Shown in pieces: positions 1-64,000 of a DNA stretch of 64,000 nt. Below the pieces are notes generated by a model. It ran no database searches. It saw only the letters and a list, made by a program, of their open reading frames with translations, and had not been told where the DNA came from. The number at the start of each line of letters is the position of its first letter. The first letter of the stretch is position 1. This DNA is from Phenylobacterium sp. Root1290 (GTDB lineage: Bacteria > Pseudomonadota > Alphaproteobacteria > Caulobacterales > Caulobacteraceae), in the NCBI RefSeq assembly GCF_001425305.1, contig NZ_LMEE01000001.1:1254183-1318182 (forward strand). Direction: 5' to 3'. The translations under genes and the position numbers were made by a program.

Positions 1-852
1 GAGAAGGACGTGGTCGAGCGCCGCACGCGCCGCCTGGCCGAGGGCGGCGTCGAGTTCAGGCTGTCGTTCGAGGTCGGCCGCGACGCCTCGCTGGAGGAGC
101 TGCGCGCCCGCCACGACTCCATCCTCATCGCCACCGGCGTCTACGCCGCGCGCGAACTGGTCGCGCCTGGCGCGGGTTCAGCCGGGGTCGCCCCGGCGCT
201 CGACTACCTGATCGCCTCGAACCGCGTCGGCCTGGGCGACAGCGTTCCGGCCCACGACAGCGGCGAGCTCAACGCCGCGGGCCGCGACGTGGTCGTGGTC
301 GGCGGCGGCGACACCGCCATGGACTGCGTGCGCACCGCCGTGCGCCAGGGCGCCAAGTCGGTCACCTGCCTCTATCGCCGCGACCGCGCCAACATGCCCG
401 GCTCGGCCCGCGAGGTCGCCCACGCCGAGGAGGAAGGCGTCGTCTTCGAATGGCTGGCCGCGCCGCGCGCGGTGCTGGGCGACGCCGGCCGCGCCGACGG
501 CCTGCGCGCCATCCGCATGCGCCTGGGCCCGCCCGACGCCACCGGCCGCCAGGCGCCGGAAGAGGTCGAGGGGGGTGACTTCGACCTGCCCGCCGACCTC
601 GTCATCAAGGCCCTGGGCTTCGATCCTGAGGACTTGCCGACCCTGTTCGCAGCGCCCGACCTGACCGTGTCGCGCTGGGGCACGCTGAAGGCCGACTTCA
701 GGACCCAGGCGACCAGCCTGCCGGGCGTCTTCGCCGCCGGCGACATCGTCCGCGGCGCCTCGCTGGTGGTCTGGGCCATCCGCGACGGCCGCGACGCCGC
801 CGACGCCATCCACCAGTACCTCTCGCAGCGCGCGCTGCTGGCCGCGGAGTGA
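1..852 (+). CDS. gltD: Glutamate synthase small subunit, C-terminal part (cut by window edge)
   Basis: The reading frame is open from the first base, so the start lies outside the window and about 283 C-terminal residues are visible, against roughly 470 for the family. The protein passes electrons from NADPH through FAD to the large subunit during glutamate formation from glutamine and 2-oxoglutarate. Seen here are a Rossmann motif (VVVVGGGDTAMD) with the following LYRRDRANMPG segment typical of the NADPH domain, and a C-terminal FAD motif (GVFAAGDIVRGASLVVWAI). The stop codon is followed at once by gltB, so the pair is an operon in the order gltD-gltB. Identification is firm; only the N-terminal Fe-S region is missing from view. 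Confidence 0.93.
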   Translation, partial: EKDVVERRTRRLAEGGVEFRLSFEVGRDASLEELRARHDSILIATGVYAARELVAPGAGSAGVAPALDYLIASNRVGLGDSVPAHDSGELNAAGRDVVVVGGGDTAMDCVRTAVRQGAKSVTCLYRRDRANMPGSAREVAHAEEEGVVFEWLAAPRAVLGDAGRADGLRAIRMRLGPPDATGRQAPEEVEGGDFDLPADLVIKALGFDPEDLPTLFAAPDLTVSRWGTLKADFRTQATSLPGVFAAGDIVRGASLVVWAIRDGRDAADAIHQYLSQRALLAAE

Positions 853-857
853 TCCCG

Positions 858-3800
858 ATGAGCAACCACCGAGACGAATGGTTCGAAGGCGACACCGCCC
901 GCTACCTCGCCAACCGCGCCGCCCTGACCGCCGCCCATGCCTACTCCCCCGGCGACGAACGCGACGCCTGCGGCGTGGGCCTCGTCTGCGCGGTCGACGG
1001 CAAGCCGCGCCGCGAGGTGGTCGAGCTGGCCATCACGGCGCTCAAGAGCGTCTGGCACCGCGGCGCAGTCGACGCCGACGGCAAGACCGGCGACGGCGCC
1101 GGCGTGCTGCTGTCGGTCCCGCAGGACTTCTTCGCCGACCAGGTGACCCGCATCGGCCACGTCCTGCGCCCCGGCCCCATCGCCGTCGGTCAGGTGTTCC
1201 TGCCGCGCAACGACCTCGGCGCCCAGGAAGCGGCCCGGACCATCGTCGAGGCCGAGGCCCTGCGCTTCGGCTTCTACATCTATGGCTGGCGCCAGGTGCC
1301 CGTCGACACCTCGGTGATTGGCGAGAAGGCCAACGCCACCCGCCCCGAGATCGAACAGATCATGCTCTCGCCGCCGGCCGGCCTGACCGGCGAGGCGCTG
1401 GAGCGCGCCCTGTTCCTGTGCCGCAAGCGCATCGAGAAGCGCGTCGCCGCCGCCGGCATCCAGCACTTCTACCTGTGCTCGTTCTCGGCCCGGCAGCTGA
1501 TCTACAAGGGCATGTTCCTCGCCCAGCACATCGACGAGTTCTATCCCGACCTGCGCGACGAACGCTTCGCCGCCGCGGTGGCGATTTTCCACCAGCGCTA
1601 TTCAACCAACACCTTCCCCGAATGGCGCCTGGCCCAGCCCTTCCGGATGCTCGCCCACAACGGCGAGATCAACACCAAGAAGGGCAACGTCAACTGGATG
1701 CGCTCGCACGAGATCCGGATGGCGGCCGACGCCTTCGGCGAGATGGGCGACGACGTGAAGCCGGTCATCCAGGACCCCCACGGCTCGGACTCCATGGCCC
1801 TCGACAACACCTTCGAGGTGCTGGTCCGCGCCGGCCGCGACGCTCCCATGGTCAAGGCGCTGCTGATCCCCGAGGCCTGGAACGCCCGCTCGGACGAACA
1901 GATCAAGCCGGCGCACAAGGCGCTCTACGCCTACTGCAACTCGGTGATGGAGCCGTGGGACGGTCCCGCCGCGGTCTGCGCCACCGACGGCCGCTGGGTC
2001 GTGGCGGGCAAGGACCGCAACGGCCTGCGTCCCCTGCGCGTCGCCTATACCGACGACGGCCTGCTGATCATGGGCTCCGAAGCGGGCATGTGCCGGGTCG
2101 ACGAGGCCCGCATCATCAAGAAGAGCCACATCTCCGCCGGCCGGATGATCGCCGTCGACCTGGCCGAGGGCCGCCTTTACGGCGAGGACGAGATCATCGA
2201 CGAACTCGCCGTCCGCCATCCCTACGACCAGTGGCTCGGCAACATGGTCGACCTGGAGAACGAGATCGCCCCCGGCCCCGAGCCGCGCGCCTATTCGCGT
2301 GAGGAGCTGATCCGCCGCCAGGTCGCCGCCGGCATGAGCCTCGAGGACATCGAGCTGATCCTCGCGCCTATGGTCGAGGACGCCAAGGAGGCCGTCGGCT
2401 CGATGGGCGACGACGCGCCCCTGGCCGTGCTCAGCGACCAGTACCGGCCGCTGTCGCACTTCTTCCGCCAGAACTTCAGCCAGGTGACCAACCCGCCGAT
2501 CGACTCGCTGCGCGAGACCTCGGTGATGAGCCTGAAGACCCGCTTCAAGAACCTCGGCAACATCCTGGCCCAGGACGAGGCCCAGACCGACGTCTTCGTG
2601 CTGGAGAGCCCGGTGCTGACCACCGGCATGTACCAGCGCATCGCCCAGTTCATCGGCGACAAGAACGTCGCCGTCATCGACTGCACCATGCCGGTTCCGG
2701 CCGCCGAGAGCCGGCCCGGCGACGCCCTGCGCGCCAACCTCGACCGCATCCGCGCCGAGGCCGAGGACGCCGCCCTGCGCGGCTGCGCGACCATCGTCCT
2801 CACCGACGAGGCCGCCGGTCCCGAGCGCATCGGTCTGCCGATGATCCTGGCCACCGGCGGGGTCCACTCCTCGCTGGTCGCCAAGGGCCTGCGCTCCTAC
2901 GTCTCGATCATCGTCCGCTCGGCCGAGTGCCTCGACACCCACTACTTCGCGGTGCTGGTCGGGGTCGGGGCCACGGCGGTCAACGCCTACCTGGCGCAGG
3001 AGAGCTTCCAGGACCGTCTCGATCGCGGCCTGACCGGCGACCTGACGCTTCGCCAGCTCTGCCTGAACTTCAAGCACGCCATCGAGGGCGGCCTGCTGAA
3101 GATCATCGCCAAGATGGGCATCGCGGTGATCTCGTCCTATCGCGGCGGCCTGAACTTCGAGGCGCTGGGCCTGTCGCGCGCCCTGGTCGCCGAGTTCTTC
3201 CCGGGCATGCCCTCGCGCATCTCCGGCATCGGCCTGGCCGGCATCGAGGCCAAGGCTCTCGAACTGCACCGCAAGGCCTGGGACGCCGCGGCCATCTCCC
3301 TGCCGGTCGGCGGCTTCTACAAGGCCCGCCGCACCGGCGAGGCCCACGCCTTCGAGGCGCGGATGATCCACGCCCTGCAGCGCGCCTGCGACACCGGCAA
3401 CTACGCCGCCTACAAGACCTTCTCCGAGGGCATGCGGCGGATGCCGACCATCCAGCTGCGCGACCTGCTCGACCTGCGCTCGCCCGAGCGCGCGGTCAGC
3501 CTCGACGAGGTCGAGAGCGTCAACGAGATCCGCAAGCGCTTCCTGACGCCTGGCATGAGCATGGGCGCCCTCAGCCCCGAGGCGCACGGCGTGCTCAACA
3601 TCGCCATGAACCGGATCGGCGCGAAGAGCGTCTCCGGCGAAGGCGGCGAGGACCCGGCCCGATACAAGCCGCTGCCCAACGGCGACAACCCGAACTCTGC
3701 GGTCAAGCAGATCGCCTCGGGCCGGTTCGGCGTCACCGCGCAGTACCTGAACGAGTGCCGCGAGATCGAGATCAAGGTCAGCCAGGGCGCCAAGCCCGGC

Positions 3801-5423
3801 GAGGGCGGCCAGCTGCCCGGCTTCAAGGTCACCGAGCTGATCGCCAAGCTGCGTCACTCGACGCCGGGCGTGATGCTGATCTCGCCGCCGCCGCACCACG
3901 ACATCTATTCGATCGAGGACCTGGCCCAGCTCATCTACGACCTCAAGCAGATCAACCCTGAGGCTCGGGTCTGCGTGAAGCTGGTGGCCATGACCGGCAT
4001 CGGCGCCATCGCCGCCGGGGTCGCCAAGGCCAAGGCCGACGTGATCCTGATCTCCGGCAATGTCGGCGGCACCGGCGCCTCGCCGCAGACCTCGATCAAG
4101 TACGCCGGCGGGCCCTGGGAAATGGGCCTGTCCGAGGCCAACCAGGTCCTGACCCTGAACAACCTGCGCCACTCCGTGCGGCTGCGGGCCGACGGCGGCA
4201 TGCGCACCGGCCGCGACGTCGTCATCGCCGCCATGCTGGGCGCCGAGGAGTTCGGCATCGGCACCGCCAGCCTGATCGCCATGGGCTGCATCATGGTCCG
4301 CCAGTGTCACTCCAACACCTGCCCGGTGGGGGTCTGCACCCAGGACCAGGCGCTGCGCGACAAGTTCTCCGGCAGCCCGGAAAAGGTCATCAACCTCTTC
4401 ACCTTCATCGCCGAGGAGGTGCGCGAGATCCTGGCCGGCCTTGGCTTCCGCAGCCTCAACGAGATCGTCGGCCGCACCGACCTGCTGCAACAGGTCAGCC
4501 GCGGCGGCGAACACCTCGACGACCTCGACCTCAACCCGCTGCTGGTCCGCGCCGACCCCGGCCCGCACGCGCCGTTCTGCACGGTCGAGGGTCGCAACGA
4601 GGTGCCCGACACTCTCGACGCCCAGATCGTCCGCGACGCCGCCCCGCTGCTCGAGCGCGGCGAGAAGATGCAGCTGACCTACACCGTGCGGAACACCGCC
4701 CGGGCGATCGGCTCGCGCACCTCATCGCACATCGTGCGCAAGTTCGGCATGGAGGGCCTGCCCCCCGGCCACCTGACCGTCCAGCTCAAGGGCTCGGCCG
4801 GCCAGAGCCTCGGCGCCTTCGCCGTCCAGGGTCTGCGGATCGAACTCACCGGCGAGGCCAACGACTATGTCGGCAAGGGCCTGTCCGGCGCCACCTTGAT
4901 CATCCGCCCCGCCCCGCAACTGGCGGCCGCCCAGACCAACGCCATCATCGGCAACACCGTGCTCTACGGCGCGACCAGCGGGCGGCTGTTCGCCGCCGGC
5001 CTGGCCGGCGAGCGCTTCGGGGTGCGCAACTCCGGCGCCGTCACCGTGGTCGAAGGCTGCGGGACCAACGGCCTGGAATACATGACCGGCGGCGTCGCCG
5101 TGGTGCTGGGCCCGGTCGGCTTCAACTTCGCAGCCGGCATGACCGGCGGCATGGCCTATGTGCTCGATCTCGACGACCGCTTCCTGACCATGCTCAACAC
5201 CGACAGCGTCGTGGTCGAACGGATCGGAACGCGCCACTGGGAAGCCGAGCTCAAGGCCCTGGTCGAGGAACACGCCCGCGAAACCGGCTCGCCCCTCGCG
5301 GAAACCATCCTGCGCGACTGGGACCGCCAGCTGCCCAAGTTCTGGCAGGTCGTCCCCAAGGAAATGGTCCACCGCCTCGACAAGCCCCTGGCCGAGGAAG
5401 AAGCCGTGCACCACCGGGCCTAG
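858..5423 (+). CDS. gltB: Glutamate synthase large subunit
   Basis: This 1521-residue protein hydrolyses glutamine at its N-terminal Ntn amidotransferase domain, channels ammonia and makes glutamate on an FMN-containing central domain. Cys38 in DACGVGL is the expected catalytic cysteine exposed after removal of a short propeptide. Cys1144, Cys1150 and Cys1155 (CIMVRQCHSNTC) form the 3Fe-4S site after the FMN barrel, and the C-terminal glycine-rich beta-helix (GXXG repeats) is present. ATG 858 is chosen because GGAG at 846-849 sits 8 bases upstream; an in-frame GTG at 849 overlapping the gltD stop is the alternative. Length is normal for the family. Confidence 0.96.
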   Translation: MSNHRDEWFEGDTARYLANRAALTAAHAYSPGDERDACGVGLVCAVDGKPRREVVELAITALKSVWHRGAVDADGKTGDGAGVLLSVPQDFFADQVTRIGHVLRPGPIAVGQVFLPRNDLGAQEAARTIVEAEALRFGFYIYGWRQVPVDTSVIGEKANATRPEIEQIMLSPPAGLTGEALERALFLCRKRIEKRVAAAGIQHFYLCSFSARQLIYKGMFLAQHIDEFYPDLRDERFAAAVAIFHQRYSTNTFPEWRLAQPFRMLAHNGEINTKKGNVNWMRSHEIRMAADAFGEMGDDVKPVIQDPHGSDSMALDNTFEVLVRAGRDAPMVKALLIPEAWNARSDEQIKPAHKALYAYCNSVMEPWDGPAAVCATDGRWVVAGKDRNGLRPLRVAYTDDGLLIMGSEAGMCRVDEARIIKKSHISAGRMIAVDLAEGRLYGEDEIIDELAVRHPYDQWLGNMVDLENEIAPGPEPRAYSREELIRRQVAAGMSLEDIELILAPMVEDAKEAVGSMGDDAPLAVLSDQYRPLSHFFRQNFSQVTNPPIDSLRETSVMSLKTRFKNLGNILAQDEAQTDVFVLESPVLTTGMYQRIAQFIGDKNVAVIDCTMPVPAAESRPGDALRANLDRIRAEAEDAALRGCATIVLTDEAAGPERIGLPMILATGGVHSSLVAKGLRSYVSIIVRSAECLDTHYFAVLVGVGATAVNAYLAQESFQDRLDRGLTGDLTLRQLCLNFKHAIEGGLLKIIAKMGIAVISSYRGGLNFEALGLSRALVAEFFPGMPSRISGIGLAGIEAKALELHRKAWDAAAISLPVGGFYKARRTGEAHAFEARMIHALQRACDTGNYAAYKTFSEGMRRMPTIQLRDLLDLRSPERAVSLDEVESVNEIRKRFLTPGMSMGALSPEAHGVLNIAMNRIGAKSVSGEGGEDPARYKPLPNGDNPNSAVKQIASGRFGVTAQYLNECREIEIKVSQGAKPGEGGQLPGFKVTELIAKLRHSTPGVMLISPPPHHDIYSIEDLAQLIYDLKQINPEARVCVKLVAMTGIGAIAAGVAKAKADVILISGNVGGTGASPQTSIKYAGGPWEMGLSEANQVLTLNNLRHSVRLRADGGMRTGRDVVIAAMLGAEEFGIGTASLIAMGCIMVRQCHSNTCPVGVCTQDQALRDKFSGSPEKVINLFTFIAEEVREILAGLGFRSLNEIVGRTDLLQQVSRGGEHLDDLDLNPLLVRADPGPHAPFCTVEGRNEVPDTLDAQIVRDAAPLLERGEKMQLTYTVRNTARAIGSRTSSHIVRKFGMEGLPPGHLTVQLKGSAGQSLGAFAVQGLRIELTGEANDYVGKGLSGATLIIRPAPQLAAAQTNAIIGNTVLYGATSGRLFAAGLAGERFGVRNSGAVTVVEGCGTNGLEYMTGGVAVVLGPVGFNFAAGMTGGMAYVLDLDDRFLTMLNTDSVVVERIGTRHWEAELKALVEEHARETGSPLAETILRDWDRQLPKFWQVVPKEMVHRLDKPLAEEEAVHHRA

Positions 5424-5426
5424 AAC

Positions 5427-5532
5427 GGCGCCGCCCCCTCACCCTGACCTCCCTCGATCTGGAACATTTGCGGAACGATCTCTATAGTCCCCTCGCCCCC
5501 CTTGGGGGAGAGGGTTAGGGTGAGGGGGACGC
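5427..5532. repeat. Left composite GC-rich repeat flanking DUF559 gene
   Basis: The unit starts with GGCGCCGCCCCCTCACCCT (5427-5445), continues with a degenerate inverted arm, and ends with a 45-base palindromic element (5488-5532) of the form TCCCCTCGCC...GGCGAGGGG-like arms with GGGTTAGGGTGAGGGGG. The same 19-mer recurs at 5880-5898 and the same 45-mer, with one C fewer, at 5950-5993. The gene between them is thus bracketed by direct composite repeats about 455 bases apart. It overlaps an alternative TTG start at 5502. The function is unknown; it looks like a REP/BIME-type dispersed element. Confidence 0.85.
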
Positions 5533-5534
5533 CG

Positions 5535-5900
5535 ATGCCGCGCAACGCCTCGACTGCGCAGGCACGATCGCTACGCGCCAGGCAGACCAACGCCGAAGCC
5601 TACCTATGGGCGGCGTTGCGCAATCGCCAACTCGGCGGCTGGAAGTGGCGCCGCCGGGTCGGGATCGGTCCCTTCGTCGTCGACTTCCTCTGTATCGAGG
5701 CGAGGCTTGTCATCGAACTCGACGGCGCCGGCCACGCCGAACGCCGCGACCACGACGCACTGAGGACGGCCATGCTCGCGGCGCACCGCCTGCGCGTCAT
5801 CCGGTTCTGGAACCACGTGGTCTTCGAAGGCCGCGAATCCGTGTGCGACGCGATCCTTGCTGCGTGTGACGGCGAGCGTGGCGCCGCCCCCTCACCCTAG
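5535..5900 (+). CDS. DUF559 (Vsr-like PD-(D/E)XK fold) endonuclease-domain protein
   Basis: A 121-residue protein of the DUF559 family, related to very-short-patch-repair and other restriction-like nucleases. The core is visible: basic helix (GGWKWRRR), then GPFVVDFLCIEARLVIELDG with Asp50 and Glu61/Asp63 at the positions expected for metal binding, followed by the RVIRFWNHVV strand. The substrate is unknown for this family. ATG 5535 is preferred over a TTG at 5502 that lies in the repeat. The last residues (APSP) and the stop codon are encoded by the downstream repeat. It sits between two direct composite repeats, which suggests that gene and repeats move or spread together. Confidence 0.8.
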   Translation: MPRNASTAQARSLRARQTNAEAYLWAALRNRQLGGWKWRRRVGIGPFVVDFLCIEARLVIELDGAGHAERRDHDALRTAMLAAHRLRVIRFWNHVVFEGRESVCDAILAACDGERGAAPSP

Positions 5901-5993
5901 CCCTCTCCCCGAGGGGAGAGGGAAAAGACGACCCAGCCCGCACAACACGTCCCCTCGCCCCCTTGGGGGAGAGGGTTAGGGTGAGGGGGACGC
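5880..5993. repeat. Right composite GC-rich repeat flanking DUF559 gene
   Basis: Second copy of the composite repeat: the 19-mer at 5880-5898, a perfect 9-bp hairpin (CCCTCTCCC at 5901-5909 and GGGAGAGGG at 5914-5922, loop CGAG), a 27-base spacer, and the 44-base element 5950-5993. The 44-base element matches 5488-5532 except for one missing C in a C run. It supplies the stop codon and last residues of both flanking genes: the DUF559 gene on the plus strand and the membrane protein on the minus strand (TAA at 5978-5976). The hairpin may also act as a bidirectional terminator between these converging genes. Confidence 0.85.
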
Positions 5994-6806
5994 AGCGCCG
6001 CCCGACGCGCGCGGAAACTCCGCCGCCATCGCCTCCACCTCGCGGGCCACGTTCTCCATCGGCGCCTGCGGCACCCGCACGCTGCCCACGCGCGGGCTGT
6101 CGAGATCGACGATCAAGCTGATCGCCATCGCCACCAGGATGAACAGCCCGCAGGTCGCCACCAGATGTCGTCGGCGGCCCGGCGCCAGCCCGTGGCCCAT
6201 GATCGCGGCGGTGACCACCGCGAAGGTCACCAGCACGTGCAGCGCCCGCGCCGGCACCCGCTCCTCCAGCGCCGCGCGCCGCGTGGTCTCCAGATTGAAC
6301 ATCTCGTTGGTCGGCATCATCACGCCCATGGCCAGCGGCGCGCCTTCGGGCGTCCGCACCGCGGCGTGGACCTGCCGCCAGATCTTGGCCTGCATGGCTT
6401 CGGCCTGCGCCTCGGCCTCCCCGACACGCAGCATGTCGGCGCCGAAGTCGTAGAACTCCAGCCGCACCTTCACATAGTCGGCCATGCTGTTGAGCAGCTC
6501 GCTCCGATGCGGCTCGGGCATCAGCTGGTAGCGCAGGACCGCCGTCGAGATGGCGTTGGCCTCGGCCACCACCAGCTGCCGGCGCTCCACGAAGCGATCG
6601 TTGGCCATGCTGAAGACGAAGGCGATCAACAGCCCGAGCAGGCCGAGCGCCGCGCTCAGCACATAGCCGGACCCGGATTCGTGGGGATCCGGCTCGCCCT
6701 TGCCGCGCGCGCGGTCCAGCGCGCCTCTGTGCAGCCGATAGCCCAGCTCCACGGCCAGGACGAGCACCGCCGTCAGCAGCAGCCAGCCCAACAGGGTCGC
6801 GCCCAT
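5976..6806 (-). CDS. DUF4239/bestrophin-like integral membrane protein
   Basis: This 276-residue protein has four predicted membrane helices, two near the N-terminus (about residues 3-22 and 47-68) and two after residue 185, separated by a long soluble helical region. That layout matches the DUF4239 family. The function of the family is not established. GAGGAG lies 8 bases before ATG 6806, supporting the start. The C-terminal residues SGGAASPSP and the TAA stop come from the right composite repeat, which suggests that the repeat landed in or beside the original 3' end and changed the tail. Confidence 0.6.
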   Translation of the reverse strand: MGATLLGWLLLTAVLVLAVELGYRLHRGALDRARGKGEPDPHESGSGYVLSAALGLLGLLIAFVFSMANDRFVERRQLVVAEANAISTAVLRYQLMPEPHRSELLNSMADYVKVRLEFYDFGADMLRVGEAEAQAEAMQAKIWRQVHAAVRTPEGAPLAMGVMMPTNEMFNLETTRRAALEERVPARALHVLVTFAVVTAAIMGHGLAPGRRRHLVATCGLFILVAMAISLIVDLDSPRVGSVRVPQAPMENVAREVEAMAAEFPRASGGAASPSP

Positions 6807-6889
6807 TCCGCCGCTCCTCAGCCTGAAGCCAAGGTCTCAAGCCCTTCTAGCCGACGCCATCGGTTGTCGCCCTGAGCCGGCGGGCGGGC

Positions 6890-8065
6890 TTACCCCACCT
6901 CGACCCCGGCATAGCGCGCCCGCGGACGGATCACCCCGCCGCCCTGCCCCTGCTCGATCGCATGGGCGATCCAGCCGGCGCAGCGGGCGACGGCGAACAA
7001 CGCAAACGGCGCGTCGGTCGGCAGCTTCAACACCCGCGCCATCGCCACCAGGGCGAAATCGACATTCGGCGCCAGGCCGGTGATGGCGCTGATCGTCGCC
7101 TGCAGCCTGGCCATCTCCGGATCGGGGTCGAAGCGCTCCAGCAGCGCCGCGGCGCGCGGGTCGCCGTCGGGATAGAGATTGTGCCCGAAGCCCGGGATGT
7201 GCCGGTCCTCGGCCAGCCGCGCGGTCACCGCCGCCCGCGCGCCGATCTCGCCGGCCTCGCGGGTCAGGCTCTGCACCGCCGCCGCCGCGCCGCCGTGCCG
7301 CGGCCCCGACAGCGCCGCCATCCCCGCCAGGGACGAGGCCGCCAGCGAGGCGCCGGTCGAGGCGGCCACCCGCGCGGCGAAGGTCGAGGCGTTGAGCTCG
7401 TGGTCGGCCAGCAGCACCAGCGCCCGGCGGATCAGGTCCGCGCCGGGGCCGCCCGGCCCCAATCCCCAGGCCAGGGCCAGCCGCCCGGCGATCGCCCCGC
7501 CGCCGACCTGGCCGGCGATGGCGTCGGTCAGCACGTCCAGCAGGGTCGCGGCCTCGACCGCCAGGGCCAGGGGATTGCGCCCCCGCGCCGGCGGATCCTC
7601 GCCCGCTCGCGCGGCCAGCGCCAGGAACGCGCGCGAGCGCATGTCCTCGCCCTCCGGCGGCCGCGGCCGGTCGGTGCGCTTCAGCGCCGCGCCATGCCCG
7701 CCGCGCAGCAGCCGCGCCACCGACTCCAGCGTCTCGGTCTGCGCCAGCTCGACGGCGTCGCGCCCGCGATAGAACAACCGCCCGCCCGAGATCGTGGTGA
7801 TCGCCGAGGTCAGCACCGGCTCGCCCCACGAGATCGCGCCGGCCGCCACCTCCGCCACCTTGCGGCTGCGGCTCTTGCGGTCGGTCAGGGCGGCGATGTC
7901 GGCGACCCGGTAGAGGCTGCGGCGCGGATCGTGCGGATCGGGCCGCACCTGCACCCGCCCCCGGCTCACATAGGCGTAGAGCGTCTGCGGGCGCACGCCC
8001 AGCCGCGAGCGCGCCTCATCGGCGGCGATCCATTCGGGCGGTCTGGCGGCGGCGGACGCGGTCAT
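6890..8065 (-). CDS. Helix-turn-helix/citrate synthase fusion protein
   Basis: A 391-residue protein with an excisionase/MerR-like helix-turn-helix at about residues 11-60 (IAADEARSRLGVRPQTLYAYV) followed by a citrate synthase fold. The three catalytic positions are kept: His257 (GPRHGGA), His295 (GFGHNLY) and Asp336 (NVDF). It could therefore bind DNA and perhaps condense oxaloacetate with acetyl- or propionyl-CoA. ATG 8065 has no Shine-Dalgarno sequence; a TATAAT on the minus strand (8077-8072) lies only 6 bases upstream, which suggests a leaderless message. It is divergent from a second citrate-synthase gene; the pair resembles the citB/citC pair of Caulobacter crescentus, by recollection of that genome. 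Confidence 0.8.
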   Translation of the reverse strand: MTASAAARPPEWIAADEARSRLGVRPQTLYAYVSRGRVQVRPDPHDPRRSLYRVADIAALTDRKSRSRKVAEVAAGAISWGEPVLTSAITTISGGRLFYRGRDAVELAQTETLESVARLLRGGHGAALKRTDRPRPPEGEDMRSRAFLALAARAGEDPPARGRNPLALAVEAATLLDVLTDAIAGQVGGGAIAGRLALAWGLGPGGPGADLIRRALVLLADHELNASTFAARVAASTGASLAASSLAGMAALSGPRHGGAAAAVQSLTREAGEIGARAAVTARLAEDRHIPGFGHNLYPDGDPRAAALLERFDPDPEMARLQATISAITGLAPNVDFALVAMARVLKLPTDAPFALFAVARCAGWIAHAIEQGQGGGVIRPRARYAGVEVG

Positions 8066-8068
8066 ATG

Positions 8069-8092
8069 TTGATTATATTGATCAAGATTGAC
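8069..8092. promoter_or_regulatory. Candidate operator/promoter between the divergent citrate synthase genes
   Basis: The 76-base divergent region holds three TTGAT/TTGAC half-sites (8069-8073, 8078-8082, 8088-8092) about 9-10 bases apart, and a perfect TTGATCAA palindrome at 8078-8085. A minus-strand TATAAT at 8077-8072 overlaps them. The stretch is strikingly AT-rich in this GC-rich window. It is a plausible binding site for the helix-turn-helix domain of the neighbouring fusion protein. The half-sites are seen; the role is inferred. Confidence 0.45.
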
Positions 8093-8141
8093 GCTTCCAG
8101 CTTGCGGGCAAATATCGCGGCAAGCAAGAGGAGTTCTCGCC

Positions 8142-9227
8142 ATGTCCGATGGCCTTGAAGACGTCGTCGCCGCCAACACCGTGATGTCGGAAGTCGACGG
8201 TCAGCGCGGCGTGCTGATCATCCGCGGCCACTCCCTCGACGAGCTGGCCGGCGCCACGCGGTTCGAGGACCTGGTCCGCATCCTGTTCGACGGGTTCTTC
8301 GACGACCTGCCCGCCGACCTCGCGCCAGCCCTGGGCGCCGCCCGCGCCGAGGTGTTCTCGGAGGTCGCCGCCCTCGACCCCGGCCTGCTCGACCTGACCC
8401 CGGTCGAGGCGATGCGCGCGCTCACCGCCCGCCTCGGCGACGGCGACGACCTGCCGACCGCCCTGCGCCTGATCGCGGCCCCTGCGGTGTTCACCGCCGC
8501 CGTGGTCCGCGCCCACCAGGGCCAGGCCCCGGTCGCCCCCGATCCGGCCCTTTCCCACGCCGCCGACGTCCTGCGCATGATCGCCGGCAAGACGCCGACC
8601 AAGGCCCAGGCCGACGCCCTCGACACCTATCTGGTCACGGTCAGCGACCACGGCCTCAACGCCTCGACCTTCGCCGCCCGGGTGATCGCCTCGACCCGCG
8701 CGGGCCTGACCTCGGCCGTGCTCGGCGGCATCAGCGCGCTGAAGGGGCCGCTGCACGGCGGCGCGCCCGGCCCGGTGATCGAGATGCTGGACGAGATCGG
8801 CCAGCCGTCGAACGCCCGCGCCTGGATCGAACAGGCCCTGGCCCAGGGCGAGCGACTGATGGGCTTCGGCCACCGCGTCTACCGGGTCCGCGACCCGCGC
8901 GCCGACGCGCTGAAGGCCGCCGTCCGGCGGCTCGACGACGGCTCCAACGCCCGCCCCGGCCGCATCGCCTTCGCCGAGGCGGTCGAAGCCGCCGCCCTGG
9001 CGATCCTCAAGGAGCACAAGCCGAACCGGCCGCTGGACACCAATGTCGAGTTCTACACGGCCCTGCTGCTGGAGGCCCTCGACTTCCCGCCCAACGCCTT
9101 CACCTGCGTCTTCGCCATGGGCCGCGTCGCCGGCTGGATCGCCCACGCCCGCGAACAGGTGGCCGGCGGCCGCCTGATCCGCCCGCAGTCGGTCTATGTC
9201 GGCCCCGCCCCGCTGAAGGCCGCCTAG
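8142..9227 (+). CDS. Citrate synthase / 2-methylcitrate synthase-like protein
   Basis: This 361-residue protein has the short form of the citrate synthase fold. The catalytic histidines are His205 (LHGGAPG) and His244 (GFGHRVY). The usual catalytic Asp is replaced by Glu303 (NVEFYTALLLE), a change also known in the short CitA-like subfamily of actinobacteria. ATG 8142 is supported by GAGGAG at 8129-8134. It is transcribed away from the helix-turn-helix paralogue and ends tail to tail with a crotonase gene (4-base overlap). The natural acyl-CoA substrate cannot be read from the sequence. Confidence 0.85.
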   Translation: MSDGLEDVVAANTVMSEVDGQRGVLIIRGHSLDELAGATRFEDLVRILFDGFFDDLPADLAPALGAARAEVFSEVAALDPGLLDLTPVEAMRALTARLGDGDDLPTALRLIAAPAVFTAAVVRAHQGQAPVAPDPALSHAADVLRMIAGKTPTKAQADALDTYLVTVSDHGLNASTFAARVIASTRAGLTSAVLGGISALKGPLHGGAPGPVIEMLDEIGQPSNARAWIEQALAQGERLMGFGHRVYRVRDPRADALKAAVRRLDDGSNARPGRIAFAEAVEAAALAILKEHKPNRPLDTNVEFYTALLLEALDFPPNAFTCVFAMGRVAGWIAHAREQVAGGRLIRPQSVYVGPAPLKAA

Positions 9228-10084
9228 TCGCCCCACCACGGGTAGCCGCGCGGCATGTCGGCCGAGACCTTGCCGGGGAAGTTCGGCGGCCGCTTTTCCA
9301 GGAACGCGGCCACCCCTTCCTTCACGTCGCCGCCGGCGCCCAGCGTCATCGCCATGCGCCCGTCGATCTTCAGCACCTCGGCGGGCGAGGGCGCCTGCGA
9401 CAGCCGCCACAGCATCTGGCGGGTCAGGGCCAGCGCCACCGGCGCGGTGTTGTCGGCGATCGACCGGGCGATGGCGCGGGCGCGCGGCATCAGGTCCTCG
9501 GCGGCGACCACCTCGCTGACCAGCCCGCCGCTCAGCGCCTCGCTGGCCGGGAACAGCCCGCCGTCCAGGCACCACCGCAGCGCCTGCGGCAGCCCGACGA
9601 GGCGCGGCAGGAACCAGGCGCTGCCCGCCTCGGGGACCAGGCCGCGCCGCGCGAACACGAATCCGAACCGGGCGCTGTCGGCGGCGATCCGGATGTCCAT
9701 CGGCAGGGTGAGCGTCAGCCCCACCCCCACCGCCGAGCCGTTGAAGGCTGCGATCGAGGGCTTGCGGCAGGCATAGATCGCCTCGACGAAACCGCCGCCG
9801 CCCTGCCGCGGCCCCTCGCTAACATCGCCGAACGAGGCCGATCCCGCGGCCGAGGTGGTGTCGAACGCATCGGCTCCGGCCGAGATGTCGGCGCCGGCGC
9901 AGAACACCCTTCCCGCACCCGTCACCAGCACCACGCGCACGGCGTCGTCGGTGTCGGCGCGCCGAAAGGCGTCGGCGAGTTCGTCGCCCATGATGGCGGT
10001 GTAGGCGTTGAGCTTGTCGGGTCGATTGAGGACGATTTCGAGAACGCCGTCCTGCAGGCTGCTGGTAATGTGCTGATAGTTCAT
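9224..10084 (-). CDS. Enoyl-CoA hydratase/isomerase (crotonase) family protein
   Basis: A 286-residue crotonase-fold enzyme acting on acyl-CoA thioesters, probably in fatty acid or related catabolism. The N-terminal LEIVLNRPDKLNAY, the CoA-binding FCAGADIS and the oxyanion segment GSAVGVGLTLTLPMDIRIA are all present. An insertion of about 20 residues follows the CAGAD motif (ADAFDTTSAAG...). The start ATG 10084 is preceded by GGGAGGA, which lies inside a small hairpin. The stop overlaps the stop of the citrate synthase gene by four bases. The precise substrate is unknown. Confidence 0.88.
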   Translation of the reverse strand: MNYQHITSSLQDGVLEIVLNRPDKLNAYTAIMGDELADAFRRADTDDAVRVVLVTGAGRVFCAGADISAGADAFDTTSAAGSASFGDVSEGPRQGGGGFVEAIYACRKPSIAAFNGSAVGVGLTLTLPMDIRIAADSARFGFVFARRGLVPEAGSAWFLPRLVGLPQALRWCLDGGLFPASEALSGGLVSEVVAAEDLMPRARAIARSIADNTAPVALALTRQMLWRLSQAPSPAEVLKIDGRMAMTLGAGGDVKEGVAAFLEKRPPNFPGKVSADMPRGYPWWGD

Positions 10085-10088
10085 GGCT

Positions 10089-10107
10089 TCCTCCCAGAGC
10101 GGGAGGA
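10089..10107 (-). promoter_or_regulatory. Hairpin enclosing the ribosome-binding site of the crotonase gene
   Basis: On the minus strand TCCTCCC (10107-10101), loop GCTCT, and GGGAGGA (10095-10089) form a perfect 7-bp stem. The second arm is the Shine-Dalgarno sequence of the crotonase gene starting at 10084, four bases away. Such a structure could limit translation or respond to temperature or ribosome traffic. The base pairing is seen; a regulatory role is inferred. Confidence 0.4.
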
Positions 10108-10224
10108 GAGCCTAGGCGGTTGACGCCGCGGCGGGGCAAGCGCCGCGCGACGGGGCGCAATCGAGGCTTAACCCTAATGGCCTATCCCAAGGGCTAGTTA
10201 CGATTGCTTGCGAGGAAGTCCCCG

Positions 10225-11796
10225 ATGCCCCAGGCGCCTGCCGCCCACGACGAACCGATCGTCGACATCGGCGCCTTCTTCGAGGTCTCCCTCGATCTCC
10301 TCGTCATCCGCGACCTGCAGGGCCGGGTGCTCAAGGCCAGCTCCTCGTGGCGCACCCTGCTCGGCCACGACCCCGAGCAGATGGTCGGCCGCCGGCTGCT
10401 CGACCTCGTCCATCCCGACGACATGCCCGGCACCCTCGGCAGCGTCGAAGAGGTCGAGAACCGCCAGCCCGGCGCCCCCGTGGTCGGCTTCATCAACCGC
10501 TACCGCCATCGGGACGGCCATTACCTGACCCTGGAATGGCGCGCCCACAGGTCGGGCGACTGCATCTACGGCGTGGCCCGCGACGTCACCGACCGGGTCG
10601 CCGCCGAACGCGAACTGGTCGAGGCCAAGGCCGCCGCCGAGGCCGCCAGCCGCGCCAAGTCCGACTTCCTGGCCAATATGAGCCACGAGATCCGCACGCC
10701 CCTCAACGGCGTCATCGGCATCGTCGACGCCCTGGCGCGCACGCCGCTGGCCATCGAGCAGACCGAGATGGTCGACCTGATCCGCGACTCCGGGACCCTG
10801 CTGGAACGGCTGGTCTCCGACATCCTCGACGTTTCCAAGATCGAGGCCGGCGAACTGCAGCTTGAGGTCCGCCCCTTCGATCTCGACCAGGCGCTCGGCC
10901 CCTGCATCGAGGTCATGCGCTACCGCGCGCAGGACAAGGGGCTGGCGTTCCATCTGGTCGGCGACGCCAGCGCCCGCGGCCGCTTCCTCGGCGACGGCGC
11001 CCGCATCGGCCAGATCGTCGCCAACCTGCTGTCCAACGCCATCAAGTTCACGCCGCACGGCGGCGTCACCCTGCGGCTGGAGGTCTCCGACACCGCCGAC
11101 GCCGCGCGCCTGACCCTGACCATCGAGGACACCGGCGTCGGCTTCGACGCCGATCACGCCGCGCGCCTGTTCAACCGCTTCAGCCAGGCCGACGCCACCA
11201 TCAGCCGCCGGTTCGGCGGCACCGGCCTTGGCCTGGCGATCTGCCGCTCGCTGGCGCACATGATGGGCGGCGAGATCTCGGCCACGTCGCAGCCCGGGGT
11301 CGGCAGCCGCTTCGTCGTCTCCCTGCCGCTGCAGCGCGCCGAGACCCTGGCCGCCTACGATGCGCGCGACGCCCGCGCCGCGCCGGCCACCGCGCGTCCG
11401 CAGAGCGGGCCCTTGCGGGTGCTGCTGGCCGAAGACCACCCGACCAACCAGCGCGTCGTCCAGCTGATCCTCGCAAGCCAGGGCGCCGAGCTGGCCATCG
11501 TCGAAGACGGCGCCCAGGCGCTCCAGGCCTTCGCGGCCGGCGGCTTTGACCTGGTGCTGATGGACATGCAGATGCCGCACATGGATGGCCTGGCCGCCAC
11601 CCGCGCCATCCGCGCCCTGGAGGCCGAGCGCGGGCTTACACCCACGCCCGTGATCATGCTCAGCGCCAACGCCATGGCCGAGCACCAGGAAGAGGCCCGC
11701 GCCGCCGGCGCCGACCTCCACGTCGCCAAGCCGATCACCGCCGCCAGCCTGCTGGCCGGCATCGACGCGGCCCTCGCCCCGCTCGCGGCGGCTTGA
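10225..11796 (+). CDS. Hybrid sensor histidine kinase (PAS, HisKA, HATPase, receiver)
   Basis: A 523-residue soluble two-component kinase. Residues about 10-125 form a PAS domain, then a short coiled linker leads to HisKA with His154 in FLANMSHEIRTPLNG. The ATPase boxes are QIVANLLSNAIKF, DTGVGFD and GGTGLGLAIC. A C-terminal receiver domain carries acidic EDH, phospho-acceptor Asp447 (LMDMQMP) and a conserved AKPI lysine. No membrane segment is seen. ATG 10225 has GAGGAA at 10212-10217; a TTG at 10204 is an alternative. No response regulator or phosphotransfer gene is adjacent, so the partner is unknown. Confidence 0.9.
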   Translation: MPQAPAAHDEPIVDIGAFFEVSLDLLVIRDLQGRVLKASSSWRTLLGHDPEQMVGRRLLDLVHPDDMPGTLGSVEEVENRQPGAPVVGFINRYRHRDGHYLTLEWRAHRSGDCIYGVARDVTDRVAAERELVEAKAAAEAASRAKSDFLANMSHEIRTPLNGVIGIVDALARTPLAIEQTEMVDLIRDSGTLLERLVSDILDVSKIEAGELQLEVRPFDLDQALGPCIEVMRYRAQDKGLAFHLVGDASARGRFLGDGARIGQIVANLLSNAIKFTPHGGVTLRLEVSDTADAARLTLTIEDTGVGFDADHAARLFNRFSQADATISRRFGGTGLGLAICRSLAHMMGGEISATSQPGVGSRFVVSLPLQRAETLAAYDARDARAAPATARPQSGPLRVLLAEDHPTNQRVVQLILASQGAELAIVEDGAQALQAFAAGGFDLVLMDMQMPHMDGLAATRAIRALEAERGLTPTPVIMLSANAMAEHQEEARAAGADLHVAKPITAASLLAGIDAALAPLAAA

Positions 11797-11858
11797 CCGC
11801 GTCGCCTCGCGAGTCGTTCGCGCTATGGGTGCGGCCGCTCGGGCGTTAGAACCGGCCC

Positions 11859-12818
11859 ATGGCCACTGCCGCTCGCCCTCGCCTCTCCGCCGCCGAAGCC
11901 GGCGTCCTGACCCGCCGCGTCACGCTCGCCTCGACCGGCGTGGCGCTGCTGCTGGTGACCATCAAGGCGTCCGTCTGGGCGATCAGCGGCTCGGTCGCCT
12001 TGCTGGCGTCCGCCGCCGACTCGGCGCTCGACCTGCTGGCCTCGCTGATCACCTTCTTCGCCGTCCGCTATGCGGCGAGCCCGCCCGACGCCGAGCACCG
12101 GTTCGGCCATGGCAAGGCCGAGGCCTTCGCCAGCCTGATGCAGGGCGGCCTGGTCTTCGCCTCCGCCGCCCTGATCGGCCGCGAAGCGATCATGGGCCTC
12201 ATCTCCCCACAGCCGGTCCGGCAAGAGGGCCTGGCCGTCGCGGTGATGGTGGTCTCCACGGTGCTGACCTTTGGCCTGATCAGCGCCCAGGGCTATGTCC
12301 TGCGCCGCACGTCCTCCGTCGCCGTGGCCGGTGACCGCGCCCACTACGCCACAGACCTGGCGTCCAACATCGCCGCCCTGATCGGCATCGCGGCGGCCGC
12401 CTGGCTGGGCTGGCGCGGCATGGACGCGGTGGCCGCCCTGGTCGTCACCGCCCTGCTGCTCTGGGGCGCCGTCAGCGTCTTCCGCGAAGCGGCCAACCAG
12501 TTGATGGACCGCGAGCTGGGCCAGGCCGAGCGGGCCCAGATCAAGGCCCTGGTGACCCAGGACCCCGCCCTCACCGACGTGCACCAACTGCGGACCCGAG
12601 CGTCGGGGCCGTACGTTCACATGCAGATGCACGTCGATCTCGATCCGGCCCTGACGCTCCAGCAGGCCCACGCCGCCGTGGTCGCGGCCGAGAAACGCAT
12701 CCTGGCCGAGTTCCCCAGCGCCGACATCATCATCCACCCCGACCCGCGCGGCGCGGCCGAACCGCACGGCGGCGCCTTCGCCGAGACCGCCCTCGGTAAA
12801 CGTGGCCTTAACGGGTGA
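11859..12818 (+). CDS. Cation diffusion facilitator family metal efflux protein
   Basis: This 319-residue inner-membrane protein exports divalent metal ions (zinc, iron or similar) in exchange for protons. Six transmembrane helices occupy roughly residues 12-210. The metal-binding residues are in SADSALDLLAS of helix 2 and HYATDLASN of helix 5, followed by a cytoplasmic domain with the HMQMHVDLDP and DIIIHPDPRG segments. FieF-type members are the closest in appearance. Start ATG 11859 is the first in frame. It stands between the histidine kinase and the GST gene in the same direction. Confidence 0.9.
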   Translation: MATAARPRLSAAEAGVLTRRVTLASTGVALLLVTIKASVWAISGSVALLASAADSALDLLASLITFFAVRYAASPPDAEHRFGHGKAEAFASLMQGGLVFASAALIGREAIMGLISPQPVRQEGLAVAVMVVSTVLTFGLISAQGYVLRRTSSVAVAGDRAHYATDLASNIAALIGIAAAAWLGWRGMDAVAALVVTALLLWGAVSVFREAANQLMDRELGQAERAQIKALVTQDPALTDVHQLRTRASGPYVHMQMHVDLDPALTLQQAHAAVVAAEKRILAEFPSADIIIHPDPRGAAEPHGGAFAETALGKRGLNG

Positions 12819-12852
12819 AGGCGCTCTTGGAGCTTTAGGCGCAAGCGAACCC

Positions 12853-13519
12853 ATGAGTCTCGATCTCACCCTCCTCCACTTCCCGTTGGATCCCGCCTCC
12901 CGCCAGGTGCGTCTGGCCCTCGGCGAGAAGCGGCTGCCCTTCGCCGAGGAGCAGGTGCGCTACTGGGAACGGCCCGCCGCGCTGGTGAAACTCAACCCCT
13001 CGGGTCTGACCCCGGTGCTCGTCGCCTCGAATGGCCGCGACCAGCTGGTGCTGTGCGAAAGCCGGGCGATCCTGGACCACCTGGAAGAGGCCCATCCCGA
13101 GCCGCCGCTGCTGGGCCGCGATCCGGCCGAACGCGCCGAGGCGCGCCGCCTGCTGCAATGGTTCGACCGCAAGTTCGACTACGAGGTCGGCGGCTTCCTG
13201 CTGCACGAGAAGATGGAAAAGCGCCTGCTCGGCCTCGGCGCCCCGGACCTGGCCGCCATGCGCGCCGGCCGCGAGGCGCTGCGCGCGCACCTGGTCTATG
13301 TCGAGACCCTTCTGTCGGGCCGCGACTGGCTGGCCGGCCGCCGGCTGTCGATGGCCGACTTCGCCGCCGCCGCCCACCTCTCGGTGATCGACTATTTCGG
13401 CGACGTGCCGTGGCGCGACTTCCCCGCGGTCAAGACGTGGTACATGAAGCTGAAATCGAGGCCGTGCTTCCGGCCGCTGCTGGCCGATCGCTGGCCCGGC
13501 CTCGCGCCGGCGCAGCATT

Positions 13520-13539
<20 letters not shown>
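12853..13539 (+). CDS. Glutathione S-transferase family protein
   Basis: A 228-residue GST with a thioredoxin-like N-terminal domain ([32 protein letters not shown]) and an all-helical C-terminal domain ([18 protein letters not shown]). A serine in the PLDPASR stretch is the likely catalytic position. ATG 12853 is chosen; an open frame extends back to 12802 but there is no better start. Its last bases overlap the queG start (13520) by 20 bases, so the two are translationally linked. GST next to queG is a pairing I recall from other Caulobacterales. Confidence 0.85.
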
Positions 13540-16893
<3,354 letters not shown>

Positions 16894-16918
16894 TCAGATG
16901 ACACCCCCGCGAACCCAC

Positions 16919-16954
16919 AGTCCAATCGATTGAACAATGTATTTCGATAGAAAA
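16919..16954 (-). promoter_or_regulatory. AT-rich katG upstream region with a CAATCGATTG palindrome
   Basis: About 70-100 bases before katG the sequence becomes AT-rich and contains the perfect palindrome CAATCGATTG (16923-16932) and a second ATCGA nearby (near 16943). LysR-type regulators such as OxyR bind repeated degenerate ATAG-type half-sites in such places. The match to an OxyR box is weak, so this is only a candidate control region. Confidence 0.25.
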
Positions 16955-16997
16955 TTCCTCTGGAAGCGCGACCGGCAGGTTCCTGCGGGGCGCCCTG

Positions 16998-17636
16998 CTA
17001 AACCTGCCACTCCGGGGTCCCATCGGCAGCCTGCGCCGCCTTCGCCCGCTTGAACCCGTCCCGCGCCTGCAGCCGCGCCCAATAGGCCGCCACGAGCGGA
17101 CTGAACCGCTCCGACAGCCCCAGGGTCGAGGCCAGCAGCAAGGCGTAGCCGACCGAGATATCCGCCGCCGTGAACCGCCCGGCGACCAGATAATCCTGCG
17201 TTTCCAAGGCCCTATCCACCGCGCGCAACCGCGCCATGAACCACTTGGCGTAGTCCTCGGCGACCTGAGGATTGCGCCGCTCTTTCGGCTCCAGCCGCGT
17301 GTAGCGAAGCACCAGGGTCTGCGGGAAGGTCAGCGTCGCCTCGCCCAGATAGAGCCAGTTCAGCCAGGCGCCGTAGTCGCCATCGTCATGCGGCACGTTC
17401 AGCGGCCCGCCATGCCGAACGGCCAGGTACTGCAGGATGGCCGAGGACTCGGTCATCCTGGTCTCGCCGTCGACGAAGAACGGGATCGTGCCCAGCGGGT
17501 TGATCTGCAGGTATTCCGGAGACCGCACCCGCGGCGGAAACGGCAGCAATTTCAACTCGTAGGCAACGCCCAGCTCCTCCAGCGCCCACAGGGCGCGGAA
17601 GGAGCGGGCGTCGGCGCAGTGATAGAGCGTCGGCAT
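16998..17636 (-). CDS. Glutathione S-transferase family protein
   Basis: A 212-residue GST. The N-terminal half shows LYHCADARSFRALWALEEL (active-site region with Ser), INPLGTIPFF and MTESSAILQYL, the usual glutathione-binding elements; the C-terminal half is helical (FTAADISVGYALLLA). The start ATG overlaps the stop of the upstream crotonase by one base (TGATG), implying translational coupling. It is the last gene of a GST-crotonase-GST operon, which suggests detoxification or breakdown of an electrophilic acyl compound. The substrate is unknown. Confidence 0.87.
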   Translation of the reverse strand: MPTLYHCADARSFRALWALEELGVAYELKLLPFPPRVRSPEYLQINPLGTIPFFVDGETRMTESSAILQYLAVRHGGPLNVPHDDGDYGAWLNWLYLGEATLTFPQTLVLRYTRLEPKERRNPQVAEDYAKWFMARLRAVDRALETQDYLVAGRFTAADISVGYALLLASTLGLSERFSPLVAAYWARLQARDGFKRAKAAQAADGTPEWQV

Positions 17637-18454
17637 CAGTCGGCGTAGGCGGCGGCGCGCTTCTGCATGTTCGACATCACCGCCTCGACCTGGTTGGGCG
17701 AGCCGATCAGCGCCGCCTGCTCGACGCTCTCGGCCTTCAGGATCGCGTGCTGGTCGGCGTCGGCGACCATGTCCAGCAGCCGCTTGGCGGCGCGGATCGC
17801 GGTCGGGCTCTTGCCGGCGATCTCGGCCGCCAGGGCCAGGGCCTCAGCGCGCGGATCGGCGCAGACGCGGGTGGCGACGCCGATGCGCGCAGCCTCCTCG
17901 CCGTCGAAGATCCGGCCCGTATAGGTCAGCTCGCGGGCGACGTCGTCGCGGACCAGACCGCGCAGCAGCACCATGCCGGCCATGTCCGGCACCAGGCCCC
18001 ACTTGATCTCCATCACCGACATCCGCGTGTCGGCGGTGACGAAACGCAGGTCCGCGCCCAGCGCCAGCTGGAAGCCGCCGCCGAAGGCCACGCCGTGCAC
18101 CGCGGCGATCACCGGGACCACCTGCTCGCTCCAGACCATCACCGCATGCTGGGCGCGGTTCGAGCCGCCGGCCGTGCGGTTGTCGGTCAGCAGCGACTCC
18201 CCGGTCGAGGACTGGCCGCCCTTGCGCTCGCCCGAGGCCATCTTGCCGAAATTGCCCATGTCGAGCCCGGCGCAGAAGGCGCGGCCCTCGCCCGACAGCA
18301 CGATGGCGCGCACGCCCTTTTCGGTCTTCAGCCGTTCGCCGGTCTCGATCAGCGCCGAGAACATGGCGTCGTCCAGGGCGTTCATCTTGTCGGTCCGGAC
18401 CAGGCGGACATCGGCCACGCCGTCCTTCAGTTCGACTGTGATGCGGTCTTCCAT
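17636..18454 (-). CDS. Crotonase/enoyl-CoA hydratase family protein
   Basis: This 272-residue crotonase-family protein has VRLVRTDKMNALDDAMF, FCAGLDMGNFGKM and HGVAFGGGFQLALGADLRF, which form the acyl-CoA site and the oxyanion hole. ATG 18454 has an excellent ribosome-binding site (AAGGAGCGCC) that begins directly at the stop of the upstream GST gene. Downstream, its own stop overlaps the next GST start. It is thus the middle gene of a tightly coupled three-gene operon. The precise reaction cannot be deduced. Confidence 0.87.
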   Translation of the reverse strand: MEDRITVELKDGVADVRLVRTDKMNALDDAMFSALIETGERLKTEKGVRAIVLSGEGRAFCAGLDMGNFGKMASGERKGGQSSTGESLLTDNRTAGGSNRAQHAVMVWSEQVVPVIAAVHGVAFGGGFQLALGADLRFVTADTRMSVMEIKWGLVPDMAGMVLLRGLVRDDVARELTYTGRIFDGEEAARIGVATRVCADPRAEALALAAEIAGKSPTAIRAAKRLLDMVADADQHAILKAESVEQAALIGSPNQVEAVMSNMQKRAAAYAD

Positions 18455-18464
18455 GGGGCGCTCC

Positions 18465-19373
18465 TTAGGCCTTGCCGACGACGTAGCCGGCGCGTGGAAA
18501 GTGAACCTGGGTCCTGCCAAGTTCAGGGGTCTGGCGGGAAAGGACGATCCGGCTGGGCGTCGCCGCCACCAGGGTCCCTTCGATGGGGTCGCGGCCGTAG
18601 TCGTCGGCCGCCACGGTGACGGCGTCGCCGGGCGTCAGCCCCAGCGGGTCGTTCGCGTCATGTGCGGGCGCAGGCCCCGGCTCGGCCGCGCGGGCCACGG
18701 CCAGGGCGTCGGCGCCGCTGATTTCGCGGCGGGTCCCATGGCCGATGGCCGCCACTCGCTTGCGCCAGGCCTGTGTCCGCGTCAGCCCGGCCAGCAGCTC
18801 ATCGGCCTTGCCCGGCAGGCTGCGCGCAAGGAACCAGATGTTCATGTAGGCGGCGATGTCGGCCAGCCCCGGCGCGTCGCCGGCCAGCCAGTCGCCGTCC
18901 GCCAGCCCCTCCTCGATCCAGGCCGCCTGCGCGCGCCATTGCGGGACCATCAGCGGCGCGGCCGCCTGCATCGCCGCGACGTTGAACGGCCGCCCGCTCA
19001 GCTTCTCGCGGTCGGCGATGAAGTCGGCCGGCGTCGCCTCGCCCAGCGCCCCGAAGATGATCGGTACGGTGATCCCGAAAAATGGTCGGTCGGCCCAGAA
19101 GTTGACAGCCCAGTCGGCCCCCGACGCCGCCCGCGGGCCCGGCGCGCGGGCCTCCAGCTCGGCCAGGATCACCTGGGTGTCGCAATAGACGTCGGCCCCG
19201 ATCTGCAGCACCGAGATGCGCCGATAGCCGCCGGTCAGCGGCGTCAGCTCCGGCTTGGGCATGATCACCGGCGCCTGCACCGAGTCCCAGGCCAGGCCCT
19301 TCAGGCCCAGCATCAGCCGCACCTTCTCCGAGAACGGCGAGGTGTCGTAGTGGTGAAGGATCAGACCGCTCAT
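18465..19373 (-). CDS. Two-domain GST-like protein with extra C-terminal domain
   Basis: A 302-residue protein. Residues 1 to about 200 resemble a GST: LHHYDTSPFSEKVRLML at the N-terminus, a strand with Thr/Asp before a helix (CDTQVILAELEA), and a helical domain (LADIAAYMNIWFLA). The last 70 residues form a beta-rich domain (GDAVTVAADDYGRDPIEGTLV) not found in ordinary GSTs. ATG 19373 has GGAAA upstream; a TTG four codons earlier is the alternative. It is the first gene of the GST-crotonase-GST operon. Confidence 0.8.
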   Translation of the reverse strand: MSGLILHHYDTSPFSEKVRLMLGLKGLAWDSVQAPVIMPKPELTPLTGGYRRISVLQIGADVYCDTQVILAELEARAPGPRAASGADWAVNFWADRPFFGITVPIIFGALGEATPADFIADREKLSGRPFNVAAMQAAAPLMVPQWRAQAAWIEEGLADGDWLAGDAPGLADIAAYMNIWFLARSLPGKADELLAGLTRTQAWRKRVAAIGHGTRREISGADALAVARAAEPGPAPAHDANDPLGLTPGDAVTVAADDYGRDPIEGTLVAATPSRIVLSRQTPELGRTQVHFPRAGYVVGKA

Positions 19374-19456
19374 CGGCGTTTCCAAAGCCGGCCTCTTGCC
19401 GGGCCGCGGGGCTTACGCTGTCACGGATTTGGCCGTCCGCCCACCATGACCCCGCG

Positions 19457-20890
19457 TCACTTGGCGCGGCCGTCGTCCGGCGTCACCGCGGGGGCCACGT
19501 CGGGCGTGAAGCTCTCGAGGATCGGAGCCTCGGCGAACAGGGCGTCGCGCCGCTCCAGCTCCTCGCGGATCGCCGCGTGCTTGTCGGCGTCGAGCTTCCA
19601 GCCCAGCACGCAGGCGCCGCCCAGCATCACGAACACGATCGGCCCGACGATGAAGGCCAGCTCCAGCCCGCGGATCGCACCGTCGGTGTTCACCGCCCCG
19701 TCGGCCGGATTGAAGCCGATCTGCGCCAGCAGCGGGAAGGTCAGCACGATGGCGAAGGCCGAGGCGATCTTGTTGGCCAGGGCGTTCAGCGCATAGATCA
19801 GGCTCAGCCGCTCCTGACCCTGCTCCAGCCGCACCTCGTCGGCGACGTCGGCCAGCATGGCGCGGATCATCAGGTCGAAGCCGGCGGCCATGAAGCCCTG
19901 CCAGAACATCATCGGGATGCCGAAGGTCATGCTGCCCTTGGGCAGGAACATCACCGTGCACAGGCCCAGCGAATAGGCCGTGGTGGTGACCATCAACGTG
20001 CGGTGCTTGGAGAACCGCATCGCCAGCCGCGCGGTCAGCGGCGCGCCCAGGATGCCGGCGACCACATAGACCAGCAGCAGGGCCGAGGCCTGCTCGGTCG
20101 AGAACCCGCGCGAGTCGGTGAAGAAGAACATGTAGAGCGCGCTCATCCACCCGGGGCCGAGCGTCAGCGCCATCTGCGCCAGGAACAGCCGCAGCAGGTC
20201 CGGCTTGGTGATCAGCGACAGGTAGTCCTTGAACTTGAAGTGCTCCGGCGCGGTCTTCACGATGTGCTCGGGCGTGCGCAGGCAGACCAGCGCCACCACC
20301 GCCGGGATCATCGCGAAGATGAACCAGCCCATGGCCTTCACGCCCTCGGCTTCAGACAAGCCGAAGTGGGCCGCGCCGATCGGGATCACCAGCACGGTCA
20401 TCGCCCCGATCACCCCGGCCGCCGCCAGGATGCCGAAAATGCGCGAGCGCTGGTGGTACTCGGTGGCCAAGGTCGCGGCCCAGGCCGAGTGGCCCAGGCC
20501 CAGGATCGAGTTGCCGAGGTAGAACACCAGCAGCCAGAAGATCAGGTACGGCAGCCCGATCCCGCTCGGCGCCTCGAACAGCGCATAGACCGCCGCCATC
20601 AAGATCGGCCCGCCGATCAGCACCCAGACCCGGTAGCGGCCGATCCGCGTACGGGTGCGGTCCATCACCAGCCCCAGCACCGGGTCGACGCCCAGGTCCA
20701 GCATCCGCACCACGAAGAAGGCGACGCCGATCAGGGTCAGGTTGACGCCCAGGTGGCTGGCGAAGAACGGCGGGATATAGACCGACACCGCCACCGCCAA
20801 CGCGCCCAGCGGGAACGCCAGGGTCGAGAAGGAGAGCGCGGTCGGCGTCGACAGCGGCCGCGGCCCGTTGGCCGGCGCGTGCTTGGTCAC
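19457..20890 (-). CDS. MFS/GPH-type (MelB-like) sugar or glycoside:cation symporter
   Basis: This 477-residue membrane protein has twelve predicted helices and the loop signatures of the glycoside-pentoside-hexuronide symporters (DPVLGLVMDRTRTRIGRYRVWVL, GHSAWAATL, MLADVADEVRL). GTG 20890 is chosen because GGAGAG precedes it by about 7 bases; the frame is open farther upstream without a better start. Substrate cannot be told; in Caulobacterales such proteins carry sugars or lipid-like compounds. It is divergent from the enoyl-reductase gene at 21108 and may share its control region. Confidence 0.85.
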   Translation of the reverse strand: MTKHAPANGPRPLSTPTALSFSTLAFPLGALAVAVSVYIPPFFASHLGVNLTLIGVAFFVVRMLDLGVDPVLGLVMDRTRTRIGRYRVWVLIGGPILMAAVYALFEAPSGIGLPYLIFWLLVFYLGNSILGLGHSAWAATLATEYHQRSRIFGILAAAGVIGAMTVLVIPIGAAHFGLSEAEGVKAMGWFIFAMIPAVVALVCLRTPEHIVKTAPEHFKFKDYLSLITKPDLLRLFLAQMALTLGPGWMSALYMFFFTDSRGFSTEQASALLLVYVVAGILGAPLTARLAMRFSKHRTLMVTTTAYSLGLCTVMFLPKGSMTFGIPMMFWQGFMAAGFDLMIRAMLADVADEVRLEQGQERLSLIYALNALANKIASAFAIVLTFPLLAQIGFNPADGAVNTDGAIRGLELAFIVGPIVFVMLGGACVLGWKLDADKHAAIREELERRDALFAEAPILESFTPDVAPAVTPDDGRAK

Positions 20891-21029
20891 GTAAGGCTCT
20901 CCCCTTCGCGCCGGTCGCCGCCGGCGTCGGTAGCCCTCCATTGATCGGCTCGCCCGCGAAGCGGGGCAAGAGGGGAGCGCCGTTCCGCAGGAAAGCGCTT
21001 CGGACGCTGTTCGACACGTCCTAATTTTT

Positions 21030-21043
21030 CAAACGCTTGTTTG
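21030..21043. promoter_or_regulatory. CAAAC-N4-GTTTG operator-like palindrome
   Basis: The perfect inverted repeat CAAACGCTTGTTTG lies in the 217-base divergent region between the GPH transporter and the enoyl-reductase/OYE operon. It fits the published consensus of the TetR-family fatty-acid regulator PsrA, (G/C)AAAC-N2-4-GTTT(G/C). No PsrA-like gene is in this window, so the binding protein is unknown. The palindrome is seen; the regulator is inferred. Confidence 0.4.
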
Positions 21044-21107
21044 CGCATCCGCCGTTTTCCCGGCAAGGTCCGCCGCTCCAAGGGGACGGAAAACGGAGAC
21101 AGACGCC

Positions 21108-22259
21108 ATGAACAGCGGCGCGGAATTCGACATCATCGTCTACGGCGCGACCGGCTTCACCGGCCGGCTGGTGGCCGAGCACCTGGCCAAGCAATATGGC
21201 GTCGGCGGCGAGGTGAAGTGGGCGATGGCCGGGCGCAGCCTGGAAAAGCTGCAGCAGGTCCGCGACGAGATCGGCGCCCCAAAGGACACTCCGCTGATCG
21301 TGGCGGACGCCTCCGCCCCGGCCTCGGTCGAGGCGATGGTCGGCCGCGCCAAGGCGATCCTCACCACCGTCGGCCCCTACCAGCTCTACGGCTCGGACCT
21401 CGTCGCCGCCTGCGTCGCGGCCGGGACCGACTATCTCGACCTCTGCGGCGAGCCGAACTGGATGGCCGCCATGATCAAGCAGCACCACGAGGCCGCCCAG
21501 AAGAGCGGCGCGCGCATCCTGTTCTCCTGCGGCTTCGACTCCATTCCCTTCGAGCTCGGCGTCTACTTCGCGCAGCAGACCGCCAGGCAGAAGCTCGGCG
21601 GCCCGGTCCCGCGGGTGAAGGGCCGCATGCGCAAGCTCAAGGGCGGCCTCTCCGGCGGCACCGCCGCCAGCGGCCGCGCGACCATGGCCGCGATCCAGAA
21701 GGACCCCAGCCTGTTCGCGCTGATGGTCGATCCGTTCGCCCTCACCCCCGGCTTCAAGGGGCCCGAGCAGCCGGCCGGCCAAGCCGTCGAACGCGACGAG
21801 GATCTGAACGCCGACGTCGGCCCGTTCATGATGGCCGCCATCAACACCAAGAACGTCCACCGCTCGAACCTGCTGCAGGGCCACGCCTACGGCGCCGACT
21901 TCGTCTATGACGAGATGGCCGTCGTCGATCCCGCCGCGCCCGCCTCCTTCGCCCTGGACGAAGGCTCCGGCCCCAAGCCCGGCGAAGGCCCCAGCAAGGA
22001 AGAGCGCGAAACCGGCTTCTACGACGCCGCCTTCATCGGGATCGCCGCCGACGGCCGCAAGGTCGTGGTCAGCGTCAAGGGCGACAAGGACCCGGGCTAC
22101 GGCTCGACCTCGAAAATGATCGCCGAGACCGCCATATGCCTGGTCCAGGAAGCCGCCGACGTCCCCGGCGGCCTCTGGGTTCCCGGCGCCGCCCTGGGCG
22201 ACAAGCTGATCGCCCGCCTGCAGAAGAACGCCGGCCTGACCTTCGAGGTGGAAGCATGA
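21108..22259 (+). CDS. Saccharopine dehydrogenase-like (trans-acting enoyl reductase) protein
   Basis: A 383-residue NAD(P)-binding protein with an N-terminal Rossmann motif (VYGATGFTGRLVAEHLA) and the family hallmarks GPYQLYGSDLVAAC and DYLDLCGE. Proteins of this group include trans-acting enoyl reductases of lipid synthesis; the bacterial homologues outside mycobacteria have no fixed function. ATG 21108 is preceded by GGAGAC. The stop overlaps the start of the downstream NADH:flavin oxidoreductase by four bases (ATGA), so the two are one operon. Confidence 0.82.
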   Translation: MNSGAEFDIIVYGATGFTGRLVAEHLAKQYGVGGEVKWAMAGRSLEKLQQVRDEIGAPKDTPLIVADASAPASVEAMVGRAKAILTTVGPYQLYGSDLVAACVAAGTDYLDLCGEPNWMAAMIKQHHEAAQKSGARILFSCGFDSIPFELGVYFAQQTARQKLGGPVPRVKGRMRKLKGGLSGGTAASGRATMAAIQKDPSLFALMVDPFALTPGFKGPEQPAGQAVERDEDLNADVGPFMMAAINTKNVHRSNLLQGHAYGADFVYDEMAVVDPAAPASFALDEGSGPKPGEGPSKEERETGFYDAAFIGIAADGRKVVVSVKGDKDPGYGSTSKMIAETAICLVQEAADVPGGLWVPGAALGDKLIARLQKNAGLTFEVEA

Positions 22260-23344
22260 CCGACCTGTTCGCCCCCCTGAGCTTCAAGCATGGCCCGGGC
22301 ATGAAGAACCGCTTCATGCTCGCTCCGCTGACCAACACCCAGAGCCATCCCGACGGCACGCTGTCCGACGACGAGTTCGCCTGGCTGACCTATCGCGCCG
22401 AGGGCGGCTTTGGCCTGACCATGACCTGCGCCGCCCACGTCCAGGCGATCGGCCAGGGCTTTCCCGGCCAGCTCGGCGTGTTCGGCGACCAGCACCTGCC
22501 GGGCCTGACCCGCCTAGCCGCGGCCATCAAGGCGCAGGGCAGCGTCGCGGCCCTGCAACTTCACCATGCCGGCAATCGCTCGCCCAAGGAGCTGATCGGC
22601 GAGGCGCCGGTCTGCCCCTCGGCCGACGAGGAAACCGGGGCGCGCGCCCTGACCCTGGCCGAGGTCGAGCAGTTGCGCGACGACTTCATCGCCGCCGCGG
22701 TCCGCTCCGAGAAGGCCGGCTTCGATGGCGTGGAGATCCACGGCGCCCACGGCTACGTGCTCTGCCAGTTCCTCTCGCCGGCCCTCAACCGCCGCGAGGA
22801 CCGTTACGGCGGCTCGCCCGAGAACCGCGCCCGGCTGATCCTCGAGATCATCGACGGCATCCGCGCGCGCTGCGGCAAGGACTTCACGCTCGGCATCCGC
22901 CTCTCGCCCGAGCGCTTTGGCCTGGAGCTGGCCGAGATCGTCGCCCTCGCCCGCCAGATCCTGGCGGACGGCAAGATCGACTACCTCGACATGTCGCTCT
23001 GGGACGTGGCCAAGGAGCCGGTCGAGGACGCCTTCAAGGGCCGCACCCTGATGTCCTACTTCACCGAGCTCGAGCGCGGCGAGGTCCGGCTCGGCGTCGC
23101 CGGCAAGATCATGACCGCCGCTGTCGCCCGCGAGTGCCTGGAGAACGGGGCCGACTACGTCCTGATCGGCCGCGCCGCCATCCTGCACCACGACTTCCCG
23201 CAGAAGATCGCCGCCGACCCGGACTTCGTCTCCGTCCCCCTGCCGGTGACCCGCGAATACCTGCGCCAGGAACGGCTCAGCCCGGTCTTCGTCGACTACA
23301 TGAACAACTGGAAGGGCTTCGTGGCGCAGGAAGAGACGGTCTGA
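22256..23344 (+). CDS. NADH:flavin oxidoreductase (Old Yellow Enzyme family)
   Basis: This 362-residue FMN-barrel protein carries the family signatures LAPLTNTQSHPDG near the N-terminus, QLHHAGNRS, FDGVEIHGAHGYVLCQFLSP followed by NRREDRYGGSPENRAR. It probably reduces an activated alkene or a related xenobiotic with NAD(P)H. It begins at ATG 22256 within the end of the enoyl-reductase-like gene (ATGA overlap). There is no Fe-S cluster domain at its C-terminus, so it is a short single-domain member. Confidence 0.9.
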   Translation: MTDLFAPLSFKHGPGMKNRFMLAPLTNTQSHPDGTLSDDEFAWLTYRAEGGFGLTMTCAAHVQAIGQGFPGQLGVFGDQHLPGLTRLAAAIKAQGSVAALQLHHAGNRSPKELIGEAPVCPSADEETGARALTLAEVEQLRDDFIAAAVRSEKAGFDGVEIHGAHGYVLCQFLSPALNRREDRYGGSPENRARLILEIIDGIRARCGKDFTLGIRLSPERFGLELAEIVALARQILADGKIDYLDMSLWDVAKEPVEDAFKGRTLMSYFTELERGEVRLGVAGKIMTAAVARECLENGADYVLIGRAAILHHDFPQKIAADPDFVSVPLPVTREYLRQERLSPVFVDYMNNWKGFVAQEETV

Positions 23345-23347
23345 TCG

Positions 23348-24082
23348 TCAGAAAGCGCTGGCCGTGGGTCGGACGACGATCTCGTTGACGTCCACCCCGG
23401 CCGGCTGATCGGCGGCGAAGGCGATGGCGCGGGCGATATCATCGGCCGCCAGCGCGATTTTGCGGAACTCCTTCAGCGCCGCCAACCCGCCCTCGTCCGA
23501 CATTCCGGCCCCCAACTCGGTCTCCGTGACCCCAGGCGAGATCACCGTCACGCCGATGTTCGTGCTCTCCTGGCGCAGGCCCTCCGAGATCGCCCAAACC
23601 GCGAACTTGGTGGCGCAATAGACCGCGCCAGCGGGCACCACCACATGCGCGCCGATCGAGGCGACGTTGATGAATCGCCCACCACCTTGTCGCTTCATCA
23701 CCGGCAGCGCCGCGCCGATACCATGCAGCACCCCGCGGATGTTCACGTCGATCATCTGGTCCCACTCATCGAACTTCAACGCCTCCATGGGCGCCAGCGG
23801 CATGACCCCGGCGTTGTTGACCAGCACGTCCAGGCGGCCGAACGCCTCCACCGCCGCATCGACGAACGCCTGGGCGTCCTGACGGTCGGTGACGTCCAGC
23901 GTCCGGAAGCGCGCCTCGCCTCCGGCGGCCTCGATGTCCGCGGCCAGGGTCTGCAGACGGTCGCCGCGCCGCGCGCCCAGCATCAGCTTCGCGCCGCGGG
24001 CCGCCAGCAGCCGCGCCGCCGCCTCGCCAATGCCGCTGCTGGCGCCGGTGATGGCGATGACTTTTCCATTCAGGTCCGACAT
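23348..24082 (-). CDS. SDR family oxidoreductase
   Basis: A 244-residue classical short-chain dehydrogenase with the cofactor motif GASSGIGEA, NNAGV, the serine in NVASIG and the catalytic YCATK. GAGGAGG is placed 5 bases before ATG 24082, fixing the start inside a longer open frame. It faces the OYE gene tail to tail (3-base gap) and is divergent from an AraC-type regulator at 24247. A regulator and SDR arranged like this are commonly a control pair. The substrate is not known. Confidence 0.9.
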   Translation of the reverse strand: MSDLNGKVIAITGASSGIGEAAARLLAARGAKLMLGARRGDRLQTLAADIEAAGGEARFRTLDVTDRQDAQAFVDAAVEAFGRLDVLVNNAGVMPLAPMEALKFDEWDQMIDVNIRGVLHGIGAALPVMKRQGGGRFINVASIGAHVVVPAGAVYCATKFAVWAISEGLRQESTNIGVTVISPGVTETELGAGMSDEGGLAALKEFRKIALAADDIARAIAFAADQPAGVDVNEIVVRPTASAF

Positions 24083-24246
24083 TTCGGCCTCCTCGTTTTG
24101 GGTGAGGCGACCTTGCCCCGGCGGCCGGACGCGCCGGTAGACCAGAGCTCCGCGATCTTTGCACGATCCTCCAGACGATTGATCGAGGACGTGCGGCCCC
24201 TGCCCTGCTCGGTTACATTGACGGCAAGCCAAAGCGGGAAATTCAG

Positions 24247-25143
24247 ATGAGCGGCGCCGATGAGTTGGCGGGCCTTATTGCCCAATTCACGGGTGAAGAC
24301 GGGATGCACCCAACGCCGATCCCACGCCTGACGCTGATCCGGATGTCGCGTCCCACCGATCCCCTCCCGGACCTGCACGAGCCGGCCGCCTGCCTGGTCG
24401 TGCAGGGCGCCAAGCAGGTCATGGTCGGCCAGCAGACCTTCGTCTACGACCGCGCCAAGCATCTGGTGGTGTCGGTCGACGTGCCCATCGTCAGTCACGT
24501 AACCCTGGCCAGCCGCGAGGCTCCCTATCTGTGCGTGCGGCTCGACCTCGACCCGGTGGCCATCGCCGCCCTGCTGCTGGAAGCCGGCCAACCGCCGGCC
24601 GCGACCGCCCGAGGGGTTGGGATCGGCCTGGGCGCCAGCACGCCCGAACTGATGGACGCCGCCGCGCGGCTGGTGCGCCTGCTGAACAATCCGGACGACG
24701 CGCCCTTCCTGGCGCCGCTGGCCGAGCGCGAGATTCTCTATCGCCTGCTGCAAGGCGAACAGGGCGCGCGGCTGCGCGACATCGCCAGCCCCGACAGCCG
24801 CCTGGCCCACGTCAATCGCGCCATCAGCTGGATCAAGCTCAACTTCGACCAGCCCTTCAGCATGCAGGTCCTAGCCGAGGAAGCGCGGATGAGCCCGTCG
24901 GCCCTACACGAGCACTTCAAGGCGATTACCGCGCTAAGCCCGCTGCAATACCAGAAGCAGCTGCGCCTGCAGCAGGCCCGGCGCCTGATCCTGGGCGGCC
25001 AGCTCGACGCCGCCGGCGCTGGCCATCAGGTCGGCTACGAGAGCCCCTCGCAGTTCAGCCGCGAGTATGCGCGCCTGTTCGGCGACCCGCCGATACGCGA
25101 CGCGGCACGGCTCCGCGCGGCGCCGGACGCCAGCTACGCCTGA
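24247..25143 (+). CDS. AraC family transcriptional regulator
   Basis: This 298-residue regulator has an AraC_N-type cupin domain at residues 1-180 (CLVVQGAKQVMVGQQTFVYDRAKHLVVSVD split over the barrel) and a double helix-turn-helix at the C-terminus (FSMQVLAEEARMSPSALHEHF; LDAAGAGHQVGYESPSQFSREY). The effector is unknown. It is divergent from the SDR gene (164-base spacer), its probable target. The start ATG 24247 has GGGAAA upstream. It ends tail to tail with tesB, with only one base between. Confidence 0.9.
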   Translation: MSGADELAGLIAQFTGEDGMHPTPIPRLTLIRMSRPTDPLPDLHEPAACLVVQGAKQVMVGQQTFVYDRAKHLVVSVDVPIVSHVTLASREAPYLCVRLDLDPVAIAALLLEAGQPPAATARGVGIGLGASTPELMDAAARLVRLLNNPDDAPFLAPLAEREILYRLLQGEQGARLRDIASPDSRLAHVNRAISWIKLNFDQPFSMQVLAEEARMSPSALHEHFKAITALSPLQYQKQLRLQQARRLILGGQLDAAGAGHQVGYESPSQFSREYARLFGDPPIRDAARLRAAPDASYA

Positions 25144-25144
25144 G

Positions 25145-25966
25145 CTACCGGTACCGGATCAGGGCTTCCTGCGTCGCCGAGGCGACCAGCTTGCCGTCCG
25201 AATTGAAGATCGAGCCGCGGTTGAAGCCCCGTCCGCCCGAGGCCGAGGGGCTGTCCTGCACGTAGAGGTGCCATTCCGTGAAGTCGCTGGCGTGGTGGAA
25301 CCACAAGGCATGGTCCAGGCTGGCGACCTGCAGCCGCCCTTCGCTCCAAGGAATCCCGTGCGGACGCAGCGAGGTGTCCAGCAAGGTCATGTCGGTGGCG
25401 TAGGCCAGGGCGCACTGGTGGATCATCGGGTCGGATCCCAGCGGGTCGCGCGCCCGGAACCAGACCGACTGCACCGGGTCCATGATCGGCGCCTTGCCGT
25501 AGGGCAGCGGGTCCACCGGCCGCACCTCGATGGGCCAGGTCCGGCGCTGCTCCGTCTCGCCGCCGGCCTTGCGCAGTTCGTCCTCGTCCAGCAGCCCCTC
25601 GGGGCCCGGCGGGGTCGGCATCTCGATCTGATGCTCCAGGCCCTGCTCCACGGCCTGGAACGACGCCGACAGGTTGAAGATCTGCTGACCGTGCTGCAAC
25701 GCCGTCACCCGGCGCATGGTGAAGCTGCCGCCGTCGCGGACCCGCTCGACCTTCAACAGGATCGGGATGTTCGGGTCGCCGCCGCGGATGAAATAGGCGT
25801 GCATCGAGTGGCAGACTCGTGAGTCGACGGTGCGATAGGCGGCCGCCAGCGACTGGGCCACGACCTGGCCGCCATAGATGCGGCGCGTCTCGCCCGGCGG
25901 CGTGTGGCCGCGGAACATGTCCAGGTCGATGGCCTCGATATCGAGGATGCGAACCAGCTCACTCAT
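25145..25966 (-). CDS. tesB: Acyl-CoA thioesterase II
   Basis: This 273-residue double-hotdog thioesterase releases free fatty acids from acyl-CoA. The N-terminal FRGHTPPGETRRIYGGQVVAQSLAA and the C-terminal LQVASLDHALWFHH segment with the active-site Asp are characteristic. ATG 25966 aligns with the start of TesB proteins; a GTG three codons earlier is possible. It stands between the AraC regulator (tail to tail) and rfbC in the same direction. Confidence 0.93.
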   Translation of the reverse strand: MSELVRILDIEAIDLDMFRGHTPPGETRRIYGGQVVAQSLAAAYRTVDSRVCHSMHAYFIRGGDPNIPILLKVERVRDGGSFTMRRVTALQHGQQIFNLSASFQAVEQGLEHQIEMPTPPGPEGLLDEDELRKAGGETEQRRTWPIEVRPVDPLPYGKAPIMDPVQSVWFRARDPLGSDPMIHQCALAYATDMTLLDTSLRPHGIPWSEGRLQVASLDHALWFHHASDFTEWHLYVQDSPSASGGRGFNRGSIFNSDGKLVASATQEALIRYR

Positions 25967-26000
25967 ACCCGTCACTCGTTTCGGCCCCCCGACCGGTATT

Positions 26001-26555
26001 TCAGAACGCCGCCGCCGGCATGTCCTTCAGGCGCGGCGCGACGAGATCCTTGTCGGACAGGATCACCTCGCCCTGCCAGGGCCACGCGATGCCCACCTCG
26101 GGGTCGTTCCACAGCAGCGATCCCTCGGTCTGCGGGGCGTAGTCGCCGTCGACCTTGTAGGCGAGCTCGCAGCCGTCGGTCAGGGTCTGGTAGCCGTGCG
26201 CGAAGCCCCGCGGCACCAGCAACTGCTCGCCGCCCTCGGCCGTCAGCTTGGCGCCGACCCACTTGCCGTAGGTCGGCGAGCCGGGGCGGATGTCCACCGC
26301 CACGTCGAAAATCTCGCCGCGCAGCACCCGGACCAGCTTCGCCTGGGGATGCGGCGCGTTCTGGAAGTGCAGGCCGCGGACCGTGCCGGCCTTGGCGTTG
26401 AAGGCCTGGTTGTCCTGCACGAAATCGTGGTCGGCTCCGGCCGCGGCCAGCGATCGCCGGCTCCAGGTTTCGGCGAACCAGCCGCGCGCATCGCCATGGC
26501 GCTTGGGCGTGATAAGCAGGACTTCAGGAATTGAAAGCGGCGTGATCGACGTCAT
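26001..26555 (-). CDS. rfbC: dTDP-4-dehydrorhamnose 3,5-epimerase
   Basis: A 184-residue cupin-fold epimerase of dTDP-L-rhamnose synthesis. The signatures DARGWFAETW, FVQDNQAFN, TVRGLHFQ with the catalytic His, and VPRGFAHGYQTL are present. The usual partners rfbA, rfbB and rfbD are not in this window, so this is a separated or extra copy. ATG 26555 is selected over upstream ones. It is divergent, with 31 bases between, from a family 2 glycosyltransferase, suggesting shared use in surface polysaccharide synthesis. Confidence 0.93.
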   Translation of the reverse strand: MTSITPLSIPEVLLITPKRHGDARGWFAETWSRRSLAAAGADHDFVQDNQAFNAKAGTVRGLHFQNAPHPQAKLVRVLRGEIFDVAVDIRPGSPTYGKWVGAKLTAEGGEQLLVPRGFAHGYQTLTDGCELAYKVDGDYAPQTEGSLLWNDPEVGIAWPWQGEVILSDKDLVAPRLKDMPAAAF

Positions 26556-26586
26556 GGCTGCCTGCAAGTTTGGAAACCGCCCCCGC

Positions 26587-27675
26587 ATGAACGACCCCGC
26601 GCAGGAACACAAGTCGCCAGCGCCGCAAAGCCCCGCCGATTCCCCAGTCGAGACCCCAGTCGAGACCCCGGTTCAGATCACAGTCTGCGTCATCGCGTAC
26701 AACTCCGGCCCGACTCTGCGCGCCTGCCTGCAGCACCTGGCCGACCAGACCTTCAAGGACTTCGAGGCCCTGGTGATCGACAACGCCTCGCCCGACCCCG
26801 GCGACGCGGCTATCGCGCGCGAGTTCCCGTTTGTCCGCCTGATCGAGAACACCGAGAACCTCGGCTTCGCCGGGGCGGGAAATCAGGCCGCCCGCCTGGG
26901 CGCCGGCCGCTGGTTCGTGCTGCTCAACCCAGACGCCTACGCCGAGCCGGACTGGCTCGAACAGCTGGTCGCCGCCGCCAAGCGACATCCGAACGTGCGC
27001 TCGTTCACCTCGCGCCAGGTCATGGCCGAGGACCCGACTCATCTCGACGGGCTGGGCGACGTGATGTCCGGCTACGGCATTCCCTATCGCGGCGGCTATC
27101 TCGCGCCCGATCCCGGCGACACGCCGGAGGGCGAGGTGTTCTCCCCCTGCGGCGCGGCGATGATGATCGACCGGGCGCTGTTCCTCGACCTCGGCGGCTT
27201 CGACGAGTTCTTCTTCTGCTATTCGGAGGACGTCGATCTCGGCTACCGGCTGCAGCTGGCCGGCGAGCCGACCATCCTGGTCCCCAGCGCCACCATCCAT
27301 CACGTGGGCTCGGCCTCCAGCGGCGGCCGCAAGTCGGAGTTCGCCGTCTTCCACGGCACCCGCAACCGCTTCTACGTGGTCTACAAGGACACGCCCTGGC
27401 CGCTGCTGCCGGTGGTGGTGCCGCTGCACCTGGCCGCCGTCGCCTACATCTCCAGCCGGCGGGAGAACCATCCCCACGCCCACATCGTCTGGCGGGCGTT
27501 CAAGGAGTCCATCAAGGGCCTGCCGACGATCCTGAAGAGCCGCCGCCAGGTCCAGAAGCGGCGGCGCGCCACGACCTTGGAGATCGCGCGCGCCATGACC
27601 TGGGATCCCTACGACCTCTTCGAGCGCCGGGCGGTCATTCGCCCGTTGCGGCCCAGTCGATCAACCGCGCCATGA
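26587..27675 (+). CDS. Family 2 glycosyltransferase (rhamnosyltransferase-like)
   Basis: This 362-residue GT-A enzyme has the nucleotide-binding start (VCVIAYNSGPTL), VIDNASPD, GFAGAGNQAA and LNPDAYAEPDWL, resembling WbbL/RfbF-type rhamnosyltransferases. The hydrophobic VVVPLHLAAVAYISS near residue 280 may attach it to the membrane. A 12-base microrepeat around 26645-26675 encodes repeated Pro-Val-Glu-Thr in the linker before the domain. The start ATG 26587 is 31 bases from the divergent rfbC. The end overlaps argE by 41 bases, tail to tail. Confidence 0.87.
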   Translation: MNDPAQEHKSPAPQSPADSPVETPVETPVQITVCVIAYNSGPTLRACLQHLADQTFKDFEALVIDNASPDPGDAAIAREFPFVRLIENTENLGFAGAGNQAARLGAGRWFVLLNPDAYAEPDWLEQLVAAAKRHPNVRSFTSRQVMAEDPTHLDGLGDVMSGYGIPYRGGYLAPDPGDTPEGEVFSPCGAAMMIDRALFLDLGGFDEFFFCYSEDVDLGYRLQLAGEPTILVPSATIHHVGSASSGGRKSEFAVFHGTRNRFYVVYKDTPWPLLPVVVPLHLAAVAYISSRRENHPHAHIVWRAFKESIKGLPTILKSRRQVQKRRRATTLEIARAMTWDPYDLFERRAVIRPLRPSRSTAP

Positions 27676-28816
27676 ACGCCCCGCCCCGCTCCATCTGCGC
27701 GCGCTCGACATACTCGTCGGCCTGGTGCGCCTGGTCGATGGAGCCGGGGCCGCAGATGACGGTGGAGAACCCCGCCTCCTGGAACTGTCCGGCCTCGGCC
27801 GCATAGGGCACCACCCGCGCCGGGCCGTTGTCGCCGGCCAGACGCCGGGCGAACAGCTCGGCCACGCCGTCCTCTTCCGGCGACAGCGGCGGGGTGCCCG
27901 AGCGCTGGGCGATCTTCGCGCCCGCCTGCGGGAACAGGCTTTTGAGCCGCGCGTCCAGCGCCGCCACCTCGGTCCGGAACGGCGCCAGCAGCGCCAGCGG
28001 GTCCTGCCCCGGCGGGCAGCGCAGGTCGAACTGGAAGGCGCACTCCCGCGCCAGGATGTTGCCCGCCGTGCCGCCATGCAGCAGGCCGACGGTCAGGGTC
28101 GCGTGCTTGGGCAGGAACGGAGAGGCCGGATCGGCCTGCGCCTCCAGTTGCGCCGCCAGCGCCTTCAGCGACGCCAGCAGCGGAATCGCCTCCATGATCG
28201 CCGACACGCCCAGATGCGTCTGGCTGGAATGGGCCTCCTTGCCGGTCACCGTGACGGTGAAGGTCGAGATGCCCTTGTGGCCGCGCACCGCCTCCATGTC
28301 GGTCGGCTCGCCCACCACCACCAGCGCCGGACGCGGCAACTCGGCTGCGATCACGCGGATCATGTCCGGCGCGCCCAGGCAGCCGATCTCCTCGTCGTAG
28401 GAGAACGCCAGGTGCACCGGCTTCTTCGGCCCCGCGGCCAGCAAGCCAGGGACCGCGGCCAGCGACAGGGCCAGGAACCCCTTCATGTCGCAGGTCCCGC
28501 GCCCATAGATCCGTCCGTCGTCCTTGGGCGTCAGCACGAACGGGTCGCTGGTCCAGGCCTGGCCGTCCACCGGCACCACGTCGGTATGGCCCGACAGCAC
28601 CACGCCGCCCGGGATGGCCGGCCCGATGCTGGCCAATAGGTTCGACTTGCTGCCGTCATGGTTGGGCACCCGTCGGTGCGCCACCCCAAAGCCGTCCAGA
28701 TAGGACTCGACCCACTCGATGAGGGCCAGGTTGGACAGGCGCGAGGTGGTGTCGAAGGCCACGAGCGTCTCGAGGATATCAAGCGCGCGGGCGGTCAGGG
28801 CTTCAGGCGTCGGCAT
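27635..28816 (-). CDS. argE: Acetylornithine deacetylase
   Basis: This 393-residue M20 metallopeptidase-family protein removes the acetyl group from N-acetylornithine in arginine synthesis. The two zinc-binding motifs are seen: SGHTDVVPVDG and GRGTCDMKGFLA, followed by SYDEEIGCLGAPD with the catalytic Glu. The dimerization domain (GKEAHSSQTHLGVSAI) follows. The length matches the family. The 3' end overlaps the glycosyltransferase gene by 41 bases on the opposite strand. Other M20 deacylases are the alternative reading, but the motifs fit ArgE well. Confidence 0.9.
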   Translation of the reverse strand: MPTPEALTARALDILETLVAFDTTSRLSNLALIEWVESYLDGFGVAHRRVPNHDGSKSNLLASIGPAIPGGVVLSGHTDVVPVDGQAWTSDPFVLTPKDDGRIYGRGTCDMKGFLALSLAAVPGLLAAGPKKPVHLAFSYDEEIGCLGAPDMIRVIAAELPRPALVVVGEPTDMEAVRGHKGISTFTVTVTGKEAHSSQTHLGVSAIMEAIPLLASLKALAAQLEAQADPASPFLPKHATLTVGLLHGGTAGNILARECAFQFDLRCPPGQDPLALLAPFRTEVAALDARLKSLFPQAGAKIAQRSGTPPLSPEEDGVAELFARRLAGDNGPARVVPYAAEAGQFQEAGFSTVICGPGSIDQAHQADEYVERAQMERGGAFMARLIDWAATGE

Positions 28817-28907
28817 GTCCGCAAACTAAGCCCTCAGACCGCCGGCCTCCAAGTCCGATGCCTCCAGCCTTGACGTATTGATCACGAACGCGCCCTAGAC
28901 AGGCGCC

Positions 28908-29750
28908 ATGATCCTGACCCTCTCCTGCCCCGACCAGCCGGGCATCGTCGCCCGCGTGTCCGCCTTCCTGTTCGAGCGCGGCGCCAACATCCTCGACGCC
29001 CAGCAGTACGACGACCAGGAGACCGGCAAGTTCTTCATGCGCGTCGTCTTCGACGCCAAGGGCGCCGACGTCGAGGCGATGCGCGGCGAGTTCGAGACCC
29101 TGGCCAAGGGCTTCTCCATGCGCTGGTCGCTCCGCGATCCGAAGATCAAGCGCAAGGTGATGATCCTGGCCAGCCAGCAGGACCATTGCCTGGCCGACCT
29201 GCTCTATCGCTGGCGCCGCGGCGAACTGCCGATGGAGATCGCCGCCGTGGTCTCCAACCACCCGATCGAGACCTACGCCAACCTCGACATGTCGGACGTG
29301 CCGTTCCACCACCTGCCGGTGAAGCGCTCGACCAAGCTGGAACAGGAAGCGGCGATCTGGAAGCTGATCCAGGAGACCGAGGCCGAGCTGGTCGTCCTCG
29401 CCCGCTACATGCAGGTGCTGTCCGACGGCCTGGCCGCCAAGCTCGAAGAGCGCTGCATCAACATCCACCACTCGTTCCTGCCCGGCTTCAAGGGCGCGCG
29501 CCCCTACCACCAGGCGCACGAGCGTGGCGTGAAGGTGATCGGGGCCACCGCCCACTACGTCACCGCCGACCTCGACGAAGGCCCGATCATCGAACAGGAC
29601 GTCGAGCGCATCAGCCACCGCGACACCCCCGCCGCCCTGATCCGCAAGGGCCGCGACATCGAGCGCCGGGTCCTGGCCCGGGCCGTCCGCTGGCGGCTGG
29701 AAGACCGCGTGCTGCTGAACGGCGCCAAGACCGTGGTGTTCACGGACTAG
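28908..29750 (+). CDS. purU: Formyltetrahydrofolate deformylase
   Basis: This 280-residue enzyme hydrolyses 10-formyl-THF to formate and THF, balancing one-carbon pools. An N-terminal ACT domain ([19 protein letters not shown]) is joined to a formyltransferase domain with the catalytic [19 protein letters not shown] and [10 protein letters not shown] segments. ATG 28908 is the first start in frame. It stands alone between argE (divergent) and the DMT transporter, with a dispersed repeat after it. Confidence 0.96.
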
Positions 29751-29756
29751 CCCTAC

Positions 29757-29889
29757 GTGTCATCCCGGTTTGCGCAGCAAGACCGGCCCCATTCGCGCCG
29801 GCGAAGGAAATCTTGCCGGGGCCGGCGCCGCGTCCTGTAGGATCTGGTGGGTCCCGGTCTTCGGCCTACGACCGAAACCGGGATGACAC
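29757..29889. repeat. Dispersed intergenic inverted repeat, copy 1
   Basis: The ends are a perfect 15-bp inverted repeat: GTGTCATCCCGGTTT (29757-29771) and its complement (29875-29889). The inner right arm GTCCCGGTCTTCGGCC is also part of a hairpin. Compared with copy 2 (42793-42934), the element is inverted: the reverse complement of its right end matches the left end of copy 2 over about 37 bases with few changes, and its left arm with CCATTCGCGCCG matches the right end of copy 2. No ORF is inside. It fits a non-coding, palindromic, BIME-like dispersed element. Confidence 0.85.
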
Positions 29890-29898
29890 GCGCGCGCC

Positions 29899-30732
29899 AT
29901 GCCCCTCAGCGTCTTCGGCATCGTCATCTTCGCGGCCCTGCTGCACGCCGGCTGGAACGCGATCGTCAAGCTGGCGCCCGACAAGCTGCTGACCACCATC
30001 CTGGTCGCCGCCTCGGCCGCGGTGATCTCGGCCCTGGCCCTGCCGTTCCTGGCCCAGCCGGCGCGCGAGAGCTGGCCGTTCCTCGCCGCCTCGACCGTGC
30101 TGCAGGTCGGCTACTACCTGCTGGTCGCCCGCGCCTATCGCGGCGCCGACATGAGCCAGGCCTATCCGCTGATGCGCGGGACCGCCCCGCTGATCGTCGC
30201 CCTGGTCAGCCGCTTCTGGCTGGGCGAGCACCTGTCCCTGGCCGCGACCGGCGGCATAGCCCTGATCTGCGGCGGCGTGCTCAGCCTGGCCCTCGGCGCG
30301 CGCGGGACCAGCGGCAAGGGCGTCCGCGCCGCCCTGCTCAACGCCGTGGTCATCGCCAGCTACACCCTGGTGGACGGGGCCGGCGTGCGCGCCTCGGGCG
30401 CTCCGGCCGCCTACACGCTCTGGCTCAACCTGCTCTCGGGCGCGCCACTGCTGATCTGGGTGCTGGCCGCACGCTGGCGCACCTTCCTGCCCTATGCCCG
30501 CGCCCACCTGCCGCTCGGCGTAGTCGGCGGACTCGGCACGCTGACCTCCTATGGCCTAGCGCTCTGGGCCATGACCCACGCGCCGGTGGCGGTGATCGCC
30601 GCCCTGCGCGAGACCTCGATCCTGTTCGCCACCGGCATCGCGATCTTCGTGCTGCGCGAGCGGCCGACCCTGGGCCGCATCCTCGCGGCCCTGCTGATCG
30701 CCGCCGGGGCCGTGGTCCTGAGGCTGGCCTAG
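29899..30732 (+). CDS. EamA/DMT family transporter
   Basis: A 277-residue inner-membrane protein of the drug/metabolite transporter superfamily, with about ten predicted helices in two EamA repeats (first ending near residue 135: LICGGVLSLAL; second ending LRERPTLGRILAALLIAAGAVVL). The substrate is unknown. It starts at ATG 29899, only ten bases after the dispersed repeat, so its promoter may lie inside that repeat or in purU. Confidence 0.88.
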   Translation: MPLSVFGIVIFAALLHAGWNAIVKLAPDKLLTTILVAASAAVISALALPFLAQPARESWPFLAASTVLQVGYYLLVARAYRGADMSQAYPLMRGTAPLIVALVSRFWLGEHLSLAATGGIALICGGVLSLALGARGTSGKGVRAALLNAVVIASYTLVDGAGVRASGAPAAYTLWLNLLSGAPLLIWVLAARWRTFLPYARAHLPLGVVGGLGTLTSYGLALWAMTHAPVAVIAALRETSILFATGIAIFVLRERPTLGRILAALLIAAGAVVLRLA

Positions 30733-30798
30733 CCCCCGCCTTTGACTGTCGCGGCGTCAAGCGCCGACCCTCTCCTCCAAAATCCGGAGGAGGACCCC

Positions 30799-31626
30799 AT
30801 GGCCGACGCCCCGATCCTGCTGACCGACGATCCGGCGCCGCACGTGCGCCGTATCACCCTCAACCGCCCCGCCAAGCGCAACGCCCTCTCCAACGCCCTG
30901 CGCGCGGAGATCTTCGCGGCGCTGGAGGACGGCGACGCCGACCCCGACGTCCGCGTCATGATCATCAGAGGCGCCGGGACCTGCTTCTCGTCCGGCTACG
31001 ACCTGGCCGGAGTCGGCGACCTGCCGTGGCATACCGCCGGCGGACAGGGCCAATGGGCGCGCCATGTCGTCGAGGGCTGCTTCCGGGTCTGGGACCTGGC
31101 CAAGCCGGTGATCGCCCAGGTGCACGGCTGGTGCCTGGCCGGCGGGTCGGAACTCGCGGTCGCCTGCGACCTGGTCTACGTCGCCGACGACGCCCAGATC
31201 GGCTACCCCGCGGTGCGCACCATGAGCCCGCCCGACAACCATTATCACGTCTGGCTGATGGGCATGCGCGCGGCCATGGAGCAGATGCTGACCGGCGACT
31301 CCATCGACGGGAACGAAGCCGTCCGCCTGGGCTTCGCCAACCGCGCCTACGCGCTCGCCGACCTCGAGCCGGCGGTCCTGGCGATGGCTGAGCGCATCGC
31401 CAAGGTCGATCCGGAACTGGCCCAGCTCAACAAGCGGCTGGTCCATCGCCAGATGGAGGTGATGGGCATGCGCCAGGGCATCCGCGCCGGCACGGACCTG
31501 CATGCGTTGGGCTGGAGCACCAAGGCCTCGCGCGACTACATGGCCAAGCTACGCGAGGGCGTCACCGCCGCGCTCAGCGACCGCGACGGCAAGTTCGACG
31601 ACTACCGGACCGGCCCTAAGTCATAA
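30799..31626 (+). CDS. Enoyl-CoA hydratase/crotonase family protein
   Basis: A 275-residue crotonase with RITLNRPAKRNALSNAL, CFSSGYDLAGVGD and HGWCLAGGSELAVACDLVY. The Cys-Leu-Ala-Gly-Gly oxyanion loop and IGYPAVR segment resemble hydratases of unknown or non-classical substrates rather than FadB-type enzymes. ATG 30799 has an excellent GGAGGAGG 6 bases before it; the open frame extends to 30742 without a good start. It follows the DMT transporter by 66 bases in the same direction. Confidence 0.87.
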   Translation: MADAPILLTDDPAPHVRRITLNRPAKRNALSNALRAEIFAALEDGDADPDVRVMIIRGAGTCFSSGYDLAGVGDLPWHTAGGQGQWARHVVEGCFRVWDLAKPVIAQVHGWCLAGGSELAVACDLVYVADDAQIGYPAVRTMSPPDNHYHVWLMGMRAAMEQMLTGDSIDGNEAVRLGFANRAYALADLEPAVLAMAERIAKVDPELAQLNKRLVHRQMEVMGMRQGIRAGTDLHALGWSTKASRDYMAKLREGVTAALSDRDGKFDDYRTGPKS

Positions 31627-31683
31627 CGTTTACAACGTAAGCGAAAGGCTTCACAGTCGCGGCGCAACTCATGGGAGCGCGCC

Positions 31684-32133
31684 GTGACCGACCTTCTCCT
31701 CGCCATCGCTCATCACCTGCTGGTGTTCAGCCTCGCCGCCATCCTGGCGATCGAGCTGGCCACCGTCCGACCCGGCCTGTCGGGCGCCAGCCTGCGACGC
31801 CTGGGGATCGTCGACATGCACTACGGCCTGATCGCGACCCTGATCCTCATCGTCGGCTTCGCCCGCGTCTACATGGGCGTCAAAGGCCCGGAGGCCTATC
31901 TCGGCAACTGGGCGTTCTGGGCCAAGATCGGCGCCTTCGCGATCGTCGGCCTGCTGTCGGCCCCGCCGACCATCCGCATCCTGCAGTGGCGCAAACGCGC
32001 CCGCGCCGAGCCCGACTTCACCCTCGGCCACGCCGAGGTCAAGGCCGTCCGCCCCTACCTCGTCGCCGAGCTGGCCGTCTTCGCCCTGATCCCGATCTTC
32101 GCCGCGATGATGGCGCGGGGCGTCGGCTTCTAG
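31684..32133 (+). CDS. DUF2214 family membrane protein
   Basis: A 149-residue protein with four predicted helices (residues about 5-25, 47-66, 78-95 and 126-146) and the DUF2214 pattern (GLIATLILIVGFARVYMG, KGPEAYLGN, FWAKIGAF). The function of the family is unknown. GTG 31684 is preceded by GGGAGC. The sequence before it is slightly AT-richer than the surroundings. It ends tail to tail with the methyltransferase gene. Confidence 0.8.
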   Translation: MTDLLLAIAHHLLVFSLAAILAIELATVRPGLSGASLRRLGIVDMHYGLIATLILIVGFARVYMGVKGPEAYLGNWAFWAKIGAFAIVGLLSAPPTIRILQWRKRARAEPDFTLGHAEVKAVRPYLVAELAVFALIPIFAAMMARGVGF

Positions 32134-32141
32134 CAGCCGCC

Positions 32142-32894
32142 TCAGCCGTGCTTGACGACCAGGCCCTGGCCGGTCGGCAGTTCCAGCACGAACTGGCCGC
32201 GGGCCTTGAACCAGTCGAGCTCGGCCGAGTACTGCCGATGATAGGCCAGCCAGCCATAGTCATCGAGGACCAGGACCCCGCCCGGCACGACCCGGTCCCA
32301 TAGGACTTCCAGCGCCCCGATCTCGGCCTCGGCGTTGTTCATGTCGATGTGCAGCAGCGCGATCTTCTCGGGCGATGCGATCGCCAGGCTCTCGGGAACG
32401 CGGCCCTGGGTGATGATCACGTTGGGCTCGGGAAACCGCGCGCGAACCTCGTCATACAGCGTCTTCGAGTGCGCCGGCATCGAGTGGTGCGGCATCGTCT
32501 CGTCGTGATCGAAGAGGTCGTAGAGGAAGTAGCGGCGGTTCGAGATGTCGACCAGATCCGCCACGATCCGGGCGGTGTTGCCGCGATAGCAGGCGCACTC
32601 GACGAAGTCGCCGTCCAGCATGGCCACCTGTCGCGCGGCCCAGACCAGCGTGTGATAGCGCCAGACGCCGGCCCGCTCGGGGCCGGAGCGGGTATGCGCG
32701 TTCACCGCCGTGGCGAACGCATCTTCCCGAATGAACCCGAGGGTCTTGTCCCAGGTGATGAGGTTGTCTGCGGCGAAGATGCTGGTCTTGACCTTGACCT
32801 GTTCAATCAGCGCCTGACGCGCATCGCCGGCGCGCTGCGCGTCGTTCACGCCGTAGAGCACCCCACTCACAAACGACGGGCCAGGCAAGCTCAT
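32142..32894 (-). CDS. TylF/MycF-like class I SAM-dependent methyltransferase
   Basis: A 250-residue protein resembling the TylF (macrocin O-methyltransferase) group. The visible elements are DGDFVECACYRGNTARIVADL (SAM-binding region, with Glu and Gly), FLYDLFDHDE, LLHIDMNNAEAEIGALE and GGVLVLDDYG, the last two with the metal-binding acidic residues. ATG 32894 is preferred because GGGAG lies 8-9 bases upstream; ATG 32903 is too near to it. No polyketide or macrolide genes are nearby, so a sugar or small phenolic acceptor is equally possible. Confidence 0.72.
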   Translation of the reverse strand: MSLPGPSFVSGVLYGVNDAQRAGDARQALIEQVKVKTSIFAADNLITWDKTLGFIREDAFATAVNAHTRSGPERAGVWRYHTLVWAARQVAMLDGDFVECACYRGNTARIVADLVDISNRRYFLYDLFDHDETMPHHSMPAHSKTLYDEVRARFPEPNVIITQGRVPESLAIASPEKIALLHIDMNNAEAEIGALEVLWDRVVPGGVLVLDDYGWLAYHRQYSAELDWFKARGQFVLELPTGQGLVVKHG

Positions 32895-32953
32895 GTGAAT
32901 CATCTCCCACCAAGTTCGGGTCGGGACCTAACACGAGACCTCGCGTCGCGTCG

Positions 32954-33751
32954 CTAGCCCACCCGGCTCGACATCCCGCCATCTACGAACAGCACCGTGC
33001 CGGTGATGAACCGCGCCTCGTCGCTGGCCAGGAACAAGGCCGCATAGGCGGTGTCCCAGGCCGTGCCCATCTGGCCGCCCAGCGGGACACGGGCGTTGCG
33101 GGCCTCGCGCACGGCCTGCTGCTCCTGGCCGCTGGCCTGGGCGATGCCGGCCACCGCCATCGGCGTGTCCAGCAACCCCATGGCGATGGCGTTGCAGCGC
33201 ACGCCCTTGCTCGCATTGGCCTGGGCCACGCTGGTCGTCAGCCGGTTCAGCGCCGCCTTCGAAATCTCGTAGGCGGTCTGGGCGCCGCCGGCGATCGAGG
33301 CCAGCGACGAGATGTTGACGATCGAACCCTTGCCCTGCTCGCGCAGGGTCGGCAGCGCCGCCTTGCTGACCTGCCAGGCGCCCTTCAGGTTGACCGCCAG
33401 GATGCGGTCGAAGGCGTCCTCGGTCAGCTTGTGGGCCGGTCCGTCGCCGCCGCCGCCGATGCCGACATTGTTGACGACGATGTCGATGGCCCCGAACCGC
33501 TCGCGAGCCGCCGCGACCATCGCCTCGCAGTCGGCGGACTTGGTGATGTTGGCCGCGAACACCCCGGCCTTGCCGCCCTCGGCGGCGATCAGGTCGGCGG
33601 TCTCCTGCGCGCGCTCGGCCAGCCGGTCGACGCACAGCACGTCGGCGCCCTCGCGGGCGAACAGCATGGCGATCGCCCGGCCGTTGCCGACGGTCTCGCC
33701 TGGCGTCTGGCCCGCGCCGACGACGATGGCGGTCTTGCCTTGCAGCCTCAC
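32954..33751 (-). CDS. SDR family oxidoreductase
   Basis: A 265-residue classical SDR with a longer glycine loop (GAGQTPGETVGNGRAIA), NNVGIGGGG, the catalytic Ser in NISSLASIAG and YEISKAA (Tyr-Lys). GTG 33751 overlaps the stop of the preceding gene by four bases (GTGA), fixing the start well inside a longer open frame. It is the second gene of an operon with a carboxymuconolactone-decarboxylase-like protein. Such pairs occur in catabolic clusters, but the substrate is not known. Confidence 0.87.
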   Translation of the reverse strand: MRLQGKTAIVVGAGQTPGETVGNGRAIAMLFAREGADVLCVDRLAERAQETADLIAAEGGKAGVFAANITKSADCEAMVAAARERFGAIDIVVNNVGIGGGGDGPAHKLTEDAFDRILAVNLKGAWQVSKAALPTLREQGKGSIVNISSLASIAGGAQTAYEISKAALNRLTTSVAQANASKGVRCNAIAMGLLDTPMAVAGIAQASGQEQQAVREARNARVPLGGQMGTAWDTAYAALFLASDEARFITGTVLFVDGGMSSRVG

Positions 33752-34317
33752 GCCTTGAAGCCCTTGAGGTCGGGATCGAGGGTCTGGCCGGCGTCCAGCT
33801 GCACGCCGAACGAGTTCAGGATCATAGAGACCTGGGTGTACTGGCCGGCGGTGAACACCACGTCCATGCACTGCTTGTCGCTGAAGTGCGCCTTCAGCGC
33901 GCTCCAGGTGGCGTCGGTGATGAACTGGTCGTGGTGCAGCTCGTCGGAGGCCCGCAGCAGCGCCTGGTCTGAGGCGCTCCAGCCGCCCGCATCGGCCCCG
34001 CCCTTGATCTTCGCGATCTCGTCGTCGGTCAGGCCGGCCCGTTGGCCGATCGGCACGTGCTGCGTCCACTCGTAGCCGGACTTGCAGAGATAGCCGATGC
34101 GCAGGATGACGATCTCGCGCTCGCGCGCCGGCAGGTCGTTCTTCTTGGACAGCACGTAGTTGCCCCAGGCCAGGAAGCCCTTGGCCGCCTTCGGCGCCCC
34201 GACCATCGTGCGGAAGATGTTCAGCACCCGGTCGCCCATCGGCGCCAGGATCTCCTTCTGCTCGTCGTTGAGGTCGGCGTCCTGGACGGGCGAGATCCGG
34301 GGCTTGGTGAGGCGCAT
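33748..34317 (-). CDS. Carboxymuconolactone decarboxylase family protein
   Basis: A 189-residue AhpD-like protein with the helical core REREIVILRIGYLCKSGYEW followed by QHVPIGQRAGLTDDEI. Only one cysteine is present in the motif instead of the CXXC of AhpD, so a peroxidase role is unlikely; it resembles the single-Cys catabolic group. It begins at ATG 34317 with AGGGAA upstream and is coupled to the SDR gene. A hairpin at 34327-34358 lies just before it. Confidence 0.85.
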   Translation of the reverse strand: MRLTKPRISPVQDADLNDEQKEILAPMGDRVLNIFRTMVGAPKAAKGFLAWGNYVLSKKNDLPAREREIVILRIGYLCKSGYEWTQHVPIGQRAGLTDDEIAKIKGGADAGGWSASDQALLRASDELHHDQFITDATWSALKAHFSDKQCMDVVFTAGQYTQVSMILNSFGVQLDAGQTLDPDLKGFKA

Positions 34318-34326
34318 GCGGCGTTT

Positions 34327-34358
34327 CCCTGTTCTGATTTGGCGCTCAGCAAACAGGG
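34327..34358 (-). terminator. Hairpin between arsR-type gene and CMD gene
   Basis: CCCTGTT (34327-34333) and AACAGGG (34352-34358) can pair across an 18-base loop. On the minus strand it lies after the ArsR-type gene and overlaps the AGGGAA ribosome-binding site of the CMD gene. It could be a terminator or a translational control element. No T-run follows. Confidence 0.3.
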
Positions 34359-34398
34359 GAAGGGGACCGGGCGCAAGTCTTCGAGCCCTCGGTATGGA

Positions 34399-34722
34399 TC
34401 AGGCCTCGAGGTCGGTCTTCAGCCGGTCCAGCAGGCCGGCCGCCCGCTGGGCGTAGGGGCCGATCCAGCGGTCGTGGATCTGCTTGATCGGCATCGAGTT
34501 CAGGTGGTTCCAGCGCTCGCGCCCTTCGCGCCGGGCGATCACCAGGTCGGCGCCCTCCAGCACCTTCAGGTGCTGCATCACCGTGCAGCGGTCGAGCTCG
34601 GGAAAACGTTCGCACAGGTCGCCGGTGGTCAGCGGCTGGTCCCTGATCTCGTCCAGGATCCGACGCCGGGTGGGCGAAGCCAAGGCCTTGAAAATCAGGT
34701 CGTTTTCGTCGTCGCTTGACAT
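34399..34722 (-). CDS. ArsR family transcriptional regulator
   Basis: A 107-residue winged helix-turn-helix repressor (FKALASPTRRRILDEI, TGDLCERFPELDRCTVMQHLKVLEGADLV). No metal-binding Cys pattern of ArsR/SmtB type is clear, so a ligand other than metals is likely. The ATG at 34722 lies inside an 18-bp palindrome; there is no ribosome-binding site, and AT-rich -10-like sequence lies directly upstream, so the message is probably leaderless. It is divergent from an SRPBCC protein gene, a common pairing of ArsR and AHSA1-type proteins. Confidence 0.87.
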   Translation of the reverse strand: MSSDDENDLIFKALASPTRRRILDEIRDQPLTTGDLCERFPELDRCTVMQHLKVLEGADLVIARREGRERWNHLNSMPIKQIHDRWIGPYAQRAAGLLDRLKTDLEA

Positions 34723-34739
34723 GTTATAAATTTATAACA
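34722..34739. promoter_or_regulatory. Perfect 18-bp palindromic operator TGTTATAAATTTATAACA
   Basis: The only strongly AT-rich stretch near here is a perfect palindrome whose first base is also the A of the ArsR start codon (read on the minus strand). Its TATAAA/TATAAC cores can serve as -10 elements in both directions, so binding by the ArsR protein would block both transcripts. The palindrome is seen; the mechanism is inferred from ArsR family practice. Confidence 0.7.
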
Positions 34740-34769
34740 CAAATGACCGCAGAACAAGGAGCAAAGATC

Positions 34770-35249
34770 ATGGATCTGACCTTTCGCGTGTCCGCCCGCA
34801 TCGCCAAGCCCGTGGCCGAGGTGTTCGAGGCCGTCGCCAATCCGGACCAGTTGTCGAAATACTTCACCACCGGCGGGGCCAAGGGCCGGCTGGAGACGGG
34901 CGCCACCGTCTACTGGGACTTCGCCGACTTCCCCGGCGCGTTTCCCGTCTGGGTGATCGAGGTGATCCCCAACCAGAAGATCGTGTTCGAATGGGAGGCC
35001 AACGACGGCCCGCCGGAGAACGAGGACAACCTCGTCACCCACGTCGGCTACAAGACCCAGGTGACCATGACCTTCGAGCCGCTGGACGACGGCCGCACCC
35101 TGGTGGCCATCGAAGAGCACGGCTGGAAGCAGACCGAGGTCGGCCTCAAGGCCTCCTACGGCAACTGCCAGGGCTGGACCCAGATGCAGTGCGCGATGAA
35201 GGCCTGGCTCGAACACGGAATCAACCTGCGCGAAGGCATGTTCAAGTAG
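34770..35249 (+). CDS. SRPBCC (AHSA1/START-like) domain protein
   Basis: A 159-residue helix-grip protein of the AHSA1 type (FRVSARIAKPVAEVFEAVANPDQLSKYF, then GGAKGRLETGATVYW, ending with a C-terminal helix WTQMQCAMKAWLEHG). These proteins bind small hydrophobic ligands; this one may act with the divergent ArsR regulator. ATG 34770 has AAGGAG 8 bases upstream. An earlier in-frame ATG at 34743 lies near the palindromic operator and could be used by a leaderless message. Confidence 0.85.
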   Translation: MDLTFRVSARIAKPVAEVFEAVANPDQLSKYFTTGGAKGRLETGATVYWDFADFPGAFPVWVIEVIPNQKIVFEWEANDGPPENEDNLVTHVGYKTQVTMTFEPLDDGRTLVAIEEHGWKQTEVGLKASYGNCQGWTQMQCAMKAWLEHGINLREGMFK

Positions 35250-35320
35250 CCGCGCGAAACCGCTGGCGTCGGCGCTTGCACCGGAGGAAGTTGCCCGTCC
35301 AAATCACATAAGGGCGGAAC

Positions 35321-35842
35321 ATGGCGATCTCACTCTACGACGTCAGCGTGGCTTCATTTCTCCAGACGGTGGGCGGCGTCGCCGGTTTCCTCGAGCGGGG
35401 CCTCGCCCACTGCCAGGACAACGGCGTCGATCCGCAGGAGATCGTGACCTCGAAGATGTGCGAGGACATGTTCGATTTCCGCTTCCAGGTGATCTCGGTC
35501 GCCCACCACTCGCTGGGCGCCATCGAGGGCGTGAAGGCCGGCGTGTTCTCGCCCGGCGGCGACCAGAGCGCCCAGGACCTGCCGGCCCTGATCGCGCTGA
35601 TCAAGGACGCCCAGGCCAAGCTCAAGGCGATCACCCCCGACGAGATCAACGCCTACGAGGGCAAGGACGTCTTCTTCGAATTCCGCGGCACGAAGATCCC
35701 GTTCACCGCCGAGAACTTCCTGATGTCGTTCTCCCTGCCGAACCTGCACTTCCACGCCACCACCGCCTACGACCTGCTGCGTTCGCGCGGCGTGCCGATC
35801 GGCAAGCGGGACTACATGGGCCAGCTGCGGATGAAGCTCTAA
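35321..35842 (+). CDS. DUF1993 family protein
   Basis: A 173-residue protein matching the DUF1993 pattern: FLERGLAHCQDNGVDP, MFDFRFQVISVAHHSLGAIEGVKAG, and the C-terminal FHATTAYDLLRSRGVPIGKRDYMG. The family is predicted to have a four-helix DinB-like fold; function is unknown. The histidines in VAHHS and HFHATTAYD could bind a metal. Start ATG 35321 is the first in frame. A hairpin follows the gene at 35853-35881. Confidence 0.82.
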   Translation: MAISLYDVSVASFLQTVGGVAGFLERGLAHCQDNGVDPQEIVTSKMCEDMFDFRFQVISVAHHSLGAIEGVKAGVFSPGGDQSAQDLPALIALIKDAQAKLKAITPDEINAYEGKDVFFEFRGTKIPFTAENFLMSFSLPNLHFHATTAYDLLRSRGVPIGKRDYMGQLRMKL

Positions 35843-35852
35843 TCGACACGGA

Positions 35853-35881
35853 CATAGGGCGAGATCTGGTCCCGCCCTATG
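35853..35881 (+). terminator. Hairpin after DUF1993 gene
   Basis: CATAGGGCG (35853-35861) and CGCCCTATG (35873-35881) form a perfect 9-bp stem with an 11-base loop just after the DUF1993 stop codon. It lacks a downstream T-run, so efficiency as an intrinsic terminator is uncertain. Confidence 0.5.
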
Positions 35882-35960
35882 CCCTCCTTGGTCACATGGC
35901 CAGGCCGCCCGGCCTATCTCCCGCCCAATTTATTGACCTTATTGCGAACAATTCTCAGCA

Positions 35961-35975
35961 TTTAGTCTTTCTTAA
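35961..35975 (+). promoter_or_regulatory. Degenerate CtrA-like box TTTA-N7-TTAA before chemoreceptor gene
   Basis: The 5' region of the chemoreceptor gene is AT-rich (35930-35980). It contains TTTA-GTCTTTC-TTAA, one mismatch from the CtrA consensus TTAA-N7-TTAA of Caulobacterales, whose motility and chemotaxis genes are often CtrA-controlled. A TTGACC at 35934-35939 is a possible -35 region. A single imperfect match may be chance. Confidence 0.25.
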
Positions 35976-36038
35976 TCCGCCACCTCCAAGCCAGATCACA
36001 TCGGTCGGCGGCATCGCCCGGCCTGGATGGGGATCTGC

Positions 36039-37436
36039 ATGTTTGGACGTAAGGCCGACGGGGCCGGGGCGCGCTCGCGCGAACTGGAGGGCTTGGTCGC
36101 GGCCATGCACCGCTCGCAAGCCGTGATCGAGTTCGCCCTCGACGGCACGATCCTCAGCGCCAATGCGAACTTCCTGGCCGCGATGGGCTATGCCGCCTCC
36201 GAGGTCGAGGGCCGCCGCCACGCCATGTTCATGCCGCCAGGCGAGGCCGACTCCCCCGAGTACCGCGCCTTCTGGGCGCAGCTGAACCGCGGCGAGTTCG
36301 TCGCCAGCAAGTTCCGCCGCCTTGGCAAGGGCGGCCGCGAGGTCTGGATCCAGGCCTCCTACAACCCGGTCTTCGACGAGACCGGCAAGGCCATCAAGGT
36401 CATCAAGTTCGCCACAGACGTCACCGCCGCCGAGCACGAACGGGACCGCGCCGAGGCCGCCCGCCGCCAGGTCGCCGAGGAACAGGACGTCGTGGTCGGC
36501 GCCCTGGCCCAGGGCCTCGGCCGCCTGTCCCACGGCGATCTGACGACCGGCGTCTCGGCCCAGTTCGCCGGCGCCTACCAGCAGCTGAAGCTGGACTTCA
36601 ACGGCGCCATCGCCGCCCTGCGCCAGGCCATGGCCTCGATCCACCGCACCACCGACAGCCTGCGCGGCGGCGCCGACGAAATCTCCGGCGCCTCCGACGC
36701 GCTGTCCAAGCGCATCGAGCAGCAGGCCGCCAGCCTGGAAGAGGCCGCCGCCGCCCTGAACGAGGTCACCAACACCGTCGGCCGCAGCGCCGAGAGCGCG
36801 CGCCGCGTCTCCGGCGCCGCCAGCCAGGCCCGCGTCGAAGCCACCCGCTCCGGCGAGGTCGTCCGCGAGGCGGTCGAGGCCATGGAGGAGATCGAAGAGA
36901 GCTCGGGCAAGATCACCCAGATCATCGGCGTGATCGACGAGATCGCCTTCCAGACCAACCTGCTGGCCCTGAACGCCGGCGTCGAGGCCGCGCGCGCGGG
37001 CGAAGCCGGGCGCGGCTTCGCGGTCGTCGCCTCGGAGGTCCGCGCCCTGGCCCAGCGCTCGGCCGACGCGGCCCGCGAGATCAAGACGCTGATCTCGTCA
37101 TCCACGTCCCAGGTGGAGCGCGGCGTGAAGCTGGTCGGCGCGACCGGCGCGACCCTCGGCGCGATCGTGGAGAAGGTGGCCGAGATCGACGGCCTGATCG
37201 CCGAGATCGCCTCCAGCGCCCAGGGCCAGGCGTCGAGCCTCGCCCAGGTCAACGCCGCCATCAACCAGATGGATCAGGCGACCCAGCAGAACGCCGCCAT
37301 GGTCGAGGAAACCACCGCCGCGGCCGCCAATCTCAAGAGCGAGGCGGCCGAGCTCGGCCAGCTGGTCGAGCGGTTCCAGATCGGCGAGGTCGCGAGCTCT
37401 CAGGCCCGCATCGCCCAGTTCGCGCGGGGCGCTTAG
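36039..37436 (+). CDS. Soluble PAS-domain methyl-accepting chemotaxis protein
   Basis: A 465-residue receptor. Residues 10-125 form a PAS domain (SQAVIEFALDGTILSANANFLAAMGY; WIQASYNPVFDETGKAIKVI) of the type seen in Aer- or BdlA-like proteins. A HAMP-like region follows, then a signalling domain with the tip sequence IGVIDEIAFQTNLLALNAGVEAARAG. No membrane helix is seen, so it is cytoplasmic and likely senses a cofactor-bound signal. ATG 36039 has GGGG in place; ATG 36027 is the alternative. No other chemotaxis gene is nearby. Confidence 0.88.
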   Translation: MFGRKADGAGARSRELEGLVAAMHRSQAVIEFALDGTILSANANFLAAMGYAASEVEGRRHAMFMPPGEADSPEYRAFWAQLNRGEFVASKFRRLGKGGREVWIQASYNPVFDETGKAIKVIKFATDVTAAEHERDRAEAARRQVAEEQDVVVGALAQGLGRLSHGDLTTGVSAQFAGAYQQLKLDFNGAIAALRQAMASIHRTTDSLRGGADEISGASDALSKRIEQQAASLEEAAAALNEVTNTVGRSAESARRVSGAASQARVEATRSGEVVREAVEAMEEIEESSGKITQIIGVIDEIAFQTNLLALNAGVEAARAGEAGRGFAVVASEVRALAQRSADAAREIKTLISSSTSQVERGVKLVGATGATLGAIVEKVAEIDGLIAEIASSAQGQASSLAQVNAAINQMDQATQQNAAMVEETTAAAANLKSEAAELGQLVERFQIGEVASSQARIAQFARGA

Positions 37437-37936
37437 CCCTGGCCGATGCGGCCCGGGGCCGGCAGCACGTCGATCAGCTCGATACGGAAGATCAGCACGC
37501 TGTTGGGCGGGATCTCGCCATTGCCCGCGCCCTCCTCGCCATAGCCCTGGGCCGGCGGGACATAGAGCGTCCACTCGTCGCCCGGCCGCATCAGCTGCAG
37601 GGCTTCCTTCCAGGCCGGGATCAGCGCCGGCAGCGGCATCGCCGCCGGGGCGCCGCGCTCATAGGACGAGTCGAAGATCTTCCCGTCGACCAGCTTGCCC
37701 TCGTAATGGACCTTCACCTCGTCGTTCGGGCCGGGCTTCAGGCCGGTGGCCGGACCCGAGCGGACGATCTTGTACTGCACGCCCGACGGCAGGATCTGGA
37801 CGCCCTCGACCTTGGCGTTGGTCTCCATGAACGTCTTGGCCTCGGCCGCGGACTTGGCGAGGTCGGCGGGCGCGGGACCGCCGCGGCCGCAGGCGGCCAG
37901 CAGCAGGACGGCGAGGACGGGAAGAAGGCGCTTCAT
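37433..37936 (-). CDS. FKBP-type peptidyl-prolyl isomerase lipoprotein
   Basis: A 167-residue protein with a lipoprotein signal peptide (MKRLLPVLAVLLLAAC, lipid-modified Cys16). The FKBP domain follows with VKVHYEGKLVDGKIFDSSYERG, FPL-like PLPALIPAWKEAL, MRPGDEWTLYVPP, YGEEG and IPPNSVLIFRIELIDV. It probably helps fold periplasmic or outer-membrane proteins. Its stop overlaps the chemoreceptor stop by four bases, tail to tail. The gene lies 11 bases downstream of the threonine dehydratase on the same strand. Confidence 0.93.
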   Translation of the reverse strand: MKRLLPVLAVLLLAACGRGGPAPADLAKSAAEAKTFMETNAKVEGVQILPSGVQYKIVRSGPATGLKPGPNDEVKVHYEGKLVDGKIFDSSYERGAPAAMPLPALIPAWKEALQLMRPGDEWTLYVPPAQGYGEEGAGNGEIPPNSVLIFRIELIDVLPAPGRIGQG

Positions 37937-37947
37937 GTCGTGGCTCT

Positions 37948-39150
37948 CTAAACGGCGCGCGGCGGATAGCCGTGCTCGCGCAGGGCGTCCATGATTTCCT
38001 GGGTGTGCTGGGCGTCGCGGGTCTCGATCATGATGTCGAACTCCGCGCCCTTGGCCGGCACGTCCAGGGCCAGGCGGTTGTGGGCGACCTCGATGATGTT
38101 GGCGCCCATCTGGCCGATCACCGCCGAGACCGTGGCCAGCAGGCCGGGACGGTCGTCGCCGATGATCCGCAAGCTGACCAGCCGCTGGTCGCGCACCAGT
38201 TCGCGGGTCAGCACCGAGGCCAGCAGCCGGGTGTCGATGTTGCCGCCGGTGACGATCAGCCCGACCTTCTTGCCCTTGAACTTGCCGGGATAGGCCAGCA
38301 GCGCCGCCAGGGAGGCCGCGCCCGCGCCCTCGACCACGGTCTTCTCGACGTTGCAGTACAGGGCCACCGCTCGCTCGAAGTGCGGCTCCTCGATCAGCAG
38401 CACCTCGTCGATCAGCGGCCGGGCGATGGCGTAGGACAGCTCGCCCACCTGCTTGACCGCGATGCCCTCGGCGATCGTCGCCCCGCCGCTGGTCCCGTTC
38501 ACGCCGCGCATCTTGGCGGTGAAGGACGGGTACATGGCCGGCTCGACGCCGACCACCTCGACCTTGGGGTTCAGCGACTTGGCGACCGTCGCGCAGCCGG
38601 CGATCAGCCCGCCGCCGCCGATCGGGATCGGCAGGATCTCCAGGTCCGGCACGTCCTCGAACATTTCCAGCGCCACCGTCCCCTGCCCCGCCATCACCTG
38701 CAGGTCGTTGAACGGGTGGACGAAGGCCAGGTCCTGCTCGTCGCGCAGGCGCATGGCGACGGCCGAGGCCTCGTCATAATTGTCGCCGTCCAGCACCACC
38801 TGGGCGCCGTGGCCGCGGGTCTGCTGGACCTTCACGAACGGCGTCGAGCGCGGCATCACGATGGTCACCGGAATGCCCAGCCGCGCGGCATGATAGGCCA
38901 GCCCCTGGCTGTGGTTGCCGGCCGAGGCGGCGATCACGCCGCGGCCCCGCTCGTTGTCCGACAGCTGCAGCAGGGTGTTGAGCGCCCCGCGCTCCTTGTA
39001 GGCGGCCGTGAACTGCAGGTTCTCGAACTTCACCCACACCTCGGCGCCGGTAATCTCCGACAGGGTCCGCGAATGGCGGCAGGGCGTGCGCTCGATGTGC
39101 CCTTTCAGCCGGTCGGCGGCGGCGCGGATGTCGTCGAGGGAAAGCGTCAT
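37948..39150 (-). CDS. Threonine dehydratase with one ACT domain (catabolic-type)
   Basis: A 400-residue PLP enzyme converting threonine to 2-oxobutyrate and ammonia. The lysine in FTAAYKERGAL binds PLP; SAGNHSQGLAYHA and PIGGGGLIAG form the phosphate-binding and substrate loops. The C-terminal ACT domain (SLRIIGDDRPGLLATVSAVIGQ) is single, as in the IlvA/TdcB-like group of alphaproteobacteria that may function in biosynthesis. Start ATG 39150 is clear. The FKBP lipoprotein gene follows on the same strand. Confidence 0.92.
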   Translation of the reverse strand: MTLSLDDIRAAADRLKGHIERTPCRHSRTLSEITGAEVWVKFENLQFTAAYKERGALNTLLQLSDNERGRGVIAASAGNHSQGLAYHAARLGIPVTIVMPRSTPFVKVQQTRGHGAQVVLDGDNYDEASAVAMRLRDEQDLAFVHPFNDLQVMAGQGTVALEMFEDVPDLEILPIPIGGGGLIAGCATVAKSLNPKVEVVGVEPAMYPSFTAKMRGVNGTSGGATIAEGIAVKQVGELSYAIARPLIDEVLLIEEPHFERAVALYCNVEKTVVEGAGAASLAALLAYPGKFKGKKVGLIVTGGNIDTRLLASVLTRELVRDQRLVSLRIIGDDRPGLLATVSAVIGQMGANIIEVAHNRLALDVPAKGAEFDIMIETRDAQHTQEIMDALREHGYPPRAV

Positions 39151-39230
39151 GTCAGAGCCGATGTGGGAGTTGGGCCACGTCTAACGGCGCGAACCCCTTA
39201 CCGCAATGGAGCCGGCCCGAATGGCGAGCT

Positions 39231-39956
39231 ATGCATGACGATATGACCGAGATGCCGCACATCCCTCCGGGCGCCTCCGCCGAACAGGCCCGCGCCCTGC
39301 TGGTCGCCGCCGGCTGGCGCGAGGTCGGGACCGGCGACTGGTCCTGGGCGCTGGCCGATCCGCACGACCGCCTCGCCGCCCGCGTGACGCCCTTCGACCC
39401 GGCCTATCGGCTGCATGCGCAGGCCTGCCTGGAGGGGCCGGCGAACCGGTGGCTGCCGCGCGTCGAGGCGATCTTGCCATTGCGGCGGGACGGCTATGTC
39501 ACGCTCATGGAGCGCCTCTATCCGGCGCCGGAGGCCCAGGCGCAGGCCTTCTGCGCGGCGCTGGGGATCGGCAACGACAGCGGCTACGACATTCCGCATG
39601 TCGATGGCTTCGACCAGGCCGACGCCGACCTCGAGCTGCTGCGCGAGCGGATCAGAGCCTTGATCGCCCAGGGCGCCCAACGCTTCAAGCTTTGGGGCGG
39701 CTCCGATATCCGGCCGGGCAACCTGATGGCCGATGCGCAGGGCCGGCTGAAGGTGGTCGACCCGATCTTCCTGCGCGGCCCCTTGCTCGTGGCCGCCATC
39801 GCCCAGGGCGAACGCGGCCAGCTGACCGATTTCAGTCGCGAGCAGCTGGAGGACTTCCTGACCATTCCGGCGTTCAAGCCCGGCCCGGAAACCGACGAAC
39901 TGCGCCGCAATCTGGCCGACCTGCTGGCGCCTACTGCACCGCCAGAGTCAGCTTGA
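39231..39956 (+). CDS. Small kinase-fold (phosphotransferase-like) protein of unknown function
   Basis: A 241-residue protein. The C-terminal part carries KLWGGSDIRPGNLMADAQGR, followed by LKVVDPIFLRG, which aligns in spacing with the catalytic and metal loops of aminoglycoside-phosphotransferase/kinase-fold enzymes (HGDLxPxN followed by DP or DFG). The usual His is replaced by Ser, the Asp and Asn are kept, and DPIF stands where DFG/DPx would be. An N-terminal lobe (residues 15-100) is short. The function is not recognised. It overlaps the next lipoprotein gene by 26 bases, tail to tail. Confidence 0.55.
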   Translation: MHDDMTEMPHIPPGASAEQARALLVAAGWREVGTGDWSWALADPHDRLAARVTPFDPAYRLHAQACLEGPANRWLPRVEAILPLRRDGYVTLMERLYPAPEAQAQAFCAALGIGNDSGYDIPHVDGFDQADADLELLRERIRALIAQGAQRFKLWGGSDIRPGNLMADAQGRLKVVDPIFLRGPLLVAAIAQGERGQLTDFSREQLEDFLTIPAFKPGPETDELRRNLADLLAPTAPPESA

Positions 39957-40452
39957 ACGTTCCGGCTTCGCCACGGCGGGCGGTGGCGCGCGGCTGGAAC
40001 GGCTTGATCAGATAGACCCCGGCCTTCGACGTCGTGATGCTGGCGCTCGCCCCGTCCACCTCGCCGCGATGCACGGCCGCGCCGCTGGTGTCGGCGGCGT
40101 CGACGACATTGAAATAGAGATTGCTGTTCGAGGGTTCGAAGGCGACGCTCAGCGTCTGCCCCATCGCCACCGGCACGGCGTAGACCGGCGCCTTGTAGCC
40201 CTTCACCTCGCCGCTGACGCTGGCCGCGCCGGCGGCGTCGAGGCTCACGACCTCCAGCGTTTCGTCAGGCGTCAGCAGGCCCTGCAGCGCGGCCTTGTCC
40301 AGCGCCGGCGCCGCGACGGGCGCGGGCGCGGCCGCGACAGGCGCCTCAGCCGGCTTGGCCGGCGGCGTCTCGGCGGGCTGGCCGCAGCCGGCCAGGACAA
40401 GAGCTGCGGTCGCGGCCAAGGTCAGGCGCAGTCCAGTCGAGTTGGGGGTCAT
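39931..40452 (-). CDS. Hypothetical lipoprotein
   Basis: A 173-residue secreted lipoprotein: signal peptide with lipobox LVLAGC (Cys about residue 23), a Pro/Ala-rich linker (TPPAKPAEAPVAAAPAPVAAPA), then a beta-sandwich-like domain (YAVPVAMGQTLSVAFEPSNSNLYFNV; GVYLIKPFQPRATARRGE) resembling the periplasmic inhibitor/g-lysozyme or PPC-like group. ATG 40452 is preferred because GGAG lies 8 bases upstream. No function can be assigned. It is transcribed away from the HfsK-like gene upstream on the same strand by 60 bases. Confidence 0.7.
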   Translation of the reverse strand: MTPNSTGLRLTLAATAALVLAGCGQPAETPPAKPAEAPVAAAPAPVAAPALDKAALQGLLTPDETLEVVSLDAAGAASVSGEVKGYKAPVYAVPVAMGQTLSVAFEPSNSNLYFNVVDAADTSGAAVHRGEVDGASASITTSKAGVYLIKPFQPRATARRGEAGTFKLTLAVQ

Positions 40453-40512
40453 GCCGTGTGCTCCTTCTGATCGCCGGAGCATTGGACGGGGGCGTGGCGC
40501 TGTAAAGCGCGC

Positions 40513-41589
40513 TCAGCTCAGCCCGCGCCAGACGTCCATCCGGCGCATGGCCTTGCCCGGCAGCTCCGAGGCCCGGCCCAGCGGCAGCGATTCCGCCGCC
40601 CGCCGCACGCCATAGGCCGCCCGCCGCGCGAAGGCCGCCGGCGAGGGCAGGCCCACGAAGCCGTCGCTGACCCACAGCCCTTCATTGGCCAGTTCGCGCT
40701 TGAACCGATAGTCGCCCGCGCCCAGGTCCAGGCGATTGTAGGGCATGTCGTCCATCCAGCGCAGGATGTCCTGGAACAGCAGGATCCCCGGCGAGTATCG
40801 CTCGAACTCCGGGTCGTGCGCGATCAGCCAGCCATGGATCGTCCGCCGCCCGCGCAGGTGCAGATGCACCGCCGCCAGCCGGTCGCCGAAGTGCAGGGTG
40901 AACAGCACGGCGCCGAAATCGGGGTCGCGGCTCTCGAACAGGTCGCGCAGCAGCGCCAGCGTCCATTCGGTCTGGAAGATGTCGGTCTGGCCGGTCGCGC
41001 GATACTGGGCGCTCTTCCAGGCCAGCAACCGCTCGAAGTCGGTGCTTGAGCGCGAGAAGGCTCCAAAGGTCGCCTCGCCGACCTCGCGCTCGACCTTGCG
41101 TCGCTTCTTGTCGCTATCCTTGAGGATCGATTTCCCGGCCGCCTTGCGCTCGGCCTCATAGGCGGCGTAGCCGCCCTTCACGTCGATTACGTGCGACAGC
41201 ACCTGGCCGCGGGCGTGGCCCGCGAACGTCGCCTGGCCTTCCAGCATGTGGGTGAAGTCGAGCCGGTGCACGCCCAGCGCCTGGACCAGCGTCTTGGCGT
41301 CCAGTTGCACGCCGGGTTCGGCGACCAGGGCTTGATAGTCGCACATCGGCGCCCCGACCGGCATGGCGGTATAGGCGCCGACCCGAGCCGGGAAGAATCC
41401 GACCTCGCGGCCATCCTCCTTCAGCACCGCCACCTGGACCGCGCGTCGGCCATGCCGTTGCGCATAGTCCACGGCGCGCACCCAGTGCGGCGACAGGAAC
41501 GGAGAATCCAGCGCGCCGGTCTGCAGCTGCGCCCAGCGCTCGATGCTGGCCGGCCTCAGATCCTGGGGGCGAACGATGTCGATTTCCAC
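40513..41589 (-). CDS. GNAT/FemAB-like (CelD/BcsL) N-acyltransferase, HfsK-like
   Basis: This 358-residue protein has the two-lobed FemAB-type GNAT fold: an N-terminal WVRAVDYAQRHGRRAVQVAVL, a linker rich in charged residues (SDKKRRKVEREVG) and a C-terminal lobe with LHLRGRRTIHGWLIAHDPEFERYSPGILLFQDIL. This matches the Acetyltransf_6 (CelD/BcsL) group that includes HfsK of the Caulobacter holdfast. GTG 41589 is the start. manC lies upstream on the same strand, which fits a role in polysaccharide modification. HfsK identity is a suggestion. Confidence 0.7.
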   Translation of the reverse strand: MEIDIVRPQDLRPASIERWAQLQTGALDSPFLSPHWVRAVDYAQRHGRRAVQVAVLKEDGREVGFFPARVGAYTAMPVGAPMCDYQALVAEPGVQLDAKTLVQALGVHRLDFTHMLEGQATFAGHARGQVLSHVIDVKGGYAAYEAERKAAGKSILKDSDKKRRKVEREVGEATFGAFSRSSTDFERLLAWKSAQYRATGQTDIFQTEWTLALLRDLFESRDPDFGAVLFTLHFGDRLAAVHLHLRGRRTIHGWLIAHDPEFERYSPGILLFQDILRWMDDMPYNRLDLGAGDYRFKRELANEGLWVSDGFVGLPSPAAFARRAAYGVRRAAESLPLGRASELPGKAMRRMDVWRGLS

Positions 41590-41692
41590 GGGCGCGATCC
41601 TGGGAGCGCAATGAGCGCCGAAGTCGCGCGCACCATACCGACCAAGTCTTTCCCGGAGGTTGCCACAACCCTGGCTGGCGCGGTCCAGGCGA

Positions 41693-42757
41693 CTAAAGCA
41701 GCTCGCCCAGGCCTTTTGCCTTCAGCGCCTCGACCCCGGCCCGCACCGCGGCGGGGGCGTCACGGCGGGTGACCAGCACCACTCCGTTCTCGACCACCAC
41801 CACCAGGTCCTCGACCCCGGCCAGCACCACCACCGGTCCGTCGGTGCGCGCCAGGCAGTCCCTGGTCTCCACCGCCACGACTTCGCCTTCCAGCGCATCG
41901 CCCGAAGCGGTCTTCTCCGACAGCTCCCACAGCGCGCCCCAGTTGCCGACGTCCGCCCAGCCGATGTCGGCCTCGACGACGCTGGCCTTGCCGGTCTTCT
42001 CCATCACCGCCACGTCGATGGCGATGCTCGGCGCCGTCAGGAACGCCGGCGACAACGCCACCACGTCGCCGGTCCGCGCCGCCGCGTCCACCGCCGCCTG
42101 CGCCGCCGTCGTCACCTCGGGCGCCAGACGCCGCGCCTCGTCCAGGAACGCCCCGGCCTTGAACAGGAACATGCCCCCGTTCCAGGTGAAGTTCGGGTCG
42201 GCCACGAACGTCTGCGCCGTCGCCAGGTCGGGCTTCTCGACGAACCGCGCGACCTTGCGCACCGCGCCCTCGCCCTTGGCCTGGATATAGCCATAGAGCG
42301 TCGAGGGGCCGGTGGGCGTCAGGCCCAGCAGCACGATCTCGCCGGCCTGCGCCGCCGCGCGCCCGGCCTCGATCGCGGCATGCAGCGCCGCCACGTCGGC
42401 CACCAGATTGTCGGCGTGCATCAGCACCATCAGCGCGTCGGGGTCGATCTGCGCCCCATAGGCCGCCGCCGCCACCGAGGCCGGCGCGGTGTTGCGCGGC
42501 GCCGGCTCGGTGATCAGCGCCTGGGGCGTGATCCCGACCTCCTGCAGTTGCGCGCGCGCAAGGTCGGCGTGCGCCGCCGCGCAGACCACCACCGGCGCGG
42601 CGAAGCCTTCCCCCGTCAGCCGCAGCGCGGTGTCCTGGATCAGGCTGTGCTCGCCGCCCAGCCGGTGGAACTGCTTGGGGCGCTCCGACCGCGACAGCGG
42701 CCACAGGCGCGTGCCGGCGCCGCCCGACATCAGGACGGGAATGATCTTGGTCGTCAT
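41693..42757 (-). CDS. Mannose-1-phosphate guanylyltransferase
   Basis: A 354-residue nucleotidyltransferase making GDP-mannose from mannose-1-phosphate and GTP. Signatures: VLMSGGAGTRLWPLSRSERPKQF (GTP-binding), ITEPAPRNTAPA, FVEKPDLATA, NGGMFLFKAGAFL and DIGWADVGNWGALWEL. It lacks the mannose-6-phosphate isomerase domain present in longer ManC proteins. Start ATG 42757. It may supply GDP-sugars for capsule, holdfast or lipopolysaccharide; the neighbouring acyltransferase fits this. Confidence 0.92.
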   Translation of the reverse strand: MTTKIIPVLMSGGAGTRLWPLSRSERPKQFHRLGGEHSLIQDTALRLTGEGFAAPVVVCAAAHADLARAQLQEVGITPQALITEPAPRNTAPASVAAAAYGAQIDPDALMVLMHADNLVADVAALHAAIEAGRAAAQAGEIVLLGLTPTGPSTLYGYIQAKGEGAVRKVARFVEKPDLATAQTFVADPNFTWNGGMFLFKAGAFLDEARRLAPEVTTAAQAAVDAAARTGDVVALSPAFLTAPSIAIDVAVMEKTGKASVVEADIGWADVGNWGALWELSEKTASGDALEGEVVAVETRDCLARTDGPVVVLAGVEDLVVVVENGVVLVTRRDAPAAVRAGVEALKAKGLGELL

Positions 42758-42792
42758 GTTCAGAGGTCCGTCGCGATCGTCATCCTATGGGC

Positions 42793-42934
42793 GTCATCCC
42801 GGTTTCGGCCGCAGGCCGAAGACCGGGACCCATGAACACCAGATGGCCGGAACTGAGGCGCCGACCCAGCCAGGGGCGTCACTTTCGGCGCGAATGGATC
42901 CCGGCCTTCCGCTTCGCTGCAGCCGGGATGACAC
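42793..42934. repeat. Dispersed intergenic inverted repeat, copy 2
   Basis: The element starts with GTCATCCCGGTTTCGGCC, which closes a hairpin with GGCCGAAGACCGGG, and ends with GCAGCCGGGATGACAC. Both ends read GTCATCCCGG inward, as in copy 1 (29757-29889), and the interior is inverted relative to that copy. It fills most of the 187-base gap between manC and the ABC transporter gene and has no ORF of its own. It may act as a transcription or replication-neutral BIME-like element. Confidence 0.85.
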
Positions 42935-42944
42935 CGTATGCCGC

Positions 42945-44750
42945 TCATGCCGGATCGTACTCGCTGACCAGGTGGCCGGGCGCGACTTCCTTCAGCTGCG
43001 GCGAGTAGATCGGCGCATTGGGATCGACGCTCAGTTTCGACGGCAGGAAACGCAGCGCGCTGCGCGGATCCATCGGCGACGGCGGCTCGCCGGTCAGCTT
43101 GACGCGCTGGCGGCTGCGCTCGCGCACCGGATCGGGGATCGGCGCGGCCGACAGCAGCGCCTTGGTGTAGGGGTGCTGCGGATCGGCGTAGAGCTGCTCG
43201 CGGCTCGCCTCCTCCATCACCCGGCCCAGGTACAGCACCATCACCCGGTGGCTGATCTCGCGCACCACCGCCAGGTCGTGGCTGATGAAGATCATCGCCA
43301 TGCCCATCTGCTTCTGCAGCTCGATCAGCAGGTCGATGATCTGTGCACGGATCGAGACGTCCAGCGCCGAGACCGCCTCGTCGCAGATCACCAGCTTCGG
43401 TTCCAGAATCATCGCCCGTGCGATGCCGACCCGCTGGTTCTGGCCGCCCGACAGCTCGTGCGGATAGCGGTTGATCAGCGCTGTCGACAGCCCCGCCCGC
43501 TCCATCATCGCCCGCACCTGGGTCTCGCGCGCCGCGCCCTTCAGGTCAGGGCGGAACACCCGCAGCGGCTCGGCGATGGAATCGCCGATGGTCATGCGCG
43601 GATCGAGGCTGGCCAGCGGATCCTGGAAGACGATCTGAAGGTCGCGGCGCGCGGCGCGCATCGACTCGCGGTCGGCGTGGGTGATGTCGCGGCCCAGCAC
43701 CGTCACCGCCCCGTCGGTCGGCGGGATCAGGTTCAGCACCGCCCGCGACAGGGTGGACTTGCCGCAGCCGCTCTCGCCGACCACGCCCAGGGTCTCGCCC
43801 TGCCGCACCTGGAACGAGACGCCGTCCACGGCGCGCAGCGAGGCCTTGGCCCCGAACATGCCCTGGTGCACCGGGAAGTGGACCTTGATGTCCTTGCCCT
43901 CGACCACCACCGGCGCGTCCGGCGCCACCGGGTCCAGGGTCGGCCGCCCGCCGCGGTCGTCGCGGTCCAGCCGCGGGATCGCAGCCAGCAGCGCCTGGGT
44001 GTAGGGATCCTTGGGCGCCGCGAAGAGAGCCTTGGCCTCGCCCTCCTCGACATAGGCGCCGTTCTTCATCACGCAGACGCGGTCGGCCAGCCGCGCGATC
44101 ACGCCCATGTCGTGGGTGATCAGCACCATCGCCGTCCCGGTCTCACGGCCCAGCTCGGCCATCAGGTCCAGGATCTCGGCCTGCACCGTCACGTCCAGCG
44201 CCGTCGTCGGCTCGTCGGCGATCAGCAGTTGCGGCGAGCAGGCCATCGCCGCGGCGATCATCACCCGCTGGCGCATGCCGCCCGACAGCTCGTGCGGATA
44301 CTGCTCCATCCGCCGCTCGGCTTCGGGGATGCGCACGTGCTTCAGCCACTGGCGCGCCTGGATACGGGCCGCCTTGTCGCTCATGCCCAGGTGCAGCCGC
44401 AACGGCTCGGCGATCTGCTCGCCGATCCGCACATGCGGCGTCAGCGCCGTCAGCGGGTCCTGGAAGATCATGGTCATCTTCGAACCGCGGATCTTGTTCA
44501 GCGCCCGCGGCTTCAGGCCCAGCAGCTCCTGGCCCTTGAAGCGGATGGAGCCGCTCGCCTTGCCGTTGGCGGCCAGCAGGCCCATGGCCGCCATGAAGGT
44601 CTGGCTCTTGCCCGATCCGCTCTCGCCGACCACGCCCAGCACCTCGCCGCGCGCGACGCTCAAGCTGACTCCGCGCACGGCGCTGACCACGCCGTCATGG
44701 GTTTTGAAGTCGATCTTCAGATCGTCGATGGAAAGGACTGGCTCAGCCAA
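42945..44750 (-). CDS. Double-ATPase ABC transporter protein (oligopeptide/nickel/glutathione type)
   Basis: A 601-residue protein with two ATPase cassettes. First: [14 protein letters not shown] (Walker A), [15 protein letters not shown] and [13 protein letters not shown]. Second: [30 protein letters not shown] and [13 protein letters not shown]. The C-terminal oligopeptide-transporter tail ([28 protein letters not shown]) is present twice. It energises uptake of peptides or similar solutes but no permease or binding-protein gene is nearby. The start is TTG 44750 with GAGG upstream. Confidence 0.92.
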
Positions 44751-44867
44751 TGCGACCTCGGATCAAAAACAGGCGCCGACCATAGACCGCTGCGCGGCCA
44801 TGGCGAAACCACGCGCAGGGCCCCACCTCTTTGGCTATACGATGGCGAAGCAGTCAGTCGGTTCGAG

Positions 44868-45395
44868 ATGAGTACGCCAAACAGCCCGCCCCGCCCCGCG
44901 CTTTTCCTCGACCGTGACGGAGTCCTGAACGAGGATCCCGGCTACGTGCACCGCTGGGAGGACTTCCACTGGATCCCAGGCGCCCGCGAGGCCGTCGCCG
45001 CCTTCAACCGGGCCGGCTGGTGGGTGTTCGTGGTGACCAACCAGTCGGGGGTCGGCCGCGGCTACTACGCCGAGGACGACGTCATCGCCCTGCACGCCAA
45101 GATGAGCGAGAGCCTGGCCGAGATCGGCGCCCACATCGACGCCTACTATTACTGCCCCCAGCACCCCGACGCCCAGGTCGACGTCTACCGTCACCCCGAT
45201 CCGCCGGACCGCAAGCCGAACCCCGGCATGCTGCTGCGCGCGATCTCCGAATGGCCGGTCGACCTCTCGCGCTCGGTGATGGTCGGCGACAAGGATTCCG
45301 ACCTCGAAGCCGCGGCCCGCGCGGGCGTCCGCGCCCTGCACTTCACCGGCGGCGACCTAGCCGCCTTCCTGAAGGGCGAAGCCGTCCCGGCCTAA
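44868..45395 (+). CDS. gmhB: D-glycero-beta-D-manno-heptose 1,7-bisphosphate 7-phosphatase-like HAD protein
   Basis: A 175-residue HAD phosphatase. The active site [15 protein letters not shown] is characteristic of GmhB/HisB-N, followed by [11 protein letters not shown] and [11 protein letters not shown]. The zinc site is incomplete: [12 protein letters not shown] has Cys and His, but the later CXC is missing ([12 protein letters not shown] where other GmhB proteins have C.C.RKP). ATG 44868 is the start in a much longer open frame. Its stop overlaps the hisC stop by four bases. It probably serves lipopolysaccharide heptose or a related sugar pathway. Confidence 0.8.
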
Positions 45396-46450
45396 CCCAG
45401 GATATCCTTCAGCGCCGCCAACAGCCGGTCGGTCTGGGCCGGCGTCCCGACCGTGATGCGCAGGTAGTCGGCCGTCCGCGCCGCGCCGAAGTGGCGCACG
45501 ATGACCGCCTGCGCGCGCAGCGCGGCGGCCAGCTCCGCCCCGCCGCGCGATCCGTGACGGGCGAAGACGAAGTTGGCGCTCGACGGCAGAACTGCAAAGC
45601 CCAGCGCCTCCAGCCCCGCCGTCAGCCGGCCGCGCTCCTCGATCACCGCCGCGCAGGCCGCCTGGAAGAACGCTTCGTCCTCGACCGAGGCGATCGCCCC
45701 GGCCTGGGCGGGCCGGCCCAGCGGGTAGGAGTTGAAGCTGTCCTTCACCCGCACCAGCCCCTCGATCAGCGCCGCGTCGCCGATCGCGTAGCCGACCCGC
45801 AGGCCGGCCAGCGCCCGCGACTTCGACATGGTCTGCACGACCAGCAGGTTCGGATGCTGCGCCACCAGCGGGATCGCGGTCTCCGCGCCGAAGTCGACAT
45901 AGGCCTCGTCGATCACCACCGGCACGTCGGGATGCTCGTCCAGCAACTGCTTGATCTGCGCGCGGCTCAGGGCCACCCCGGTCGGGGCGTTAGGGTTGGG
46001 CAGGATGATCGCCCCGGCCGCGCGGCGATAGTCCTCGACCCGCACCGCCATCGCCGCGTCCAGCGGCACGGTCTCGTAGCTAATGCCGAACAGCCCGCAA
46101 TAGACCGGATAGAAGCTGTAGGTGATGTCGGGGAACAGCAGCGGCGCCTGCCGCTTCAGCAGCGCGGCGAAGGCGTGGGCCAGCACCTCGTCCGACCCGT
46201 TGCCGACGAACACCTGCTCGGGCGTCACGCCGTGATAGCGCGCCAGGGTCTCGCGCAGCGCCCGCGCCTCGGGATCCGGATAGAGCCGCAAGCTGTCGGC
46301 CGCCTCGGCCGCCACCGCCGCCATCGCCTTCGGCGAAGGTCCGGTCGGGCTCTCGTTGGTGTTCAGCTTGACCAGGTCCGCCATGCGCGGCTGCTCGCCC
46401 GGCACATAGGGCTTCAGCTGGTGGGTCAGGTCGCTCCAGAAGCGGCTCAT
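45392..46450 (-). CDS. hisC: Histidinol-phosphate aminotransferase
   Basis: A 352-residue PLP-dependent aminotransferase of fold type I for histidine synthesis (or phenylalanine/tyrosine in some bacteria). [44 protein letters not shown] and [17 protein letters not shown] (PLP-binding Lys) are present. ATG 46450 fits the family N-terminus; the frame extends to 46486. It is not next to other his genes, as is usual for the extra copies in alphaproteobacteria. Confidence 0.92.
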
Positions 46451-46530
46451 GTCTGGTCTCGCGTTTAAGCTGGCGCTTCTAAGCAAGCCCGCCGCCGCGA
46501 AGTCCAGAGGGGATGGCGGGCGTCAGCCGT

Positions 46531-46806
46531 TCAGCGCACCCGCTCCGTCTCCCTGGGGGCCGAGACGCGGCGCGCCTTGGCCTGGGCCTTGGGCTTTGGC
46601 AGCAGCCGGAAGCGCGTCTGGCACCACGCATAGTCGATGCCGACATCGAGCAAGGCGTCCGAACGACCGCAGGGGCAGGCGAACTCCATGACCCCGATGA
46701 CCCGGTAGGTCTCCCCGGCCTGGAGCGGGACCGGCCTTCCCGTCACATGGTTCGGGGCGGCGTTGACGCACAAAACCAGATCGCCAGGGCCGACAGCGTC
46801 ACTCAT
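46531..46806 (-). CDS. Small hypothetical protein
   Basis: A 91-residue basic protein with the sequence VGPGDLVLCVNAAPN and TGRPVPLQAGETYRVIGVMEF, a small beta-barrel-like pattern seen in many phage-like or orphan hypothetical proteins. It contains cysteines in ACPCGRS and WCQTRF. ATG 46806 has GGGAAGAAAGC upstream. An upstream ATG at 46896 would add a lipoprotein-like signal (VLPVFAAC), so a secreted form cannot be excluded. Function unknown. Confidence 0.5.
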   Translation of the reverse strand: MSDAVGPGDLVLCVNAAPNHVTGRPVPLQAGETYRVIGVMEFACPCGRSDALLDVGIDYAWCQTRFRLLPKPKAQAKARRVSAPRETERVR

Positions 46807-46957
46807 GGCTTTCTTCCCTTCGTCCGGGGAAAGACTAGACCCGGACCCGCAAGCGGCAAAGACCGGTAAGACGCCGGAGATCAAACATACCCTCAATGAA
46901 CCCCGTTAGCGCAAAAAGCCACCCCAACCCTCTTGCGTAGTTGCAAGGACCGCCTTA

Positions 46958-46987
46958 TGTGCACCGCAACAATTGCTGCGTCGCACA
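46958..46987 (+). promoter_or_regulatory. Nested inverted repeats before the small gene at 47002
   Basis: TGTGC (46958-46962) pairs with GCACA (46983-46987), and inside it GCAA (46966-46969) pairs with TTGC (46973-46976). The structure lies directly before the strong ribosome-binding site AAGGAG (46990-46995). It may form a 5' leader hairpin. Its role is unknown. Confidence 0.35.
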
Positions 46988-47001
46988 AAAAGGAGATGGG
47001 C

Positions 47002-47109
47002 ATGGCTAATGCTTTCGAACGCGTCATCGACTGGATGCTGGGCCCCTTCGCCCGCGAACTCGCGCGCATGCCGGCATCGTCGTTCCGCTATCTGCTGAAC
47101 GGCCTCTAG
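47002..47109 (+). CDS. Small gene encoding a 35-residue peptide
   Basis: The ORF starts at ATG 47002 with AAGGAG 6 bases upstream (an in-frame ATG at 46996 lies in the same site). The peptide starts MANAFERVIDWMLGPFAREL and ends RMPASSFRYLLNGL; it is partly amphipathic with aromatic and basic residues. A strong terminator follows at 47157-47196. The isolated gene with its own leader and terminator looks like a real, highly expressed small protein. I know no family for it; secretion or membrane insertion is not obvious. Confidence 0.55.
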   Translation: MANAFERVIDWMLGPFARELARMPASSFRYLLNGL

Positions 47110-47156
47110 GCGACAAGCGGCGCCCTCCTCCCCCCAGCCGCCCGTCTAGTCAACGA

Positions 47157-47196
47157 GACCCCGCCCCGCCCTCCCCGGGGCGGGGTCTTTTGTTTT
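47157..47196 (+). terminator. Strong intrinsic terminator after the 35-residue gene
   Basis: GACCCCGCCCCG (47157-47168) and CGGGGCGGGGTC (47176-47187) form a perfect 12-bp GC stem with a 7-base loop, followed by TTTTGTTTT. It closes the small gene on the plus strand. It lies about 11 bases beyond the 3' end of rph (47208, minus strand) and could also serve that gene. Confidence 0.88.
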
Positions 47197-47207
47197 GGGG
47201 GTCGCCC

Positions 47208-47924
47208 CTACTTCGCGGTGGCCGCGCGCTGGGCCTCGCACAGCTCGCCGATGCCCTTGCGGGCCAGGCTGAACAGCGCCTCGAACTCGTCCTGGGTAAA
47301 GCCGCGCTTCTCGCCGGTCGCCTGGATCTCGACGATGTCGCCCTTGCCGGTCAGCACGAAGTTGGCGTCGGCCTCGGCGTTGGAGTCCTCTTCGTACTCC
47401 AGGTCCAGCACCGGCGTGTTCTTGTAGACGCCGCACGAGATCGCCGCGACCTGGTCGACGATCGGGTCCTTGGTGATCACGCCCTCGTCCAGCAGGTACT
47501 GGGTGGCCATGCGCAGCGCGACCCACGCGCCGGTGATCGCCGCGGTGCGGGTGCCGCCGTCGGCCTGGATCACGTCGCAGTCGATGGAGATCTGGCGCTC
47601 GCCCAGCGCGACCGGGTCGACCACCGCGCGCATAGAGCGGCCGATCAGCCGCTGGATCTCCTGGGTGCGGCCCGACTGCTTGCCTTCCGAGGCCTCGCGG
47701 CGGCCGCGGGTGTGGGTCGCGCGCGGCAGCATGCCGTACTCGGCCGTCACCCAGCCCACGCCGCGGCCGCGCATGAAGCCGGGCACCCGCTCCTCGACGC
47801 TGGCGGTGACCAGCACCTTGGTGTGGCCGAAGCTGACCAGGCACGAGCCCTCGGCATAGCGGTTGACCCCGGTCTCCAGGGTGACGGTGCGAAGCATGTC
47901 GGGCGTGCGGTCGGAGGGGCGCAT
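47208..47924 (-). CDS. rph: Ribonuclease PH
   Basis: A 238-residue phosphorolytic 3'-5' exoribonuclease that trims tRNA 3' ends. The N-terminal [53 protein letters not shown] and the acidic [21 protein letters not shown] are the family signatures. ATG 47924 is the right start; the frame extends beyond it into the hrcA leader. It is divergent from hrcA, an arrangement found widely in alphaproteobacteria. Confidence 0.96.
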
Positions 47925-47998
47925 TGGGTGGTCCTGGAAGCTAAGGGGTCTGGCGTCTTGCGTCGGGCGGCTTATCCTAGATGAGAGAGGTTCCGTCC

Positions 47999-48031
47999 AT
48001 GGCCCTGACCGAGCACCGCCGCCCATCGTGA
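47999..48031 (+). CDS. Ten-residue leader ORF overlapping the hrcA start
   Basis: ATG 47999 begins [10 protein letters not shown] and ends with TGA 48029-48031, which overlaps the GTG start of hrcA (GTGA). AGAGAGG lies 8 bases before it, whereas the hrcA GTG has no Shine-Dalgarno sequence of its own. An in-frame ATG at 47981 would make it 16 codons. The layout suggests translational coupling of hrcA to a leader peptide. It could also be chance in a GC-rich region. Confidence 0.4.
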
Positions 48032-49095
48032 CCAGCCCGCTGCTTTCCCCTGGGCCGTCGCTCGGCGAACTCGACGAACGCGCCCGCGAGATCTTTCGCC
48101 GGGTGGTCGAGAGCTATCTGGAGACCGGTGATCCGGTCGGCTCGCGCACGCTCTCCAAGGGCGGCGTCCATCTGTCCCCCGCCTCGATCCGCAACACCAT
48201 GCAGGACCTGACCCAGCTGGGCCTGCTGGGCGCGCCTCACGTCAGCGCCGGGCGGGTGCCGACCCATGCCGGCCTGCGGCTGTTCGTCGACGGCTTGCTC
48301 GAGGTCGGCGATGTGGCCGAGGAGGACCGCCGCAACATCGAGGCCCGCCTCTCGGCCAAGGGCCGCAACTTCGAGGAAGCGCTGAGCGAGGCCTCCGCCA
48401 TCCTTTCGGGCCTCGCCGGCGGGGCCGGCATCGTCGTCACCCCGGTGCGCGACGCCGGGGTCAAGCATGTCGAGTTCGTCGCCCTCTCCGCCGACCAGGC
48501 CCTGGCGGTCATGGTCTTCGAGGACGGCGTGGTCGAGAACCGGCTGATGCGGCTGGCCGCCGGCGTCACCCCGTCCTCGCTGCAGGAGGCGTCGAACTTC
48601 ATGAACGCCCGCCTGCGCGGCCGCACCCTGGGCGAGGCGGGCCTGGAGATCCGCAGCGAACTGGAGGCCGCCCGCCGCCAGCTCAACGAGACCGCCGCGC
48701 GGCTGGTCGAGGACGGCATGGCCGCCTGGGGCGGCGGCGAGGGCGCGGCCCGCGCCCTGATCGTCCGCGGCCACGCCAACCTGCTGGCCGACCGCGAGAC
48801 CCTCGACGACCTCGAGCGCGTGCGCATGCTGTTCGACGACCTCGAACAAAAAGAGCAGCTGATCGGTTTGCTCGACGACGTGCGCGACGCCCAGGGCGTG
48901 CGCATCTATATCGGCGCCGAAACGCGACTCTTTTCCCTTTCGGGTTCCGCCGTCATCGCCGCGCCCTATATGACGGGCCGTCAGAAGGTGCTGGGCGCGA
49001 TCGGCGTGATCGGTCCGGCCCGCCTAAACTATGCCCGGGTCATCCCGCTGGTGGACTATACCGCCCGCGTGCTGTCCCAGGTGACGAACTCGTAG
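48028..49095 (+). CDS. hrcA: Heat-inducible transcription repressor
   Basis: This 355-residue repressor controls chaperonin operons by binding the CIRCE element. The winged-helix region is at the N-terminus ([67 protein letters not shown]) and the C-terminal domain ends with [23 protein letters not shown] 48028 is the likely start, as no ATG of the frame fits the family. No CIRCE element is seen before the gene. It forms an operon with grpE (11 bases between). Confidence 0.95.
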
Positions 49096-49106
49096 AGGAT
49101 TACAAG

Positions 49107-49715
49107 ATGTCCGACGATCAAACGCCGGCCGAAGAATTCAACGACATCGCGGACGCCGCGGCCGATGAACTGATCGCCCTGCGCGCCGAGAACCAGGCCC
49201 TCAAGGACCAGGTGCTGCGCGTCGCCGCCGATGCGGAAAATTCCAAGCGCCGGGCCGAGCGCGAGGCCAACGACGCCCGCGCCTTCGCCATCCAGAAGTT
49301 CGGCCGCGACCTGCTGGCCGTCGCCGACACGCTCGACCGCGCCCTGGCCGCCCCGGTCGACGATCCGGCGGTGAAGAACTTCGTCGTCGGCATGGAGATG
49401 ACCCAGAAGTCGCTGATCTCGGCCTTCGAGAACAACGGCCTCAAGAAGATCGACCCGCCCAAGGGCGAGAAGTTCGATCCCCACCAGCACCAGGCGATGA
49501 TGGAGCAACCTTCCGCCGACGTGTCCGCCGGCGGCGTCATCCAGGTGCTGCAGCCGGGCTACGAACTGCTCGGCCGCCTGATCCGCCCGGCCATGGTCGT
49601 CGTCGCCGCCAAGGGCTCGGGCGCCGAAGCCCCCGCCGCCGACGCCGCTCCGAACGCCAACCCCTACGCCGCCAACGACGGCGAATCCGGCGGCTCGGTC
49701 GACACCAAGGCATAG
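49107..49715 (+). CDS. grpE: Nucleotide exchange factor GrpE
   Basis: A 202-residue cochaperone that releases ADP from DnaK. The long N-terminal helix (ELIALRAENQALKDQVLRVAADAENSKRRAEREANDA), PVDDPAVKNFVVGMEMTQKSL and the C-terminal beta domain (HQAMMEQPSADVSAGGVIQVLQPGYELLGRLIRPAMV) are complete. GAGG lies about 10 bases before ATG 49107. It follows hrcA in one operon. dnaK and dnaJ are elsewhere. Confidence 0.96.
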   Translation: MSDDQTPAEEFNDIADAAADELIALRAENQALKDQVLRVAADAENSKRRAEREANDARAFAIQKFGRDLLAVADTLDRALAAPVDDPAVKNFVVGMEMTQKSLISAFENNGLKKIDPPKGEKFDPHQHQAMMEQPSADVSAGGVIQVLQPGYELLGRLIRPAMVVVAAKGSGAEAPAADAAPNANPYAANDGESGGSVDTKA

Positions 49716-49736
49716 GGACTAACGGGGAGGGGCGAA

Positions 49737-50384
49737 CTGAAGCGTCTTAACGGCCAGGTCCGACTGCTGGCGGCCAGCCTCTCGGCGGTCGCAGGCTTCG
49801 TGGACGCCATCGGCTTCCTGCTGACCGGCGGCTTCTTCGTCTCCTTCATGAGCGGCAACTCCACCCGCCTGGCCGTCGGCATGGCCGAGGGCGCGAGCTA
49901 CGCCGGACTGGCGCTGGCGCTGATCGCCGCCTTCGTGGCCGGGGTTTCGACCGGGGCCCTGGTCGGCCGCAGGGCCGGCCCCCGGCGCGGCCCGGCGGTG
50001 CTGACCTTCGTCGCCGTGCTGCTCGCCCTGGCCGCCATCCTGGCCGCCTTCGCGCCGCTGCCCGCCGCCATCCTGGTGCTGGCCTTCGCCATGGGCGCCG
50101 AGAACACCGTCTTCGCCCAGGACGGCGAGGTCCGCCTCGGCCTCACCTACATGACCGGCGCCCTGGTCAAGCTCGGCAAGGCGATCACCGCCGCCCTGCT
50201 GGGCGAGAACCGCTTCGGCTGGGCGCCGCACCTGCTGCTCTGGCTCGGCCTCGTCGCCGGCGCCGCCCTCGGCGCCCTGGCCTTTGGGCTGCTCGGCCCC
50301 ACCGCCCTCTGGATCGCCGCCGGCGCCATGGCCGCTCTGGCGGCGGCAGCGGCGCGGCTGGACCTGGCGCCCGCGGCGGCCTGA
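49737..50384 (+). CDS. DUF1275 (YoaK-like) membrane protein with apparent CTG start
   Basis: A membrane protein of about 215 residues with six helices and the family pattern GFVDAIGFLLTGGFFVSFMSGNSTRL. The first helix in homologues begins with a segment LLAASLSAVAGFVDAIGF, which is coded here upstream of the only regular start, GTG 49800. In that frame no ATG, GTG or TTG occurs between the grpE stop and 49800. CTG 49737 has a near-perfect GGGGAGG 6 bases before it and gives the full first helix. So CTG is the best start; GTG 49800 would truncate helix 1. Substrate unknown. Confidence 0.75.
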   Translation: MKRLNGQVRLLAASLSAVAGFVDAIGFLLTGGFFVSFMSGNSTRLAVGMAEGASYAGLALALIAAFVAGVSTGALVGRRAGPRRGPAVLTFVAVLLALAAILAAFAPLPAAILVLAFAMGAENTVFAQDGEVRLGLTYMTGALVKLGKAITAALLGENRFGWAPHLLLWLGLVAGAALGALAFGLLGPTALWIAAGAMAALAAAAARLDLAPAAA

Positions 50385-50604
50385 GCTAATCGCAGGGTGC
50401 CCAAAGCTCGTTCGGACACGTCGTCGCGTAACGGCGTTCCGCATGAATTGGGAGGATCAGGCGGGAAACAAGCGTAACTGTAGCCGCCGTGCATCAGTAC
50501 GTCGGGGACGTGCGCCGAGCGCGCCCTGCACGTATTGCGCGATCCGAGCGATCAACCTAAGCGCGCCCCGCCCCGAATGTTCTCGGGGATTGGGGGGAAA
50601 CCAA

Positions 50605-51126
50605 ATGAAACTTGCTTATCTCGGCGTGGCCGCCGCCGCGCTCGCCGTCGCCACCTCGGCCTCGGCTGAAGTCTATGGCGCGCTCAATGCGGGCGGCCAG
50701 GCGATGAAGTTCGACGCGCCTGCGGACGACGCCAACATCGTCACCGTCGGCGGCCGCGTCGGCTGGAAGGCCAACCAGTGGCTGGGCGTCGAGGGCGACC
50801 TGTTCTTCGGCGTCAAGGACGACCGCATCCACAGCAATCCCGACGTCGACGTGAAGGTCGACAGCGCGGCGTTCATCTATGGCGTGGTCTTCGTTCCCGC
50901 GGGCGAGAAGTTCGATCTGATCGGTCGAGCCGGCTACGGCCACCTCGCCGCCAAGGTCGAAGGCCCGGGCGTTTCGGAAGACACCAACGACGGCGCCTTC
51001 GCGGTCGGCCTCGGCGCTCAGTACAAGTTCGACGCGGCCAACGGCGTGCGCCTCGACTACACGCACTACGCCATCAAGGACGTGCCCACCAACGGCGTCA
51101 CCGTCGCCTACGTCCGCACGTTCTAA
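50605..51126 (+). CDS. Outer-membrane beta-barrel protein (porin-like)
   Basis: A 173-residue protein with a signal peptide (MKLAYLGVAAAALAVATSASA, cleavage after about residue 21) and an eight-stranded-barrel pattern with alternating residues ending in the typical C-terminal aromatic (VTVAYVRTF). It is an OmpA/OprF-like or Omp25-like small barrel. The gene has a 220-base upstream region without any clear signal and is preceded by GGGGGGAAA. A perfect 14-bp hairpin follows. Confidence 0.8.
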   Translation: MKLAYLGVAAAALAVATSASAEVYGALNAGGQAMKFDAPADDANIVTVGGRVGWKANQWLGVEGDLFFGVKDDRIHSNPDVDVKVDSAAFIYGVVFVPAGEKFDLIGRAGYGHLAAKVEGPGVSEDTNDGAFAVGLGAQYKFDAANGVRLDYTHYAIKDVPTNGVTVAYVRTF

Positions 51127-51134
51127 TCCAGAAA

Positions 51135-51162
51135 GAGAGGGACGCCCCGGGGCGTCCCTCTC
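51135..51162 (+). terminator. Perfect 14-bp hairpin after the outer-membrane protein gene
   Basis: GAGAGGGACGCCCC (51135-51148) and GGGGCGTCCCTCTC (51149-51162) are perfectly complementary, allowing a long stem just 9 bases after the stop codon. There is no T-run, so it may be a Rho-independent terminator of low efficiency or an RNA-stabilising 3' structure. Confidence 0.65.
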
Positions 51163-51300
51163 GATCGTCGGCGGCTTGGCCGCTTTTCTTGAAAGCGCAA
51201 CCATTTGAAGGGCGAGGGTCTGCCCCCAGGAATACACGCGGGCTTTGGCCGCTCGTGAGCCGAACTTGCCAGCCCCACCAAATAGCCGCCCCACAGCCCC

Positions 51301-52563
51301 CTACCGCACCGCCAGCCCATACGCCGCCACGTCGCAGACCTCTTCGGCGATCTGGCGGGGCGTAAGCGGATAGTCGGCCGGCAGCCACTTGGGCAGCCAT
51401 AGGAAGATCCCGGCCGACACCTCACCGACGAACACGCTGTCGCAGGGCCGCACCGAGCCGTCGGCGATCCCCTGGCGCAGGCTGCGGTTGGAGGTCATCC
51501 GCAGCCGCTGGCCGGCGCGCTCGAACGCCGCGCGGTCGGCGGGCGCCAGGGCCAGCCGCCCCGGCTGCAGCATCAGCGGCGAGGCCGGCCCCGCCTGCGC
51601 CTGGACGTTCAGGTGCAGGGCGATCAACGCCCTGTCGAACCCGTCCCGCCCCTGGGCCACGGCGGTGTCCATCATCAGGTCGTAAAGCTCGAAGGCGCGC
51701 CGGTAGCAGCGGGTGACCAGGTCGGCCTTGTCGTCGAAATAGTGGTAGATCGCGCCCTTCGTCGCCCCGACCTCGGCGCCGATGTCGTCCAGCGAGGCCC
51801 CGTCGATGCCGCGCTGGTTGAACAGCTTCGAGGCCGCCGCGATCAGCTGGGCGATCTTGATTTCGTTGGTCTGCTGGCGGTCGAAGGCGTTGAACGAGCG
51901 TGCGGTCAGCGCCTCGATGTCCAGCCCGCACAGCGGCCGCTCGCGGGGGGCCGTGGCGAAGCCGTTCAGCATCAGGTCGACGATGGCGTGGGCGATCCGC
52001 CGCCGCGCCGCGCGCCCGTCGCGATAGCCGAGCCAGCCCGCCGACAGCCGGCCCCAGGCGATCATCCCGACCAGGGCCTGGGCGGCGATCTCGCTGTTGC
52101 AGGGCCGCAAGGTCCCGGCCGCGGCCCCGTCGTCCAGCCATCGGCGCAGGATCGCCACGTTCCGCGCCTGCAGCTCGGCGATGACGCTGCGCTGGGCCGT
52201 CGGCAGGAAGTCTACGTCGCTGAGCACGGCCTGCGGCGGCCGCTCGAAGGCCAGCTGCGCCTCGACGAAGCGGGCCAGCCGCTCGCGCGGGTCCTCGCTG
52301 GCGTCCGCGGCGGCGGCCAGGTCGTCGGTGGTCGCCTCGCAGGCCCGCTGGTAGGCCCCGAACACCAGGTCGGTGCGGTCGGCGACATAGTAGTAGAGGG
52401 CGTTGCGCGACAGGCCGACGCGCTCGGCCACGTCGTTGATCACGATGCCGCCGGCGCCCATGGCGTTGATCTCGCGCGCCGCCTCTTCCAGCAACAGGTC
52501 GCGCTTGGCCGCGCGCTTGCGCGCCGGCTTGCCGCTCCCCGTCTCCTTGCCAATCGCCGCCAT
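51301..52563 (-). CDS. Tandem two-domain TetR-type transcriptional regulator
   Basis: A 420-residue protein with two TetR DNA-binding domains. The first has INDVAERVGLSRNALYYYVADRTDLV at about residues 40-70; the second, LDDIGAEVGATKGAIYHYFDDKADLV at about residues 235-262. Each is followed by a helical ligand region. Normal TetR proteins have one such domain and work as dimers, so this one may be a built-in dimer. ATG 52563 is preferred; 52614 is an alternative. It is divergent from a TonB receptor operon. Confidence 0.87.
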   Translation of the reverse strand: MAAIGKETGSGKPARKRAAKRDLLLEEAAREINAMGAGGIVINDVAERVGLSRNALYYYVADRTDLVFGAYQRACEATTDDLAAAADASEDPRERLARFVEAQLAFERPPQAVLSDVDFLPTAQRSVIAELQARNVAILRRWLDDGAAAGTLRPCNSEIAAQALVGMIAWGRLSAGWLGYRDGRAARRRIAHAIVDLMLNGFATAPRERPLCGLDIEALTARSFNAFDRQQTNEIKIAQLIAAASKLFNQRGIDGASLDDIGAEVGATKGAIYHYFDDKADLVTRCYRRAFELYDLMMDTAVAQGRDGFDRALIALHLNVQAQAGPASPLMLQPGRLALAPADRAAFERAGQRLRMTSNRSLRQGIADGSVRPCDSVFVGEVSAGIFLWLPKWLPADYPLTPRQIAEEVCDVAAYGLAVR

Positions 52564-52617
52564 CGGCCGTTCGTCGCGCCTCCGCCGCCGTTCGTCAATC
52601 CGTACACCAGACATACG

Positions 52618-52685
52618 CAAGTGTCGAAGTTTGCTTGACGGCCAGTTCTGGACGTGTCGTTACTCCGGCAAACTTGAGTGTCGAA
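52618..52685. promoter_or_regulatory. Candidate operator region for the tandem TetR protein
   Basis: The divergent region between the TetR gene and the receptor gene contains the 8-mer GTGTCGAA twice (52621-52628 and 52678-52685, 57 bases apart) and an inverted pair AAGTTTGC (52627-52634) and GCAAACTT (52668-52675). These are the only repeated elements there and suit a regulator with two DNA-binding heads. Their role is inferred. Confidence 0.4.
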
Positions 52686-52730
52686 AAATGGCGCGCCAAC
52701 GAGCGACGCCGCTGTCTCGGGGAGGGAACT

Positions 52731-54965
52731 TTGACGAATTCCAGCAACATGCGCGCACGCCTGCTGGTCGGGGCCGCGGCCCTGGCGTTCATCGCCGGCG
52801 CGGCCCAGGCGGCCGAGCCGGTCGAGATCGAGGCGGTGACCGTCACCGCCCAGAAGCGCACCCAGGACACCCTCGACGTCGGCCTTAACGTCGCCGTCGT
52901 CGGCGCCCAGGAGCTGGCCGACCGCCGCGTGGCCCAGGTCAGCGACCTCGTCGCCTTCACCCCCAACGTCGACATCAAGGAAAACATGCCCGGCGTGCTG
53001 CCGGTGGTGACCATCCGCGGCGTCGGCCTCAACGATTTCTCGGCGACCAACAACCCCAGCGCCGGGGTCTATGTCGACGAGGTCTATCTGAGCTCGCTCG
53101 CCCTGATGAACTTCGACCTCTTCGACCTGGAGCGGATGGAGGCGTTGAAGGGTCCGCAGGGCACGCTCTACGGCCGCAACTCCACCGCCGGGGCCATCAA
53201 CATCGTCACCGCCAAGCCCAGCTTCGGCGGTGTGCAGGGCCGCCTGGCCGCCGGCTACGGCAATTACCAGACCGCCGAGATCGAGGGGATGGTGAACCTG
53301 CCGGTCTCCGACACCCTGGCCCTGCGCTTCGCGGGCAAGGCGGTGAAGCAGGACGAGGGCTTCTTCGACAACCGCCTGATCGGCCGCGACATCGGTCGCC
53401 GCGAGGTGGGAATGGCCCGCGCCCAGGCGCTGTGGGCCGCCAGCGAGGACGTCGAGGTCCTGGTCAAGCTGGAGGTCCAGAAGGGCCGCTCGGAAGTCGG
53501 CGGCCCGGAGTTCTTCGGCGCCCTGACCCCGCCCGGCGCCTCGGCCGGACTGGTCTGCCCCGGCTCGCCGGCCTGCATGGACTTCCAGGGCTATACCGAC
53601 ACCGACGGCGACCCCTTCGCCGGCGCCTGGTCGGTCGACCCGACCTATGACGTCGACCAGCGCGCGGCCACCGTGCGGCTCACCGCCGACCTCGGCTGGG
53701 CCGACCTGACCTCGGTCACGGGCTATGTCGACTTCAAGCGCCAGTGGGGCGCCGACACCGACGGCGGCCCCTTCCGCCAGACCGACTTCGTCGAGCGCGA
53801 CAAGATCAGCCAGGTCTCGCAGGAGCTGCGGCTCTCCGGCGCCACCGAGGCGAGCGACTGGATCGTCGGGGTCTTCGCCTCCCGCGACCGCGTGAAGATG
53901 ACCTATGACGGCTCGCTGCAGGACCTGTTCAACACCAAACTCCTGACCTTCACCGACCAGACCGCCAAGTCGGCCGCCGCCTTCGGCAATCTCGAATGGC
54001 GCTTTGCGCCCGACCTCAGCCTGGTCGCCGGCCTACGCTACACCTGGGAGGAAAAGGCCAATGTCGGCGGCGACCTGGACCTGGTCCCGAACTGCCCGGC
54101 CAGCTTCCTTTCGATGACGCCCTGCGGCGCCGGGCCAGTCACCCTGGCCTTCATCGACACCACCATCGACGACACCAACTGGTCCTGGAAGCTGGGGCTG
54201 AACTGGAAGCCGAACCCCATGACCCTGGTCTACGGCTCGATCAGCCAGGGCGTGAAGAGCGGCGGCTTCTTCTCCGGCGTCGCCACCACCTCGGCCCAGC
54301 TCCAGCCCTACGAGCCCGAGACCCTCATCGACTACGAAGTCGGCGTGAAGCAGCGGCTTTCCAGCCTCGGCCTCTCCTGGTCGGCCAGCGCCTTCTATTA
54401 CGACTACGCCGACGTGCAGACCTTCATCCGCGACACCTCGGGCGGCCTGCCGATCCAGCGGCTGGGCAATGTCGACGAGGCGGCGATCTACGGCCTGGAC
54501 CTCGACGCCATGTGGTCGCCGGCGGCGCTGCCGGGCCTCGACCTCGTGGGCGGCCTGGGCCTGCTGCACGCCGAGCTGGGCGCCTTCGAATCCTCGACCG
54601 GCCTGACGCCCAAGGGCAACAGGATGCCCGACGCGCCCGAGGTCAGCTTCACGCTCTCGGCCGCCTACAGCTTCGATCTCGGCCAGGACGCGACGGGCCG
54701 CCTGCAGTTCGACGGCCGCTACGCCGACGACATGTTCAAGGACGCGCTCAACGACCCGCTGATCACCACCGACGCCTATTGGGTGTGGAACGCCCGCGCC
54801 AGCGTCGCCCTGCCCGGCGACTGGGAAGTGGCCGTCTGGGGCAAGAACCTCGCCGACGAGCAGTACGTCACCCAGGGGGTGAACAACCTGCCCCTCGGCT
54901 TCGGCTTCCGCGTCTACGGCGCCCCGCGCACCTTCGGCCTCACCGTTTCCAAGGCATTCCAATGA
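52731..54965 (+). CDS. TonB-dependent outer-membrane receptor
   Basis: A 744-residue receptor with a signal peptide (residues 1-28, ending AGAAQAAE), a TonB-box-like EIEAVTVTAQKR, a plug domain (QVSDLVAFTPNVDI, TIRGVGLNDFSATNNPSAGVYVDEVYL, GPQGTLYGRNSTAGAINIVTAKP) and a 22-strand barrel ending in VSKAFQ. It resembles the FecA/CirA-like group with unknown ligand. TTG 52731 is preferred because GGGGAGGG precedes it; ATG 52749 is an alternative. Its stop overlaps the next gene's start by four bases. Confidence 0.92.
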   Translation: MTNSSNMRARLLVGAAALAFIAGAAQAAEPVEIEAVTVTAQKRTQDTLDVGLNVAVVGAQELADRRVAQVSDLVAFTPNVDIKENMPGVLPVVTIRGVGLNDFSATNNPSAGVYVDEVYLSSLALMNFDLFDLERMEALKGPQGTLYGRNSTAGAINIVTAKPSFGGVQGRLAAGYGNYQTAEIEGMVNLPVSDTLALRFAGKAVKQDEGFFDNRLIGRDIGRREVGMARAQALWAASEDVEVLVKLEVQKGRSEVGGPEFFGALTPPGASAGLVCPGSPACMDFQGYTDTDGDPFAGAWSVDPTYDVDQRAATVRLTADLGWADLTSVTGYVDFKRQWGADTDGGPFRQTDFVERDKISQVSQELRLSGATEASDWIVGVFASRDRVKMTYDGSLQDLFNTKLLTFTDQTAKSAAAFGNLEWRFAPDLSLVAGLRYTWEEKANVGGDLDLVPNCPASFLSMTPCGAGPVTLAFIDTTIDDTNWSWKLGLNWKPNPMTLVYGSISQGVKSGGFFSGVATTSAQLQPYEPETLIDYEVGVKQRLSSLGLSWSASAFYYDYADVQTFIRDTSGGLPIQRLGNVDEAAIYGLDLDAMWSPAALPGLDLVGGLGLLHAELGAFESSTGLTPKGNRMPDAPEVSFTLSAAYSFDLGQDATGRLQFDGRYADDMFKDALNDPLITTDAYWVWNARASVALPGDWEVAVWGKNLADEQYVTQGVNNLPLGFGFRVYGAPRTFGLTVSKAFQ

Positions 54966-56089
54966 GCATCCAGATTCACGGCTCCGCCGACCCCGCCTTC
55001 GCCGCCCTGGCCGGCGAGTTCGAACGCAACTTCATCGAGCGCGGCGACGTCGGCGCGGCCCTCTCCCTGGTGATCGACGGCCGCGCGGTCGTCGACCTCT
55101 GGGCCGGCAGCCTCGACGCCGCGGGCCAGCGGCCCTGGCGCGCGGACTCGGTGGTCAACGTCTGGTCGACGACCAAGGCGGTTGGGGCGCTCTGCTTCGC
55201 CATGCTGGTCGACCGCGGCGCCTGCGCCTACGACGACAAGGTCGCCCGCTGGTGGCCGGAGTTCGCCGCCCACGGCAAGGACGGCGTCACTATCGCCATG
55301 CTGCTCTCGCACCAGGCCGGGCTGTGCAGCTTCCGCGACCCCGCCGTGGTCGAGGACTTCTATGACCTGGAGACCGCCGCCGACCGGCTGGCGGCGAGCG
55401 AGCCGCTGTGGCCGCCCGGCTCGCGCTCCGGCTACCACGCCATCTCGATCGGGGTGCTGGCCGGCGCCCTCTTCCGCCGCATCGAGGGCCGCAGCCTGAC
55501 GGACTTCGTCGCCGCCGAGCTGTCGGCCCCGCTCGGCCTCGACCTGACCCTCGGCCTGCCCGTCTCGCAAGACGCCCGCCGCGCCGAGATGATCGCCCCG
55601 CCCGAGCTGGCGACCTCGAACATGACCACCGACCTCAACCCCTCGCAGGCGGCCGCCTACCTCAACCCGGTCATCGAGCCGCTGCTGCCCAACACCGCGG
55701 CGTGGCGCGCCTGCGAACTGGTCTCGGCCAACGGCTTCTCCAACGCCCGCTCGCTCGCCCGGCTGTTCGGCGAGGTCGCGGCCGGCCGGCTGCTGTCGCC
55801 GCAGACCCTGGCCCAGGCGACGCAGCTGCGGATCAGCGGCGTCGACGAGGTGCTCGGCGTGCCCGCCCGCTGGGGCGCCGGCTTCCTGCTCAACACCGAC
55901 GGACTCTACGGCCCCGCGCCGGCGACATTCGGCCATTCGGGGTGGGGCGGCTCGTTCGCCATCGTCGATCCCGCCCGTCGCGCGGCGCTGGCCTACACGA
56001 TGAACCGCATGGGGACCGACCTGGTCGGCGACCCCCGCGACGTGGCCCTGATAGCCGCCGCCTACGAGGGGCTGACCACCTCGGCCTGA
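54962..56089 (+). CDS. Serine hydrolase of the beta-lactamase class C/esterase family
   Basis: A 375-residue penicillin-binding-protein-like hydrolase. Ser69-X-X-Lys72 (STTK), Tyr158 (GYHAISIG) and the HSGWGG near the C-terminus form the usual triad of EstB/CubicO-type esterases. No signal peptide is seen, so it may act in the cytoplasm. ATG 54962 overlaps the stop of the TonB receptor gene (ATGA), so the pair is co-translated. The pairing suggests cleavage of an ester or lactone taken up through the receptor. Confidence 0.87.
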   Translation: MSIQIHGSADPAFAALAGEFERNFIERGDVGAALSLVIDGRAVVDLWAGSLDAAGQRPWRADSVVNVWSTTKAVGALCFAMLVDRGACAYDDKVARWWPEFAAHGKDGVTIAMLLSHQAGLCSFRDPAVVEDFYDLETAADRLAASEPLWPPGSRSGYHAISIGVLAGALFRRIEGRSLTDFVAAELSAPLGLDLTLGLPVSQDARRAEMIAPPELATSNMTTDLNPSQAAAYLNPVIEPLLPNTAAWRACELVSANGFSNARSLARLFGEVAAGRLLSPQTLAQATQLRISGVDEVLGVPARWGAGFLLNTDGLYGPAPATFGHSGWGGSFAIVDPARRAALAYTMNRMGTDLVGDPRDVALIAAAYEGLTTSA

Positions 56090-56110
56090 CGGTTCGGCAG
56101 GTTGTTGGAC

Positions 56111-56145
56111 GCCATCGGCAGGTTTTTGAAGCGCCTGCCGATGGC
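56111..56145 (+). terminator. Perfect 12-bp hairpin after the receptor-hydrolase operon
   Basis: GCCATCGGCAGG (56111-56122) and CCTGCCGATGGC (56134-56145) pair perfectly with an 11-base T-rich loop, 21 bases after the hydrolase stop codon. No T-run follows. It marks the end of the TetR-receptor-hydrolase module. Confidence 0.55.
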
Positions 56146-56336
56146 TGCCGATCGCCGCTTTCGGGCGCGCTGGTCGCGCCGGTCGCGAGCGCCGCTGCAA
56201 CCCCGTCGCCACGCCCGCCCCGGCGGCTCGCGTCCCGCCGCCCCGGCCGCAACCCTGGGCGGTCCTAACCCCCTAGAAAAATTGACGGTTTCCAGGATCG
56301 GGCGTAGGCTTCGCCTGAACGATTAGGGAGCAGAAC

Positions 56337-57287
56337 GTGCTGGTCGGGTCGCAGACTCGCCGCCTCGCGCTCGGCAGGCTCGCCGCCGCCGGGGGACTGC
56401 TGCTGGCCACGCCCCAGCTGGCCTTCGGGCAGGTTCCTGAGAGCTCGGCGCCAGAACCTGACGATACGCCGACCACCATCGCCATCACCCGGCAGCTTTT
56501 CGAGCACATCACCGCCCCGGTGACGATCAACGGCCAGGGCCCCTATCGCTTCATGGTCGACACCGGCGCCAACGTCTCCTGCATCTCCTCCGAGCTGGCC
56601 GGAAAGCTCGCCCTGCCCAAGGGCCGCGAGCTGCAGGTCCACACCATCGTCGGCCGCCGCGGCCGCCCCAGCGTGACGCTCGACCGCCTCGAAATCGGGA
56701 CCCGCGTGCGCCGGAACGTCGAGGCTCCGGTGCTGCCGATGTCCTCCTTCGACATCGACGGCGTGCTCGGAATCGACTGGCTGAAGGGCCAGCGGCTGGT
56801 GATGGGATTCGCCGGCAACACCTTGGAAATCACCAGGTCCAAGCGCGAGGCCAGCGCCCACGGCCGGGTCGTCGTCCCCGCCCGCCGCAAGTCGGGCCAG
56901 CTCACCATCGTCGACGCCGACCTCAACGGCCGGTCGATCAGCGCGATGATCGATTCCGGCTCGCAGTTCTCGCTCGGCAACGCCGCGCTGCGGAAGCTGA
57001 TCATGCGCGCCGACCCCACCGCCGTGCAGCGCTCCAGCCAGGTCGGCCTGATCTCCATCGCCGGCGAGCGCTTCAGCGGCGAGCAGCTCTATCTGCCGTT
57101 CATCCGCCTGGGCGGCCTGAATCTGGGAAACGTGCCGGTTGTGTTCTCCGAGATGCCGATCTTCAAGCTCTGGGACCTGCACGAGACCCCGACGATCATG
57201 ATCGGCATCGACCTGCTGACCCAGTTCGAGACCGTTTCCGTGGACTTCGGACGCTCCGCCGTCCGCTTCGATATCGCCAAGGCCTGA
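56337..57287 (+). CDS. Double-motif retropepsin-like aspartyl protease, exported
   Basis: A 316-residue protein. Residues 1-32 have a twin-arginine-like signal (SQTRRLALGRLAAAGGLLLA). Two retropepsin-type active-site segments follow: Asp75 in MVDTGAN and Asp206 in MIDSGSQ, each in a predicted beta-barrel half. One polypeptide can thus make a pseudo-dimeric active site. The substrate is unknown. GTG 56337 is preceded by GGGAG. It sits between the receptor module and dnaN. Confidence 0.8.
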   Translation: MLVGSQTRRLALGRLAAAGGLLLATPQLAFGQVPESSAPEPDDTPTTIAITRQLFEHITAPVTINGQGPYRFMVDTGANVSCISSELAGKLALPKGRELQVHTIVGRRGRPSVTLDRLEIGTRVRRNVEAPVLPMSSFDIDGVLGIDWLKGQRLVMGFAGNTLEITRSKREASAHGRVVVPARRKSGQLTIVDADLNGRSISAMIDSGSQFSLGNAALRKLIMRADPTAVQRSSQVGLISIAGERFSGEQLYLPFIRLGGLNLGNVPVVFSEMPIFKLWDLHETPTIMIGIDLLTQFETVSVDFGRSAVRFDIAKA

Positions 57288-57417
57288 AGGGTTTCCCGCG
57301 TTCAGTTGGCCGCACCCTCTTCCACCGATGCGCAATTCGGCTAATGTCCCAAGTCCCTCCAGCGTAGGGGGCCCGGCCCACCTTGGCGCCGGCGCCTGGA
57401 GAGATGCGGACCGGAAC

Positions 57418-58536
57418 ATGAAGCTTACGATTGAACGGGCGGCGCTTATGAAGGCGCTGGGGCATGTGCAGAGCGCGGTCGAGCGCCGGAACACAATCCC
57501 GATCCTTTCGAACGTCCTCCTGTCGGCGGAACGCGATCGCCTGACCTTCTCGGCGACCGACCTGGACATGGAGATCATCGACGAGGCCCTGGCCCAGGTC
57601 GATCAGCCCGGCCAGATCACCGCGCCGGCCCACACCCTCTATGAGATCGTCCGCAAGCTGCCCGAAGGCGCCGACGTCTCGCTGAGCTTCACCGGCGAGG
57701 ATCCGCGCCTGACCGTGGCCGCGGGCCGTTCGCGGTTCAACCTGCCGGTGCTGCCGGCCGGCGACTTCCCGGTCATGTCCTCCGACGGCCTCTCCAGCCG
57801 CATCGGCGTCGATGTGGGCGACCTGATCCGCCTGATCGACAAGACCCGCTTCGCGATCTCGACCGAAGAGACCCGCTACTACCTGAACGGGCTCTACCTC
57901 CACACCGTGGTCGACAACGGCGTCCAGAAGCTGCGCGCCGTCGCCACCGACGGCCACCGCCTGGCCCTGGCCGAGATGATCGCTCCCGAGGGCTCGGCGG
58001 GCACGCCCGGCGTCATCGTCCCGCGCAAGACCATCGGCGAAGCCCGCCGCCTCCTGGAAGACGCTGGCGAGAACGTCGACCTGCAGCTCAGCCCCCAGAA
58101 GATCCGCCTGGACTTCAACGGCGCGGCCCTGACCTCGAAGGTCATCGACGGCTCGTTCCCCGACTACAGCCGCGTGATCCCGCAGGGCAACGACCGCATC
58201 ATGCTGGTGGACAACAAGCTGTTCGCCAAGGCTGTGGACCGCGTCGCCACCATCTCGGCCGAGAAGAGCCGGTCGGTGCGCATGGCCATCGAGCCGGGCA
58301 AGATCATCCTGACCGTCCGCAACATGGAAGCCGGCCAAGCCGTCGAAGAGCTTGAAGTCGACTACAACGGCGAAGCCTTCGAACTGTCGTTCAACGCCCG
58401 CTACCTGCTCGACGTCACCGATCAGATCGCCAGCGAGACCGCCGAGTTCCGCTTCGGCGGCCCGAACGATCCGGCCCTGGTCCTCGACCCCGTCGACGCC
58501 GACGTCCGCTACGTGCTGATGCCGTTGCGGGTCTGA
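57418..58536 (+). CDS. dnaN: DNA polymerase III sliding clamp (beta subunit)
   Basis: A 372-residue ring-forming clamp that tethers replicative polymerase to DNA. The N-terminal MKLTIERAALMKALGHVQSAVERRNTIPILSNVLL, the FAISTEETRYYLNGLYLH segment and the C-terminal VLDPVDADVRYVLMPLRV are complete. ATG 57418 is chosen within a longer frame. It is not preceded by dnaA, as is typical for the Caulobacterales, where dnaA lies elsewhere. Confidence 0.97.
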   Translation: MKLTIERAALMKALGHVQSAVERRNTIPILSNVLLSAERDRLTFSATDLDMEIIDEALAQVDQPGQITAPAHTLYEIVRKLPEGADVSLSFTGEDPRLTVAAGRSRFNLPVLPAGDFPVMSSDGLSSRIGVDVGDLIRLIDKTRFAISTEETRYYLNGLYLHTVVDNGVQKLRAVATDGHRLALAEMIAPEGSAGTPGVIVPRKTIGEARRLLEDAGENVDLQLSPQKIRLDFNGAALTSKVIDGSFPDYSRVIPQGNDRIMLVDNKLFAKAVDRVATISAEKSRSVRMAIEPGKIILTVRNMEAGQAVEELEVDYNGEAFELSFNARYLLDVTDQIASETAEFRFGGPNDPALVLDPVDADVRYVLMPLRV

Positions 58537-58546
58537 CCCGCAGCGC

Positions 58547-60118
58547 TCAGCCAGGCTCGCACGGACGCTTTTCGCAGAAGACCTTGCGGGCCTGAAGCAT
58601 CGCGTCTTCGCCGATCGCCGTCATCCTCGCCGCAACCGCGGTGTTGAGCTGCGCCTGGCGACTGACCCAGGCGCGGCCGGCGGGACTGCGCCGGAACGCC
58701 AACAGCTCGCGCATCTGGTCCTCGGTATAGGCCTCGGCATAGGCGACGGCCGAAAACTCCAGCATGGTCGGTAGCCAGTCTTCGAACGCCTTGTCGAGCG
58801 CTGCGGCCGCCTCGGCGGTGACAGCGGGCGGAGAGGCGCCCCCCGCCGCGGACAGCATTCTGTCGAATGCGGCCTGCCCTAGCGTCTTGGCCTTGTCAGC
58901 GTCCTCAGACACCAACAGCCGCGCGGTGGTCAGGGACTTCGCTGTGCTCGGCGCCGCGCCGGCCGGAGCGTCGGGCGTCGGCAGCGCCGGGAAGGGCGCC
59001 GTGACCGCCACAGTCTCGCCGGCCGCGCCCTGAACCATCTGGCGCGGCGCCAGCCGGAACCGGGGCGTCAACGACAGCGCCGCCGCGCCAAAACCCAACC
59101 CGGCGGGCCGCTCCATCGTGACGGCGCAGTCAGCCAAAAGGCCCAGGCCGTCCACCTTGCACTTCAGCTGCGCCCAGCCCCCCACGCCCATGACCTTGGC
59201 CGCCCCTGGATAGGCTGCCCAGCGCAGAGCGACGCTGGGCTCTTCGGTCCACTCCGGCCGATCGATCGTCGCGGCTGCAGCCTCAAGGGCGCGCAGGTCC
59301 GCCGGGGTCGCGGTCGCATCGCAATTGCGGGCCTGACAGAACTCGGCGCGGGCCTGCTTGAGGATCTGAACCACCCCGCCGATCAGCGCGGCGTTGAACA
59401 TTTTCCCGGTGTCGGACTTGCCGCTCGCCATCAGCCGCCCTGTCGGCGTCTCGAAGAAGTCGCTGATCGCCCGAAGCTCCGAGAGGCTGAAGGTCGCGGC
59501 GTAGGCTTGTGGCAAGGCCTTCGTGAATCCTGCGCTGACCATCGGCCGCGCACTCAACAACGCCGCACGCGCGGCCTCGACCGTCGCGTCGTCCACGCCC
59601 GGGCTCTCCAGCGGCGTGGCCTTCAACGCCGCCTCCATCGCTGGCGCGACCTTGGATTCGATGCCGATCACGGCCACCAGCTTGTGCGCGGCCGCGAGAA
59701 CTTCAGGCGACGCCGACGCGGGTGTAGCCGGAAGGGGTACGCGCTCGGGCAGGACGAAGCGGATCGGAATTCGCACCTCGCCTCCAGCGACCGGTCGGCC
59801 ATCAACGGTTTTCGGCTTCATCCGGAACTTGCTGGTCAGCGCCAGCGCCGCCTCGCCAAATCCTAGCCCCGCAGGCTGCGCGCCATCCTGTCTGCACCCC
59901 TCCAAAGCCCCATAGGAGTCGACCTGGCAGGATACTGTCGCCCGGCCCGTGATCTGCAACGCCATCGCGGCCTTGGGATAGACGACAGCGATGTCGGCGC
60001 CGCTGGGCCGATCCAGCCAATCGGGATTGGTCACCACCGATGGGCGAGGCGCGGCGTAGCCTGGCGCGCACCACGCCAGCGCGCACAGCGCCGCCGCGCA
60101 AACCCTGACCGAACGCAT
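58547..60118 (-). CDS. Secreted protein with tandem TonB_C-like and DUF2059-like repeats
   Basis: A 523-residue exported protein (signal MRSVRVCAAALCALAWCAPGYA). It is an internal duplication: residues about 30-280 and 285-523 each contain a TonB-C/energy-transducer-like domain (VYPKAAMALQITGRATVSCQV; AYPGAAKVMGVGGWAQLKCKV, each followed by CR or CAV and PAGLGFG) and a DUF2059-like helical domain (SLSELRAISDFFETPTGRLM; TEDQMRELLAFRRSPAGRAW), ending with a Cys pair (FCQARNC; FCEKRPC). Function unknown. It separates dnaN from recF on the opposite strand. Confidence 0.7.
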   Translation of the reverse strand: MRSVRVCAAALCALAWCAPGYAAPRPSVVTNPDWLDRPSGADIAVVYPKAAMALQITGRATVSCQVDSYGALEGCRQDGAQPAGLGFGEAALALTSKFRMKPKTVDGRPVAGGEVRIPIRFVLPERVPLPATPASASPEVLAAAHKLVAVIGIESKVAPAMEAALKATPLESPGVDDATVEAARAALLSARPMVSAGFTKALPQAYAATFSLSELRAISDFFETPTGRLMASGKSDTGKMFNAALIGGVVQILKQARAEFCQARNCDATATPADLRALEAAAATIDRPEWTEEPSVALRWAAYPGAAKVMGVGGWAQLKCKVDGLGLLADCAVTMERPAGLGFGAAALSLTPRFRLAPRQMVQGAAGETVAVTAPFPALPTPDAPAGAAPSTAKSLTTARLLVSEDADKAKTLGQAAFDRMLSAAGGASPPAVTAEAAAALDKAFEDWLPTMLEFSAVAYAEAYTEDQMRELLAFRRSPAGRAWVSRQAQLNTAVAARMTAIGEDAMLQARKVFCEKRPCEPG

Positions 60119-60209
60119 CGCACCCCCGCAACTTCCGCGCGCAGCCTAGTCGATCCGCCCGACCGCTCAAGCCTTCGCGCCCGCGCGCGAAACCCGCTAT
60201 GACGCGCCG

Positions 60210-63790
<3,581 letters not shown>

Positions 63791-64000
63791 GGCCCGCGTC
63801 CGGCTCTGCCCAGAAACCTAGCTTCGCGGTGATGGCGGTTGGCTCTGGCCGCCGCCCGCCTGATCGAACACGTTGTCATCCCTACGGCGCGACCTTCGAT
63901 GGGTCTCGATCGATGCGCCCGCCCCCTGCGGTGGGCGGGGGGGTCTACCCGTGGGCAATGAACCTAGGAGACTGCCTCGCGCCGGGCGCGTAGCCTACTG
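63791..64000. other. Right-edge intergenic region after gyrB
   Basis: No convincing gene starts in these 210 bases. A GC-rich hairpin is possible with CCCGCCC (63918-63924) and GGGCGGG (63933-63939) in a G-rich context and could end gyrB transcription. No tRNA or repeat family member is seen. Confidence 0.4.

Follow-up and report, generated by a model that had tools for sequence, protein, structure and literature searches.

A 556 bp repeat-gene-repeat unit at positions 5434-5989 of the window (a 64,000-nucleotide stretch of a Phenylobacterium sp. Root1290 contig) is, with a probability that we put at about 0.57, a minimal mobile element in which the gene of a Vsr/EDxHD-fold endonuclease of the DUF559 family lies between two composite BoxC/PIT palindromic ends and spreads these repeats. 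Comparison with related loci suggests that the DUF559 family helps to spread repeats of hitherto unexplained origin. Ends and gene were found to be copied together within genomes, and to be there at some sites and missing at others, which supports the unit as the thing that is copied, and the purifying selection on the gene together with the clustering of repeat type with gene clade lends further support to the mobile element reading.

Organization of the repeat-gene-repeat unit

The ends of the unit are the outer CCCCCTCACCC/GGGTGAGGGGG arms, and its size is close to that of paralogous units in other genomes (523-673 bp). On the left side the gene for the large subunit of glutamate synthase (849-5423, plus strand) stops 10 bp before the outer arm. 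The left outer segment (5427-5449, plus strand) is made up of the 19-mer GGCGCCGCCCCCTCACCCT and CCCCCTCACCCTGACC, and its arm at 5434-5449 pairs with 5513-5528. Repeat copy 1 (5488-5532, plus strand) stops 2 bp short of the ATG of the DUF559 gene (5535-5900, plus strand), which encodes a 121 residue protein with a predicted Vsr/EDxHD-type PD-(D/E)XK nuclease fold. This copy may supply a ribosome-binding site (GAGGGGG) for the gene, and the junction from repeat to ATG was near-identical in locus L078. Copy 2 (5880-5916, minus strand) is inverted and holds the TAG stop codon of the gene (5898-5900), and copy 3 (5950-5993, plus strand) forms with copy 2 a 103-nt inverted doublet (5887-5989). A convergent Bestrophin-like gene (PF14023; 5976-6806, minus strand) has its TAA stop and last codons (..AASPSP) inside copy 3, which fits insertion of the unit at the tail of that gene.

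The preliminary description of this DNA had placed one 19-mer at 5427-5445 and 5880-5898 and a 44-45-base palindromic element at 5488-5532 and 5950-5993, and both pairs were confirmed, the 19-mers with 100% identity and the longer elements with 36 identical bases (5497-5532 and 5958-5993). It had described two direct copies of a composite repeat; both are present, but there are three copies in all and the inverted third one at 5888-5907 had been missed. When up to three mismatches were allowed the core GAGAGGGNNAGGGTGAGGGG gave three matches in the window, each with no mismatch, compared with 0.16 expected from shuffles. The inverted core at 5888-5907 (minus strand) carries the stop codon of the DUF559 gene (CCCTCACCCTAG), so that both sides of the unit are inverted composites (5434-5528 and 5887-5989), and since the stop is read from CCCTCACCCTAG within copy 2 the DUF559 protein ends in a repeat-coded A-P-S-P. 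The S-P-S-P at the C-terminus of the Bestrophin-like neighbour is read from copy 3. Loci L064 and L113 were excluded from the reading of stop codons at repeat-flanked loci because of in-frame stops in the stretch. Folded as single-stranded DNA, the left and right composites (5434-5528 and 5887-5989) were better than 200 of 200 shuffles, with z = -4.6 and -7.1, respectively. For the 43-nt element by itself the advantage over shuffles was only modest (z = -2.0, with 6 of 200 shuffles equally good).

The DUF559 protein

A profile search assigned the 121 residue open reading frame at 5535-5900 to PF04480 (DUF559; E = 1.5e-34). An alignment of 22 diverse members of the family contained the invariant residues E21, D50, E61, D63, H67 and D74, in agreement with the preliminary description of a PD-(D/E)XK-type protein that retains Asp50, Glu61 and Asp63, and R14, R77, R90 and N93 were also invariant. 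Residues were assigned to Vsr positions by spacing, E21, D50, D63 and H67 being spaced in the same way as the residues that the consulted sections of PMC12907096 name for Caulobacter VsrA. An AlphaFold2 model of the protein (pLDDT 80) gave 3hrl as the top Foldseek match (E = 7e-6, TM 0.68), which was the sole match at E ≤ 0.001, followed by 3r3p, a domain of the EDxHD homing endonuclease I-Bth0305I (E = 0.014, prob 1.00), and by Vsr (1cw0/1vsr; E = 0.3-0.4, prob about 0.9). Judged from the model the protein probably has a Vsr/EDxHD-like PD-(D/E)XK fold and is a predicted nuclease; the E. coli member YcjD was earlier assigned to the PD-(D/E)XK superfamily, near Vsr, in the part of PMC1189080 used here.

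The dN/dS ratio was 0.13 between the window gene and that of congener L107 and ranged from 0.04 to 0.44 over 11 distinct pairs, the highest value being that of ycjD where there is little divergence. By these ratios the DUF559 gene is under purifying selection. The protein matched 0 families of the PADLOC anti-phage defence profiles at E 0.01, an NCBIfam match to a portion of ProA was weak (E = 1e-5, with 23 bits where the cut-off is 1500), and one scan of viral contigs gave no relative of one type-B DUF559 protein. The annotated N-terminus of the Sphingomonas DUF559 protein (L071:2833-3000) resembles translated repeat, so that long N-termini in the family may be annotation artefacts.

Repeat family and its dispersal in the window genome

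By core sequence and foldback structure the window repeat belongs to the BoxC/PIT/TM family, the core being that of Table 1 in Holder 2015 (PMC4666352). BoxC, PIT and TM(ECO), the intrastrand triplex repeat, have the same core CCCTCGCCCC..GGGGAGAGGGTTAGGGTGAGGGG. According to the parts of that paper considered here, more than 260 genomes contain such repeats, 23 copies are listed for E. coli K-12, and mobility genes were never found near the motif. Ten Rfam matches were obtained at E ≤ 1, none of which reached the gathering score of its family.

A looser repeat pattern identified 41 sites in the window genome (4.26 Mb) compared with one for the reversed control. Inverted neighbours no more than 110 bp apart accounted for 27 of the 41 sites, where 0.04 neighbour pairs would be expected at random, and for REP repeats this arrangement is what is called a REPIN. 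The palindromes that flank the DUF559 gene are also dispersed as inverted doublets, as are those of RAYTs. The window gene was the single DUF559 match in this genome. A profile search found Y1_Tnp (RAYT) to be absent from it, and a RAYT was excluded as a hidden mobiliser there. On contig C1 (1.96 Mb) all 21 repeat sites lie in the last 36% (G000:C1 1259690-1767936), the first of them being the DUF559 unit, with no repeat site in the first 1.26 Mb.

Association of DUF559 genes with flanking repeats

DUF559 was searched in nested and overlapping samples of 119 Caulobacteraceae, 241 Alphaproteobacteria and 299 Pseudomonadota genomes, and matches were found in 90, 80 and 112 of these, respectively. 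For the flank tests 87 different loci were taken, which were best-scoring matches and not a random draw, and 81 were kept after the contig-cut loci L040, L048, L054, L061, L128 and L130 had been dropped. Near-identical rows were retained (e.g., L034/L035, L036/L037, L057/L112 and L158/L162/L171) and the loci are therefore not fully independent. In a motif-free pair test the two 300-bp stretches that flank the domain were aligned to each other in direct or inverted orientation. Pair scores of at least 20 were obtained at 24/26 family, 14/28 class and 13/27 phylum loci, a total of 51/81, and at 0/81 far controls with flanks 700-800 bp further out.

The motif set was picked after the loci were seen, whereas no tuning to motifs entered into the pair score. 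A repeat motif was present within 200 bp of DUF559 at 69 of the 81 loci, and on both sides at 48, compared with 8 and 0, respectively, in a far control of the same loci (900-1100 bp). Beyond 300 bp motif density was near zero for the family and class samples and low for the phylum sample. The 12 loci with no repeat motif within 200 bp count against the reading that the nuclease spreads the repeat. With the ends of the open reading frames as limits, the motif was found at 20 of 26 DUF559 genes (both sides, 12), near 1 of 29 HNH nuclease genes from the same genomes (both sides, 0; 29 of 30 loci passed the length check) and near 3 of 16 Y1 transposase (RAYT) genes (both sides, 0; four weak or partial loci were left out of 30, and 16 of the remaining 26 passed the length check). 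Chance, or a habit of any small inter-operon gene, found no support in the far-flank and HNH/Y1 controls. The preliminary description would have been refuted by DUF559 genes no nearer to the repeat than random genes, and this was not the case, as they lie much nearer to such repeats than control genes or far flanks do.

A first set of 10 single loci gave pair scores of at least 20 at five, from Deinococcus (L066), Pseudanabaena (L067), Picosynechococcus (L069), Sinorhizobium (L068) and Sphingomonas (L071), with controls of up to 17.5. The test was negative for E. coli ycjD (L033), Azospirillum (L064 and L065), Photobacterium (L070) and P. aeruginosa (L072); at L064 repeats were visible by eye on both sides. 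In a second set five of eight loci scored at least 20, with controls of up to 18, and L108, L110 and L114 were negative. A Candidatus Peribacteraceae contig (L113, Patescibacteria) was just over the threshold at 21, and L107 had a near score of 20.5 compared with 18 in one far control. The N. gonorrhoeae locus L237, whose protein is related to 3hrl, a DUF559 member of solved structure, had a pair score of 80, a value given without a far control. On these sequence comparisons the bracketing of DUF559 by repeats is general, being found in Pseudomonadota, Neisseria, Cyanobacteria and Deinococcus, and weakly in a Patescibacterium.

Although the repeat types differ they have a common grammar: an outer hairpin, for example CCCTCTCCC..GGGAGAGGG, is in many cases followed by a second one, and then comes GGGTGAGGGG or GGATGAGGGG. 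One genome (G003) contained two DUF559 paralogues with two different repeat types, each type being present on both sides of its gene. On a tree of 94 DUF559 domains, from which L060 and the contig-cut loci were omitted, 43 domains were typed and types A, B and C required 9 changes compared with 19.8 when shuffled (0/200 as low). Repeat type clusters on the DUF559 protein tree, and as the alignment is short and host lineage and gene clade are not separated this is to be read as clustering and not as proof of co-evolution.

Copied units and filled and empty sites

DUF559 units at different places of the same genome were found in five genomes, with 72-92% identity over 528-673 columns. The unit pairs were 92% identical over 673 columns in G116, 86% over 589 columns in G590, 86% over 555 columns in G082 and 78% over 528 columns in G086, and the units of G096 were 72-74% identical over 529-543 columns. 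Homology stopped at the outer hairpins or no more than about 25 bp beyond them, and in these five genomes the unit behaves as would a transposable element, with defined ends at different places. The G116 pair L239/L242 also shares flanking DNA, which indicates a larger duplication and not a unit copy, and G211, G577 and G515 contained shorter or weaker unit matches only. Several of the within-genome pairs are old, as judged by their identity (72-78%), which counts against the mobile element reading. Comparison of edges by eye gave no convincing target-site duplication, only short direct or palindromic matches.

A convergent intergenic site was followed in the rhizobial genus of G590, where the left gene was matched in 143/146 genomes and the best 30 loci were fetched. 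L281 was cut and unreadable. Among the best-matching 29 readable loci, DUF559 was present in 2, 17 were near-empty with the anchor of the right gene no more than 100 bp on, and 10 contained other DNA without DUF559, which counts against mobility of the unit. At L279 a dapA-like gene (by eye) and then a type-C-like repeat fill this site, which is near-empty in many congeners. Searches with S. meliloti and A. brasilense plasmids gave no empty site among the matches listed.

At the window's own site the unit is inverted in L078/L107, the DUF559 gene being identical in L078 and the Phenylobacterium contig L107, and congener L080 has neither unit nor repeat. In L079, L081 and L082 the interval between glutamate synthase and the Bestrophin-like gene contains unrelated REP-like palindromes, for which we assume the label CGTC. 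From these alignments the convergent site is, in congeners, a hotspot for palindromic elements. Empty sites, as a transposable element would have, were observed at L080 and at 17 of the 29 rhizobial loci. The preliminary description had asked whether empty sites with one repeat copy exist; empty sites do exist, some of them, as at L080, without any repeat copy. To judge from the sequences compared, gene-plus-repeat packages are copied or lost as units and the unit looks mobile.

At the G590 loci four comparisons of repeat copies over 101-112 bp gave a similarity of 93-97%, and two more gave 82-85%, while dS of the DUF559 gene between these loci was 1.5, so that the repeats have either been copied over one another or are strongly constrained. 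This would fit repeat-to-repeat conversion in a homing-endonuclease mode, in which DUF559 would cut alleles with a lone or different palindrome and repair of the break via repeat homology would copy the cassette in, the repeats serving as target and homology arms and being spread by other means. The second Foldseek match, to I-Bth0305I (3r3p, E = 0.014), is consistent with such a mode, as are the other palindromes found in relatives at the window's site (L079, L081 and L082) and at the rhizobial site (L279). We nevertheless consider it unlikely, since the near-empty alleles at L080 and at 17/29 rhizobial loci leave little room for a repeat and many alternative alleles are too short for a repeat-gene unit, which suggests that gene and ends arrive together. 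Gene-less inverted doublets would also go unexplained.

E. coli ycjD

The DUF559 gene of E. coli K-12 is ycjD, and TMECO no. 9 in the part of Holder 2015 (PMC4666352) considered (1,351,239-1,351,204) adjoins it and corresponds to the repeat at L033:4204-4241. The ycjD stop codon is in a degenerate second repeat copy and YcjD therefore also ends in S-P-S-P. Repeats are found on the 3' side of ycjD only, and the two-sided pair test was negative. Between fabI and sapF of K-12 (L033:4163-4829), ycjD with its BoxC repeats occupies the place of eefRABCD in other phylogroups, which puts the BoxC/DUF559 unit at an operon replacement. E. coli without ycjD was rejected as a clean empty site of the unit because eefRABCD sits there.

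In the part of PMC12817139 consulted ycjD marks phylogroups A, B1 and C together with ST69 and ST182. Repeats were counted in 60 rows taken at even steps, and the number of places in a genome that have a repeat, that at ycjD among them, had a median of 19 (13-27) in 37 ycjD-positive and 4 (1-16) in 23 ycjD-negative genomes, an association which reflects few evolutionary events, is confounded by phylogeny and is therefore suggestive only. Between fepB and entC (L172) K-12 has 186 bp that contain an inverted BoxC pair and that Nissle lacks, and the K-12 allele was covered to at least 80% in 2752/5426 genomes; as proof of insertion this pair was left unused since it looks as much like a deletion. 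For the BoxC pair between gcvP and ygfF there was no clean allele among the matches listed.

At least 80% of the ycjD region was found in 3364/5426 E. coli genomes, which together with the purifying selection on DUF559 would agree with a Vsr-like mismatch or structure endonuclease that is kept for the cell, the adjacent repeats being incidental or regulatory. Such a role has been proposed for Caulobacter VsrA (CCNA_02930), which holds a DUF559 domain and on which the SOS response of cells without the cytosine methyltransferase ScmA depends, according to the sections of PMC12907096 consulted. A host repair function predicts neither multi-copy units with copied ends nor presence and absence at sites nor association with repeats in several phyla, and we think it improbable as an explanation of the unit.

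Repeat abundance and DUF559 presence

In the 119 Caulobacteraceae genomes the type-A repeat was present in at least one copy in 56/90 genomes with DUF559 and in 8/29 without (p = 0.0013), and any copy of the type-B repeat in 32/90 and 2/29, respectively (p = 0.002), both without correction for phylogeny. Among genomes with at least five type-B copies DUF559 was found in 19/20, compared with 71/99 other genomes (p = 0.025, again uncorrected). There was no DUF559 excess among genomes with at least 10 type-A copies (19/24 compared with 71/95 others, p = 0.79), which was counted against DUF559-driven spread, and eight DUF559-free genomes with 1-162 type-A copies also count against a role for the nuclease. 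The preliminary description would have abandoned the idea if the repeat were equally abundant in genomes that lack DUF559: in terms of simple presence it was not, but at high copy number the difference disappeared.

G001, with no DUF559 match, contained 162 type-A copies, and G081, also with no match, contained 59 type-B copies, several of them at contig ends. In these repeat-rich genomes either the system may have decayed or the assembly may have gaps. Repeats are places where draft assemblies break, as with the contig-end copies in G081, and some absences may therefore be false. That another mobiliser, a RAYT or a transposase acting in trans, moves the BoxC palindromes with DUF559 as trapped cargo is the least probable of the explanations considered, for although repeats do exist without DUF559 (8/29 genomes), other REP-like palindromes occupy the window's site in relatives and 3/16 Y1 transposase genes lie close to such a motif, Y1_Tnp, the transposase surveyed, is absent from the window genome and was found in 20/119 family genomes, compared with 64/119 that have the repeat, and it seems unlikely that one and the same gene family would be the cargo in several phyla.

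Proposed mechanism and significance

If the unit is a minimal mobile element, the DUF559 nuclease would recognise its own hairpin repeat and cut or nick there or at a target, and host repair would then place a copy elsewhere, either of the whole unit or of an inverted doublet that lacks the gene. The gene-less doublets would be moved in trans, and the scattered BoxC doublets would be non-autonomous (MITE/REPIN-like) derivatives of the unit. A bolder proposal, to which we would give somewhat less than even odds, is that this is a categorically new class of transposable element in which a nuclease of the Vsr/EDxHD fold is enough to move a unit of ~0.55 kb whose ends are composite palindromes that may form triplexes, with BoxC/PIT/TM of E. 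coli and related G/C-rich palindromes of Proteobacteria, Cyanobacteria, Deinococcota and Patescibacteria as its MITE-like progeny.

DUF559 is a small and widespread candidate agent for the BoxC/PIT/triplex repeats, which have so far been without a known spreader, and as the candidate is present in E. coli K-12 (ycjD) and the structure of a relative has been solved (3hrl) the question is testable in a common laboratory strain. If the proposal is true, a nuclease fold would join the short list of enzymes that drive bacterial mobile DNA, and a function would be given to a large family of unknown function. In the open PMC literature searched we found no paper linking DUF559, YcjD or COG2852 with BoxC/PIT/TM repeats, and the link is not made in the parts of Holder 2015 (PMC4666352) examined.

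Comparison with known systems

From its model the DUF559 protein appears to have a fold in common with I-Bth0305I and the Vsr endonuclease. Unlike the EDxHD homing endonuclease and Vsr genes, the DUF559 gene is outside any intron or intein and carries its own palindromic ends, and in contrast to Vsr there was no methyltransferase among the three neighbours scanned at the DUF559 locus. The unit resembles MITEs and small insertion sequences in having inverted ends, gene-bearing and short gene-less versions, and copies within genomes. It differs from both in that its sole gene is outside the known transposase and recombinase families and a target-site duplication was not found.

The RAYT/REP/REPIN system, as described in the parts of Nunvar 2010 (PMC2817692) and Bertels and Rainey 2011 (PMC3116915) considered here, resembles the DUF559 unit in that a small nuclease gene has palindromic flanks, and the two are also alike in their dispersed gene-less inverted doublets and in the linkage of repeat type to enzyme type. 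RAYTs are Y1 tyrosine transposases whereas the protein of the DUF559 unit is a PF04480 member with a predicted Vsr-fold PD-(D/E)XK nuclease domain, and DUF559 presence and repeat abundance correlate weakly, unlike in RAYT/REPIN. RAYTs were described as single-copy (PMC3116915, parts considered), but one genome can have several paralogous DUF559 units, and these are gained and lost at sites in the manner of a small transposon, so that the likeness to RAYTs needs to be revised. The self-spreading, RAYT-like unit of the preliminary description is retained insofar as there is a repeat-flanked nuclease gene with dispersed doublets, but being multi-copy it is more like a minimal transposon with MITEs. 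In logic RAYTs, as portrayed in these sources, are the nearest described system, with an unrelated enzyme.
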